A DNA stretch of 38,378 nucleotides. Source: a virus. Position numbers and translations under genes: made by a program. Positions 1 to 38,378 of the stretch are shown here, in pieces (within the stretch, counting starts at the first letter, position 1; each line of letters opens with the position of its first letter). The DNA lies in IMG/VR virus record IMGVR_UViG_3300034789_000724, positions 1 to 38,378 of that record; one strand, 5' to 3'. A model generated the notes under the pieces. That model worked only from the letters and a program-made list of their open reading frames with translations, was not told the DNA's origin and made no database searches.

Positions 1-316
1 TAGCATCTAAGGTTGGAGTTGCTGTAGAAGGAAGGTCACGAAGTGCTTGCCTATAAGTAGACCACTCTGAAGAAAGTGTAAGGTCTGATGATGCTCTCCA
101 ATCAGTCTTTGCAATTCTTCTATCTCTCTCTTCTCGCAGAAGTTTCATTGCTTCTGCATTATCTAATTCTGTGATTTTAGCAGTAATTGCTGCTTGAGTT
201 GGTTTATCTTGTCCGTGACCATCAATCCACTCCAAACCAGAATACGAATCACCACGAAGCACCCATTCTGCTCCTGGTGTAAGTACTTGTAATGCTGATG
301 GAATATCGTACTTCAT
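1..316 (-). CDS. Phage tail assembly chaperone-like protein (C-terminus cut by window edge)
   Basis: Starts at ATG 316 and runs off the left edge; 105 codons are visible. The N-terminus (PGAEWVLRGDSYSGLEWID) and the later charged stretch LREERDRRIAKTDW followed by EWSTYRQALRDLP resemble the small Phage_tail_APC family that sits beside tail-fibre genes in many cyanophages. The family is thought to help fold or attach distal fibres; that role is inferred from family and position. No clear Shine-Dalgarno precedes the start, but a late-type CATAAATA motif lies about 22 bp upstream, inside the stop codon of the preceding fibre gene. The length cannot be judged because the end is missing. Confidence 0.6.
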   Translation of the reverse strand, partial: MKYDIPSALQVLTPGAEWVLRGDSYSGLEWIDGHGQDKPTQAAITAKITELDNAEAMKLLREERDRRIAKTDWRASSDLTLSSEWSTYRQALRDLPSTATPTLDA

Positions 317-337
317 AATGATTTTTATTTTTATTTT

Positions 338-345
338 TATTTATG
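338..345 (-). promoter_or_regulatory. T4-like late promoter motif CATAAATA
   Basis: On the minus strand the octamer CATAAATA lies about 22 bp upstream of the ATG at 316 and contains the TAA stop of the gene at 341-850. T4 late promoters consist mainly of a TATAAATA -10 element; cyanophage versions keep ATAAATA or CTAAATA. The match and position support it, but AT-rich DNA makes chance hits possible. Confidence 0.5.
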
Positions 346-850
346 TTTCAATTTCCATTATGGTCAGAGTTGATATATGACCATATCCAGTATAATTGAA
401 TCTTGTATCATTAGTATCCCAACCAGCACCCATGAGATTAAACGTCAATACAGTTCCAGCAGCAGCAGTTGATGTATATACAGTAGACCTATTAAGATTA
501 GCACCTGGATAAGCATTAGTTCCCCAAGAATCACCACTACCACCATCAACACCTTGAATACGTGTTTCAACTCCCCCAATTGTTACAGAAAATCCAAGAT
601 TAGCGCGACTGCTATCACTTGCATCCCAAGCATGACAATATGCTGTTAAAAAATATTTACTATTTGTAGCAAGAGCAGTGTGATTTACACTATGAATAGT
701 ATAGTAAGTTTGTGCTGCTGTAGTTGCCATTTGTGTTGTACCTTCACCATAACTAACCTTAATAATAGTTCCGGGAGGAGCATCAGTCCAAGAACCACCA
801 AGATTGAGATTTCCTGTAGCGTTTATGTTTGATACATTAAGAGTTCCCAT
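341..850 (-). CDS. Virion appendage / fibre-associated protein, 169 aa
   Basis: Begins MGTLNVSNINATGNLNLGG, a start shared in style with other cyanophage fibre proteins that list short beta-strand repeats. The rest is rich in Thr, Ser, Gly and Asn with alternating hydrophobics, as expected for a beta-sandwich appendage domain. No catalytic motif or membrane segment is visible. A strong AGGAGGT ribosome site lies just upstream of ATG 850, and only 9 bp separate it from the giant fibre gene before it, so the two are likely co-expressed. A distal fibre or receptor-facing role is inferred from composition and position; I recognise no named family. Confidence 0.6.
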   Translation of the reverse strand: MGTLNVSNINATGNLNLGGSWTDAPPGTIIKVSYGEGTTQMATTAAQTYYTIHSVNHTALATNSKYFLTAYCHAWDASDSSRANLGFSVTIGGVETRIQGVDGGSGDSWGTNAYPGANLNRSTVYTSTAAAGTVLTFNLMGAGWDTNDTRFNYTGYGHISTLTIMEIET

Positions 851-859
851 GTTACCTCC

Positions 860-3800
860 TTATACGACGGTGAATGTTGTTCCTGTTGGGACAGTCAAGG
901 TAACATTATTTCCAATGGTGTATGGACCAAATATACCAACGTTTTTGTTTGCAGGTAATGTCTTGGAACTATTTAAGGTGGTATCATTTTCGAAGAATCC
1001 TTGACCAGCATCAGTACCCTCAGAACCACCACTAGAACTACTACCACCACCTTCGGTCTCATAATAAACGGTTACCTCTCCAGAATCAAAAGTTTGTGCT
1101 GTGTATCCCGAACCACCAGGTGTATAAGTTTGTATTCTAAGTTTATCAAGAGCATTCGTTAATTGTATACTACCAGCACCATGAGAAATTTGCCCAGTTG
1201 ATTGGTTGCTATGACCTACATGAGAAATAGTCCACTTATTTCCAGTTATATTTACTAATTCTATATTGTAAGAGTAATCATCGGTATCATTAATATGAGA
1301 ACCCAAACCATAAAAATAAGTAGTTCTTGATGCATCTGATGTCTGGTCTCGAAGTTCATAACTTGATTCATATCCAGACTGAATATATCCACTACTATCA
1401 CCAACTTCCATATTAAGGAAGCCAATATTACTAGTTCCATTAAAATTGGCTCTATGTATAGATACTGTGATTTTCTTGGCAGTAGACGGAATATTGGTAA
1501 ATGCTGCTGCAGTACTAGAAGTGGCATCTACTGTTCCAAGTTTTACTAAAGAACTACCACCAGAACTACTAGAACCACCACCACTACCTTCGGTCTCATA
1601 ATGAACAGTTACATATCCATTCTGGTTCCCCTGGGGTCCACCGGGGGAAAGATATCGACCATTTTGAGTTTTTATTCTTAGTTTATCAAGTGCGTTTGAT
1701 AGTGTTATACTACCACCACCATGGATTGATTTATCAGTACTATCTCCACCTTGATGTGAAATAGTCCAACTGTTTCCAGTTACATTTACTAATTCTATAG
1801 TAATGTTATAGTCATAAGAAATACTTGTATCATCAGCAAGTCCATAAGCAGTAGTTAGTTGATTTCCACCTAGATTACCAGCAACATCTACACTATCAAA
1901 AGCTGATTGATATCCACTGTTAGCATATCCACTACTATCACCAACCTCCATAATAATATCATCACTAGTACCATCTAGAGTATTGTAACCAAACCTATAC
2001 AGAGATACGGTGATTTTCTTGGCAGTAGATGGAATATTAGTAAATGCTGCTTCCGTTATTGAAGATGGTGTATCGATTGTTACTGTTCCATGTTTTACTA
2101 AAGAACCACCACCAGAACTACTAGAACCAGCACCACCAGTAGTATTAGTATCATACCAAATATCACCATCACAAACATCTACTGTTGGTTCTGTGGATCC
2201 TATATAACGTTTTCCAAATGCATTACTCGTAGACCCAATTCCTATTGTAGCAATTCCGGCAGAAATTGTCACTTCAATCGGATTACTACACCCATATTCT
2301 GTTCTTGGCGTATTATTATCCGCATATTGTTTTACATCAATATCTGTTAAAGTTCCACTACCACTAGCACCACTAGTTTGGTCTGCCCAAGTAACACCTG
2401 CACCAGCACCACCAGAAGTTAATACCTGACCAGGAGTTCCATAGTTAGCACCACCAAGACCAATTTGTCCATTAGATCCAATACGGAATCTTTCTGTACC
2501 CTCAGTTGTAACCTTAAAGTGCCCATCAGTTCCAGTATCAACGACTTCTGCTTCTGTGTTTCCTTCTGTAATTTTATCGCTACTAATGCCGACATTGCCA
2601 CTATCAGTTGCACTATGCTTGATAATATAGCAGAGAGCATAATATGGTGGGAGGTTATTATGTGCTTGTCCACCACCTTGAGATGATATTGAAGAAGAAG
2701 TTGATACCTCGTAAACTGAACCAGTATTCCAACTAAAATCTGGACTTGCACTGCTATCTCCTATCCAATAATAATCACCATTACTAAATGGATGATTATG
2801 AGATGGCATCTCATCAACTGTTAATGTATGAGTAGCAGCACCACCAGTAGAACCAATACCAATACCAGGATATGTATTATCACCTCCATCAGTAGCACCA
2901 ATAATAAATCTATCTCTTAAGTCAGGAACATTAGGTCCTACAATATCTTGAAGTGCTAATGATTGTACTGAAGTACCATCACAAAGTTGATATCCATTAG
3001 GAATACTTGCAACTGAACCAGCCCAAGCAACAATAGTTCCTACAGGATCTGAACTAAAATTAGATCCACTACCAGCACTAGTATCATACCAAATATCACC
3101 ATCACAAACATCTACAGTTGGTTCTGTGGTTCCTACATAACGCTTTCCGTATGCATTACTTGTAGTTCCAATTCCAATCGTTGCAATTCCAGCAGTAATT
3201 GTTACATCAATTGGATTACTGCATCCATACTCTGTTCTTGGCGTATTATTATCCGAATATAGTTTTACATCAATATCTGTTAATGTACCCGATCCACTAT
3301 TTGCAGCATCAATGGTAAAACTATCACCGTTGTCGGTAAGAGTAATATTATTTCCTGCAGTAATAGTAACAATACCAGTATTATTATCACTACCTACCAG
3401 TTTTATTTTTATATCAGTACCGTCTGCTTCCGTTTCTAAATCATACGTTGTGTTTGTATCTCCACTACCAGATTCTAAAATAACAATTTCACCACCCATA
3501 TTTGGATGAGAAGTACACTGATAATATAATGTAGGAGGAGCATCAAACTGAACATTCCAAGTTAAAGTACCATTCTGTATATCATTATTAACAATTCCAT
3601 CATTATATTGTGTTCCAGCAGATCCATTTGCAGTGCTCTGAATCCTAAAAGGATGAGCATTCATATTATTGGTAAACTTGTACTGCTGACCTCTAACCAG
3701 ATAGATTTTTGGATCATTCTCTGCACCAATTAAACCTGGACCAGTGAATGTATAATGATTAATTCCATTAGCACCTAATATCCATTCTGATGTGTATGTC

Positions 3801-6800
3801 GATATACCTGCAGTATGTGCATATCCAGCAACCTCAGCATATTGAGAATTACTTGATGCATTTAATGTATCATCGGTAATCGTTAATCCATTTCCTAAAG
3901 TTAAGTAAGTTAACTTCTCTTCACTATCATCGTAAAAAACAATTTTATCGGCACCAGCATCAACAGCATCAATTTGAGCAGTATCAACTTTTAATACATC
4001 ACTAGCACTAACGGCAATACCAATTCCAGCACCAGCAACAGCATCAATGGTAAGTTGTGTACCAGAGTTTCTTGTAACTGTAATATTAGAACCACCAGTG
4101 ATTGTAATATCATCATTGGTAGTTCCATCACTTAATCTAATTGCAGGATCATCATTATTACCAGCAGTTTGTTCAACAGTTAAATCGTAAGTTTTACCTG
4201 CGTCACTATCTACACTAATAGTAGTATTATCTATCGTTAATCCACTTCCTGCAGTCAAGTAAGTTAACTTGTTTTCACTATCATCATAGAAAACAATCTT
4301 ATCGGCACCAGCATCAATACCACCAATATTACCATCAACTGCATTTAATATATCACTAGCACTAGCAGCAATACCAACTCCAGCACCATTAACAGCAGAA
4401 ATAGTAAATCCAGTCGAATCTGCAGGGTCAATAGTAATATTAGAACCAGCAGTAACTTTGATGGAAGAAATTCCTGTTCCACCGTCAGTCAGCACAATTT
4501 TAGCATTGTCACCATCATCTGCCGCTTCTATTGTATATCCAACCCCAGCAAAAGTGGATATATCTTTCCATTCTGGTGCTTCACTAGTATTGTTGTAAGT
4601 GAGAACCCTATTATCTGCATCAGGTTCTCCAAGGAATGTGGTTACTCCTGGACCAGTTTGATATGGTATGCTTCCTGCTGCACCACCTGAAAGACTATTT
4701 GCTACTCCTGCAGTTAAGTCCGTTGCACTCACCCAAGATGGTGCTGAACCTTGATTATACTGAAGTAATTGACCAGTTACACTTCCATTGGCAATAAATT
4801 GTGTTGTATCAACATCACTTTGATAAGGAATTTGATACGCACCACCACCTTTTAAGTTAGTTGCTATACCTGCATTATCTGCATATTCTGCAACAGTTGC
4901 TATACCTGCAGTATGTGCGTATCCAGCAATAGTTGCTATACCTGCAGTATGTGCGTATCCAGCAATAGTTGCAAAACCGACACTAGCATCAGCAAAGTTA
5001 ATATCAACATTAGATGCTGCTGTTAATCTTCCTTTACTGTCAACAGAAAATGTTCCAACTTGAGTTCCAGATCCATAATCACCTGCTGATACAGCAGTAT
5101 CTGCCAGTGTTGCTGCTGCAGTTACATCTTCATGACCTTTGAAGTCAACATTCCATGTAATATCACCTGTTGCCTCAATATTTCTAGAATTAGTTAATGA
5201 ATCGGCAGTTGCAACATTAGCATTGCCAAAATTAATATTAGTACTTGTAACTCCAGTAACTCTACCTTTATCATCTAATGTTAAGGATACTAATTTATTA
5301 TCTCCACCATAATCTCCTGCACCAGGACCAACGTCCTTTAGGGTGAGTGCAAATCCTACATTTTCAGTTCCATCAAAAGTTTTTCCTACTGCAACAATAT
5401 CATCATTGGTACCTTCACCTAAAGTAAATGTTCTAGGTGTTTTTAATTTGTTAGCAATATCAACACTAGCATCAGCAAAGTTAATATCAACATTAGATGC
5501 TGCTGTTATTCTACCTTTAGTGTCAACAGTAACAATACCAACTTGAGTTGAAGAACCATAAGTTCCTTGTTCGACACCAGTAGTTGTTAATGTAAGTGCG
5601 AATCCTACATTTTGAGTTCCATCAAAAGTTTTTCCTACCGCAACAACATCAGTTCCAAAAGAAATTTCTCTAGGAGTTTCTAACTTCTTAGCAATATCAG
5701 CAGTTCCTTGGAAAGCACCATTAAACGTAGTTGCATAAACATTATTCCATCTTAGATTAGCAGATCCTAAATTCACACCATTATTAGTTTTAGGATTAAT
5801 ATCACTAATTACACGAGAACCAAAAGATACAGTATCAGAATTTACATCATTACCAAGTGTTGTATTACCATTTACTGTAAGATTTCCAGAAACAGTAACA
5901 TCATCAGGTAAACCAATTGTTAAAGTAGTTCCATTACCTACAGTTACAATTTCATTTGTGGTTCCTTCAATTTTAAACGTCTCACTATCAAGATCAACGG
6001 AACCATTTCCACTATCTCCCGCAAAGTCTAAATCTTGAGCGGTAATTTGATTATCTACATATGCCTTAATTGATTGCTGAGTGGCAAGTGCGGTGGCACT
6101 ATCAGATGACATGTCATCTTCATCAAGTATTGATGTGATGCTGACCGTTGGATTTGTCCCTACTTTTAACGTATCAGTTGTTGTAATTCCTTGAATATCT
6201 AAAGAGGTATTAAAAGTACCAGTGTTTGCTGTTAAATTATCAAAGGTTAAATCATCTTTGATGTATAAATCACCACCAACATAAAGGTCTCCTCCAGTTG
6301 TTGTGATACCAGCATTACCGGCAAGTGTTACTGCAACACCAACAGAGGGTCCAAGTACATTTAAGTTTCCTGTAGCGTCAACTTGTAATTCACTACTAAA
6401 AGTTGCTATACCAGATACACCTAAATTATCAAGTTCCGTATGACCATCTACATCTAAATCTTTTTTAGCTTCAATTATATTATCAAAAGTTGCAATTCCT
6501 GTAACTTTGAGTTCATCTAAATCCGCTAAACCATCTACTGTTAATTTTTGATCAACATCTAAATTCTTTTCAAATGTTGAATTTTGGGTTACGGTTAAAG
6601 TATCAATATTGACACCACCACTAAAGGTAGATACTCCAAGAACATCCAATAATTGTGTCGGTATTGTGCTTCCGATACCAACACGATCATTATTAAAATC
6701 ATAATAAAACTTTTCTGCTCCGTCTACAAGACCAGCAGTATTATGAAACTGAATTTGACCTATAGTTCCACCGGCACCAGAAATTACTGATTGTGGTGTA

Positions 6801-7477
6801 ACCCACAAAAGACCACCAGTTGCAGTTTTTACTATTAAATCTCCCGTACTACCAGGTTGATTATTAGAATCATAAATTGTTCCTGTGATTCTAAAATTTC
6901 CATCAAGATGTAATCTCTGAGTTGGATCTATAGTTGAAATACCAACAAAACCGTTTAAGTCTGTTGTTACAAATGTTCCTCCCGTTCCTACAGTTATTCT
7001 ATCACCAGCAGCAAATAATCCATCATTAAAAGTAAATCTAGTATCTGTGGCAAAATCATCACTACTTTTGAATAATACTGAATTATTATTTCCAGGAGGT
7101 GCAACTGTTATTGTTGCAAGAGTACCTACACTAACACCTTCAATATAAGGATCTGCTACAGCAGTTATAGAATTACCAATAAAATCAAGTTGTGTAATAC
7201 TACTAGCAGTACCAACAAGTTCACTTTCTTCAAATACACTAATTGATCCAGGAATAATACCTCCCTGAACAGGAATCCAATATCGATTTATTTGATTATC
7301 ATCACCAATAATAGATATTATTTGATATTGTTCTCCAGCAGGAATATTAGGAGTACCTCCAGGAGGAGGATTACCTAAATTTGGTTCAGAATCACCTGGA
7401 GACAAATATCTATATCTATCGGTAGTTAATCCCGATTGGGGAGTTTTTTTATAGCGACCTGAGATATATCTAGACAT
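860..7477 (-). CDS. Giant tail fibre / virion structural protein with collar and cupredoxin-like domains, 2205 aa
   Basis: A very long structural protein. N-terminal two thirds: repeats of the RVGIGSTIPTQ and LDVDG type, typical of cyanophage fibre proteins. About 36-base tandem repeats encode IAGYAHTAGIAT around 4880-4975. Residues about 1226-1333 form a cupredoxin-like domain with H1275, C1321, H1324 and M1327 in the amicyanin-type order C-x2-H-x2-M. Residues about 1476-1620 are a phage tail collar domain (VGTIVAWAG, GYQLCDG, PDLRDRFIIGA, MPSHNHPF, LPPYYALCYIIK). The C-terminus holds two diverged tandem copies of a roughly 170-residue domain starting SLVK and ending in a VxYETEG plus Gly/Ser linker. 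No protease or chaperone domain of the S74 type is seen. Likely role: long or side tail fibre mediating contact with the host (inferred). Confidence 0.8.
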   Translation of the reverse strand: MSRYISGRYKKTPQSGLTTDRYRYLSPGDSEPNLGNPPPGGTPNIPAGEQYQIISIIGDDNQINRYWIPVQGGIIPGSISVFEESELVGTASSITQLDFIGNSITAVADPYIEGVSVGTLATITVAPPGNNNSVLFKSSDDFATDTRFTFNDGLFAAGDRITVGTGGTFVTTDLNGFVGISTIDPTQRLHLDGNFRITGTIYDSNNQPGSTGDLIVKTATGGLLWVTPQSVISGAGGTIGQIQFHNTAGLVDGAEKFYYDFNNDRVGIGSTIPTQLLDVLGVSTFSGGVNIDTLTVTQNSTFEKNLDVDQKLTVDGLADLDELKVTGIATFDNIIEAKKDLDVDGHTELDNLGVSGIATFSSELQVDATGNLNVLGPSVGVAVTLAGNAGITTTGGDLYVGGDLYIKDDLTFDNLTANTGTFNTSLDIQGITTTDTLKVGTNPTVSITSILDEDDMSSDSATALATQQSIKAYVDNQITAQDLDFAGDSGNGSVDLDSETFKIEGTTNEIVTVGNGTTLTIGLPDDVTVSGNLTVNGNTTLGNDVNSDTVSFGSRVISDINPKTNNGVNLGSANLRWNNVYATTFNGAFQGTADIAKKLETPREISFGTDVVAVGKTFDGTQNVGFALTLTTTGVEQGTYGSSTQVGIVTVDTKGRITAASNVDINFADASVDIANKLKTPRTFTLGEGTNDDIVAVGKTFDGTENVGFALTLKDVGPGAGDYGGDNKLVSLTLDDKGRVTGVTSTNINFGNANVATADSLTNSRNIEATGDITWNVDFKGHEDVTAAATLADTAVSAGDYGSGTQVGTFSVDSKGRLTAASNVDINFADASVGFATIAGYAHTAGIATIAGYAHTAGIATVAEYADNAGIATNLKGGGAYQIPYQSDVDTTQFIANGSVTGQLLQYNQGSAPSWVSATDLTAGVANSLSGGAAGSIPYQTGPGVTTFLGEPDADNRVLTYNNTSEAPEWKDISTFAGVGYTIEAADDGDNAKIVLTDGGTGISSIKVTAGSNITIDPADSTGFTISAVNGAGVGIAASASDILNAVDGNIGGIDAGADKIVFYDDSENKLTYLTAGSGLTIDNTTISVDSDAGKTYDLTVEQTAGNNDDPAIRLSDGTTNDDITITGGSNITVTRNSGTQLTIDAVAGAGIGIAVSASDVLKVDTAQIDAVDAGADKIVFYDDSEEKLTYLTLGNGLTITDDTLNASSNSQYAEVAGYAHTAGISTYTSEWILGANGINHYTFTGPGLIGAENDPKIYLVRGQQYKFTNNMNAHPFRIQSTANGSAGTQYNDGIVNNDIQNGTLTWNVQFDAPPTLYYQCTSHPNMGGEIVILESGSGDTNTTYDLETEADGTDIKIKLVGSDNNTGIVTITAGNNITLTDNGDSFTIDAANSGSGTLTDIDVKLYSDNNTPRTEYGCSNPIDVTITAGIATIGIGTTSNAYGKRYVGTTEPTVDVCDGDIWYDTSAGSGSNFSSDPVGTIVAWAGSVASIPNGYQLCDGTSVQSLALQDIVGPNVPDLRDRFIIGATDGGDNTYPGIGIGSTGGAATHTLTVDEMPSHNHPFSNGDYYWIGDSSASPDFSWNTGSVYEVSTSSSISSQGGGQAHNNLPPYYALCYIIKHSATDSGNVGISSDKITEGNTEAEVVDTGTDGHFKVTTEGTERFRIGSNGQIGLGGANYGTPGQVLTSGGAGAGVTWADQTSGASGSGTLTDIDVKQYADNNTPRTEYGCSNPIEVTISAGIATIGIGSTSNAFGKRYIGSTEPTVDVCDGDIWYDTNTTGGAGSSSSGGGSLVKHGTVTIDTPSSITEAAFTNIPSTAKKITVSLYRFGYNTLDGTSDDIIMEVGDSSGYANSGYQSAFDSVDVAGNLGGNQLTTAYGLADDTSISYDYNITIELVNVTGNSWTISHQGGDSTDKSIHGGGSITLSNALDKLRIKTQNGRYLSPGGPQGNQNGYVTVHYETEGSGGGSSSSGGSSLVKLGTVDATSSTAAAFTNIPSTAKKITVSIHRANFNGTSNIGFLNMEVGDSSGYIQSGYESSYELRDQTSDASRTTYFYGLGSHINDTDDYSYNIELVNITGNKWTISHVGHSNQSTGQISHGAGSIQLTNALDKLRIQTYTPGGSGYTAQTFDSGEVTVYYETEGGGSSSSGGSEGTDAGQGFFENDTTLNSSKTLPANKNVGIFGPYTIGNNVTLTVPTGTTFTVV

Positions 7478-7483
7478 TTATTA

Positions 7484-8473
7484 TTACGTAGTGCTATTCT
7501 CTAAGATACTCATAATTAATTCCATTTGTAGTGGAGCCACATTACCTCCACTTGGAGAGACACCGACATTTACAGTAAACTTATCATTATCTATTTTTGT
7601 TACAGTCAGATTCTGACCAGAAGCAGGATCTGTTGTTCTAGGGTATGTATGCACGCTTAAGTATCTATCCATACTACACCTAAATGATAAAGAATTATCT
7701 GCTATACTTATCGTATTTCCATTTGATAGTCCATGTCCAGCGATTGTTAATGTTAAAACTCCTGTAGCACCATCATAAGTTGCTGCTGTTGGAGGATTCA
7801 TTGTAGCGGGTGTGCCTGTAGTATTTGTAATAGCATTTGATGTTGCACTTACAAATTTATGTTGAGCGGGCACATATGTATGAGGAATACCATTAACTAC
7901 ACCTGCATCAATAGTAAAGGTTTTTGATGTTCCTACATTATTTACAATACTATCAACGATAAAACTTCTTTGTGGTTCTGGAAAAACACTTGTAGTTATA
8001 CCTGAATTATATGATCCACAATCAAAGACAATATTGCTCAGTGTTACTTCATCATTAACATTAAATCCATGATTGTTTATTGTTGTTACAGTAGCAATAC
8101 CTGATGAATTATCGTAATCTACATTTGTAATTGTCGTTACTCCTGATTGAACTCCATTGATAATAACGGAATCTTTTATTCTTGCATCTCTTTGAAGAAC
8201 TAGTCTGCCATCAATTATCACTAAAGCATCGTTAGGTGGAATTTCACCATTCTTTATAACTCTAATATTTCTAGTATTACCCTTTGTCTTAGATGCTTGA
8301 CTTTCTCTTCTATGCGTAAAAGTCATTGTTGGGTATGTATTTACCCCAACATTAGATACTGAAGCATATAAGATAATTGAAGAAACTCCTGTAGGTGCAG
8401 TATAAACTGTCTGCTCCCCAGGAGAAACTGGAACAGCAATCGTGATAAACTTATTAAGTGGTGCAACTGCCAT
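7484..8473 (-). CDS. Virion structural protein, 329 aa
   Basis: Starts MAVAPLNKFITIAVPVSPGEQTVY. The first ~90 residues look like a beta-sandwich domain reporting conserved features of cyanophage structural proteins (TYPTMTFTHRRE, IPPNDALVIIDGRLVLQRDARI). Two later segments repeat the idea 'GIATVTTINNHGFNVNDEVTLSNI' / 'GVLTLTIAGHGLSNGNTISIAD', a GHG(F/L)-x-G/V-N-D motif common in marine phage structural proteins. It lies between two large fibre genes with spacings of 1 to 6 bp, so it is part of the same appendage operon. Specific role unknown; fibre connector or accessory protein is an inference. Confidence 0.65.
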   Translation of the reverse strand: MAVAPLNKFITIAVPVSPGEQTVYTAPTGVSSIILYASVSNVGVNTYPTMTFTHRRESQASKTKGNTRNIRVIKNGEIPPNDALVIIDGRLVLQRDARIKDSVIINGVQSGVTTITNVDYDNSSGIATVTTINNHGFNVNDEVTLSNIVFDCGSYNSGITTSVFPEPQRSFIVDSIVNNVGTSKTFTIDAGVVNGIPHTYVPAQHKFVSATSNAITNTTGTPATMNPPTAATYDGATGVLTLTIAGHGLSNGNTISIADNSLSFRCSMDRYLSVHTYPRTTDPASGQNLTVTKIDNDKFTVNVGVSPSGGNVAPLQMELIMSILENSTT

Positions 8474-8474
8474 A

Positions 8475-11400
8475 TTATCTCAACGCAAGTATAAGTGGTG
8501 TAACCTCTGCCTGTATTGCTTTACTAAAGTCTCTTCCTCTAACTGTGGATGTGGTTTGATCGACCTGAATTCCTGCACCGATATCAAAGTTTCCTTTTTG
8601 ATCTGTTGAAGTAAATGGAATTTGTGCTCCTTTACTAACAACAACCTCATTCTCTTTTATTGGAATAGCACCTTGGAAAGGTAGTGATGTATTTATACTG
8701 GTACCTGAACCAACGTATTCAAAAGAATGTGAGCTGGTTAGAATACGACTAATTCTTTGCAGGGTAAAAGGGTCATCCTCAAATAGTTCATAAGGAACAA
8801 ATTCATTAAAAGTCATTGTAGTTATTCCAGTATTAATGATAGGTTCAGTTGCTTCGGAGATTGTGAAATAAATTGGTTCCATAACTGCATTTGCAAGTGC
8901 AGTATTACCATCAATATCTACTACAATATTTTGTGTAGGAAGATAGTTTCTTCCAGAATTAATAACATCAATTTCAGTTAAAATTCCATTTTCATCAATA
9001 GTTGCACTTGCTTCTGCAATAATACCCTGTGGTCCCTTTGGTTCAAGAGTTCCATCATTATCCCTAATAGTAACTGTTGGTGGAACTGCAGCAGAAAATC
9101 CTCCAGGAGAACCAATAACTTCAATGCTTGAAAGTTCTTGAAGTGGTGCTGTTATTCTTCCAGTTGCTTGTTCTGCTGCAGGAACATCTGGATAGTTTGC
9201 TAAGTTAATTTTAAAATATAATGCTTGCCCATCAAATGGTCTTCTAACTATATCACTTGAATCAGTAACTCCCTTACCAACAACTACATCAGAATTATCT
9301 CCAGGAACAATATCCGCATTTACTTTACCAGTAAATTGTGTTGCGCCAAGACCAACAGCAACTAATCCAAAATTACCAAATGATGAGTTGGAGTTTGTAA
9401 GATCGCATTGTGCTCCAGTATCGGCGTAGATTGCAATATCATTATTAATTGTAAAGATAGAAACCAACTGAGCATATGCATTGTTAGTCAGAGATACACC
9501 AATCCCCGCTTCATTATACTGAGTAAAGGAATCACAGACCATTGATTTTAAGTCTGCTCCAGGAATTACTGTTCCTGTAAAATTCGCTATTGCATCATCA
9601 CCATTAATTCTCATACCAATACTTCCGGTCATAAAATTGGTACAGTTTCTAACGTATGGAGATCTCCAACGTTTTGTAGGACCTTCGTCTGCTGGACCAG
9701 CAGCAGTATATCCACTATTTGCTGTCACTCCAGTTATCGGGAATGCAACTGCACCTGCACCACTATGGTCAACAAAAATATTGTCACCAGCAAAATTTAA
9801 ATTCTCAATCAGACATCCTCTTCTGACCCAGAAAACATCTAAATTTGTATTTTGTGGTTCAATAGTAACAAGTCTTAAATCCTCTCCAGTAATTGATACA
9901 TCTCTTTGAAGACCAACTGGATTATTCTCAACATATCTTCCAGGACGAATCTTAATTGTATCTCCAGGTAGAGCAACCGTCGCTGCAGCACCAACTGTTG
10001 CTTTAGCATCACCCTCTAATAACCCACTGTTAGAATCATCACCACTTTTTGAAACCCAAATAGTTTTCTTTGTTTCAACACCTGATGGTCTCCAAGATAC
10101 ACCAGCACCGACAGATGCTAAACGATAATCTTTCCCATTAACTCCAGTTTGTTGATTTATATCAATTATTGCATTCTCAAGTTCTAATGTATTTTCTAAC
10201 TTAGTTTCTTGACCAACAAAAAGTTTCTTACCAATTGCAGCACCACCAACCACCTGTAATGCTGCCGTAGCATCAGATGCAGTTGCATCAGTTTCAGATT
10301 CTACTTTAGTTTCGTTACCAACAAAAAGTTTCTTGCCGATGGCAGCACCACCAACCACCTGTAATGCTGCCGTAGCATCAGATGCAGTTGCATCAGTTTC
10401 AGATTCTACTTTGGTATCTCCACCGATAAAAAGTTTCTTAACTATTCCAACGCCACCATCAATTTGAACTGATGCATTTGTAGTGCTAGTGGCGTCTGTT
10501 TCATCATTAAATGTTGATACTCCATCAACATCAAGAGTGCTATTAAGAGTGGTAGCACCATCAACATCAAGAGTGCTATTAAGAGTAGTAGCAAGATCAA
10601 CATCGAGAGTGTCATTAAGTGTTGTAGCACCATCAACATCGAGAGTGTCATTAAGTGTTGTAGCACCATCAACATTTAACGTTCCGTTTATATCTAGATC
10701 AAACTGTGGATTATTTTGTTTGATTCCAACTCTAGTATCCCTATAAATTGGTGCATCATCTCCAGAACCATTAAATCCCCAAAGATCATTGGTAAATATG
10801 GTTGCAAGTCCAGTAACTGTCTGTGGATGTCTAGCAGTTGGAACAAGTGTATCAGTTCCTTTTCCAAGACTATTTAATTGGACAAAATTTAGAATTGAGA
10901 AGGATTGTCCAGCACCAACTTGACCCCCTTGTCCTGGAGTTGGTACAAAGACACCTTCATCCTGTAGGAAAATACCTTCTTGGAACGCAGGTTCAAATGG
11001 TACCCAAGTTATACCATTTTCATCTTTACTTAAGAAATTACCAGAAAGACCTTTTAGATTTCTAGAGTCATAAATTTCTTTCTGAATAGAAATACTTCCA
11101 TTAATATCTAATTTTATTGATCCATCATTATTAAAATTTGCCGGAACTGTTGTTCCAACACCAACTACTCCTTGATCAGTAATTACGATACTGTCATCTC
11201 CAGAAAGAATCTGAACTTTTTCTAGGGGTGCGGTTGTTCCTATACCAACTTTATCCGTTCTAGTGTCTGCTGTGAATAATGTTCCACCTACACCAACATC
11301 AAAACTTCTTTTTACTAAAAGATCTTTGGCGATAGAAACACTTCCGTCAATATCAAGTTTTAATGAACCATCATCAGTAAAATCAACAGGTGTCGTTGTT

Positions 11401-11777
11401 CCTATACCAACTACTCCCTGATCAGTGACTACAATAGTATTATTTCCACTTAGTAGTTGAAATTTTTCTACTGGTGCCGTTGTTCCTATACCAACTCTTT
11501 CCGTACTAGCATCAGCAGTAAATACAGTTCCACCTACACCAACATCAAAACTATTTCTTACTAAAAGATTTTCAAAATCTAAAAAACCTTTAACAGTTAG
11601 ATTTTCTTCAATAGTTACATTACCAGCAAAAGATGAATCACCCGAAACGTTTAAGTCTCCACCAATTGTTACATCTTTATCAAACGTTGCACTACCACTT
11701 ACATCAATATCCTTATAAAAATATACTTTAGCGGCAAAAGTATGCTCAAAACTAGTTTTATTATTGAATAAACTCAT
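8475..11777 (-). CDS. Large tail fibre-like structural protein with repeats and a beta-helix region, 1100 aa
   Basis: N-terminal ~270 residues carry repeats RVGIGTTAPVEKFQLLSG and (FDVGVGGT) also seen in the 2205-residue protein. Residues about 365-425 are five tandem 12-residue units of the DVDGATTLNDTL type, then two nearly identical 35-residue units (ESETDATASDATAALQVV). From about residue 570, WVSKSGDDSNSGLLEGD and IRPGRYVENNPVGL followed by short beta-strand repeats look like a right-handed parallel beta-helix (DUF1565-like). Such folds serve as phage receptor-binding or glycan-cleaving fibres; I see no identifiable catalytic residues. Its ATG overlaps the previous stop by 4 bp (ATGA), indicating translational coupling. 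Confidence 0.75.
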   Translation of the reverse strand: MSLFNNKTSFEHTFAAKVYFYKDIDVSGSATFDKDVTIGGDLNVSGDSSFAGNVTIEENLTVKGFLDFENLLVRNSFDVGVGGTVFTADASTERVGIGTTAPVEKFQLLSGNNTIVVTDQGVVGIGTTTPVDFTDDGSLKLDIDGSVSIAKDLLVKRSFDVGVGGTLFTADTRTDKVGIGTTAPLEKVQILSGDDSIVITDQGVVGVGTTVPANFNNDGSIKLDINGSISIQKEIYDSRNLKGLSGNFLSKDENGITWVPFEPAFQEGIFLQDEGVFVPTPGQGGQVGAGQSFSILNFVQLNSLGKGTDTLVPTARHPQTVTGLATIFTNDLWGFNGSGDDAPIYRDTRVGIKQNNPQFDLDINGTLNVDGATTLNDTLDVDGATTLNDTLDVDLATTLNSTLDVDGATTLNSTLDVDGVSTFNDETDATSTTNASVQIDGGVGIVKKLFIGGDTKVESETDATASDATAALQVVGGAAIGKKLFVGNETKVESETDATASDATAALQVVGGAAIGKKLFVGQETKLENTLELENAIIDINQQTGVNGKDYRLASVGAGVSWRPSGVETKKTIWVSKSGDDSNSGLLEGDAKATVGAAATVALPGDTIKIRPGRYVENNPVGLQRDVSITGEDLRLVTIEPQNTNLDVFWVRRGCLIENLNFAGDNIFVDHSGAGAVAFPITGVTANSGYTAAGPADEGPTKRWRSPYVRNCTNFMTGSIGMRINGDDAIANFTGTVIPGADLKSMVCDSFTQYNEAGIGVSLTNNAYAQLVSIFTINNDIAIYADTGAQCDLTNSNSSFGNFGLVAVGLGATQFTGKVNADIVPGDNSDVVVGKGVTDSSDIVRRPFDGQALYFKINLANYPDVPAAEQATGRITAPLQELSSIEVIGSPGGFSAAVPPTVTIRDNDGTLEPKGPQGIIAEASATIDENGILTEIDVINSGRNYLPTQNIVVDIDGNTALANAVMEPIYFTISEATEPIINTGITTMTFNEFVPYELFEDDPFTLQRISRILTSSHSFEYVGSGTSINTSLPFQGAIPIKENEVVVSKGAQIPFTSTDQKGNFDIGAGIQVDQTTSTVRGRDFSKAIQAEVTPLILALR
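10205..10440 (-). repeat. Tandem 105-bp repeat inside the 1100 aa fibre gene
   Basis: Two nearly identical copies with a 105-base period (35 codons): the block starting gcagcaccaccaaccacc occurs at about 10237 and again at about 10342. A third, diverged copy follows toward 10440. At protein level each copy encodes a VESETDATASDATAALQVV unit followed by GGAAIGKKLFVG. DNA identity is high, including at third codon positions, suggesting recent duplication. Confidence 0.85.
10515..10680 (-). repeat. Tandem 36-bp repeats encoding DVDGATTLNDTL units
   Basis: About five 12-codon units in tandem within the 1100 aa fibre gene. Neighbouring copies differ at a few positions (LND/LNS, DGA/DLA), and the last two at the 10600-10670 side are almost identical in DNA. 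The pattern fits expansion by slippage or unequal recombination of a fibre shaft segment. Confidence 0.85.
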
Positions 11778-12376
11778 GCTTTAAGTTCTCCAATAGCTTT
11801 TTTTGCAATAGCAACTGCGGCAGCAGAACCAACTCCACCAGCACCAGCAGACGCGGCAATAGCAATACTTTCTGCATCAAGACCAGCATATACTTGATTC
11901 AAGAAAGTCTTTAGATTAGTTTCTGTTGCGATACACTTAGGTCCATAAGAATGTGGTGCTTCACAATATGCCTCTTTTGCTTTAATATCAAATTTATCAC
12001 CAACATCAAAGAGCACATTAGCTCCCGCTTTGAATGTAATATCTGTCTTAGATTCCATAACAATGTTATTGCCAAGGATTCTGACATCACCATTTTCCAT
12101 GGCAGTAATAAGAACACTACCTTTCATACCAGTAATGCAAATATCTACACCACCTCTTTCAGTATTTTGACCTCCAATAATCTCAATGGTTCTATCATTA
12201 TAGAGACGAAATACTCCACCCTCGGTCATTCCCATCAAGGAAACATCACCTTGATTATTATTGCCGTAAATATCATAAACTGATTCACCATTAAATCCCG
12301 TCTGGGGATTTGCAGCTTCAATCCTGAATTTAGGACCAAGATTGATATATTGTCTACCTTCCCAATTATTTGACAT
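11774..12376 (-). CDS. Baseplate spike-like structural protein, 200 aa
   Basis: Sequence MSNNWEGRQYINLGPKFRIE then regular short strands (GGVFRLYNDRTIEIIGG, VLITAMENGDVRILGNN, ESKTDITFKAGANVLFDVGD) resembling the beta-helical needle of gp5/gpV-type spikes. The C-terminal ~60 residues are helical and Ala/Gly-rich. It lies directly downstream of the gp5 OB-fold gene with its own strong AGGAGG ribosome site (12385-12390) and late promoter motif. Inference: in this phage the needle part of gp5 may be supplied by a separate polypeptide. Annotated homologues are usually just 'virion structural protein', so the function call is tentative. Confidence 0.55.
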   Translation of the reverse strand: MSNNWEGRQYINLGPKFRIEAANPQTGFNGESVYDIYGNNNQGDVSLMGMTEGGVFRLYNDRTIEIIGGQNTERGGVDICITGMKGSVLITAMENGDVRILGNNIVMESKTDITFKAGANVLFDVGDKFDIKAKEAYCEAPHSYGPKCIATETNLKTFLNQVYAGLDAESIAIAASAGAGGVGSAAAVAIAKKAIGELKA

Positions 12377-12384
12377 TTCTAGAA

Positions 12385-12402
12385 CCTCCTAATAATATTT
12401 AG
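12385..12402 (-). promoter_or_regulatory. Late promoter motif CTAAATA plus strong ribosome site
   Basis: CTAAATA on the minus strand (12402-12396) includes the TAA stop of the gp5 gene, and a perfect AGGAGG follows at 12390-12385, 8 bp before the ATG at 12376. Suggests that the 200 aa protein and the fibre genes after it can be transcribed and translated independently of the hub genes, in higher amount. Confidence 0.55.
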
Positions 12403-14975
12403 TATCCGCCACCACCGGATGGAGGTGAAGATGGGGGAGGTGTTGGTGGTGGTGTAGGAGTTGGTGTAGGAGTTGGTACTGGTGCTGAGGGAGTTTGAGT
12501 TTCACCATCACTAGTGCTAGGTGTTGTAGGGGTGGTACTAGATGTAGTTGTAGGAGTACCTCCTCCAGTTACCTGTTGTATTTGAGTAGTTGTACTAACT
12601 ATTTGTTGTGGAGAACCAAGACTTTCTTCTGGAGAATCATAAATGTATTGATGAGGTGTAGATACGTGTGTAGCACCCACCATTTTTCTTCCATTTGTTG
12701 GATGTACATGGAATGGTCCATAATATTTTTCACCATTGACATATCCAACAAAATCATCATCCTTAGAAATACAATCAATGACCTGTTTAACTTGACCTTG
12801 AGGTGTGATAGGTCTCTTCTTAATTCTAGGTGCTATCTTGGCACCACTTCCAGTAATAGTGTTAACTGTATATTCAAGTGATTCAGTAAAACTAGGATAT
12901 TCATTATTGATTCTGGGAGCAATCTTAGTTATTGCGCCAGTATTGTCAATCTTAATATCATATTCGTTTCCAGCACTATCAGTAATTATATCCTCATCTT
13001 CATAATTTTCTCCACCATCAATAATAATGGGTCCTTTTTCATCATCAAGAATAAAGTCATCGTCAACTGGAATATTTTTATCTGGTGTATAATTTTCACC
13101 CTCAGTAACAATGTAAATGTCAGTTATTTGTTGATAGGTAGGAGAATCTGGATCATAATCAATAACTGATCTTGCTGTGGCACCATAACCTTCACCACAT
13201 TCATCAACAAGTTCAACAAATGGTGGGAAAGTATATCCACCACCACCATTAACAAGATCTACACCAATCACACTACCTGTAAGTCCTTGTCCACCTTGAG
13301 CAACCTGAACAATTGCATTTGCAATGCCACCAACACCTTTGATTCCACCACCAAAAATTTTAACTTTTGTGCCACCACATCCACCAAGTTCTGGTGGTCC
13401 TGCGTAACACTTACTCAGAGGACTTTCAAATCCTGGTGTTGATACACTTGGATTCATAAAATCAAAATATCCTAATGATCCAGTGATGGAAGCAATATCT
13501 TGAACCAAATCAATTGGCAGCGCAGATAAATCCTGAGCAACCGCTAACGCTTCATTTGCAGTATTTAAAATTTCATCTACAGGAACACCATCCTCATCAC
13601 TAAATCCTTTTCCAATTACCCACTCATCTGATGCAAGGTCAAATTCTGGTGCAATCTGATTACATCCAAGTTCTTGTGCAATACCTAAGATTGCACTACC
13701 CGTTCCACCTAACCAAGTACCGATGTCAAATCCCATTAGAATTTTATCGACACCTGCCATCAAAGGTCCAAGGAAACTTGTCACACCACCGATAATGTGA
13801 TTCATTAAAGCACCAACAACCTGGTCTCCAATACATGAAACAAAATTTGTAACATTATCAGCAACACTCTGAAGAACTCCTTTAATTACATCTCCAATAC
13901 CTGCTATAACTTTATTAGCAATACAAGGTATTGCATCCGAAATTTCCTTTACTGGACCAATGAGTGTTGCTTGTGCAATTATTCCTGCAGTATCTGCCGC
14001 TGGATCGCTTCCTGTTGCAGCAAAAACTACTGCATATACAGAATCATATAATGCTTGAAGACCAAAATTTAGAGTTGGTACAAGAACATTCGATAAATTT
14101 GTAGTTATATCTTGAATCATACGAGCACTGCCCTTCTGAATATTGGCAGTTTGAGTATCAATTAATTCAAATAATTGTTGCTTCTTTTTTCCTACAAATT
14201 CATTTGCACCATTAACAGCACCTTGAATGCTTCCTGTAATTTCTGCTACACTCTTAGTAAAATTATCAACATCATTCTTTATTCTTGCAACAGCACTATC
14301 TTCATTAGCATTTGCAGCAGTAACTTTTTTACCAATAGCACGACTTGAAGAAACTTCTTTTGTAGTTGCTGCCTTTTCTTTTGCTTGTGCTTCTGCTAAA
14401 GCGGCGTCTTCTGCCGCAAGAACTTCATCAGTTTGAGTAGAACTTTCTGCCTGTTTATTCAGTTTATCGGCAGTTTGTTTATCAACTGAACGTGGTGCTT
14501 TTTGTGCTGTTGTGGTCTGTTCGTTTGCTTGATTTGGTACAATAACTCCACCAGCTGCAGGTTTGATTCTGCCTGTAAATCCAGTGAACGGTTCAAATGG
14601 ATTCTTGTACGTTGATGATGGAACCTGGTCTGTTCTACCAAAAACACCAAGAATTGCAGGTTGCTGTGCATCATCACCATCAAGGAAGAAACCAAATACA
14701 GTATCACCAGGTGCAATCTTTACAGACGTAGCTCTATTTGAAGCACCAGAACCATCAGTACAACCAAGAATTGCAATCGCCCAAGGCAAATCTTCATCAG
14801 GAAGTTCAACAGTAGTATATGGATGATAACCAAAAATACGAACTTTGAAACGATTTCCCCATCCGCCACCATTTGCTTGATTACCTTGTGCAGAAGCAGG
14901 AGCAGTCTGTCCAATCCACCATCGGAATCCGTCTCTACCAATAAAATTAGTTTTTAGTAATGACTCCTCTAACAT
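12399..14975 (-). CDS. 5: Baseplate hub / spike protein gp5 (OB-fold, no lysozyme domain), 858 aa
   Basis: Residues about 15-140 match the N-terminal OB-fold of T4 gp5: WWIGQ, RFKVRIFGYHP, LPWAIAIL, GDTVFGFFLDGD and AILGVFGR correspond in order to T4's WFVGVVEDR, RVRVVGLHP, LPWMSVI, VYGHFLD and IVLGTYGG. Residues 160-450 are helical and Ala-rich; the T4 lysozyme catalytic region is absent. A conserved FHVHP and RKMVGATHV segment lies near residue 755. The C-terminus is a low-complexity Thr/Pro tract (PVPTPTPTPTPPP) ending in Gly/Tyr. Starts at ATG 14975 with a 1-base stop/start overlap with the gp27-like gene, as expected for partners that form the hub complex. The cell wall enzyme activity appears to have moved to the gene at 16294-18222. 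Confidence 0.8.
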   Translation of the reverse strand: MLEESLLKTNFIGRDGFRWWIGQTAPASAQGNQANGGGWGNRFKVRIFGYHPYTTVELPDEDLPWAIAILGCTDGSGASNRATSVKIAPGDTVFGFFLDGDDAQQPAILGVFGRTDQVPSSTYKNPFEPFTGFTGRIKPAAGGVIVPNQANEQTTTAQKAPRSVDKQTADKLNKQAESSTQTDEVLAAEDAALAEAQAKEKAATTKEVSSSRAIGKKVTAANANEDSAVARIKNDVDNFTKSVAEITGSIQGAVNGANEFVGKKKQQLFELIDTQTANIQKGSARMIQDITTNLSNVLVPTLNFGLQALYDSVYAVVFAATGSDPAADTAGIIAQATLIGPVKEISDAIPCIANKVIAGIGDVIKGVLQSVADNVTNFVSCIGDQVVGALMNHIIGGVTSFLGPLMAGVDKILMGFDIGTWLGGTGSAILGIAQELGCNQIAPEFDLASDEWVIGKGFSDEDGVPVDEILNTANEALAVAQDLSALPIDLVQDIASITGSLGYFDFMNPSVSTPGFESPLSKCYAGPPELGGCGGTKVKIFGGGIKGVGGIANAIVQVAQGGQGLTGSVIGVDLVNGGGGYTFPPFVELVDECGEGYGATARSVIDYDPDSPTYQQITDIYIVTEGENYTPDKNIPVDDDFILDDEKGPIIIDGGENYEDEDIITDSAGNEYDIKIDNTGAITKIAPRINNEYPSFTESLEYTVNTITGSGAKIAPRIKKRPITPQGQVKQVIDCISKDDDFVGYVNGEKYYGPFHVHPTNGRKMVGATHVSTPHQYIYDSPEESLGSPQQIVSTTTQIQQVTGGGTPTTTSSTTPTTPSTSDGETQTPSAPVPTPTPTPTPPPTPPPSSPPSGGGGY

Positions 14976-16294
14976 CAGTTCTCTTTGTTATTTGTTCCGT
15001 ATTGACCAAATGTATCTCTAATCAACTTTGCAGAGGTATATGACCCCTCTGCATTGAATTGATGGCATAACTCTTTAATCATATATAGACCACTTTGCTC
15101 CTGGTCAAATTCTTTTTCTTTTTTTGTTGAAGTAACTGGAAAAGAACATTCAATAATATCACCTGCCCTCAAATTAGTATTTGAAGGAATAGTAATTGTT
15201 AAGGTCTGTGTGAATAGACTATTATATCTAAGTAATGATTGTGATTGATTTTCAAGTGGGTCTGCATTCAAATCTTTTTTCACATCTTTTTCAATAGTTC
15301 CTCTATCTAAAATACCAGTAATCATCCTTGTTGGAATTTCTCCTAAAGTCTTATCAGAGGTCTCACTAATCTTTGGCAATTTCAATTTTTTGCCCAGATT
15401 TTTTACTTTACCATAATCGTCAATAGTAAATCTTCTTTTCTCTGGTGGAGTTACTCTAAATGTAAGTGGATCAAAATATGCACGATGAGAACAATAAGAA
15501 CCCAGTCTTAATTTTTCAAGCATATTTTGATTTCTATTAGTAACATATGCCATTATAATTTTATCTTCACCAAATACAGACCCAACGTGTGCATTACCAT
15601 CGGTAACTGTTGTATAATAGAATCTATCTTTTGGTTCCTGAGTAATTAATTTATCAAGAGATTTAAATTTGTATCCGTCTTGAGTTTGATAGAACACATA
15701 ACCAGCAATACCAGATTCTGGTGCTGCCTTGGATGCTAACCAAGTAAGTACGGTGAAAGGTTTTCTCATATTTCCAATGAAACCATACTTATTAGAAGTC
15801 TGGTCAGAATCAATTGGTTTTCTTGTTTGAATAAGTTCCGTCAAAATTGATTCTACAGAACCAGATATTGGTGAAGAAGATGGATATTTCTTTACTACTC
15901 TTGTCGTTTCATTTGTAATCGCTTCTCTAGAACAAAGATTAAGAACAAATGTCTCAACTTGAGGTTCACTGATAATATTTGTTATACTTGAGACATACAA
16001 ATAATCATCAGTATTTTTTGAAAAGTTTAATCCAGGACTTTCTGCATTACCTTTAATATTGAGAGATACTCTTTCTCCACCTCTTAATGGAAGTCCTTGA
16101 TAAATTCCTTTACCATCAAAGGCATTACCAGTAGTGGTAACAATAATCTTTGCTGTAATCGTTGGTGAAAAAATGTCTTCATAATAATTTATAGACTGGA
16201 CACCAAGTCTTAAATCAGCACTCTGGGATTTATCGTTAGATTCAATGAGTACTTCTATGTATTCTGATGGATCTGACGCTTTTTTACTTGGCAT
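14975..16294 (-). CDS. Baseplate hub protein, gp27-like, 439 aa
   Basis: Begins MPSKKASDPSEYIEVLIESN and continues with beta-rich hub-type sequence (INYYEDIFSPTITAKIIV, LPLRGGERVSLNI, ETFVLNLCSREAITNE) and a middle segment KPFTVLTWLASKA. A late portion, TLTITIPSNTNLRAGDIIECSFP followed by SGLYMIKELCHQF, matches the pattern of gp27/gpD-type hubs that end in an OB-like domain. It immediately precedes gp5 with a 1-bp overlap; in T4, gp27 trimers bind gp5 trimers. Length is near T4 gp27 (391 aa). Similarity to T4 is too weak to prove by eye, so the symbol is left blank. Confidence 0.6.
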   Translation of the reverse strand: MPSKKASDPSEYIEVLIESNDKSQSADLRLGVQSINYYEDIFSPTITAKIIVTTTGNAFDGKGIYQGLPLRGGERVSLNIKGNAESPGLNFSKNTDDYLYVSSITNIISEPQVETFVLNLCSREAITNETTRVVKKYPSSSPISGSVESILTELIQTRKPIDSDQTSNKYGFIGNMRKPFTVLTWLASKAAPESGIAGYVFYQTQDGYKFKSLDKLITQEPKDRFYYTTVTDGNAHVGSVFGEDKIIMAYVTNRNQNMLEKLRLGSYCSHRAYFDPLTFRVTPPEKRRFTIDDYGKVKNLGKKLKLPKISETSDKTLGEIPTRMITGILDRGTIEKDVKKDLNADPLENQSQSLLRYNSLFTQTLTITIPSNTNLRAGDIIECSFPVTSTKKEKEFDQEQSGLYMIKELCHQFNAEGSYTSAKLIRDTFGQYGTNNKEN

Positions 16295-18222
16295 TATGTA
16301 TATTCTAACTCTCTAAGAAGATTATTTGTGATGAAACTATTTAACTCATTTACGACAACAGTTTTTGTTCCACCATTACCTCCACCACCAGACATTACTA
16401 CTGCAGGCGATTGAGATTGCTGTCCTCCCACAGGAATTGGTACAGGGATGACAGAACCTTTATTTCTGGAAGTTGCAACCGTACTACCAATATCATTCAT
16501 ACCTATTCCCTCTAAAGAAGGACCACCGCGACCACTAAGATCTGGTATTTGTCCTGGTTTTCTATCAATTTGAGCAGCAGAAAGCATAATTAATCCAACG
16601 TATGGATCTGGTGATGTATTGCCACCGTAGTTTGTAGAACCTTTTTCTGTTGATGCCTCCAAGTGAATATGTGGTCCTGTAGACTTGCCAGTGCTACCAG
16701 TAACAGCAAAAGAAGTTCCTGCTGGAATAGCACCAGACTTGATAATGATTGAACTATTATGTGCAAATCTAAGTTGAACACCAACCGAAGGCACCCATAC
16801 GTCAATAACAAGACCATATCCAGGATCATCCTTTGTCCCAACAACTTCACAATCAGCTCTTAATGCAATATAAAGACCAGCAGCACATCCAATATCAAGA
16901 CCACCATGAGGTTTTGTTCTAAAGTTTTCAAAAGCACCTTTAATTGATGTGATTGTTGCTGGAGCACCTAATGCACTTACATCTTCTCCTTTAGTAAATC
17001 TTTTACTTAAATCTAGTTTTCCTGTTTGCCCAAACTGTTTGAATGCTGCTTCAACGTCTTCTGGTGCAATAGTAGCTTTATTGCCATTGAATCCTCTATA
17101 ATAACTTTGACCCCTCTGAACAGACTGCACGTATCCTTGTTGATCTGCTAATACTGGAATACCAGCAAATTCCATTGCAAGAAGACTTGCTGCCCTAATA
17201 GGATCATTTATAATCATATCGGCAGTTATTCCTCTACCCTTAATCAAAGATATTGCAATTAAATCTTGATTCTCTTCATTAAATAAATCTTTTTCTGGAT
17301 CCAATCCAGCATTAACTGCTTGCTGAATGGGATTTGTTAATTGATATTTGCCAATTGCACCAGTGCCACCATTTTCACCCTTTGCATTTGCTGCTTCAGC
17401 AATCGTCATATTTGTTAGATTATCATTCTTATCGTTTGGTGCAATAGAAGTATATCCACCCTCAGCACTTCCAATTAAATTTAAGATTGGTCCATATTTT
17501 CCTGCCGTAGCAGCATCACCAGAAGTACTACGATTATTATTGTTATTGTTATTATTAGAAACAAACATGCTTCTCATAATAGCAAGTAAATCAAAATCTC
17601 TCAAGTTTGTTATTCCCTTCTGCAAATCCAAAAACATACTATTGACTGCATTTTCAACATCAGAATTGGCAGAGTTAAATTGATTTTCTTGTTGTCTAAC
17701 ATCATCCTCTCGTGGGTTAAAAATGCGCCCATAAAGACCATCAAGTGAAAGATTAAAGTTTTTAAAGAAATTTGTCGTGTTATCAACCCAACCACGAAGA
17801 GTATTATAAACAACTGTCATCTTAGTGATTAGTTCTTCCGCACCTTTAATAATTTTCGGAAGATTTGTAAGTAACCATCCAACAAAAATAGTTCCAACAA
17901 ACTTCATGACTCTTCCTAAGAATCCTTGAGTGCTTGATGTAACAGCTTTTTGTGTTGCAGAACCTATTCCTAATGACTGAACTTTTCCTGCTTCAATTAT
18001 ATCTTCCCTTTCTCTTCTTCTTACTGCTTCTCTTCTCTTTTCAAATACACCTAGTCTTGATCTAATTGCTTTTTCTTTTTCCCTATTTCCTTCTACAAGT
18101 CCACGTATGATTACTGAAGATGTATTATTAGCTTTTCTGAGTCCAACACCAAAACTGTTCAAAGACTTCTGAATGTTGGTAATACTAGTGCCGCTTTTAA
18201 ATAGTGATTGTTGTGCTAACAT
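16294..18222 (-). CDS. Tail protein with lytic transglycosylase-like and M23 peptidase domains, 642 aa
   Basis: Three parts. Residues 1-220: charged coiled coil (EKRREAVRRRERED) and a hydrophobic segment (VGTIFVGWLLTNLP), similar in architecture to the next upstream gene. Residues 221-230: a run of eight Asn. Residues about 245-360: lysozyme/transglycosylase-like domain with GSAEGGYTS (putative catalytic Glu) and GAIGKYQLTNP. Residues about 430-540: LytM/M23 metallopeptidase with HGGLD (first His and Asp near 438-442), RFAHNS and HIHLE (near 515), which together give the zinc ligands and catalytic His. It probably opens host peptidoglycan during DNA injection and may replace the lysozyme missing from gp5. 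1-base overlaps with both neighbours indicate coupled translation. Confidence 0.75.
   Translation of the reverse strand: MLAQQSLFKSGTSITNIQKSLNSFGVGLRKANNTSSVIIRGLVEGNREKEKAIRSRLGVFEKRREAVRRREREDIIEAGKVQSLGIGSATQKAVTSSTQGFLGRVMKFVGTIFVGWLLTNLPKIIKGAEELITKMTVVYNTLRGWVDNTTNFFKNFNLSLDGLYGRIFNPREDDVRQQENQFNSANSDVENAVNSMFLDLQKGITNLRDFDLLAIMRSMFVSNNNNNNNNRSTSGDAATAGKYGPILNLIGSAEGGYTSIAPNDKNDNLTNMTIAEAANAKGENGGTGAIGKYQLTNPIQQAVNAGLDPEKDLFNEENQDLIAISLIKGRGITADMIINDPIRAASLLAMEFAGIPVLADQQGYVQSVQRGQSYYRGFNGNKATIAPEDVEAAFKQFGQTGKLDLSKRFTKGEDVSALGAPATITSIKGAFENFRTKPHGGLDIGCAAGLYIALRADCEVVGTKDDPGYGLVIDVWVPSVGVQLRFAHNSSIIIKSGAIPAGTSFAVTGSTGKSTGPHIHLEASTEKGSTNYGGNTSPDPYVGLIMLSAAQIDRKPGQIPDLSGRGGPSLEGIGMNDIGSTVATSRNKGSVIPVPIPVGGQQSQSPAVVMSGGGGNGGTKTVVVNELNSFITNNLLRELEYT
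17533..17556 (-). repeat. Poly-Asn trinucleotide tract in the transglycosylase/M23 gene
   Basis: Eight consecutive Asn codons (mixed AAT/AAC) sit between the coiled-coil part and the transglycosylase-like domain, acting as a flexible linker. Mixed codons argue against a simple slippage-prone tract. Confidence 0.8.
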
Positions 18223-19670
18223 TAGCTAGGTACCACGTTAAAGTTAGAATATGCACCAAGCAGATAAATGTTATCTTTATTTGCAGTTGGTATATTTGGA
18301 ACACCAGAAATGGCACCCTGAGCAGCAGGAGTCTCAATTGGTTGTGTTTCTTGTGCTTGCGCCTGTTCTATAGGTATGGGGACAACCGTTACACCTGGTT
18401 CAGTTGATTGTGCTATAGTTCTTGCAACAGAATCATCTCTACTTATAGGAGTAAACATATTTGCAGGAAGTTGTCCTGTTCTACCAATATATTTCTCCTG
18501 GTCTACAAATCTTTGTATCTCACCGACACTATATCCCATATCCGATAATGTAGTGTCACCTTGTGTAATCTGACCAGGTTCTAATCCGGCAGAGGGGTCA
18601 CCTTCAATAGGAACATTTGCTGGTTCTACATTAACATTCATCTCAGTTTCACCATACTCCGCTGGTACATCTGGATCTATTGGTGCTCCTTCCTCATTGC
18701 CTGCCAGTTGACCTGCTGACATGGGTTGTCTACCCATTACAGGAGTAATTGGTTGTATATTTGGATCTAAAGATGGACCACCAGTTCCATTTAGATTATC
18801 TGGTGGCGTCGTTGGATCAAGACCTTCTATTGGTGGAGGTCCTTCATCAGGTGGTTCTTGCTGATTATTACCATTATTTTCATTGCCATTTGGAGTATCT
18901 GGTAAATTTAATTTAGAAGGGGGTGTTGTTGGATCATCTATAGGAGCTCCCTTAAATAAATTGAATAATCCTGGAAGACCCTGCTTTGCAGCTTCAATTA
19001 CTGTATTGATAAACTGTGCAATTGGATCTGAGAAATAATTTGCTATAGCAGCACCACCAGCAAGAAGAGCAAAAGCTTTAAATCTTAAAGTGAGTAATGC
19101 TAATGCTGCTTTACCTGCTAGCATTACAGATCCAATCTTAACTAGATTGGATACAATACTATCTTGTAATCTTCTTAATTCTTTTTCGTTTCCATCACTG
19201 AGAGCATTTAATACTTTTATTGCATTTATTGCTAACCATCCACCTAATAATGTAAAGAAGAAGTTACCAAGTCTTCCTAAAGTAATTTGTGCTCTGCCTG
19301 ATAATCTCTCTGCAGGTGCAATTGTTTTTGTTTGTATTTTTTTCTCAATTGCAGACTCTTTACCTTCTCTCAGTTGTTGTTCTGCTAATCTTCTCTCAAG
19401 TAATAATTCTTGCTGTTCCTTTCTTCTTTCTAATGCTTGAGATGTTGCTAAACTATTAGCAATCACAGTCATAGAACCCGACAAAGAATTCACTTGGGCA
19501 GTCAAATTTTGTATTTGATTGGATACAACACCTAACTGTAATGAATTCTTATTAATTAATGCAGTTGTAGTAGGATCTGGTTGTGCAACAGCACCAGGAG
19601 CAACTGCCCTACCAGTAAATGCAGCAGCAGATATTGTTGTTCTTCTTCCTATTAGTGCTGAATTAACCAT
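18222..19670 (-). CDS. Tape-measure / gp29-like tail protein candidate, 482 aa
   Basis: Residues about 50-130 form an Arg/Glu/Gln-rich coiled coil (ERRKEQQELLLERRLAEQQL), followed by hydrophobic helices (LGNFFFTLLGGWLAINAIKVL, KAALALLTLRFKAFALLAGG) and a Pro/Asn/Gly-rich low-complexity half (residues 240-400). The coiled coil plus LGR-x-F-x-GGWL-x-N core recurs in the 642 aa protein, so the two look like paralogues. It follows directly after gp26 and the small frameshift ORF, the position a tape-measure gene takes in many tailed phages. I infer a tape-measure or baseplate-hub role; no catalytic motif is present. Confidence 0.5.
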   Translation of the reverse strand: MVNSALIGRRTTISAAAFTGRAVAPGAVAQPDPTTTALINKNSLQLGVVSNQIQNLTAQVNSLSGSMTVIANSLATSQALERRKEQQELLLERRLAEQQLREGKESAIEKKIQTKTIAPAERLSGRAQITLGRLGNFFFTLLGGWLAINAIKVLNALSDGNEKELRRLQDSIVSNLVKIGSVMLAGKAALALLTLRFKAFALLAGGAAIANYFSDPIAQFINTVIEAAKQGLPGLFNLFKGAPIDDPTTPPSKLNLPDTPNGNENNGNNQQEPPDEGPPPIEGLDPTTPPDNLNGTGGPSLDPNIQPITPVMGRQPMSAGQLAGNEEGAPIDPDVPAEYGETEMNVNVEPANVPIEGDPSAGLEPGQITQGDTTLSDMGYSVGEIQRFVDQEKYIGRTGQLPANMFTPISRDDSVARTIAQSTEPGVTVVPIPIEQAQAQETQPIETPAAQGAISGVPNIPTANKDNIYLLGAYSNFNVVPS

Positions 19671-19842
19671 TCTGCTGTTGTTGTGCCTTCAGGTTTTCTT
19701 CTTCAATATACTGTTGGAGGAAAGTAAGATAAATTTCTTTCTCCCAAGGTATCATATTTTCTAACTCTGTCAAAGAGTATTTATGATGATGCATCAAGGC
19801 AAAATTAATTCGGAAGTATGACTCAAGGTCAGTATGAGCCAT
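19663..19842 (-). CDS. 59-codon ORF, probable frameshift extension of gp26 (tail assembly chaperone T-like part)
   Basis: Encodes MAHTDLESYFRINFALMHHH and then KYSLTELENMIPWEKEIYL, ending EEENLKAQQQQNG; helical and acidic, resembling the small T-type proteins of tail chaperone pairs. Its ATG (19842-19840) lies in the -1 frame relative to gp26, just past the gp26 stop, and no Shine-Dalgarno precedes it. A U UUU UUC slippery heptamer in register at the end of gp26 leads directly into this frame, adding R-I-S before the Met, so the product may mainly be a gp26 fusion of about 299 aa. Its stop overlaps the start region of the 482 aa candidate tape-measure gene by a few bases. T4 gene 51 holds the equivalent place between 26 and 27, but similarity cannot be judged by eye. 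Confidence 0.75.
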   Translation of the reverse strand: MAHTDLESYFRINFALMHHHKYSLTELENMIPWEKEIYLTFLQQYIEEENLKAQQQQNG

Positions 19843-19857
19843 ACTTATGCGAAAAAA
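19831..19857 (-). promoter_or_regulatory. Programmed -1 ribosomal frameshift signal
   Basis: On the minus strand the end of gp26 reads TCT TTT TTC GCA TAA. The heptamer T TTT TTC (19857-19851) is an X XXY YYZ site in the correct frame. Five bases later a perfect 6-bp stem with a 3-base loop (AGTATG GCT CATACT, 19845-19831) forms, at a typical spacing for a stimulatory hairpin. Slipping by -1 gives CGC ATA AGT ATG GCT, i.e. straight into the 59-codon ORF. The hairpin also buries that ORF's own ATG, which lacks a ribosome site. Confidence 0.7.
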
Positions 19858-20561
19858 GATGCTAACCCTTCCAATAAGATATCATTTTCAACTTCAGTGT
19901 TAGGATTTTTTACCTTAATAGTATGAGACAACTTTGGCATGGTTACAAAGAAATCTTCAACTTCTTTGAATTGCTTAGAACTAAGTTGCTCAAGAAAGTC
20001 ACGAATCTCTTTCTTGGTACAGTCTTTTGCAGACCAAGATTCCTCTTCATTATAAATTTGTTCAATACATGAACCAATAATTTCAAAGGTATCATCTACA
20101 TTAATATCGGACATTGCAAAGTTAGTTTTCACAAACTGATCCATTGATGGATACTTCATTCTCAAAGTTAGATTCTCATCTAATCTAATATCACGAGAAT
20201 GATTTTCATCAACTTGAATCATAATATCATCAAGTGCAATCGTTGTTGGAACTTTTGTTACACCATCATCAGGACAAGTTACAAGAACTTCAACCTCTTC
20301 ACCTACAGATTTACCACGAATATTGAGGAACAAATATTCAATATCAAATGTTGCAAGTTCTTCAACTTTAACACCACGGGTGCTAATGCAACTTTTAATT
20401 ACATCTTTAACGGCATTAGTTATTTGTACAGTATCTTCACTTTCCATTGCCATAATAAGAATCTTTTCTTCCTTGACTAGAAAAGGTCTATACTTAACTT
20501 TTTTTCCAGTTGAAGGAATCACCAACTCATAAGTTGGTGTATTAATTTTTGGTAAAGGCAT
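19845..20561 (-). CDS. 26: Baseplate hub subunit / tail chaperone gp26, 238 aa
   Basis: Matches the T4_baseplate (PF12322) type: MPLPKINTPTYELVIPSTGK, KVKYRPFLVKEEKILIMAME, then FDIEYLFLNIRGKSVGE and the acidic C-terminal half. This N-terminal 'YRPFLVKEEKIL' block is the hallmark of gp26 in T4-like phages. The family was first listed as a baseplate hub component; by gene position, and because of the frameshift described at its 3' end, it may function as the G-type tape-measure chaperone. A late promoter motif lies about 26 bp upstream and AGGA serves as ribosome site. T4 gp26 is 208 aa, so the length fits. Confidence 0.85.
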   Translation of the reverse strand: MPLPKINTPTYELVIPSTGKKVKYRPFLVKEEKILIMAMESEDTVQITNAVKDVIKSCISTRGVKVEELATFDIEYLFLNIRGKSVGEEVEVLVTCPDDGVTKVPTTIALDDIMIQVDENHSRDIRLDENLTLRMKYPSMDQFVKTNFAMSDINVDDTFEIIGSCIEQIYNEEESWSAKDCTKKEIRDFLEQLSSKQFKEVEDFFVTMPKLSHTIKVKNPNTEVENDILLEGLASFFA

Positions 20562-20586
20562 TACAATCCTTGCACATCAGTGAAAT

Positions 20587-20593
20587 TATTTAG
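20587..20593 (-). promoter_or_regulatory. Late promoter motif CTAAATA before gp26
   Basis: ATCTAAATA on the minus strand sits in the 49-bp gap between the gp54-like gene and gp26, about 26 bp before the gp26 ATG. Same motif and spacing as the other late-type sites in this window. Confidence 0.5.
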
Positions 20594-20610
20594 ATGGGAA
20601 TCAGAAGAAT

Positions 20611-21483
20611 TCAAATGTTGATTTCAAATGTTGAATCATACACACTGGGACTACTATCAAATTGACTGTTCAATATCGAACTATTAGATATATTAAATGC
20701 ACTAGCACTAGAACTATTATTGAAAAGACCTGCAAGATTATTAAAACTTCCGTCAGCAGGTAATGTGATTCCAGTATCTAAAACTGTGGAAGCATAATCT
20801 CCAGCATTACCTGGATTTCCAGTAGTCGCTCCTTCTTTATTATTATCTGTCCCAGTAGCGTAATTGATAGAATATGATTGTCCTGCAATATAACGTTCAT
20901 AGTTAAATGATGCAGTTGCTTTTAGTATCTGCGATCCTTCATATGAAACTGTAGTGGCATTCAATGATATTGGGAACAATCCAATAAATCTATACTCAAT
21001 ATATCTCTTGTAATCCTTTTCAAATTTTACAATTTTAGTATAATCACATTTATATTCATCAGGATATCTCATTCTAAAATAATAACCTCTCTTTACTGGA
21101 TCTTGAGCATCAAGACCAGTAGTGGAACCACTAGAAGCAAATTCCATCCAATGTTCAAGAAACTTTAATGCACGATACTCATTATCAACATAAAAGTCCA
21201 AATCCATCTGGACAAATTGTCTTGTGTGTATCATCCTCTCGGTGACACCTTGAAAATTTCCTATAATATCTGCTGTAGCAAAACTACTTCCAGGTAAAGA
21301 TCCTCTAGAACAAAGAAGACCAATTTCTTCTCCAAGAAATCTACTATCCATACCTCTTTGTTTGAGATATGTCATTAACTTTGGAGTAAATCCACCAAAC
21401 TGTACCAAATAGTTTGATGTAAGTGCTACGTTTGATATAAGAGGTTTTATCTGCGATATCTTTTTGGGAAACGGTCTAGGCAC
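20611..21483 (-). CDS. Baseplate tail-tube initiator-like protein (gp54-like), 290 aa
   Basis: Begins at a GTG codon (21483-21481); no in-frame ATG lies upstream before a stop. The N-terminal 200 residues look like the tube-protein fold shared by gp19, gp48 and gp54: SNYLVQFGGFTPKL, GLLCSRGSLPGSSFATADI, GVTERMIHTRQFVQMDLDFYVD, FLEHWMEFA and YRFIGLFPISLN. The C-terminal ~90 residues are Ser/Asn-rich and disordered-looking. By fold type and its place next to gp26, and across a divergent promoter from gp4 and gp48, it is probably the tube initiator gp54. The paralogue gp48 is encoded separately at 22519. A second tail tube protein is an alternative. Confidence 0.55.
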   Translation of the reverse strand: MPRPFPKKISQIKPLISNVALTSNYLVQFGGFTPKLMTYLKQRGMDSRFLGEEIGLLCSRGSLPGSSFATADIIGNFQGVTERMIHTRQFVQMDLDFYVDNEYRALKFLEHWMEFASSGSTTGLDAQDPVKRGYYFRMRYPDEYKCDYTKIVKFEKDYKRYIEYRFIGLFPISLNATTVSYEGSQILKATASFNYERYIAGQSYSINYATGTDNNKEGATTGNPGNAGDYASTVLDTGITLPADGSFNNLAGLFNNSSSASAFNISNSSILNSQFDSSPSVYDSTFEINI

Positions 21484-21484
21484 T

Positions 21485-21518
21485 CTAAATATCTTATATG
21501 AGATTATTAGTTATTTAG
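21485..21518. promoter_or_regulatory. Face-to-face late promoter pair in a 35-bp divergent gap
   Basis: The intergenic stretch contains CTAAATA on the plus strand (21485-21491), pointing to gp4, and CTAAATA on the minus strand (21518-21512), pointing to the gp54-like gene. Each lies about 28 bp before its gene start. The two -10 elements face each other, so the 5' ends of the divergent transcripts should nearly meet or overlap by a few bases. Confidence 0.55.
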
Positions 21519-21956
21519 ATGTCATACAAGGGAAAATATTCACCATCACATCCCAAGAAATATAAGGGTGACCCAACCAATATTGTTTATCGTTCCTTAT
21601 GGGAACGAAAGTTCATGGTTTACTGTGATAATAACGAAAATATATTAGAGTGGGGTAGTGAAGAGATTGTTCTCCCATATCGTTCACCTGTTGATAATAG
21701 AATTCATAGATACTTCCCAGACTTCTACATTAAGTATAAAGACGTTGGTGGTAGAATCAAACGATCACTGATTGAAATTAAACCACTAAAACAATGTTCT
21801 CCTCCATCAAAACCAAAAAGACAAACAAAGAAGTATCTTAACGAGGCATACGAATACGCTAAGAATCAAGCGAAGTGGAAAGCAGCGAGAGAATTTTGTG
21901 AAGATAGAATGTGGGAGTTCAAAGTATTAACTGAAAAAGAATTAGGTATCAAGTAA
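21519..21956 (+). CDS. 4: Head completion protein gp4 (gp50/65 family), 145 aa
   Basis: MSYKGKYSPSHPKKYKGDP then VYRSLWERKFMVYCD are the conserved N-terminal block of T4 gp4 homologues; length matches (T4 about 150 aa). ILEWGSEEIVLPY, RYFPDFYIKY and LIEIKP form a PD-(D/E)xK nuclease-like core (E of the SEE strand, PDF aspartate, E-x-K), a feature known for this family. In T4 it is needed to finish DNA-filled heads before tail joining, possibly by trimming DNA ends. First gene of the plus-strand block; stop and next start overlap by one base (TAATG). Confidence 0.85.
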   Translation: MSYKGKYSPSHPKKYKGDPTNIVYRSLWERKFMVYCDNNENILEWGSEEIVLPYRSPVDNRIHRYFPDFYIKYKDVGGRIKRSLIEIKPLKQCSPPSKPKRQTKKYLNEAYEYAKNQAKWKAAREFCEDRMWEFKVLTEKELGIK

Positions 21957-22495
21957 TGGCACGAACCATTAAGTCTGGTGGTAAAATTGGAAGCAAATAT
22001 TTTTATATTTACGAAACTGGTGAGGTAACTTCTAGTAGCGATCTTAATATTGAAGTTGGTTCTAATGTATATGATGATGGGATACGTAGAGACCCAAGAC
22101 CTGCTAAAAATAGACCAACTGATACTGACACGAACAGAAATAGAATTCGTGTAGTAACAAACAATGTGACGGGTGTCAGAGACCCAGATATTGTAATCAA
22201 CGAACTGATAAAAGTATTGGATAAAGCAGATGCACCAATACCTGGTAAGTTATATGTTTATCGCTATCGTGCAATCACACCTGGTATAAGATATGATAAA
22301 AATCCTGTAGTTCAGATGCGTACACCACTAGAAGATGGTTGGATTGCAGAAAATTATCATTGGTTAGGTAAAGGTCAGTCAGTAAGACGATATCTTGCTA
22401 ATGAAGTAGTGACTGATGGCATTTATGAAATCTACCCATCTGAGTTAAGGGATGTTCTTATGCTTCCTTTAGCAGATTTTGCAATGAGTAGCTAA
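21956..22495 (+). CDS. Conserved phage protein of unknown function, 179 aa
   Basis: Coupled to gp4 by a TAATG overlap. N-terminus has GGKIGSKYFYIYETGEV and a charged Arg/Asp/Asn region (residues 45-70). The central part GKLYVYRYRAITPGIRYDKN-P-VVQM resembles the 'LYxYxYxAK....YDxxP' motif of small virion-associated proteins present in many phages, followed by AENYHWLGKGQSVRRYL. No transmembrane segment. Its location between gp4 and gp48 suggests a role in head completion or tail assembly; I cannot name the family. Confidence 0.6.
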   Translation: MARTIKSGGKIGSKYFYIYETGEVTSSSDLNIEVGSNVYDDGIRRDPRPAKNRPTDTDTNRNRIRVVTNNVTGVRDPDIVINELIKVLDKADAPIPGKLYVYRYRAITPGIRYDKNPVVQMRTPLEDGWIAENYHWLGKGQSVRRYLANEVVTDGIYEIYPSELRDVLMLPLADFAMSS

Positions 22496-22498
22496 ATA
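22492..22498 (+). promoter_or_regulatory. Late promoter motif CTAAATA before gp48
   Basis: CTAAATA overlaps the TAA stop of the preceding gene and lies about 20 bp before the gp48 ATG. The gp48 start has no convincing Shine-Dalgarno (AAGTACCGTCCATA precedes it). Confidence 0.5.
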
Positions 22499-22518
22499 CT
22501 TAAAAAGTACCGTCCATA

Positions 22519-23631
22519 ATGGAAGACGACTATAGTGCATTAATAGCAGATTCATTTACAAATCCACTTTCATTTAATGGATTCAGTGCTGCCGAAATTC
22601 TTGCCGGACAATCAAATCAAACTGCAACTACTCCAGATGCTGGTACTCAGGGTACGAATAATGACCCTTTAGTGTTGAGATATCCAAAGCAAAGACTTGA
22701 CGCAACTGCAGATTATTTGTCAATGTCAATATTTGATTATGAAAGTAATCAAGACATTTATGGACTGACTGATAAAGATACTAAGGGTCAAAAGTTAACA
22801 GATTTGCTTTCTGGACTAGGAAACAAAGCGGATAAAATAGAAAAGATTCTAGAAGGTACTGAAGAAGAGAAAAAATTGATGACCAATCTTCAGCAGATAT
22901 ATCTGCCGATGCCACAAAGTATCTCTGACGCTATGTCTGTTGGATATGCTGAAGATTCTTTAAATCCTTTACAAGTCGCTGGTCTTAAGGCTGCAGGTGC
23001 TATTGTACCCGACGCTAAGACTGGTCAGATAAGACCCTTTGGTACTGAAGATGTAACTGAAGTATTTAAAGATTTAAAAGGACTGGGAGTTGGTCCTAAT
23101 GAAATAAGGGCATTAAAAGATGGATTATCGTCAGTAGCAATCAATCAATTAGGTGCTAATGTAAATCCACAATCAATTATCACCAGAGCAAGTGGTCAAA
23201 TTCTACAATCAAATTTAGAGTTACTCTTCAATAATGTCACTCTAAGGTCTTTCCCATTTGCCTTTGATTTTGCACCTAGAAATCCTGATGAAGCAAATGA
23301 AGTTGCACTAATAATACGAACAATTAAACGAGGAATGATGCCAAGAAAAGGAGAGAATCCTGCGATCTTTATTAAATCTCCCAAACTATTTAAATTGAGA
23401 TATATGTCTGGTACAGATCCACATCCATTCTTGAACAAAATGAAAACTGGCGTAGTAACAGATATGTCAGTTAATTATACTGGGTCAAATACTTATGCAA
23501 CATATGATGATGGAACACCAGTTCATATGACCATGCAATTTACATTTAAAGAAATCAATCCAATTTATGCTGATGATTATGAAGTAGAAGGTGATACAGC
23601 ACTCGCAGCTGGTACAGGAGTAGGTTACTGA
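22519..23631 (+). CDS. 48: Baseplate tail tube cap protein gp48, 370 aa
   Basis: C-terminal half matches the T4-like tail tube cap family: ILQSNLELLFNNVTLRSFPF, FDFAPRNPDEANEVALIIRTIK and PKLFKLRYM, ending TMQFTFKEINPIYADD. The N-terminal 140 residues (RYPKQRLDATADYLSMSIFDY) are also typical of cyanophage gp48. In T4, gp48 polymerises on the hub to cap the baseplate and start the tail tube together with gp54. Lies in an operon gp4 - unknown - gp48 - gp53; TGATG overlap with gp53. T4 gp48 is about 364 aa, so the length fits. Confidence 0.85.
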   Translation: MEDDYSALIADSFTNPLSFNGFSAAEILAGQSNQTATTPDAGTQGTNNDPLVLRYPKQRLDATADYLSMSIFDYESNQDIYGLTDKDTKGQKLTDLLSGLGNKADKIEKILEGTEEEKKLMTNLQQIYLPMPQSISDAMSVGYAEDSLNPLQVAGLKAAGAIVPDAKTGQIRPFGTEDVTEVFKDLKGLGVGPNEIRALKDGLSSVAINQLGANVNPQSIITRASGQILQSNLELLFNNVTLRSFPFAFDFAPRNPDEANEVALIIRTIKRGMMPRKGENPAIFIKSPKLFKLRYMSGTDPHPFLNKMKTGVVTDMSVNYTGSNTYATYDDGTPVHMTMQFTFKEINPIYADDYEVEGDTALAAGTGVGY

Positions 23632-24338
23632 TGTCTTATTTTAGAGAACTACCTGATATTGCATATCAGTCAAATCTTCAACATAAAATTTCTTCAAAAG
23701 AATATGTTGCTATCAAAAATCTTTTCCGTAGAGTAAAGGTTAGAGATTCTATTCAAGATAAAACAACTTTATATTCTAAGTATACTATTCTTCAAGGTCA
23801 ACGACCAGACACGATTGCAGAAACATTTTATGGTTCCTCTGAATTGGACTGGGTTGTTGTATTAACTGCAGGTATAACAAACATTAGAGACCAATGGCCA
23901 CTCTCCAATAAAGATCTCTACGTTTATGCAGAAAACAAATATGGTACAAAATTAAATGATATTCATCATTATGAAACCCTCGAAGTAAAAGACTCCAAGG
24001 GTCGGTTAATTCTTCCTCCTGGTCAGAGAGTTGACCAAGATTTTTCTATTCCTGCACCCTATGATGCTACTATCACAGGTAATAGTTATGTTGCAACAGG
24101 TGCATATGAAAATACTAAGTACACAGGAACAGGTGACATCAATCCAGTAATTGGTATTTCAAACTTTGTTTATGAAACAATTCAAAATGAAAAGAAGAGA
24201 AAGATATTCTTATTAAAATCAAAATACTTGGGACAATATTTGAGTGAAATAAGAACTATTATGAACTATAGTGAAAGTTCTCAGTTTATCAATGAAAGAT
24301 TAATTAAGACTGACAACACTAGACTCATCGGTCCATAA
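23631..24338 (+). CDS. 53: Baseplate wedge protein gp53, 235 aa
   Basis: MSYFRELPDIAYQSNLQHK, then RVKVRDSIQDKTTLYSKYTI and RPDTIAETFYGSSELDWVVVL are the conserved LysM-like N-terminal block of gp53; SEIRTIMNYSESSQFINERL is the typical C-terminal end. In T4, gp53 (196 aa) bolts neighbouring wedges together around the hub. Coupled with gp48 by TGATG. Its last 39 bases overlap the end of the convergent Mom-like gene, so no terminator separates the two. Confidence 0.85.
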   Translation: MSYFRELPDIAYQSNLQHKISSKEYVAIKNLFRRVKVRDSIQDKTTLYSKYTILQGQRPDTIAETFYGSSELDWVVVLTAGITNIRDQWPLSNKDLYVYAENKYGTKLNDIHHYETLEVKDSKGRLILPPGQRVDQDFSIPAPYDATITGNSYVATGAYENTKYTGTGDINPVIGISNFVYETIQNEKKRKIFLLKSKYLGQYLSEIRTIMNYSESSQFINERLIKTDNTRLIGP

Positions 24339-24917
24339 GAGATCTAATTTTTTATCAAATACCATTACATATCGGTGTTTACGGGATCGATATTTCCATT
24401 CTCCCTCAACACCTTTCATTTTGCCGCGTGAGTGCTTGGTACCGTCTGCATAATAGAAGTCTTTTTTAGCATCTGTAAGCCCACAATATTTAAAGTTACA
24501 AGCTCGATAGATTGTACCACCATGAAAGTCGCTATCAGCGTAAGAAATGATTGCCCTAACTTTAGTCTCTCTGCGTAACTGTTTGATACATCTGGATACG
24601 AACCAGGAAGTAATATTATATTCTGTTTGTTGTGTGTCAGGGTGAATACAAAGTCGTGAAAGTTCAAAGAGACCTTCTTGTTCATTTCGGTCTAGACCGA
24701 ATGCTCCTTGTGCTATTTCTGGAACGGGGAGACCCGTAAAGATACAGACTCCCTTGATGCCACCGATATTGAGTGGACTAAAATCATTATTTTCATAAAG
24801 ACCATAATTGTATCCAGATTTGAAATCTTTAGAAATATCCTTTAGATAGTGATATTTTAAAAGTAGTTCTGCTGATTGTGATTTGGTTACACGGTCTATA
24901 TAAAAATCTAATTTCAT
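24300..24917 (-). CDS. Mom-like DNA modification protein (GNAT-fold), 205 aa
   Basis: The order of motifs fits the Mom family (phage Mu adenine methylcarbamoylation protein): N-terminal LLLKYHYLKDIS, IGGIKGVCIFTGLP, FELSRLCIHPDTQ, SWFVSRCIKQLRRE, then ISYADSDFHGGTIYRACNF and KYCGLT followed by a basic tail (SRKHRYVMVFDKK). Mom proteins have a GNAT acyltransferase fold and modify adenines in phage DNA, protecting it from restriction. The exact modification made by this protein cannot be told from sequence. Overlaps the HNH-like gene start/stop by 4 bp (ATGA) and gp53 by 39 bp tail-to-tail. A generic GNAT acetyltransferase is the alternative. Confidence 0.65.
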   Translation of the reverse strand: MKLDFYIDRVTKSQSAELLLKYHYLKDISKDFKSGYNYGLYENNDFSPLNIGGIKGVCIFTGLPVPEIAQGAFGLDRNEQEGLFELSRLCIHPDTQQTEYNITSWFVSRCIKQLRRETKVRAIISYADSDFHGGTIYRACNFKYCGLTDAKKDFYYADGTKHSRGKMKGVEGEWKYRSRKHRYVMVFDKKLDLLWTDESSVVSLN

Positions 24918-25312
24918 AACATTTTTTCTAACGCATTTCTAGTATCAACACCAGAAAAATGATTTTTTAACAATTGTACTTGTTCTTTGAACATAGACTC
25001 TGGACAACGCTGTCTACCAAGATTAAAAAGTCTTAAAGCAATAACAACATTCCCTGGAACATATCCAAGGGATTCATCTAATCTCTCTAAACTGGGAGCA
25101 AGAGGATTGGGACTTATAAAAATACCCTGTGGGTCAATAGGAAAATCCGTCCAGTAACACATGCCTTTTTGTCTAGTAAATTGATGAATAAGATACTGTT
25201 CATCAATAGTAACATCTAATGGTTCTGTTCTTTTAATTCCATTTTTCTTTTCTTGTCCAGGACGGGCAGCAGTTTTTGCTTTTTGAACAAGTGCTTTCCA
25301 AGGATTTTTCAT
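24914..25312 (-). CDS. HNH-like endonuclease protein, 132 aa
   Basis: I start at MKNPWKALVQKAKT (ATG 25312) because a longer reading frame begins inside the gp32 terminator hairpin. Motifs: KGMCYWTDFPIDP, then PSLERLDESLGYVPGNVVIA and LRLFNLGRQRC. This C-x-W/Y-T ... SLERLD-x3-GY-x-x-GNV ... N-L-G-R order is that of divergent HNH endonuclease-like phage proteins in which the first His is replaced. Could be a homing-type nuclease or a nuclease working with the Mom-like gene; activity is unproven since not all HNH residues are present. It sits between the gp32 terminator and the Mom-like gene and has no obvious ribosome site. Confidence 0.45.
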   Translation of the reverse strand: MKNPWKALVQKAKTAARPGQEKKNGIKRTEPLDVTIDEQYLIHQFTRQKGMCYWTDFPIDPQGIFISPNPLAPSLERLDESLGYVPGNVVIALRLFNLGRQRCPESMFKEQVQLLKNHFSGVDTRNALEKML

Positions 25313-25313
25313 A

Positions 25314-25351
25314 ATAAAAAAAATAATGAAACCGCAGAAGTAAATCTGCGG
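25314..25351 (-). terminator. Rho-independent terminator after gp32
   Basis: On the minus strand a perfect 7-bp stem CCGCAGA / TCTGCGG with a 6-base loop (25351-25332) is followed by TTTCATTATTTTTTTT. It lies 39 bp past the gp32 stop and should end the gp32 message before the HNH-like gene. Confidence 0.8.
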
Positions 25352-25390
25352 CATCGGATTTAGTTACACGGTATGTTGTGTAATCAGACT

Positions 25391-26326
25391 TCACTCTTCG
25401 GCAAGACGAGCAAAGTATGCCAGAGTGTCATCCTCTTCAACGGTTGAAGCGGAACTAGGAGCAATGATGTCTTCTGCATTAAAGTCACCAGGGGTAGAAG
25501 TCACTGCAGGAGTAGCACCACGGTTCTCACGACGGAACTGTTCTTCTTCCATAACAGTCTCTTCGTCGTGGAAGCGAGGAGTGCCTTTGTTACCCAGCAC
25601 ATAGTCCAGACGCTTTTTCAGTGCGTCGTAGTCCTTGAACTGGTCAGCAGCAGTGAACTCAGACAGAGAAGACTGCTTCTTCCAGATTGCTTCCATAGCG
25701 TCATCATCTTCTAGAAGTGCATCTTGACGTGCAAACTCAGAAGAGTCATAGTTACGGTAACCAGCAACGTTCTTTGCCTTCAGTTTGAAGTTGGCACCCT
25801 GCCAGAAGTCAAACGGATCGATTGCTTCCTCGTCCTCGAACTCGGGTTGCATTGCGGCAGTGATCTTGTCAAAGATTTTCTTACCGTACTTGTACAGCAT
25901 CACACGACCTTCATTTTGAGGGTTAGCAGGATCCTTCACAACATAGATGTTGCTGATGTAAGTCAGTTTACGCTTCTGCTTACGAGCAGCATCTTTGCCT
26001 GCATCAGTGCCGTTGTTCCACAGCATAGAGTTGTACTCAGACACAGGATCTTTCTGACCCAGAGTGGTCAGAGAGTTTTCAATGTACCAACCGCCAGGAC
26101 CTTGGAAGGCATGAGAGTACAGTTTGACGAAGGGAAGATCTTCTCCGTTAGGAGCAGGAAGGAAACGGATGACGGCATAACCATTGCCGCTCTTATCACA
26201 CTCCAGTTTCCAGAAACGGTCATCGGCGGAACCGCCACCGTTGTTGTTCATCTTTTCAACTTCCTTGACCAGTTTTTGAGTCAGGGAGCCCAGTTTGGAT
26301 TGCTTTTTAAGGTCTGCGAAAGACAT
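25391..26326 (-). CDS. 32: Single-stranded DNA-binding protein gp32, 311 aa
   Basis: N-terminal basic LAST-type segment (KKQSKLGSLTQKL), then the OB-fold core: DRFWKLECDKSGNGYAVIRF, LPFVKLYSHAFQGPGGWYIEN, KQKRKLTYISNIYVVKDP, GRVMLYKYGKKIFDKI, DFWQGANFKLKAKNVAGYRN. The acidic C-terminus (TVEEDDTLAYFARLAEE) is the protein-interaction tail. The zinc-binding region of T4 (H64, C77, C87, C90) is not conserved: the matching stretch reads SLTTLGQKDPVSEYN without Cys. Central protein of replication, recombination and repair. Preceded by a strong sigma70 promoter and an unstructured repeat leader; followed by a terminator. Codons are clearly richer in C/G third positions than in neighbours. Confidence 0.92.
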   Translation of the reverse strand: MSFADLKKQSKLGSLTQKLVKEVEKMNNNGGGSADDRFWKLECDKSGNGYAVIRFLPAPNGEDLPFVKLYSHAFQGPGGWYIENSLTTLGQKDPVSEYNSMLWNNGTDAGKDAARKQKRKLTYISNIYVVKDPANPQNEGRVMLYKYGKKIFDKITAAMQPEFEDEEAIDPFDFWQGANFKLKAKNVAGYRNYDSSEFARQDALLEDDDAMEAIWKKQSSLSEFTAADQFKDYDALKKRLDYVLGNKGTPRFHDEETVMEEEQFRRENRGATPAVTSTPGDFNAEDIIAPSSASTVEEDDTLAYFARLAEE

Positions 26327-26371
26327 TTAGATTACCTCGGATTAGTTTGGATTTGTTGGATTTGCTTGGAT
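26327..26371 (-). promoter_or_regulatory. Unstructured ATCCAA-repeat leader of gp32 (possible autogenous operator)
   Basis: Between the -10 box and the ATG the minus strand reads ATCCAA-GCA-AATCCAA-CA-AATCCAA-ACT-AATCC-GAGGT. Three ATCCAA copies and a fourth partial one are spaced 9-10 bases and contain almost no G, so the RNA should be single-stranded. T4 gp32 represses its own translation by coating an unstructured leader next to the ribosome site; this leader looks suited to that role. GAGGT is the ribosome site. Confidence 0.5.
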
Positions 26372-26400
26372 ATTATAACAAAGAAACCATCAAGAGTCAA
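26372..26400 (-). promoter_or_regulatory. Sigma70-type promoter for gp32
   Basis: Minus strand: TTGACT (26400-26395), 17-bp spacer, TATAAT (26377-26372). Both boxes are at or one base from consensus with optimal spacing. Start of transcription expected about 7 bases downstream, giving a leader of about 40 nt. Confidence 0.85.
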
Positions 26401-26722
26401 TGTAATTTTTCAATGCCTCGATGGTCGCACTCATACTATTGAATAGCATACTCATGTCGGTCTCAGGTGGAAAACCCATCATTACGACTGACTTGCGAAG
26501 GTTCTCTTTCATTTCAACCGCTTTAGGATCTTCCGAAAGAGATAACCTAGTATACATCACTTTTTGCTTTTCTAGCAAGTTTGACAGTATTTCAACATGT
26601 TTTAATCTGTCTTCGTTGGACATAGAATTAAAATTAAAGAGAGAACCATAGATTCTCTCTTGCAACTCATTGATTTCTTTTAATTCATCTTGAATAATTT
26701 CAGAATCAAAAAAATCACTCAT
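26390..26722 (-). CDS. DUF1825-like protein, 110 aa
   Basis: MSDFFDSEIIQDELKEINEL, then the helical middle KHVEILSNLLEKQKVMYTRLSL and the C-terminal MGFPPETDMSMLFNSMSATI resemble the cyanobacterial DUF1825 family (host proteins begin with a similar FFDSEIVQ block and end in a similar FG/MTPQQM region). All-helical, no catalytic residues visible, no signal or membrane segment. Lies between gp32 and gp59 within the replication cluster; its stop overlaps the gp32 promoter -35 region by about 10 bp. Function unknown in both hosts and phage; likely acquired from a cyanobacterium. Confidence 0.7.
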   Translation of the reverse strand: MSDFFDSEIIQDELKEINELQERIYGSLFNFNSMSNEDRLKHVEILSNLLEKQKVMYTRLSLSEDPKAVEMKENLRKSVVMMGFPPETDMSMLFNSMSATIEALKNYIDS

Positions 26723-26915
26723 TCTCTGCTACTACTTCAGTTTCTGCGACTTCTTCAGTCTCTTCAGTCTTTTCAGCAGATTCAATAAGTTGCTGAAGCA
26801 CGTCAATAGCACCGTCAAGCCTCAATACAGTTGCACGGGACGTTTCAATCTGTGTGATAAGTTCTGTTCGCTGATTAATAAGATTTTCAAGAACAGTTTT
26901 ATTGTCAAGAGCCAT
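26715..26915 (-). CDS. Small acidic coiled-coil protein, 66 aa
   Basis: MALDNKTVLENLINQRTELI then heptad-like ETSRATVLRLDGAIDVLQQL, ending in a Glu/Thr/Val tail (KTEETEEVAETEVVAENE). Overlaps gp59 by 11 bp upstream and the DUF1825-like gene by 8 bp downstream, so it belongs to the same transcript. Small acidic coiled-coil proteins of this shape are common in cyanophage replication regions; function unknown. Confidence 0.65.
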   Translation of the reverse strand: MALDNKTVLENLINQRTELITQIETSRATVLRLDGAIDVLQQLIESAEKTEETEEVAETEVVAENE

Positions 26916-27507
26916 TACTAATAATCTCCTTTAGAATTCTTTTGTAGTTGAATACGTCAATATTTATGAAGGGTTCATATTTCTTTATTTTCAAACTTAC
27001 GGTTTCCCACACAGGATCCAGCAGTTTTTTATCAAAGTTTTTAGAAAAATGGAAAATTTTGTCGTAGATGACGAAGTTTTCTAGAGATAATCTCCCGCTT
27101 AGATACTCCTTCAGAAGGATAGGATGACCTTTGGAACAATCGAACAGTTTCGAGAATTCGTTCTCCAAGAACAACCCGTTGCTTTGTTCTTTGAACAAGT
27201 AAGTCGAACTCTGTCTCCGTTTTTTCCATTCGGCGTAAGTCCTTTCGCCAGAATTGATAATTTCTCCAATCCATAGATTTTGTGGGTTATCGGCGGAAGA
27301 AAAATTTGACACCAAAAAATCAACAACCTCTTCATCAGAGTATTTGCGAGAGGTTTTCTCAAACCAATACTTGTCTTTCCTCTTGTTAAAAGAGGTCACA
27401 CTAGCACGGGTCTTCGCACCATACTTGAAGAAGTCGTATTTTGGATTTGTAAAATGATTTTTGAGTGACAAATAATGTTGGTAGGTATCAAATGGAGTCA
27501 CTTTCAT
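26905..27507 (-). CDS. 59: gp59-like helicase loader, 200 aa
   Basis: MKVTPFDTYQHYLSLKNHF, KYDFFKYGAKTRASVTSFNK, RKDKYWFEKTSRKY, FLVSNFSSADNPQNLWIGEI and GHPILLKEYLSGRLSLENFV match the conserved N-terminal blocks of T4 gp59 (217 aa). gp59 binds forked DNA and gp32 and loads the gp41 replicative helicase. It sits between gp33 and gp32 as in T4 (33-59-32). ATGA overlap with gp33. Confidence 0.88.
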   Translation of the reverse strand: MKVTPFDTYQHYLSLKNHFTNPKYDFFKYGAKTRASVTSFNKRKDKYWFEKTSRKYSDEEVVDFLVSNFSSADNPQNLWIGEIINSGERTYAEWKKRRQSSTYLFKEQSNGLFLENEFSKLFDCSKGHPILLKEYLSGRLSLENFVIYDKIFHFSKNFDKKLLDPVWETVSLKIKKYEPFINIDVFNYKRILKEIISNGS

Positions 27508-27764
27508 AAAGGCAATTTTGCTCTCGAAGTTCGTTTCATAAAATTAAGTCTCGTAGCATCCCACTTCAGTTTTTCTTTTAGTGGTTTAGATACTAACTTA
27601 GATATAGAGTCTACCTCAAGTTCATTGATTTCACAATAATGACAAATAGCATCAATATAGTTAAATTTTTCTTCAGCAACAATTTTTTCAATTTCTAAGG
27701 CAAATTTTGAGGGGGTCAAAAATTTACTCTCGATTGCTTTTTCTAGTTCTTTATTTGGTTCCAT
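27504..27764 (-). CDS. 33: Late transcription coactivator gp33, 86 aa
   Basis: I start at MEPNKELEKAIESKFLTPSK (ATG 27764, preceded by GGAACTCT), which overlaps the exonuclease stop by 14 bp; a frame open to 27869 would overlap it by over 100 bp. The core FALEIEKIVAEEKFNYIDAI, CHYCEINELEVDS and LKEKLKWDATRLNFM aligns with T4 gp33 (IIEKMVEEFGMSYLEATTAF, EENSIPE, IIEKIQSEAIDENLL). In T4, gp33 binds the RNA polymerase beta flap and the sliding clamp, activating late promoters with gp55; the C-terminal hydrophobic end is the clamp-binding part. Late motifs elsewhere in this window are its expected targets. Confidence 0.8.
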   Translation of the reverse strand: MEPNKELEKAIESKFLTPSKFALEIEKIVAEEKFNYIDAICHYCEINELEVDSISKLVSKPLKEKLKWDATRLNFMKRTSRAKLPL

Positions 27765-28431
27765 AGAGTTCCAGTTTATCTCTAACAAACTTTCCAATGT
27801 ATTCTGTGAGAAGTTTGATGTACTTTGATTTGTCTCGCTCTTCATAGACGACGCATTCTCCATTTTCACATGCCATGATAATTACAAGTTTTTTGACTGA
27901 AATACCAGTCAATTCATACAGCATACAACCATATGCCATGCACTGTACAAAGTAGTGGTCAATCCACTCTCGGGGTTTTGGTTTTTTTGAAGTCTTGAAG
28001 TCGATTATTGCTAACTCGCCGTCATATTCAGCGATACAATCTACTGTTCCAGCAATTCCTAATTGCTTACTATATAGCGAACCCTCAAGGGCGTGTATGT
28101 TATTTATACGATTTAGGTTCTCTTTAGAAATCTTGAACAGAAAATCAGAGATAGGTTGAACCTTTGGAAGATTCTCATTCTTGAGATAATGTTCGGTAAG
28201 AGTGTGCATATCCGTACCGCGACTAGTTGCTTTTTTCGTGATACGATCTGCTTCTTCATTACCAACTCTTTTCCTCCATTTAATAAAAATCTCCTTATTA
28301 AAATGACTGGTCACCGAAGTAATGGAGACCAGTCGGAGGAGTTCTTCTTCATCGGGAACAGAGTAGTATCTCACTCCATCAATTGTCTCCCTCTCAAGTT
28401 GAGGGAGACTTACATCAACATAATTAAACAT
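27751..28431 (-). CDS. PD-(D/E)xK exonuclease, MGME1/Cas4-like, 226 aa
   Basis: Start chosen at ATG 28431 (MFNYVDV), which overlaps the PhoH stop by one base; the longer frame begins with TTG. Motifs: SITSVTSHFNKEIFIKWRKR, RGTDMHTLTEHYL, EGSLYSKQLGIAGTVDCIAE and ELAIIDFKTSKK. The GxxGTxD aspartate, the D-F-K-T core of motif III and the later HYFVQCMAYGCML (Q motif) are those of RecB/MGME1-type single-strand DNA exonucleases. Probably acts on ssDNA ends in recombination or nucleotide recycling; common in cyanophages next to gp33. Confidence 0.8.
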   Translation of the reverse strand: MFNYVDVSLPQLERETIDGVRYYSVPDEEELLRLVSITSVTSHFNKEIFIKWRKRVGNEEADRITKKATSRGTDMHTLTEHYLKNENLPKVQPISDFLFKISKENLNRINNIHALEGSLYSKQLGIAGTVDCIAEYDGELAIIDFKTSKKPKPREWIDHYFVQCMAYGCMLYELTGISVKKLVIIMACENGECVVYEERDKSKYIKLLTEYIGKFVRDKLELYGTK

Positions 28432-29195
28432 CAAAAACCAGATTCCATTTTTGCAATAATATATTCTTTGACGAGTCCAGAACGAACAATATCGTCAACA
28501 TCAAACTCAATTATATCAAATGATTCCATTTTACGCAAGATGTTGAGAAAATCAACAATACCATTCTTTTCCTTATCTTTCTGCAAATCAGATTGACGTG
28601 CATCTCCACAGAAACAGATCTTAGTATTCTCACCAACACGGGTAATAATACTATCAAGTTCATGAAAGTTTAGATTCTGGAACTCGTCCACAATAACAAT
28701 CGCATTATCAAGAGTTGTTCCACGCAAAAATGAAGTAGACCAGAACTTGATAGATTCCTGAGATTTTAAGTTTCCATACAGCATTTCAAAGTCTGCATCA
28801 CTAGGCATCTGGAACATATATTTCACCATATTCTTATAAGGAATTTGGTAAATGTCTGCCTTGTCTTCATGTGAACCTGGAAGAAAACCAATCTCTCTAG
28901 TTGCTACAAGAGAGCGTACAAGGTAAATGCGCTCATATGGAGTATTTTCACTCAGAACATCACGAAGAGCATTGTAGAGGGTAATAAAGGTTTTACCGGT
29001 GCCTGCACAACCATATGCAACAATATGCTTTCCTTCATTATATGAATCAAAGAGTTGTTTTTGATTATCAGATAATGGATCAATATCAACCAAATACTCT
29101 TGACTTAGTGGTTTTTTTCTCTTCATCTGCTTTGCAGTAAGACCAACTCCAATTGGTTGTTCATCTTTTGCAGATGCTCTTTTCCTTCTTGCCAT
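28431..29195 (-). CDS. phoH: PhoH-like P-loop ATPase, 254 aa
   Basis: Walker A GCAGTGKT near residue 63 (AYGCAGTGKTFITL), Walker B AIVIVDEFQNL near 168, GDARQSDL sensor-type motif near 200. These with RIYLVRSLVATREIGFLPG define the PhoH family. In cyanobacteria PhoH belongs to the phosphate-starvation regulon; the phage gene is a common marine auxiliary gene of uncertain biochemical function (putative ATPase or helicase). N-terminus is basic (ARRKRASAKDE). Starts at ATG 29195; 1-base overlap with the exonuclease gene. Confidence 0.92.
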   Translation of the reverse strand: MARRKRASAKDEQPIGVGLTAKQMKRKKPLSQEYLVDIDPLSDNQKQLFDSYNEGKHIVAYGCAGTGKTFITLYNALRDVLSENTPYERIYLVRSLVATREIGFLPGSHEDKADIYQIPYKNMVKYMFQMPSDADFEMLYGNLKSQESIKFWSTSFLRGTTLDNAIVIVDEFQNLNFHELDSIITRVGENTKICFCGDARQSDLQKDKEKNGIVDFLNILRKMESFDIIEFDVDDIVRSGLVKEYIIAKMESGF

Positions 29196-29197
29196 AT

Positions 29198-29446
29198 TTA
29201 AATTTTCTTTACAGTTGAACCAGGTGCTTTAGATGCTTTTCCAAGAACATCATTCCACCCTGGATAAGACTTACGAAGTTTATCCTTCCATTCCCCAACT
29301 TCAGCTGAAGCAGGACAGGTAGATGGATCTGACCAATCTCGTTGCCATTCGGGATTGTCTTCACACCATTGTGTCCAATCGTGAACACTCATACTAACTT
29401 GTTTTTGCTCTCCAGTTTCCTTATGAATAACAGGATACGTTGCCAT
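29198..29446 (-). CDS. Small conserved cyanophage protein (FmdB-like remnant), 82 aa
   Basis: Start chosen at ATG 29446 (MATYPVIHKETGEQKQ); the longer frame uses TTG. SMSVHDWTQWCEDNPEWQRD and VGEWKDKLRKSYPGWNDVLG are typical of a small conserved marine phage protein related to FmdB-type zinc ribbons, but only scattered Cys are present here, so zinc binding is unlikely. Lies 2 bp from phoH; role unknown. Confidence 0.65.
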   Translation of the reverse strand: MATYPVIHKETGEQKQVSMSVHDWTQWCEDNPEWQRDWSDPSTCPASAEVGEWKDKLRKSYPGWNDVLGKASKAPGSTVKKI

Positions 29447-29469
29447 AATCAAATTTCAATGTATTTTAT

Positions 29470-30105
29470 TTAGACCCACTCAAGGGCTTCTGCACAAGTT
29501 GGAAACTGCTCAATAAACACTTTCTTACAACCTTCTGCAAGGTCCATGTGCTCTTTCTGAGTGCCGTTAGCAGTACGGAGATTGATATAATGAATCCATG
29601 AGCGACATGAACCAGACATGTAAATTCTGGTGGGTGTGGCAAGAGGAAGCACAAAACGAGCACACTCCTTTGCGATGCCATATTTAAGCATCTCTTGATA
29701 GAGTTTCATACCTTCTTGGAAATGATTTTCCATTTTGATTTGAAACTCTTGATTCACAAAGGGATCAATATCATCAATAGAATTCTGGCGATTTTTAGTG
29801 TCCTGCCTGCGAAGTTCTGGAAGGGGAATACGTTCTGCCAACATAGAACTGTCAGCATAGCGTTGCGAAAATTCTTGATATGTGAACGAACGGTGCCGGA
29901 GCACTTGAGCCGCCACCCCTCTGGTAGTTTGAAGTTCCAGAGTCATAAATGCCTGCTCAAACACAGACCAGTGGTTGTGCTTAATGCAGTAACCCAATAA
30001 TTTTGCGTAGTTAGGGTTTTCCTGGTTATTGGGGTTTGACACACGAGCAACGTATGCCATCATCTTCTCCGCATCGGGAGTTACACTGATCAGTTTTACA
30101 CTCAT
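29470..30105 (-). CDS. thyX: Flavin-dependent thymidylate synthase ThyX, 211 aa
   Basis: The ThyX signature RHR-x7-9-S-x-R-Y appears as RHRSFTYQEFSQRY near residue 90. Other conserved parts: HNHWSVFEQAFMTLE, CARFVLPLATPTRIY (near 145-160), SGSCRSWIHYINLR. Converts dUMP to dTMP using methylene-tetrahydrofolate, NADPH and FAD, supplying dTTP for phage replication. The start overlaps the previous stop (ATGA). Length is usual for the family. Confidence 0.95.
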   Translation of the reverse strand: MSVKLISVTPDAEKMMAYVARVSNPNNQENPNYAKLLGYCIKHNHWSVFEQAFMTLELQTTRGVAAQVLRHRSFTYQEFSQRYADSSMLAERIPLPELRRQDTKNRQNSIDDIDPFVNQEFQIKMENHFQEGMKLYQEMLKYGIAKECARFVLPLATPTRIYMSGSCRSWIHYINLRTANGTQKEHMDLAEGCKKVFIEQFPTCAEALEWV

Positions 30106-30281
30106 TTACCAAATCCTTTTGACACTTTTGATTCTAGCACAGCAAGCTCTTCTTCTAAAACCCGCAATTGTTTCTTCATCTCAATCAGTTTTTCTTCTGT
30201 ATAAAGATGTTCTTGCTTCACCAATCTGCGAAGCAATTTCATATACTTTCTTGCCCGTTCAGTCGGGATACCCGTCGTCAT
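30102..30281 (-). CDS. Small basic coiled-coil protein, 59 aa
   Basis: Start chosen at ATG 30281 (MTTGIPTERARKYMKLLRRL), which overlaps the upstream 61 aa gene by 23 bp; a frame open further upstream lies fully inside that gene. The rest (EEKLIEMKKQLRVLEEELAV) is a helical coiled coil. Coupled to thyX by ATGA. No family recognised. Confidence 0.6.
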   Translation of the reverse strand: MTTGIPTERARKYMKLLRRLVKQEHLYTEEKLIEMKKQLRVLEEELAVLESKVSKGFGK

Positions 30282-30444
30282 CGTTGAATACCTCGTCGTA
30301 GTCTGCTTTGTAATAATGTGCTGGATCATCAAAGTTTTCTCTTTTATCCATGTAAGCACTTGGATCAGAGTAAACTTCTGCTTTCAATCCATCAACTAAT
30401 AGTTCAAGATTACGAACGATAAGTTTTAGTCGTTCCTTGTCCAT
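30259..30444 (-). CDS. Small acidic cyanophage protein, 61 aa
   Basis: MDKERLKLIVRNLELLVDGL, KAEVYSDPSAYMDKRENFDD then an acidic end YDEVFNDDDGYPD. Start at ATG 30444 is set by the promoter, palindrome and terminator just upstream; a longer frame runs through those elements and is unlikely. First gene of the thyX-phoH-gp33 transcript. Function unknown. Confidence 0.65.
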   Translation of the reverse strand: MDKERLKLIVRNLELLVDGLKAEVYSDPSAYMDKRENFDDPAHYYKADYDEVFNDDDGYPD

Positions 30445-30447
30445 AAT

Positions 30448-30471
30448 AGTGTATACACTGCACTTATTATA
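30448..30471 (-). promoter_or_regulatory. Promoter -10 box with a 12-bp palindrome (possible operator)
   Basis: Minus strand: GC-TATAAT (30471-30466), then AAGTGC and the perfect palindrome AGTGTATACACT (30459-30448), then the ATG at 30444. The -35 region (TTTCGA at 17 bp) is poor and lies inside the terminator loop. The palindrome covers the expected transcription start to ribosome site, where a dimeric repressor could block expression. Confidence 0.45.
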
Positions 30472-30475
30472 GCAT

Positions 30476-30503
30476 AAAAAAAGAGGGGTCGAAACCCCTC
30501 TTT
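30476..30503 (-). terminator. Strong hairpin terminator
   Basis: A 10-bp perfect stem AAAGAGGGGT / ACCCCTCTTT with a 4-base loop (30503-30480) followed on the minus strand by more T residues. It ends the transcript carrying the three tiny genes (stop of the last at 30518) and immediately precedes the next promoter. The plus-strand side is also AT-rich, so it may act weakly in both directions. Confidence 0.85.
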
Positions 30504-30517
30504 GATTATTAATTTTC

Positions 30518-30613
30518 TCACCTCTTATGCAAAAGTGTGAGTTCTCCGTAAAGTAAACCAAGAAATGCAATGATAAAAATAGAACCTAATGATGCTACTT
30601 GAATTGCTTGCAT
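30518..30613 (-). CDS. Single-pass membrane micropeptide, 31 aa
   Basis: MQAIQVASLGSIFIIAFLGL followed by LYGELTLLHKR. One hydrophobic helix (residues 4-22) with a basic C-terminus. GAGG lies 8 bases before ATG 30613. Placed between the DUF4278 gene and a strong terminator in a probable early transcript. Resembles the size and shape of small photosystem or cytochrome b6f subunits, but I cannot match it to any of them. Confidence 0.55.
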   Translation of the reverse strand: MQAIQVASLGSIFIIAFLGLLYGELTLLHKR

Positions 30614-30620
30614 AATTGCC

Positions 30621-30788
30621 TCACTTGTTATAAGTGTGACCACGATAGCAGAAAGTGCCGTGTGACTCTTTGCTTTCTACACAACGAGTATCATACTCAA
30701 CACCACGATATGATGTGTGAGTGATCTGAGCGTCATGCAGTGCTGCTGCCTTCTCGATTTGCTTCTTGATGAGAGTTAGTGTGTTCAT
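30621..30788 (-). CDS. DUF4278-type small protein, 55 aa
   Basis: MNTLTLIKKQIEKAAALHDA then TSYRGVEYDTRC and TFCYRGHTYNK. The paired YRGVxYD ... YRGxxY motifs define DUF4278, a family found in cyanobacteria and cyanophages. Function unknown. Second gene in the transcript from the promoter at 31065-31093; AGG about 10 bases before the ATG. Confidence 0.7.
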   Translation of the reverse strand: MNTLTLIKKQIEKAAALHDAQITHTSYRGVEYDTRCVESKESHGTFCYRGHTYNK

Positions 30789-30830
30789 TTGTCGTTACCT
30801 GAAATACTAGGGATTTTTAGCCCCGTTCCT

Positions 30831-30998
30831 TCAGTCGTTTGCGTCCCAGTAACACTCAGGTTCGGTTGCTTCCCTTACGGTCTCAACCAACTCAATCTTT
30901 ACCTTAGGTGGTAAAGATTCATGTCTAGCGATCCTGAGCATAATCGCATCAGAATCTTGACAATTGAGTGTTGCGTATAGAAGTGATTCTATTAACAT
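30831..30998 (-). CDS. Small early cyanophage protein, 55 aa
   Basis: MLIESLLYATLNCQDSDAIM, LRIARHESLPPKVKIELVET, ending REATEPECYWDAND. The pattern 'RIARHxSLPPxVK' and the CYWDA end are those of a small protein common in T4-like cyanophages. First gene after a near-consensus promoter; a hairpin whose loop holds the only GGAG-type ribosome site precedes the start. No function known. Confidence 0.65.
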   Translation of the reverse strand: MLIESLLYATLNCQDSDAIMLRIARHESLPPKVKIELVETVREATEPECYWDAND

Positions 30999-31064
30999 GG
31001 GATGAACGCTCCGTTCCGCGACTTACTTGCGTCCCACCCAAGAGTGGGATGAACGTACTAGAGT
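30998..31064 (-). promoter_or_regulatory. Structured leader with repeated CGTTCATCCCA (possible RNA switch)
   Basis: The 11-base sequence CGTTCATCCCA occurs at 31055-31045 and again at 31008-30998, just before the ATG. Between them lie GGGTGGGA and GAACG, each able to pair with either copy. Hairpins TCCCAC/GTGGGA and GAACG-GAG-CGTTC are possible; the second encloses the ribosome-site-like GGAG. Alternative folds could therefore switch translation on or off. Confidence 0.4.
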
Positions 31065-31093
31065 ATTATAACTCCTATACACTATGTAGTCAA
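31065..31093 (-). promoter_or_regulatory. Near-consensus sigma70 promoter for the tiny early genes
   Basis: Minus strand: TTGACT (31093-31088), 17-bp spacer, TATAAT (31070-31065). Same boxes and spacing as the gp32 promoter. This is the strongest early promoter in the window; it would be read directly by host RNA polymerase. Confidence 0.85.
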
Positions 31094-31176
31094 GTAATTA
31101 TGTAACTTATGATACATTTTTAAAAAACTTTAAGAAGCAAAATTTTTGCCGGAATTTTTTCCCCCGATCTGGGAAA

Positions 31177-31536
31177 TCACTTCTTCTTTTTGGTTTTGGG
31201 TGCTTGAATCCCCCAGAGTTTAGGATTGTGTCTCCCTTCACCAAACTGAATATCTTTTAAACTCTTACCAAATTTATCATAGTACATATCAAAAATATTG
31301 ACTGCTTTTTGACTACGAGTCAAATCATATCTGATTTCACCATCAACCTCATAAGTAACAATCCTGGCATCATTAGGACAGTCTTTTGTCTTGACTTGCT
31401 CCAGTGTGCCATTCTCAATCATAATTTCAACTCCATAAAGTTTTTTGGAGTTATCTTTTTCTGATTGTGTCCAAGAATACATAGGTTTCTTCTCCACAGA
31501 TGTCTCTGTGGACACCTCTGTAACTTCTTTATTCAT
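31177..31536 (-). CDS. Conserved cyanophage protein of unknown function, 119 aa
   Basis: KPMYSWTQSEKDNSKKLYGV, EQVKTKDCPNDARIVTYEVD, GEIRYDLTRSQKAVNIFDMY and FGEGRHNPKLWGI, then a Lys-rich end. No catalytic motif or membrane helix. CGGAG ribosome site upstream. Seen next to DUF6433 genes in T4-like cyanophages, as here. The stretch downstream of its stop (31098-31176) has weak inverted repeats but no clear terminator. Confidence 0.6.
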   Translation of the reverse strand: MNKEVTEVSTETSVEKKPMYSWTQSEKDNSKKLYGVEIMIENGTLEQVKTKDCPNDARIVTYEVDGEIRYDLTRSQKAVNIFDMYYDKFGKSLKDIQFGEGRHNPKLWGIQAPKTKKKK

Positions 31537-31549
31537 AATAAAACTCCGA

Positions 31550-32170
31550 TCAAGAACGATTACCCCATTGAATATCAGGGTATGCTTTAGAGACTACATC
31601 TTTAGTAATCTTATACTTTGTTTCAAGTTTTTTATCTTTAATCAAGCATACAATCTCAGCTTCAAGTGGATGAAGACCTTGAAGAAGGTTGATAAACATA
31701 GTCTCTTTACGAAGAGAACTCAGTGCATCATTACCACCTTTTACAAAATTATAAAACTTTGTATACTCTTTACGAAGAGATGTCTGACCTTGATCTTGAG
31801 AACCAAGTGAACGACTTCCCATTTCACCCATTTTTTCTACAGCATCTGCAATCTTTTCAGAAAGAGTGCCCTTGAAAGAATCCATCTCATCTACAGCAGC
31901 ATATGGAACATCTCCTGCAGGAAGAATAGAAACTACACTTTCATCATAGTTCCAGATGAAGATAGTTTTCAAACAAGGATGGGAGTACTTTTGAAGTACT
32001 TCTACTTTTTTAGCAGAACTACGCTGCTTCCCACACAAATCAAAAATCTCAAAGATAAAAGGATTTGCAGGGAGGTCGGGAATAGATTGACTCTTTCTTG
32101 CAATTGTTTTTGGTTTTGAAGTAGTTGTCTTTTTTCTATTCGTTGATGTCGTCTTCTTCGCTGTCGTCAT
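31550..32170 (-). CDS. DUF6433 family protein, 206 aa
   Basis: Start chosen at ATG 32170 (MTTAKKTTSTNRKK), which overlaps the upstream gene by 35 bp. After a basic Thr/Lys-rich tail, IFEIFDLCGKQRSSAKKVEV, HPCLKTIFIWNYDESV, SILPAGDVPY, LRKETMFINLLQGLHPLEAE and IVCLIKDKKL follow the DUF6433 pattern known from marine T4-like phages. Biochemical function unknown; T4-like phages keep it next to early/middle genes. Confidence 0.7.
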   Translation of the reverse strand: MTTAKKTTSTNRKKTTTSKPKTIARKSQSIPDLPANPFIFEIFDLCGKQRSSAKKVEVLQKYSHPCLKTIFIWNYDESVVSILPAGDVPYAAVDEMDSFKGTLSEKIADAVEKMGEMGSRSLGSQDQGQTSLRKEYTKFYNFVKGGNDALSSLRKETMFINLLQGLHPLEAEIVCLIKDKKLETKYKITKDVVSKAYPDIQWGNRS

Positions 32171-32363
32171 AATAGTTTTCAAAATTAAATGCAATAACCT
32201 CATCTGGAATCAGGTTGCCCTGATTATCAAACATTTCGGGGTGAGGTCTTGGTACTTCCCGATAATTCATCATATATTCTCTAGCAGTCCAACCTCCAAT
32301 TAGTCCCACTACAAGAAACAGGATGGTCAAAAATGAACCAAAGACTAAACTTACTGCTAACAT
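32136..32363 (-). CDS. Small membrane-anchored protein, 75 aa
   Basis: An N-terminal transmembrane helix (VSLVFGSFLTILFLVVGLIG) followed by WTAREYMMNYREVPRPHPEM and an acidic end (YYDDSEEDDINE). GAGGT ribosome site 10 bases upstream. A family with this layout (helix, then HPEMFD-type motif, then acidic tail) is widely conserved in T4-like cyanophages; function unknown, probably inner membrane. Confidence 0.7.
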   Translation of the reverse strand: MLAVSLVFGSFLTILFLVVGLIGGWTAREYMMNYREVPRPHPEMFDNQGNLIPDEVIAFNFENYYDDSEEDDINE

Positions 32364-32381
32364 TGCTCTTACCTCTGGGAA

Positions 32382-32603
32382 CTAACTTTTTTTCCTCAAT
32401 TGAAAGGAAAATTCGAAGTAGATAGTTACTTCCCGTTTGAAGAAGCAAACCATCTTTTCAAAAATTATATGAAATGGTTTAGATTGCCTCTTCCCTCCAT
32501 TAAGAATAAGTTCAACCCCACGATTGACTTCACGGGTGGTAGTTTTATTTATGTCTTGATTAGATAACTTTTTCTTCTCTGAGAAACTGAATGGTGTCAA
32601 CAC
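32382..32603 (-). other. Unresolved 73-codon frame in a 196-bp gap
   Basis: Between the 75 aa membrane protein and glutaredoxin, a 73-codon minus frame starts at ATG 32603 and overlaps glutaredoxin by 44 bp. It reads MLTPFSFSEKKKLSNQDINK then EVNRGVELILNGGKRQSKPF. There is no good ribosome site. The stretch also contains an inverted repeat (AAACCAT ... ATGGTTT around 32448-32481). I see no recognised family and cannot tell whether this is a gene or leader/intergenic DNA. Confidence 0.25.
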
Positions 32604-32796
32604 ATCCTCCTAGTTTTTTATCATCACAAAGAACTTGTGGAAAAGTAGAACCTTTTCCAAATTTATCATAGAATTCTTGACCTGTAAAATCTCTGCCAAG
32701 TTTATACTCAACAAACTGATTACCAGTCATCTCTAACACCGACATTACTTTATAGCAATATGGACATCCATTTTTGGAATATACTAAAAATTTCAT
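32560..32796 (-). CDS. Glutaredoxin, 78 aa
   Basis: Active site CPYC near residue 11 (KNGCPYCYKVM), the TFPQV cis-proline segment near 52 and the GGCVDTIQF glutathione-binding region near 63 make a complete small glutaredoxin fold. Likely keeps ribonucleotide reductase or other phage enzymes reduced (like T4 nrdC). Lies just downstream of the carbamoyltransferase with 4 bp between them. Confidence 0.9.
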   Translation of the reverse strand: MKFLVYSKNGCPYCYKVMSVLEMTGNQFVEYKLGRDFTGQEFYDKFGKGSTFPQVLCDDKKLGGCVDTIQFLREEKVI

Positions 32797-32800
32797 AAGA

Positions 32801-34483
32801 TTACTGTTTTACTACAAGATAGTTACCAATCACAAGATAATCCAAATCGATGTTTTTAAAGGTTTTAACCGCATCCTTTGGAGTTTCTACGATTGGTTGA
32901 CCATTATCATTGAAAGATGTATTGAGGAGAACTGGGCATTCAGTCTTCTCATTATATTTTTGTAGGAGTGTGGTAACTTCTGGATGCAACTTCTTATTCA
33001 CAGTCTGAATTCTACAAGAGAAATCCTTGTGTGTAATTGCACCGAGTTTCTTTCTTTGATGTGGTTTTACAACTAAAGAGTATAGCATATATTCATTCGG
33101 ATATGTATCCATGAAGTATTCATCTTGATATTCCTCAAGCATAATACCTGCGAACGGACGCCATTCCTCTCTGTGTTTGATGCGAGTATTTATTGTCTCC
33201 TTATTCTTCTTTGGTGTGGGATTCATAAGGATAGACCTAGAACCAAGTGCTCTTGGACCAAACTCTGAACGGTTCTGGAACCAACCAACAATCTTATTCT
33301 CGGCAAGAACATTTACAGTCTTATCACACAATTCCTCAAAGGTATCAAACTTCTTATACTCAATGCCCTCAAGTGCTTCCTCAATCTCTTCATCACTATA
33401 AGTGCGTCCGAGAAGTGAAATGTTATGTGGAAGAGTTACCTTTTCTTTTGCCTTGAATGCACCATAACAAGCTGCACCGAATGAAAGTCCTGTATCATCA
33501 GGGAATGGTGGAATGTGCATGTTCTTTGCAATATCATTCTTACGAAGAACAGAGTTTGCAAGGATGTTAAGGAATACTCCACCGGCAAGGCAAAGATTAT
33601 CCTCAATATACCCTTGTTCTTTGAGTTGCTTCATCCATTCAAGCATTGCATTTTCAAAGTTATATTGAAGTTGCTTTGCTTTATTTTCGGCAGAAAGATT
33701 ACCATAATTAAAATCACGACCAGGTAAAGACTCCAGTGCTACTTGTGGAATTCCCTCAAAGTGAAGTCTCCAATCTTTCTTGGGTTCTTTTATATTTCCA
33801 TAAGCAGAAAGACCCATCACCTTACCACAGAATGTTTCACGATACTTTGGATCAGTAAGTTCAATTGGTTTTTGTACCATCTGGGTGTAGATATTATACG
33901 CCCACATCCAATAGTAATTTCCAAAATTATTAGTCATTGGAATACCAGGATAATACTTGAAGACACCTTTCTCTTTATTGAAGTATCCAAATGAATGATT
34001 CTCACAAGCAAAGACATTTCCTGTGGTATCAAACAGGACAGAACCAGCATTATCTAATGTAATGAAAGATCCTTCGTTATGATCACATGAAAATACGGAA
34101 GAATATGCATGGCACATATGGTGCGATACAATCTCTACCTTTGCTTTTGGAAAATATCTTTTAACTTTCTTTTCAATAGTTTTATTGATGTAATTCTTAT
34201 AGAAATTTTGATTAGCCATCGATGGAACAATGACTACATCAATATCTTCTTTAGAAAGATTGCCTGTAGATAGACAATATTCTACTGACTTACGCGGAAA
34301 ATTTCCATCATATTTAATACCACTGAGTCGTTCTTCACTAATACTAACAACATGATTTCCATCAGAAAATAGGGACACACTAGCACCATGCGTCCAACTA
34401 TCATTCATCTGCTCACGAAGTTTTGGATTGTCTGAAATTAGAACATTCCAACCAATCGCACCATAAAGTCCAATAACATTCAT
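32801..34483 (-). CDS. NodU/CmcH-type carbamoyltransferase, 560 aa
   Basis: N-terminal Kae1-like domain: GASVSLFSDGNHVVSISEER, SGIKYDGNFPRKSVEYCL, metal-binding HHMCHA (H-x3-H) near 120, FITLDNAGS. C-terminal YrdC-like part: NRSEFGPRALGSRSILMNP near 408 and EEWRPFAGIML; LNTSFNDNGQPIVETP near 525 is the conserved end. Transfers a carbamoyl group from carbamoyl phosphate, via carbamoyl-AMP, to a hydroxyl group of a sugar or other small substrate. Common in cyanophages with unknown substrate. 1-base overlap with the GT9-like gene, so the two probably work on the same glycan. Confidence 0.9.
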   Translation of the reverse strand: MNVIGLYGAIGWNVLISDNPKLREQMNDSWTHGASVSLFSDGNHVVSISEERLSGIKYDGNFPRKSVEYCLSTGNLSKEDIDVVIVPSMANQNFYKNYINKTIEKKVKRYFPKAKVEIVSHHMCHAYSSVFSCDHNEGSFITLDNAGSVLFDTTGNVFACENHSFGYFNKEKGVFKYYPGIPMTNNFGNYYWMWAYNIYTQMVQKPIELTDPKYRETFCGKVMGLSAYGNIKEPKKDWRLHFEGIPQVALESLPGRDFNYGNLSAENKAKQLQYNFENAMLEWMKQLKEQGYIEDNLCLAGGVFLNILANSVLRKNDIAKNMHIPPFPDDTGLSFGAACYGAFKAKEKVTLPHNISLLGRTYSDEEIEEALEGIEYKKFDTFEELCDKTVNVLAENKIVGWFQNRSEFGPRALGSRSILMNPTPKKNKETINTRIKHREEWRPFAGIMLEEYQDEYFMDTYPNEYMLYSLVVKPHQRKKLGAITHKDFSCRIQTVNKKLHPEVTTLLQKYNEKTECPVLLNTSFNDNGQPIVETPKDAVKTFKNIDLDYLVIGNYLVVKQ

Positions 34484-35379
34484 TAGCCAACTGCTTCTAT
34501 AATTTTATCAAAATCAAAGATTTCTTCATCCTCATCTACATAAGGATACTCTGCTTCCACTCCCATGAAATCAAAGTCAAACAAATAACTATTTGGAAGT
34601 TTAAAATTAGCAGGTTTTTCTGCCTGGATATTCGTGTGCATATCCCACCCAAATACCTTTGGACTTGTTCCGTTCCACAGAACAACTGAAGGAAGTTTGA
34701 GTGCTGCTGCTGCGTGTTGTAAGCAACTATCAATAAGAATTCTCTTATCGCTATGAAGAAGAGTACTAACAAGTTCCATGTTAGACATGGGATCTTGAAT
34801 AACTTCTACTCCATCTAATGCTTCACTAGATGCTTTCTTTACCTGAAAGATATGATAATCATCAGCATAATGATCGACAATCTTTTGTGCTAATACAACA
34901 GGCATATCACGAGCCCACAAATATGGTCTCTGTTCATTGTACATTCCACCATTAGTCTGAATAACCATGATGGGTTTACCGTTAGCACGACCAGTCCAAA
35001 ATTCTTTTGCTAATTTTCTTTGCAAAGGATTGAACTTAATATCAGGCATTTCTCCACGATATTTCAGATCATACATCTTAGTCCAAGACTTCACAAGAGG
35101 TAGTTTCTTATGAATATGATCTGTAGTATAGTATGGTTCATTATGAAAAATCAGAGAGTCCTGATTCTCCACATAAGTTTGATAGAAGTAACTGGTATTA
35201 CCAATTTGATACACTCTATCAACAAACGGGAGATTTTGAAATATTTCTGGCCAAGCACAAACAACTACAAGCTGCCTGCCTGGATGATTATTCTTGATGC
35301 ACTTGGCTACTGCTGTTGCGGCAATGTGTTTTCCAAACCCACCTTGAACATGAAATATAGAATAACTAGTTTTTGCCAT
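34483..35379 (-). CDS. Glycosyltransferase family 9-like (heptosyltransferase-like), 298 aa
   Basis: Starts SIFHVQGGFGKHIAATAVAK, the G-G-x-G-K/D loop at the N-terminus of GT9/GT-B enzymes, then LVVVCAWPEIFQNLPFVDRV. The C-terminal donor-binding part has RILIDSCLQHAAAALKLPSV, VVLWNGTSPKVFGW and a Tyr/Asp/Glu-rich end. GT9 enzymes add heptose or related sugars to LPS cores and other glycans. With carbamoyltransferase and sulfotransferase it forms a glycan-modification set in this phage. Donor and acceptor unknown. Confidence 0.75.
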   Translation of the reverse strand: MAKTSYSIFHVQGGFGKHIAATAVAKCIKNNHPGRQLVVVCAWPEIFQNLPFVDRVYQIGNTSYFYQTYVENQDSLIFHNEPYYTTDHIHKKLPLVKSWTKMYDLKYRGEMPDIKFNPLQRKLAKEFWTGRANGKPIMVIQTNGGMYNEQRPYLWARDMPVVLAQKIVDHYADDYHIFQVKKASSEALDGVEVIQDPMSNMELVSTLLHSDKRILIDSCLQHAAAALKLPSVVLWNGTSPKVFGWDMHTNIQAEKPANFKLPNSYLFDFDFMGVEAEYPYVDEDEEIFDFDKIIEAVG

Positions 35380-35382
35380 AAA

Positions 35383-35727
35383 TTACCAAGGATTTGCTTT
35401 ACTTACCGTAGGTGGAGCAGGAGGATTAAGAACAGAATTGATCCATGCAGAATGTCCTGTCTGACATCTAGTTTCTACATCAGATAAAGTTGAAAGCCAA
35501 CCCAATACTGTAGCTTCTGTTAAATCTGCAAAGGCAACGAATCCTTCATCAGTATTAGAAACTCCATCAGTATTCAACTCAAAGTTCTCATTAGACTCGA
35601 TAGATGTCTCTTCTTGGTTAGAATCATCATAAGAGGAAAATTGTACTTCTACTCTAGAAACAATATCGGTGCCACCAGAATTTAATACCTCAAGATTTAC
35701 AATGGATCTTGAATGTTGAATCGCCAT
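35383..35727 (-). CDS. DUF7936-like small protein, 114 aa
   Basis: Start chosen at ATG 35727 (MAIQHSRSIVNLEVLNSGG). The N-terminal half is beta-rich; the C-terminal VAFADLTEATVLGWLSTL, then NPPAPPTVSKANPW follows the DUF7936 pattern (ADLTEA-x-V-x-GW ... P-W end) of small phage structural-region proteins. A late motif CTAAATA precedes it by about 27 bp. Probably a virion-associated or accessory protein (inferred); 3 bp from the GT9-like gene. Confidence 0.6.
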   Translation of the reverse strand: MAIQHSRSIVNLEVLNSGGTDIVSRVEVQFSSYDDSNQEETSIESNENFELNTDGVSNTDEGFVAFADLTEATVLGWLSTLSDVETRCQTGHSAWINSVLNPPAPPTVSKANPW

Positions 35728-35752
35728 TTTTATTAGTGTTGTCGTAACTTTT

Positions 35753-36583
35753 CTATTTAGATAACCAAAACTCCATCTGTTTTTTATTCTCCTCATAAAG
35801 AGCAATAATTTCTTTAGGGAGTGCAGACTCTGGCGATGTAGAAGTTTTTTCTAATTTAGAACGAACTTCATGCATATCACCTAATCCATATGTGTTAAGG
35901 TCATTCTCTCTATGAGTATTAGAGAGACCATCAAATGTATGCTCATAATGTTCTTCTCCTAAGAAGTCATAGATATCCTCCATAACTTGCTCGGGATTAC
36001 TCACCATATCATTATAGTCTATAAAATGCATTTTGTCACGCATGTTCTGTTCAAGTCCTAACTTGACTGCATTCAGTGACTCATACACTATACCATCAGG
36101 ATTTAACAGATGCATACATCGATTATAATCATTAATTGGTTGATTTGTTTTCACCAAATACTCATCAACAAAATTAATTCTATCCTGTCCTTCTTGAAAA
36201 GGATTACGATGAATCATTGAAAGAATGGACGTGAGAATCTCATCTACTCGACGAACGGGAACAAGAATCTTTGCCTGCTGTTTAATGTATTGTTCAATAT
36301 ATGGGACTCTTGCAGTCCATGCACGATTCTTATCAAAGACAATAGGTTTTTCTACATCACTGTAGAAATGGTGAGGGACACTACCAATAAGTTCTATCAC
36401 TTGGTCTGGTTTTGGATATCCAGTATAAAGTTCATTAGAAGTAAAATTCTCTTCCAGTGCATACATTGCACCAAGCACAGGACTTGATGGACCAGAATAA
36501 AATCTTGGATTTTGATTTAGGATAGACGAAAGCAAGGTACTACCCGATCTGGGTAGTCCAGCCATGAAATAAAATGTCTTCAT
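35753..36583 (-). CDS. Sulfotransferase family protein, 276 aa
   Basis: Near the N-terminus FYFMAGLPRSGSTLLSSIL is the 5'-phosphosulfate loop that binds PAPS. The KILVPVRRVDEILTS-ILSMI segment near 105 is the 3'-phosphate-binding block with the R-x-x-(D/S) motif. Later regions are typical of cyanophage sulfotransferases (FIDYNDMVSNPEQVMEDIYD). Transfers sulfate from PAPS to a hydroxyl or amine, probably on a glycan; target unknown. Its stop is embedded in the late motif that serves the next gene. Confidence 0.88.
   Translation of the reverse strand: MKTFYFMAGLPRSGSTLLSSILNQNPRFYSGPSSPVLGAMYALEENFTSNELYTGYPKPDQVIELIGSVPHHFYSDVEKPIVFDKNRAWTARVPYIEQYIKQQAKILVPVRRVDEILTSILSMIHRNPFQEGQDRINFVDEYLVKTNQPINDYNRCMHLLNPDGIVYESLNAVKLGLEQNMRDKMHFIDYNDMVSNPEQVMEDIYDFLGEEHYEHTFDGLSNTHRENDLNTYGLGDMHEVRSKLEKTSTSPESALPKEIIALYEENKKQMEFWLSK
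35754..35760 (-). promoter_or_regulatory. Late promoter motif CTAAATA before the DUF7936-like gene
   Basis: CTAAATA followed by G; the TAG stop of the sulfotransferase gene overlaps it. About 27 bp upstream of the ATG at 35727. Confidence 0.5.
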
Positions 36584-36596
36584 TTAAATTTGTAAA

Positions 36597-36740
36597 TCAA
36601 CAATCAACTGCTCTGATATCAGTCGCATTAATAGACTCAAGATCAATTGTATGTAAAAGGATGTGAGCTTCTGGTTCTGTTACTTCTTTACTGAGTGTCA
36701 CCCAGTTACCTTCTACAAAAATTTCTACGTTTTTTTCCAT
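36597..36740 (-). CDS. Small protein, 47 aa
   Basis: MEKNVEIFVEGNWVTLSKEV, TEPEAHILLHTIDLESINAT, ending DIRAVDC. Starts at ATG 36740, 17 bp after a GATAAATA late motif. Its stop is 13 bp before the sulfotransferase start. No family recognised; acidic, soluble. Confidence 0.55.
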   Translation of the reverse strand: MEKNVEIFVEGNWVTLSKEVTEPEAHILLHTIDLESINATDIRAVDC

Positions 36741-36756
36741 AATTAAATTTTTTTAC

Positions 36757-36764
36757 TATTTATC
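36757..36764 (-). promoter_or_regulatory. Late promoter motif GATAAATA
   Basis: GATAAATA, the closest match to the T4 late consensus in this window, overlaps the TAA stop of the adhesin gene and lies 17 bp before the 47 aa gene. It probably drives the sulfotransferase-glycosyltransferase-carbamoyltransferase set late in infection. Confidence 0.55.
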
Positions 36765-38378
36765 CACCATTAAAAGCACCAAAAGGACCGAATACTCCAT
36801 TAGTATAGTAACGTGTAATAAAAGAACCTATTCCAGCAATCGGAACTTTGTTTACTAGATTTGTAGTATTCCATGTGATAGATGTTCCGTTTCTAGGAAA
36901 TCTATAAAATTCCATGAATCTACCATTATTATGCATTCCTACCATATCTCCATTTGGCATAACAACTACATTAAATAATGATTTAGTTGTTCCACTATAT
37001 TGTGCAGTTCCTGAACTTGTCCAAGTGTAACCATTTGTTGATTCATATACAGTACTAGAACCACTACTATACACACTGTTATTAGTGTGATAAAACTTCT
37101 GGGTATCCTTATTATAAACTGGGGTTCTAATATCTCTATAGCTGGGAGAACCAATACCATTACCACTTTCTGAAACCTCTGTTGACCAAGTTATTCCATC
37201 TGATGAGGTTCTTAATTTATTACCAAACCACCATAACAACTTACCTCCGTCATAATCTGGATATGAACCCAAACATCCACCAAATGAATAAGTAAGTTGA
37301 GCAGTTTCTGTAAAATTTACACCACCATCAGTGCTCTTAAACATTCTTGATGCTGAAATACCACTACCACTATATCCTTTTGCAAGATATATTGCTGATC
37401 CTAAACCAACCGTACCATGCATATATCCACTTCCATTAGTAGAAATTCCAACGTTGTTAGTACCTGGAACACCATTTACAAGTGTTGAATTAGTCATTGC
37501 AAAAGTATTATTAAGATTGGTTGTATTAGCAGAGGCATTATAGTATAGACCACCAGACCAGTTCTGTGCTGCAATATATGACGCATAAGCAGTTGAGCTT
37601 ATACCAGCCATACTTTTTACCGAGTAAGCATAGTTTCCAGAAGTAAATGTTTGATGACTTAAGTCACTAATTTTGAATCTGTGTCCAGGTCCAGAATATC
37701 CTCTGTGATAAATGTAATCTTTAGCAATAAAAGGAGCTGTTGTTCCACTTCCATTTGTCCATGTTTGGTCATCATAAACTGTTACATCCACAAACTCATT
37801 ATTTGTTACCATATACGTTGTTTTATAAGTACTTGCCTCTTTTGTATATCCACAGAGAGCAATATATGTTTTTTCATATATTTCTACCGTAGGTTCTGTA
37901 GTACCAGTTGATGTATCATTAATTGTAATTGCAGAACTGGTTGCTAGTAATGCACCATTTCCGTCTGGTTCATTATAAATTTTAACAGTAAAAGTCTCAG
38001 TTCCTGAGTCTGTAATACTATCAGAGGTTGCAGTGATTGAGAATGAACCTGTCGAACTAGAAATACTAACAGTTCCATATGTTGACGCTAAATCAGATGC
38101 TTCTGTATCAGCACCCAAACTTACTCGATAAGTTAAAGTACCAGAAGTCATATTTGTAGTGTTTACAGTAAATGTAACACTAGATCCTTCATTCAAACTT
38201 GTGGTACTTGGAGTAATAGTTGCAGTTGGTGTAATAGAACTATCTTGTATTGTAAGTGTACTAGAAGCAACAATAGGTCCAGTTGTGCTATTAACTCTTG
38301 CTCTTACAGTAAGAGTCTCAGAACCTTCTGTAGTAAAATCATCTCTTATAGAAAGAGTGAAAGTTCCTGATGATCCAT
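36760..38378 (-). CDS. Large adhesin / tail fibre protein with Ig/Calx-beta-like and BNR-like repeats (N-terminus beyond window)
   Basis: The frame stays open to the right edge, so the true start lies outside; a TTG at 38196 is only an internal codon. The visible N-terminal part has repeats of Calx-beta/Ig-like type (GTFTLSIRDDFTTEGSETLT, SLNEGSSVTFTVNTTN, SDSITDSGTETFTVKIY). From about the middle, motifs of the BNR/sialidase-like beta-propeller class follow (MFKSTDGGVNF, RTSSDGITWS, YESTNGYTW). Ends FGPFGAFNGG. Likely a receptor-binding or glycan-binding virion protein. No Asp-box catalytic set is provable from this part. Confidence 0.7.
   Translation of the reverse strand, partial: GSSGTFTLSIRDDFTTEGSETLTVRARVNSTTGPIVASSTLTIQDSSITPTATITPSTTSLNEGSSVTFTVNTTNMTSGTLTYRVSLGADTEASDLASTYGTVSISSSTGSFSITATSDSITDSGTETFTVKIYNEPDGNGALLATSSAITINDTSTGTTEPTVEIYEKTYIALCGYTKEASTYKTTYMVTNNEFVDVTVYDDQTWTNGSGTTAPFIAKDYIYHRGYSGPGHRFKISDLSHQTFTSGNYAYSVKSMAGISSTAYASYIAAQNWSGGLYYNASANTTNLNNTFAMTNSTLVNGVPGTNNVGISTNGSGYMHGTVGLGSAIYLAKGYSGSGISASRMFKSTDGGVNFTETAQLTYSFGGCLGSYPDYDGGKLLWWFGNKLRTSSDGITWSTEVSESGNGIGSPSYRDIRTPVYNKDTQKFYHTNNSVYSSGSSTVYESTNGYTWTSSGTAQYSGTTKSLFNVVVMPNGDMVGMHNNGRFMEFYRFPRNGTSITWNTTNLVNKVPIAGIGSFITRYYTNGVFGPFGAFNGG

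Follow-up and report, generated by a model that had tools for sequence, protein, structure and literature searches.

A conserved 9-10 nt repeat array in the leader of phage gene 32, a candidate variant of the T4-type autogenous translational operator

The window analysed here, the whole stretch of 38,378 nt of IMG/VR virus record IMGVR_UViG_3300034789_000724, carries on its minus strand a gene for the single-stranded-DNA-binding protein gp32. The product matches PF08804 (E=5.5e-45), phrog_224 and four solved structures, all of them gp32 (8gme, 2atq, 2a1k and 1gpc, with E values of at most 1e-47), and these matches identify it as a true gene 32. Its upstream neighbor is a DUF1825 gene, as it is in P-SSM2, S-SKS1 and S-PM2, and the promoter falls mostly within the 63 nt that separate the DUF1825 stop codon from the gene 32 start, its -35 element overlapping the DUF1825 3' end. 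Downstream of gene 32, in the interval 24300-25354, a gene for a Mom-like DNA modification protein adjoins an endonuclease-like gene. The leader (26371-26327, minus strand) occupies the interval between promoter and start codon and reads, in order, TTGACT-17-TATAAT, ATCCAAGCAA ATCCAACAA ATCCAAACTA ATCCGAGGTA ATCTAA, ATG (Table 1).

Table 1. Features of the gene 32 locus, in the direction of transcription
Feature	Position in window	Strand	Basis or remark
Upstream gene, DUF1825 / phrog_468	26390..26722	-	DUF1825 and phrog_468 matches
Sigma-70-type promoter TTGACT-N17-TATAAT, TG-extended -10	26372..26400	-	11/12 match
Unit 1 ATCCAAGCAA	26362..26371	-	abuts -10 hexamer
Unit 2 ATCCAACAA	26353..26361	-	sequence
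Unit 3 ATCCAAACTA	26343..26352	-	sequence
Unit 4 ATCCGAGGTA, ribosome site inside	26333..26342	-	sequence
Shine-Dalgarno GAGGT	26334..26338	-	sequence
Unit 5 ATCTAA (AATCTAA with the preceding A), in the Shine-Dalgarno to ATG gap	26327..26332	-	sequence
Gene 32 (gp32), single-stranded-DNA-binding protein, 311 aa	25391..26326	-	PF08804, phrog_224, structures

An initial annotation of this leader had described four repeats with a 9-10 base period, lying between a strong promoter and the GAGGT ribosome site. The promoter and the period are as it described them, the unit starts on the minus strand (26371, 26361, 26352, 26342 and 26332) giving spacings of 10, 9, 10 and 10 nt. There are five AATCY units, however, not four; the one overlooked is the AATCTAA between GAGGT and the ATG. 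GAGGT falls within unit 4, and unit 5 lies beyond it. The low G content also stands, with 4 G in the 45 nt of this leader and a mean of 3.7 G per 38 nt in the leaders of its clade vs 6.7 in other leaders. Transcripts from this promoter may start downstream of unit 1 and so lack it; read-through RNA from the upstream genes would include it.

Conservation was assessed in a set of 476 sequences, which yielded 458 usable gene-32 leaders and 329 representatives, 325 of them long enough for units, defined as ATCC, ATCT or ATAC, to be counted in the last 45 nt. The 325 gene-32 leaders average 2.96 units per 45 nt, compared with 0.60 for 936 control leaders, which precede other genes of these loci, and 0.74 for shuffled sequences; at least three units occur in 65.5% of the gene-32 leaders vs 0.7% of the controls and 3.1% of the shuffles, with the proviso that leaders within a clade are kin and the counts are therefore not independent. 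The shuffles and control leaders together rule out a pure effect of composition. Loss of the repeats in close relatives was the outcome that the initial annotation had singled out as fatal to its proposal; the comparison has now been run, and the array is kept across hundreds of gene-32 leaders. A literature search that covered few subscription papers found no paper on cyanophage gene-32 repeat leaders, and an earlier description is possible.

The clade to which the window belongs comprises 57 leaders whose gp32 proteins are 73-92% identical to that of the window. These average 4.68 units, at positions close to -6, -16, -25, -35 and -44, with a unit starting at -6 in 43 of the 57. Unit 1 is kept as ATCC or ATCT followed by AAG or GAG in most of them, as is the TTGAC-N17-TATAAT layout, and a site of the GAGG/GGAG/AAGG/AGGA type is present in 89%. 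The unit positions recur though fourfold-degenerate sites within gene 32 are only 53% identical across the clade, and the array is thus held by selection rather than by recency of descent.

As the unit definition was derived from these same leaders, two checks that require no motif were also run. Autocorrelation of base identity peaks at lags of 9 and 10, with a further peak at 18-20, in gene-32 leaders only. The second check, joint permutation of whole columns within a clade, which preserves relatedness, gives z values for the 9/10 signal of 10.3 in the window clade, 5.9 in the P-TIM68-type clade and 4.2 in the S-PM2 clade; the signal is moderate in the Moby-like clade (10/400 permutations), and under this permutation the periodicity is not significant in the S-SSM5 (35/400) and mixed (23/400) clades. 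In P-SSM2 and S-SKS1 (L083 and L084) the annotated gp32 start is placed 75 nt downstream of the conserved ATG, and the deposited annotation therefore conceals the array.

The array is also specific to gene 32. For three ATCC strings separated by gaps of 4-7 nt, chance predicts 0.08 occurrences in the window, and the only place where they are seen is the gene 32 leader, as two overlapping matches; the probability of at least five ATCY strings in a leader of the same composition is about 7e-5. Ranked by unit number, gene 32 is first among the 61 ORF starts of the window, the runner-up having three unphased units. Among the 400 ORF starts of S-SKS1 and the 382 of S-PM2 it likewise leads, either in the number of units or in the regularity of their spacing. 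A five-unit periodic array occurs in the window and in S-SKS1, the closest isolate, at the gene 32 start only. In P-HM1 two other ORF starts exceed gene 32 in units, without the spacing, and two further starts equal it in both number and spacing. A scan of the 22 records behind the loci returned other three-unit matches; eighteen regions with such matches were checked, and all but one lie inside open frames no shorter than 52 codons. The sole exception, a leader with ATAC repeats, precedes a uvsX-like gene of a single Moby-like phage (L490 / L496, G011 ~10112-10155). As a second regular target uvsX was set aside, this being a single phage and the other uvsX leaders examined having no array.

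While the spacing recurs from clade to clade, the letters of the unit change. Counts of ATCY to ATAC are 266 to 1 in the window clade and 130 to 4 in the S-PM2 clade, and the preference is reversed in the S-SSM5/P-HM1 clade (134 ATAC to 16 ATCY) and the Moby-like clade (146 to 3); both forms are used in the P-TIM68-type clade. Unit variants across the clades include AATCC, AATAC, ATACAACGC and ACTGT, the last in some T4 relatives such as phage CC31, which is recorded on E. coli and has three ACTGT copies in its gene 32 leader, and unsupervised counts of multi-copy 5-mers return AATCC, AATAC, ATACA and ACTGT, mostly at spacings of 9 or 10. Unit type segregates by gp32 clade. Cyanophage clades have a modal spacing of 9-10 nt, and the Moby-like clade one of 8-11 nt. 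Homogenization of the units inside one leader is modest, as judged from the P-TIM68-type clade, where within-leader resemblance is 0.64 vs 0.55 expected. Many leaders of that clade (L070, L251, L327 and others) have a conserved GTACACA(C/A)AAGCCAAATC block 5' of the units. In L400, L404, L413 and L452, hairpins of the GGGGAGTTCCC type replace the unit arrays just upstream of gene 32.

Nor is the array a by-product of the ribosome site, because units persist, at means of 2.3-4.2 by clade, in the 66 of 322 leaders, from six clades, that lack a Shine-Dalgarno-like string. It also lies in unfolded RNA. The last 38 nt have a minimum free energy of -1.2 kcal/mol vs -3.1 in control leaders; shuffles of the same composition likewise give -1.2, and the low folding energy is thus attributable to composition.

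Folding upstream of the array differs between clades. Neither a pseudoknot nor a hairpin is present in the window leader, which has no fold upstream of the ribosome site, and no Rfam family matched in the leader or anywhere in the window. Compensatory changes support a 5' stem in the S-SSM5 clade, in which 96.2% of cells are paired and 13 cells are changed on both sides vs 2.5 in shuffles, and which also shows a clear maximum over slid partners; this stem overlaps promoter elements, so that it may have a role as DNA. In the S-PM2 clade a consistent pseudoknot was rejected, as RNAalifold backs only a GTGA/TCAC hairpin of four pairs, for which covariation is weak. Mean unit number is 4.7 in the window clade vs 2.5-2.8 in other clades, which suggests that copy number may make up for the absent folded element.

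Several other structured RNAs were encountered at these loci. The manA RNA (RF01745), a separate structured RNA that is absent from the window, immediately precedes the gene-32 array on its 5' side in at least five metagenomic phages: L187 (3774-3972), L384 (3781-3973), L321 (2913-3102), L183 (12-207), L026 (851-1051) and, in part, L254 (1-77). A matching AATCCAACCTCCC tail is present in 10 loci. A permuted tmRNA (RF04321) is present on a 117 kb viral contig (L469, 238-558), and the cyanophage-like contig L133 has, at 2436-2492, a glutamine riboswitch (RF01739) match that barely exceeds the gathering score.

The closest known system is the autogenous operator of T4 and RB69, in which a 5' pseudoknot is followed by unstructured UUAAA/UAAA repeats that run through the ribosome site (PMC535899, PMC3014915); in T4 both the pseudoknot and the repeat stretch are reported to be essential (PMC535899, PMC3014915). 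The window leader resembles the T4/T2 and RB69 operators in its gene and position, in being an unstructured, repeat-bearing leader that extends through the ribosome site to the AUG, and in having gp32 as its natural candidate ligand. It differs in lacking the 5' pseudoknot, in having AATCC (AATCY) units at 9-10 nt spacing in four to five copies instead of UUAAA/UAAA, and in the absence of the zinc Cys ligands from its gp32, and with these three differences it is classed as a candidate variant of the T4 operator and not as a member. The initial annotation had called the leader unlike the T4 pseudoknot type, which is correct as to the missing folded half but overstates the contrast, as the T4 and RB69 operators also have repeats. 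The RB49 gene 32 leader is described as having no pseudoknot, like that of the window; its A+U-rich UUAA repeat stretch is kept according to one account (PMC535899) and not according to another (PMC3014915).

The best-supported explanation for these observations, to which we assign a probability of roughly 0.6, is that the leader serves as an autogenous translational operator for gp32, equivalent to the repeat half of the T4 type but built from a different unit and without the folded element. Once single-stranded DNA is saturated, free gp32 would become available and would bind the G-poor, unstructured leader RNA, with about one protomer per 9-10 nt unit, assembling cooperatively along the array until the filament covers both GAGGT, which is part of the array, and the ATG adjoining its last unit, and initiation is blocked. 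The unit sequence would favor the gene 32 leader over other RNA, and four to five units would in the window clade replace the folded 5' nucleation element, which is a pseudoknot in T4 and probably a 5' hairpin in other clades. We infer the ligand, its one-to-one register with the units, its cooperative assembly and the resulting repression from the arrangement of the array.

That the leader may be an autogenous operator had been proposed in the initial annotation, and the evidence bears on this in both directions. In its favor, the array is unstructured, reaches the ATG through the ribosome site, persists where that site is missing and has clade-specific units. Against it, there is no folded half, and of the T4 zinc ligands the window gp32 keeps the His but has C77, C87 and C90 replaced. 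The zinc domain is, by the title of a study cited elsewhere, essential for T4 repression (Shamoo 1991, cited in PMC535899), and the arrays must therefore either act without the zinc domain or do something else; of all the evidence the missing ligands weigh most against carrying the T4 model over unchanged. The S-PM2 clade has the Cys trio in 37 of its 48 proteins and the window clade in 3 of its 57 (L060, L067 and L076); in marine cyanophages the loss of the T4 Cys ligands, with the His retained, is the state of most gp32 proteins. The zinc knuckle is not linked to unit number (2.84 units with it, 3.04 without), nor, by inspection of the S-PM2 clade, does it track the 5' hairpin. Binding of gp32 to single-stranded DNA is moreover sequence-independent (PMC535899), so that sequence-specific units are not strictly to be expected.

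Of the alternatives, all of them less likely, the main rival is that no repressor is involved and the array purely enhances translation, constitutively, its unstructured A/C-rich sequence offering ribosomes a standby site on the message of a highly expressed gene. The unfolded, G-poor character of the last 38 nt fits such a role, and the loss of the Shine-Dalgarno-like string from many leaders makes an alternative ribosome-loading signal plausible. An unfolded state requires composition alone, however, and no unit repeated every 9-10 nt; the array is missing from other leaders of the same phages, and its spacing persists while the unit letters vary by clade. We consider this account unlikely, though it deserves to be kept in view.

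It is more improbable still that the units are recognized by another RNA-binding protein, either a host protein or the phage repressor RegA. RegA is encoded by cyanomyoviruses (PMC2984593) and is known to block initiation regions, its sites in T4-like phages resembling the array in that a protein occludes unstructured initiation regions, and the UAA triplets that a reference title in PMC3014915 gives as the outcome of SELEX with RB69 RegA may be counted in its favor. RegA sites are many per genome and have no clear common sequence, about 30 mRNAs being targets in T4 (PMC3014915), whereas in the window, S-SKS1 and S-PM2 gene 32 alone carries the array; a many-target pattern was not found for the five-unit periodic array of the window and S-SKS1, and the other matches checked sit within open reading frames, bar the one uvsX leader.

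The spacing of about 10 bp, the adjoining -10 element and, in the S-SSM5 clade, an inverted repeat across the promoter region could alternatively point to a transcription factor that acts just downstream of the promoter and binds the repeats as DNA sites, each about a helical turn from the next. This is very unlikely, since spacings of 9 and 10 are mixed and the distance from -10 to ATG varies over 38-45 nt, so that helical phase drifts; in addition, the units are anchored on the ATG and flank the ribosome site, and the S-SSM5 inverted repeat shows compensatory substitutions, as in an RNA stem. Least credible is pairing of the units with the 16S rRNA 3' tail as an extended or repeated ribosome-docking signal: AUCCA is complementary to the UGGAU next to the anti-Shine-Dalgarno, and GAGGTAATCCAA is a near complement of the 16S 3' end, but the units change among phages that share a host group, the AATAC units of leaders such as that of P-HM1 do not pair, and other genes do not make use of such a signal.

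How gp32 distinguishes its own mRNA from other nucleic acid has been called unclear (PMC535899), and a later review urged the study of gp32 autocontrol among diverse T4-related phages (PMC3014915). A broader and more tentative extension, which we think somewhat less probable than its negation, is that the gene-32 operators of the T4 superfamily are arrays of short units at 9-10 nt, the letters of which diverge from clade to clade and co-diverge with gp32. On that view the gp32 filament would recognize RNA letters in phase with the footprint of the protein, and for the clade of the window specificity would come from copy number in place of a pseudoknot. The leaders collected here form a natural series with constant spacing and differing units, with and without a folded element and with and without the gp32 zinc knuckle, and the recognition by gp32 of its own mRNA is therefore directly testable by swaps.
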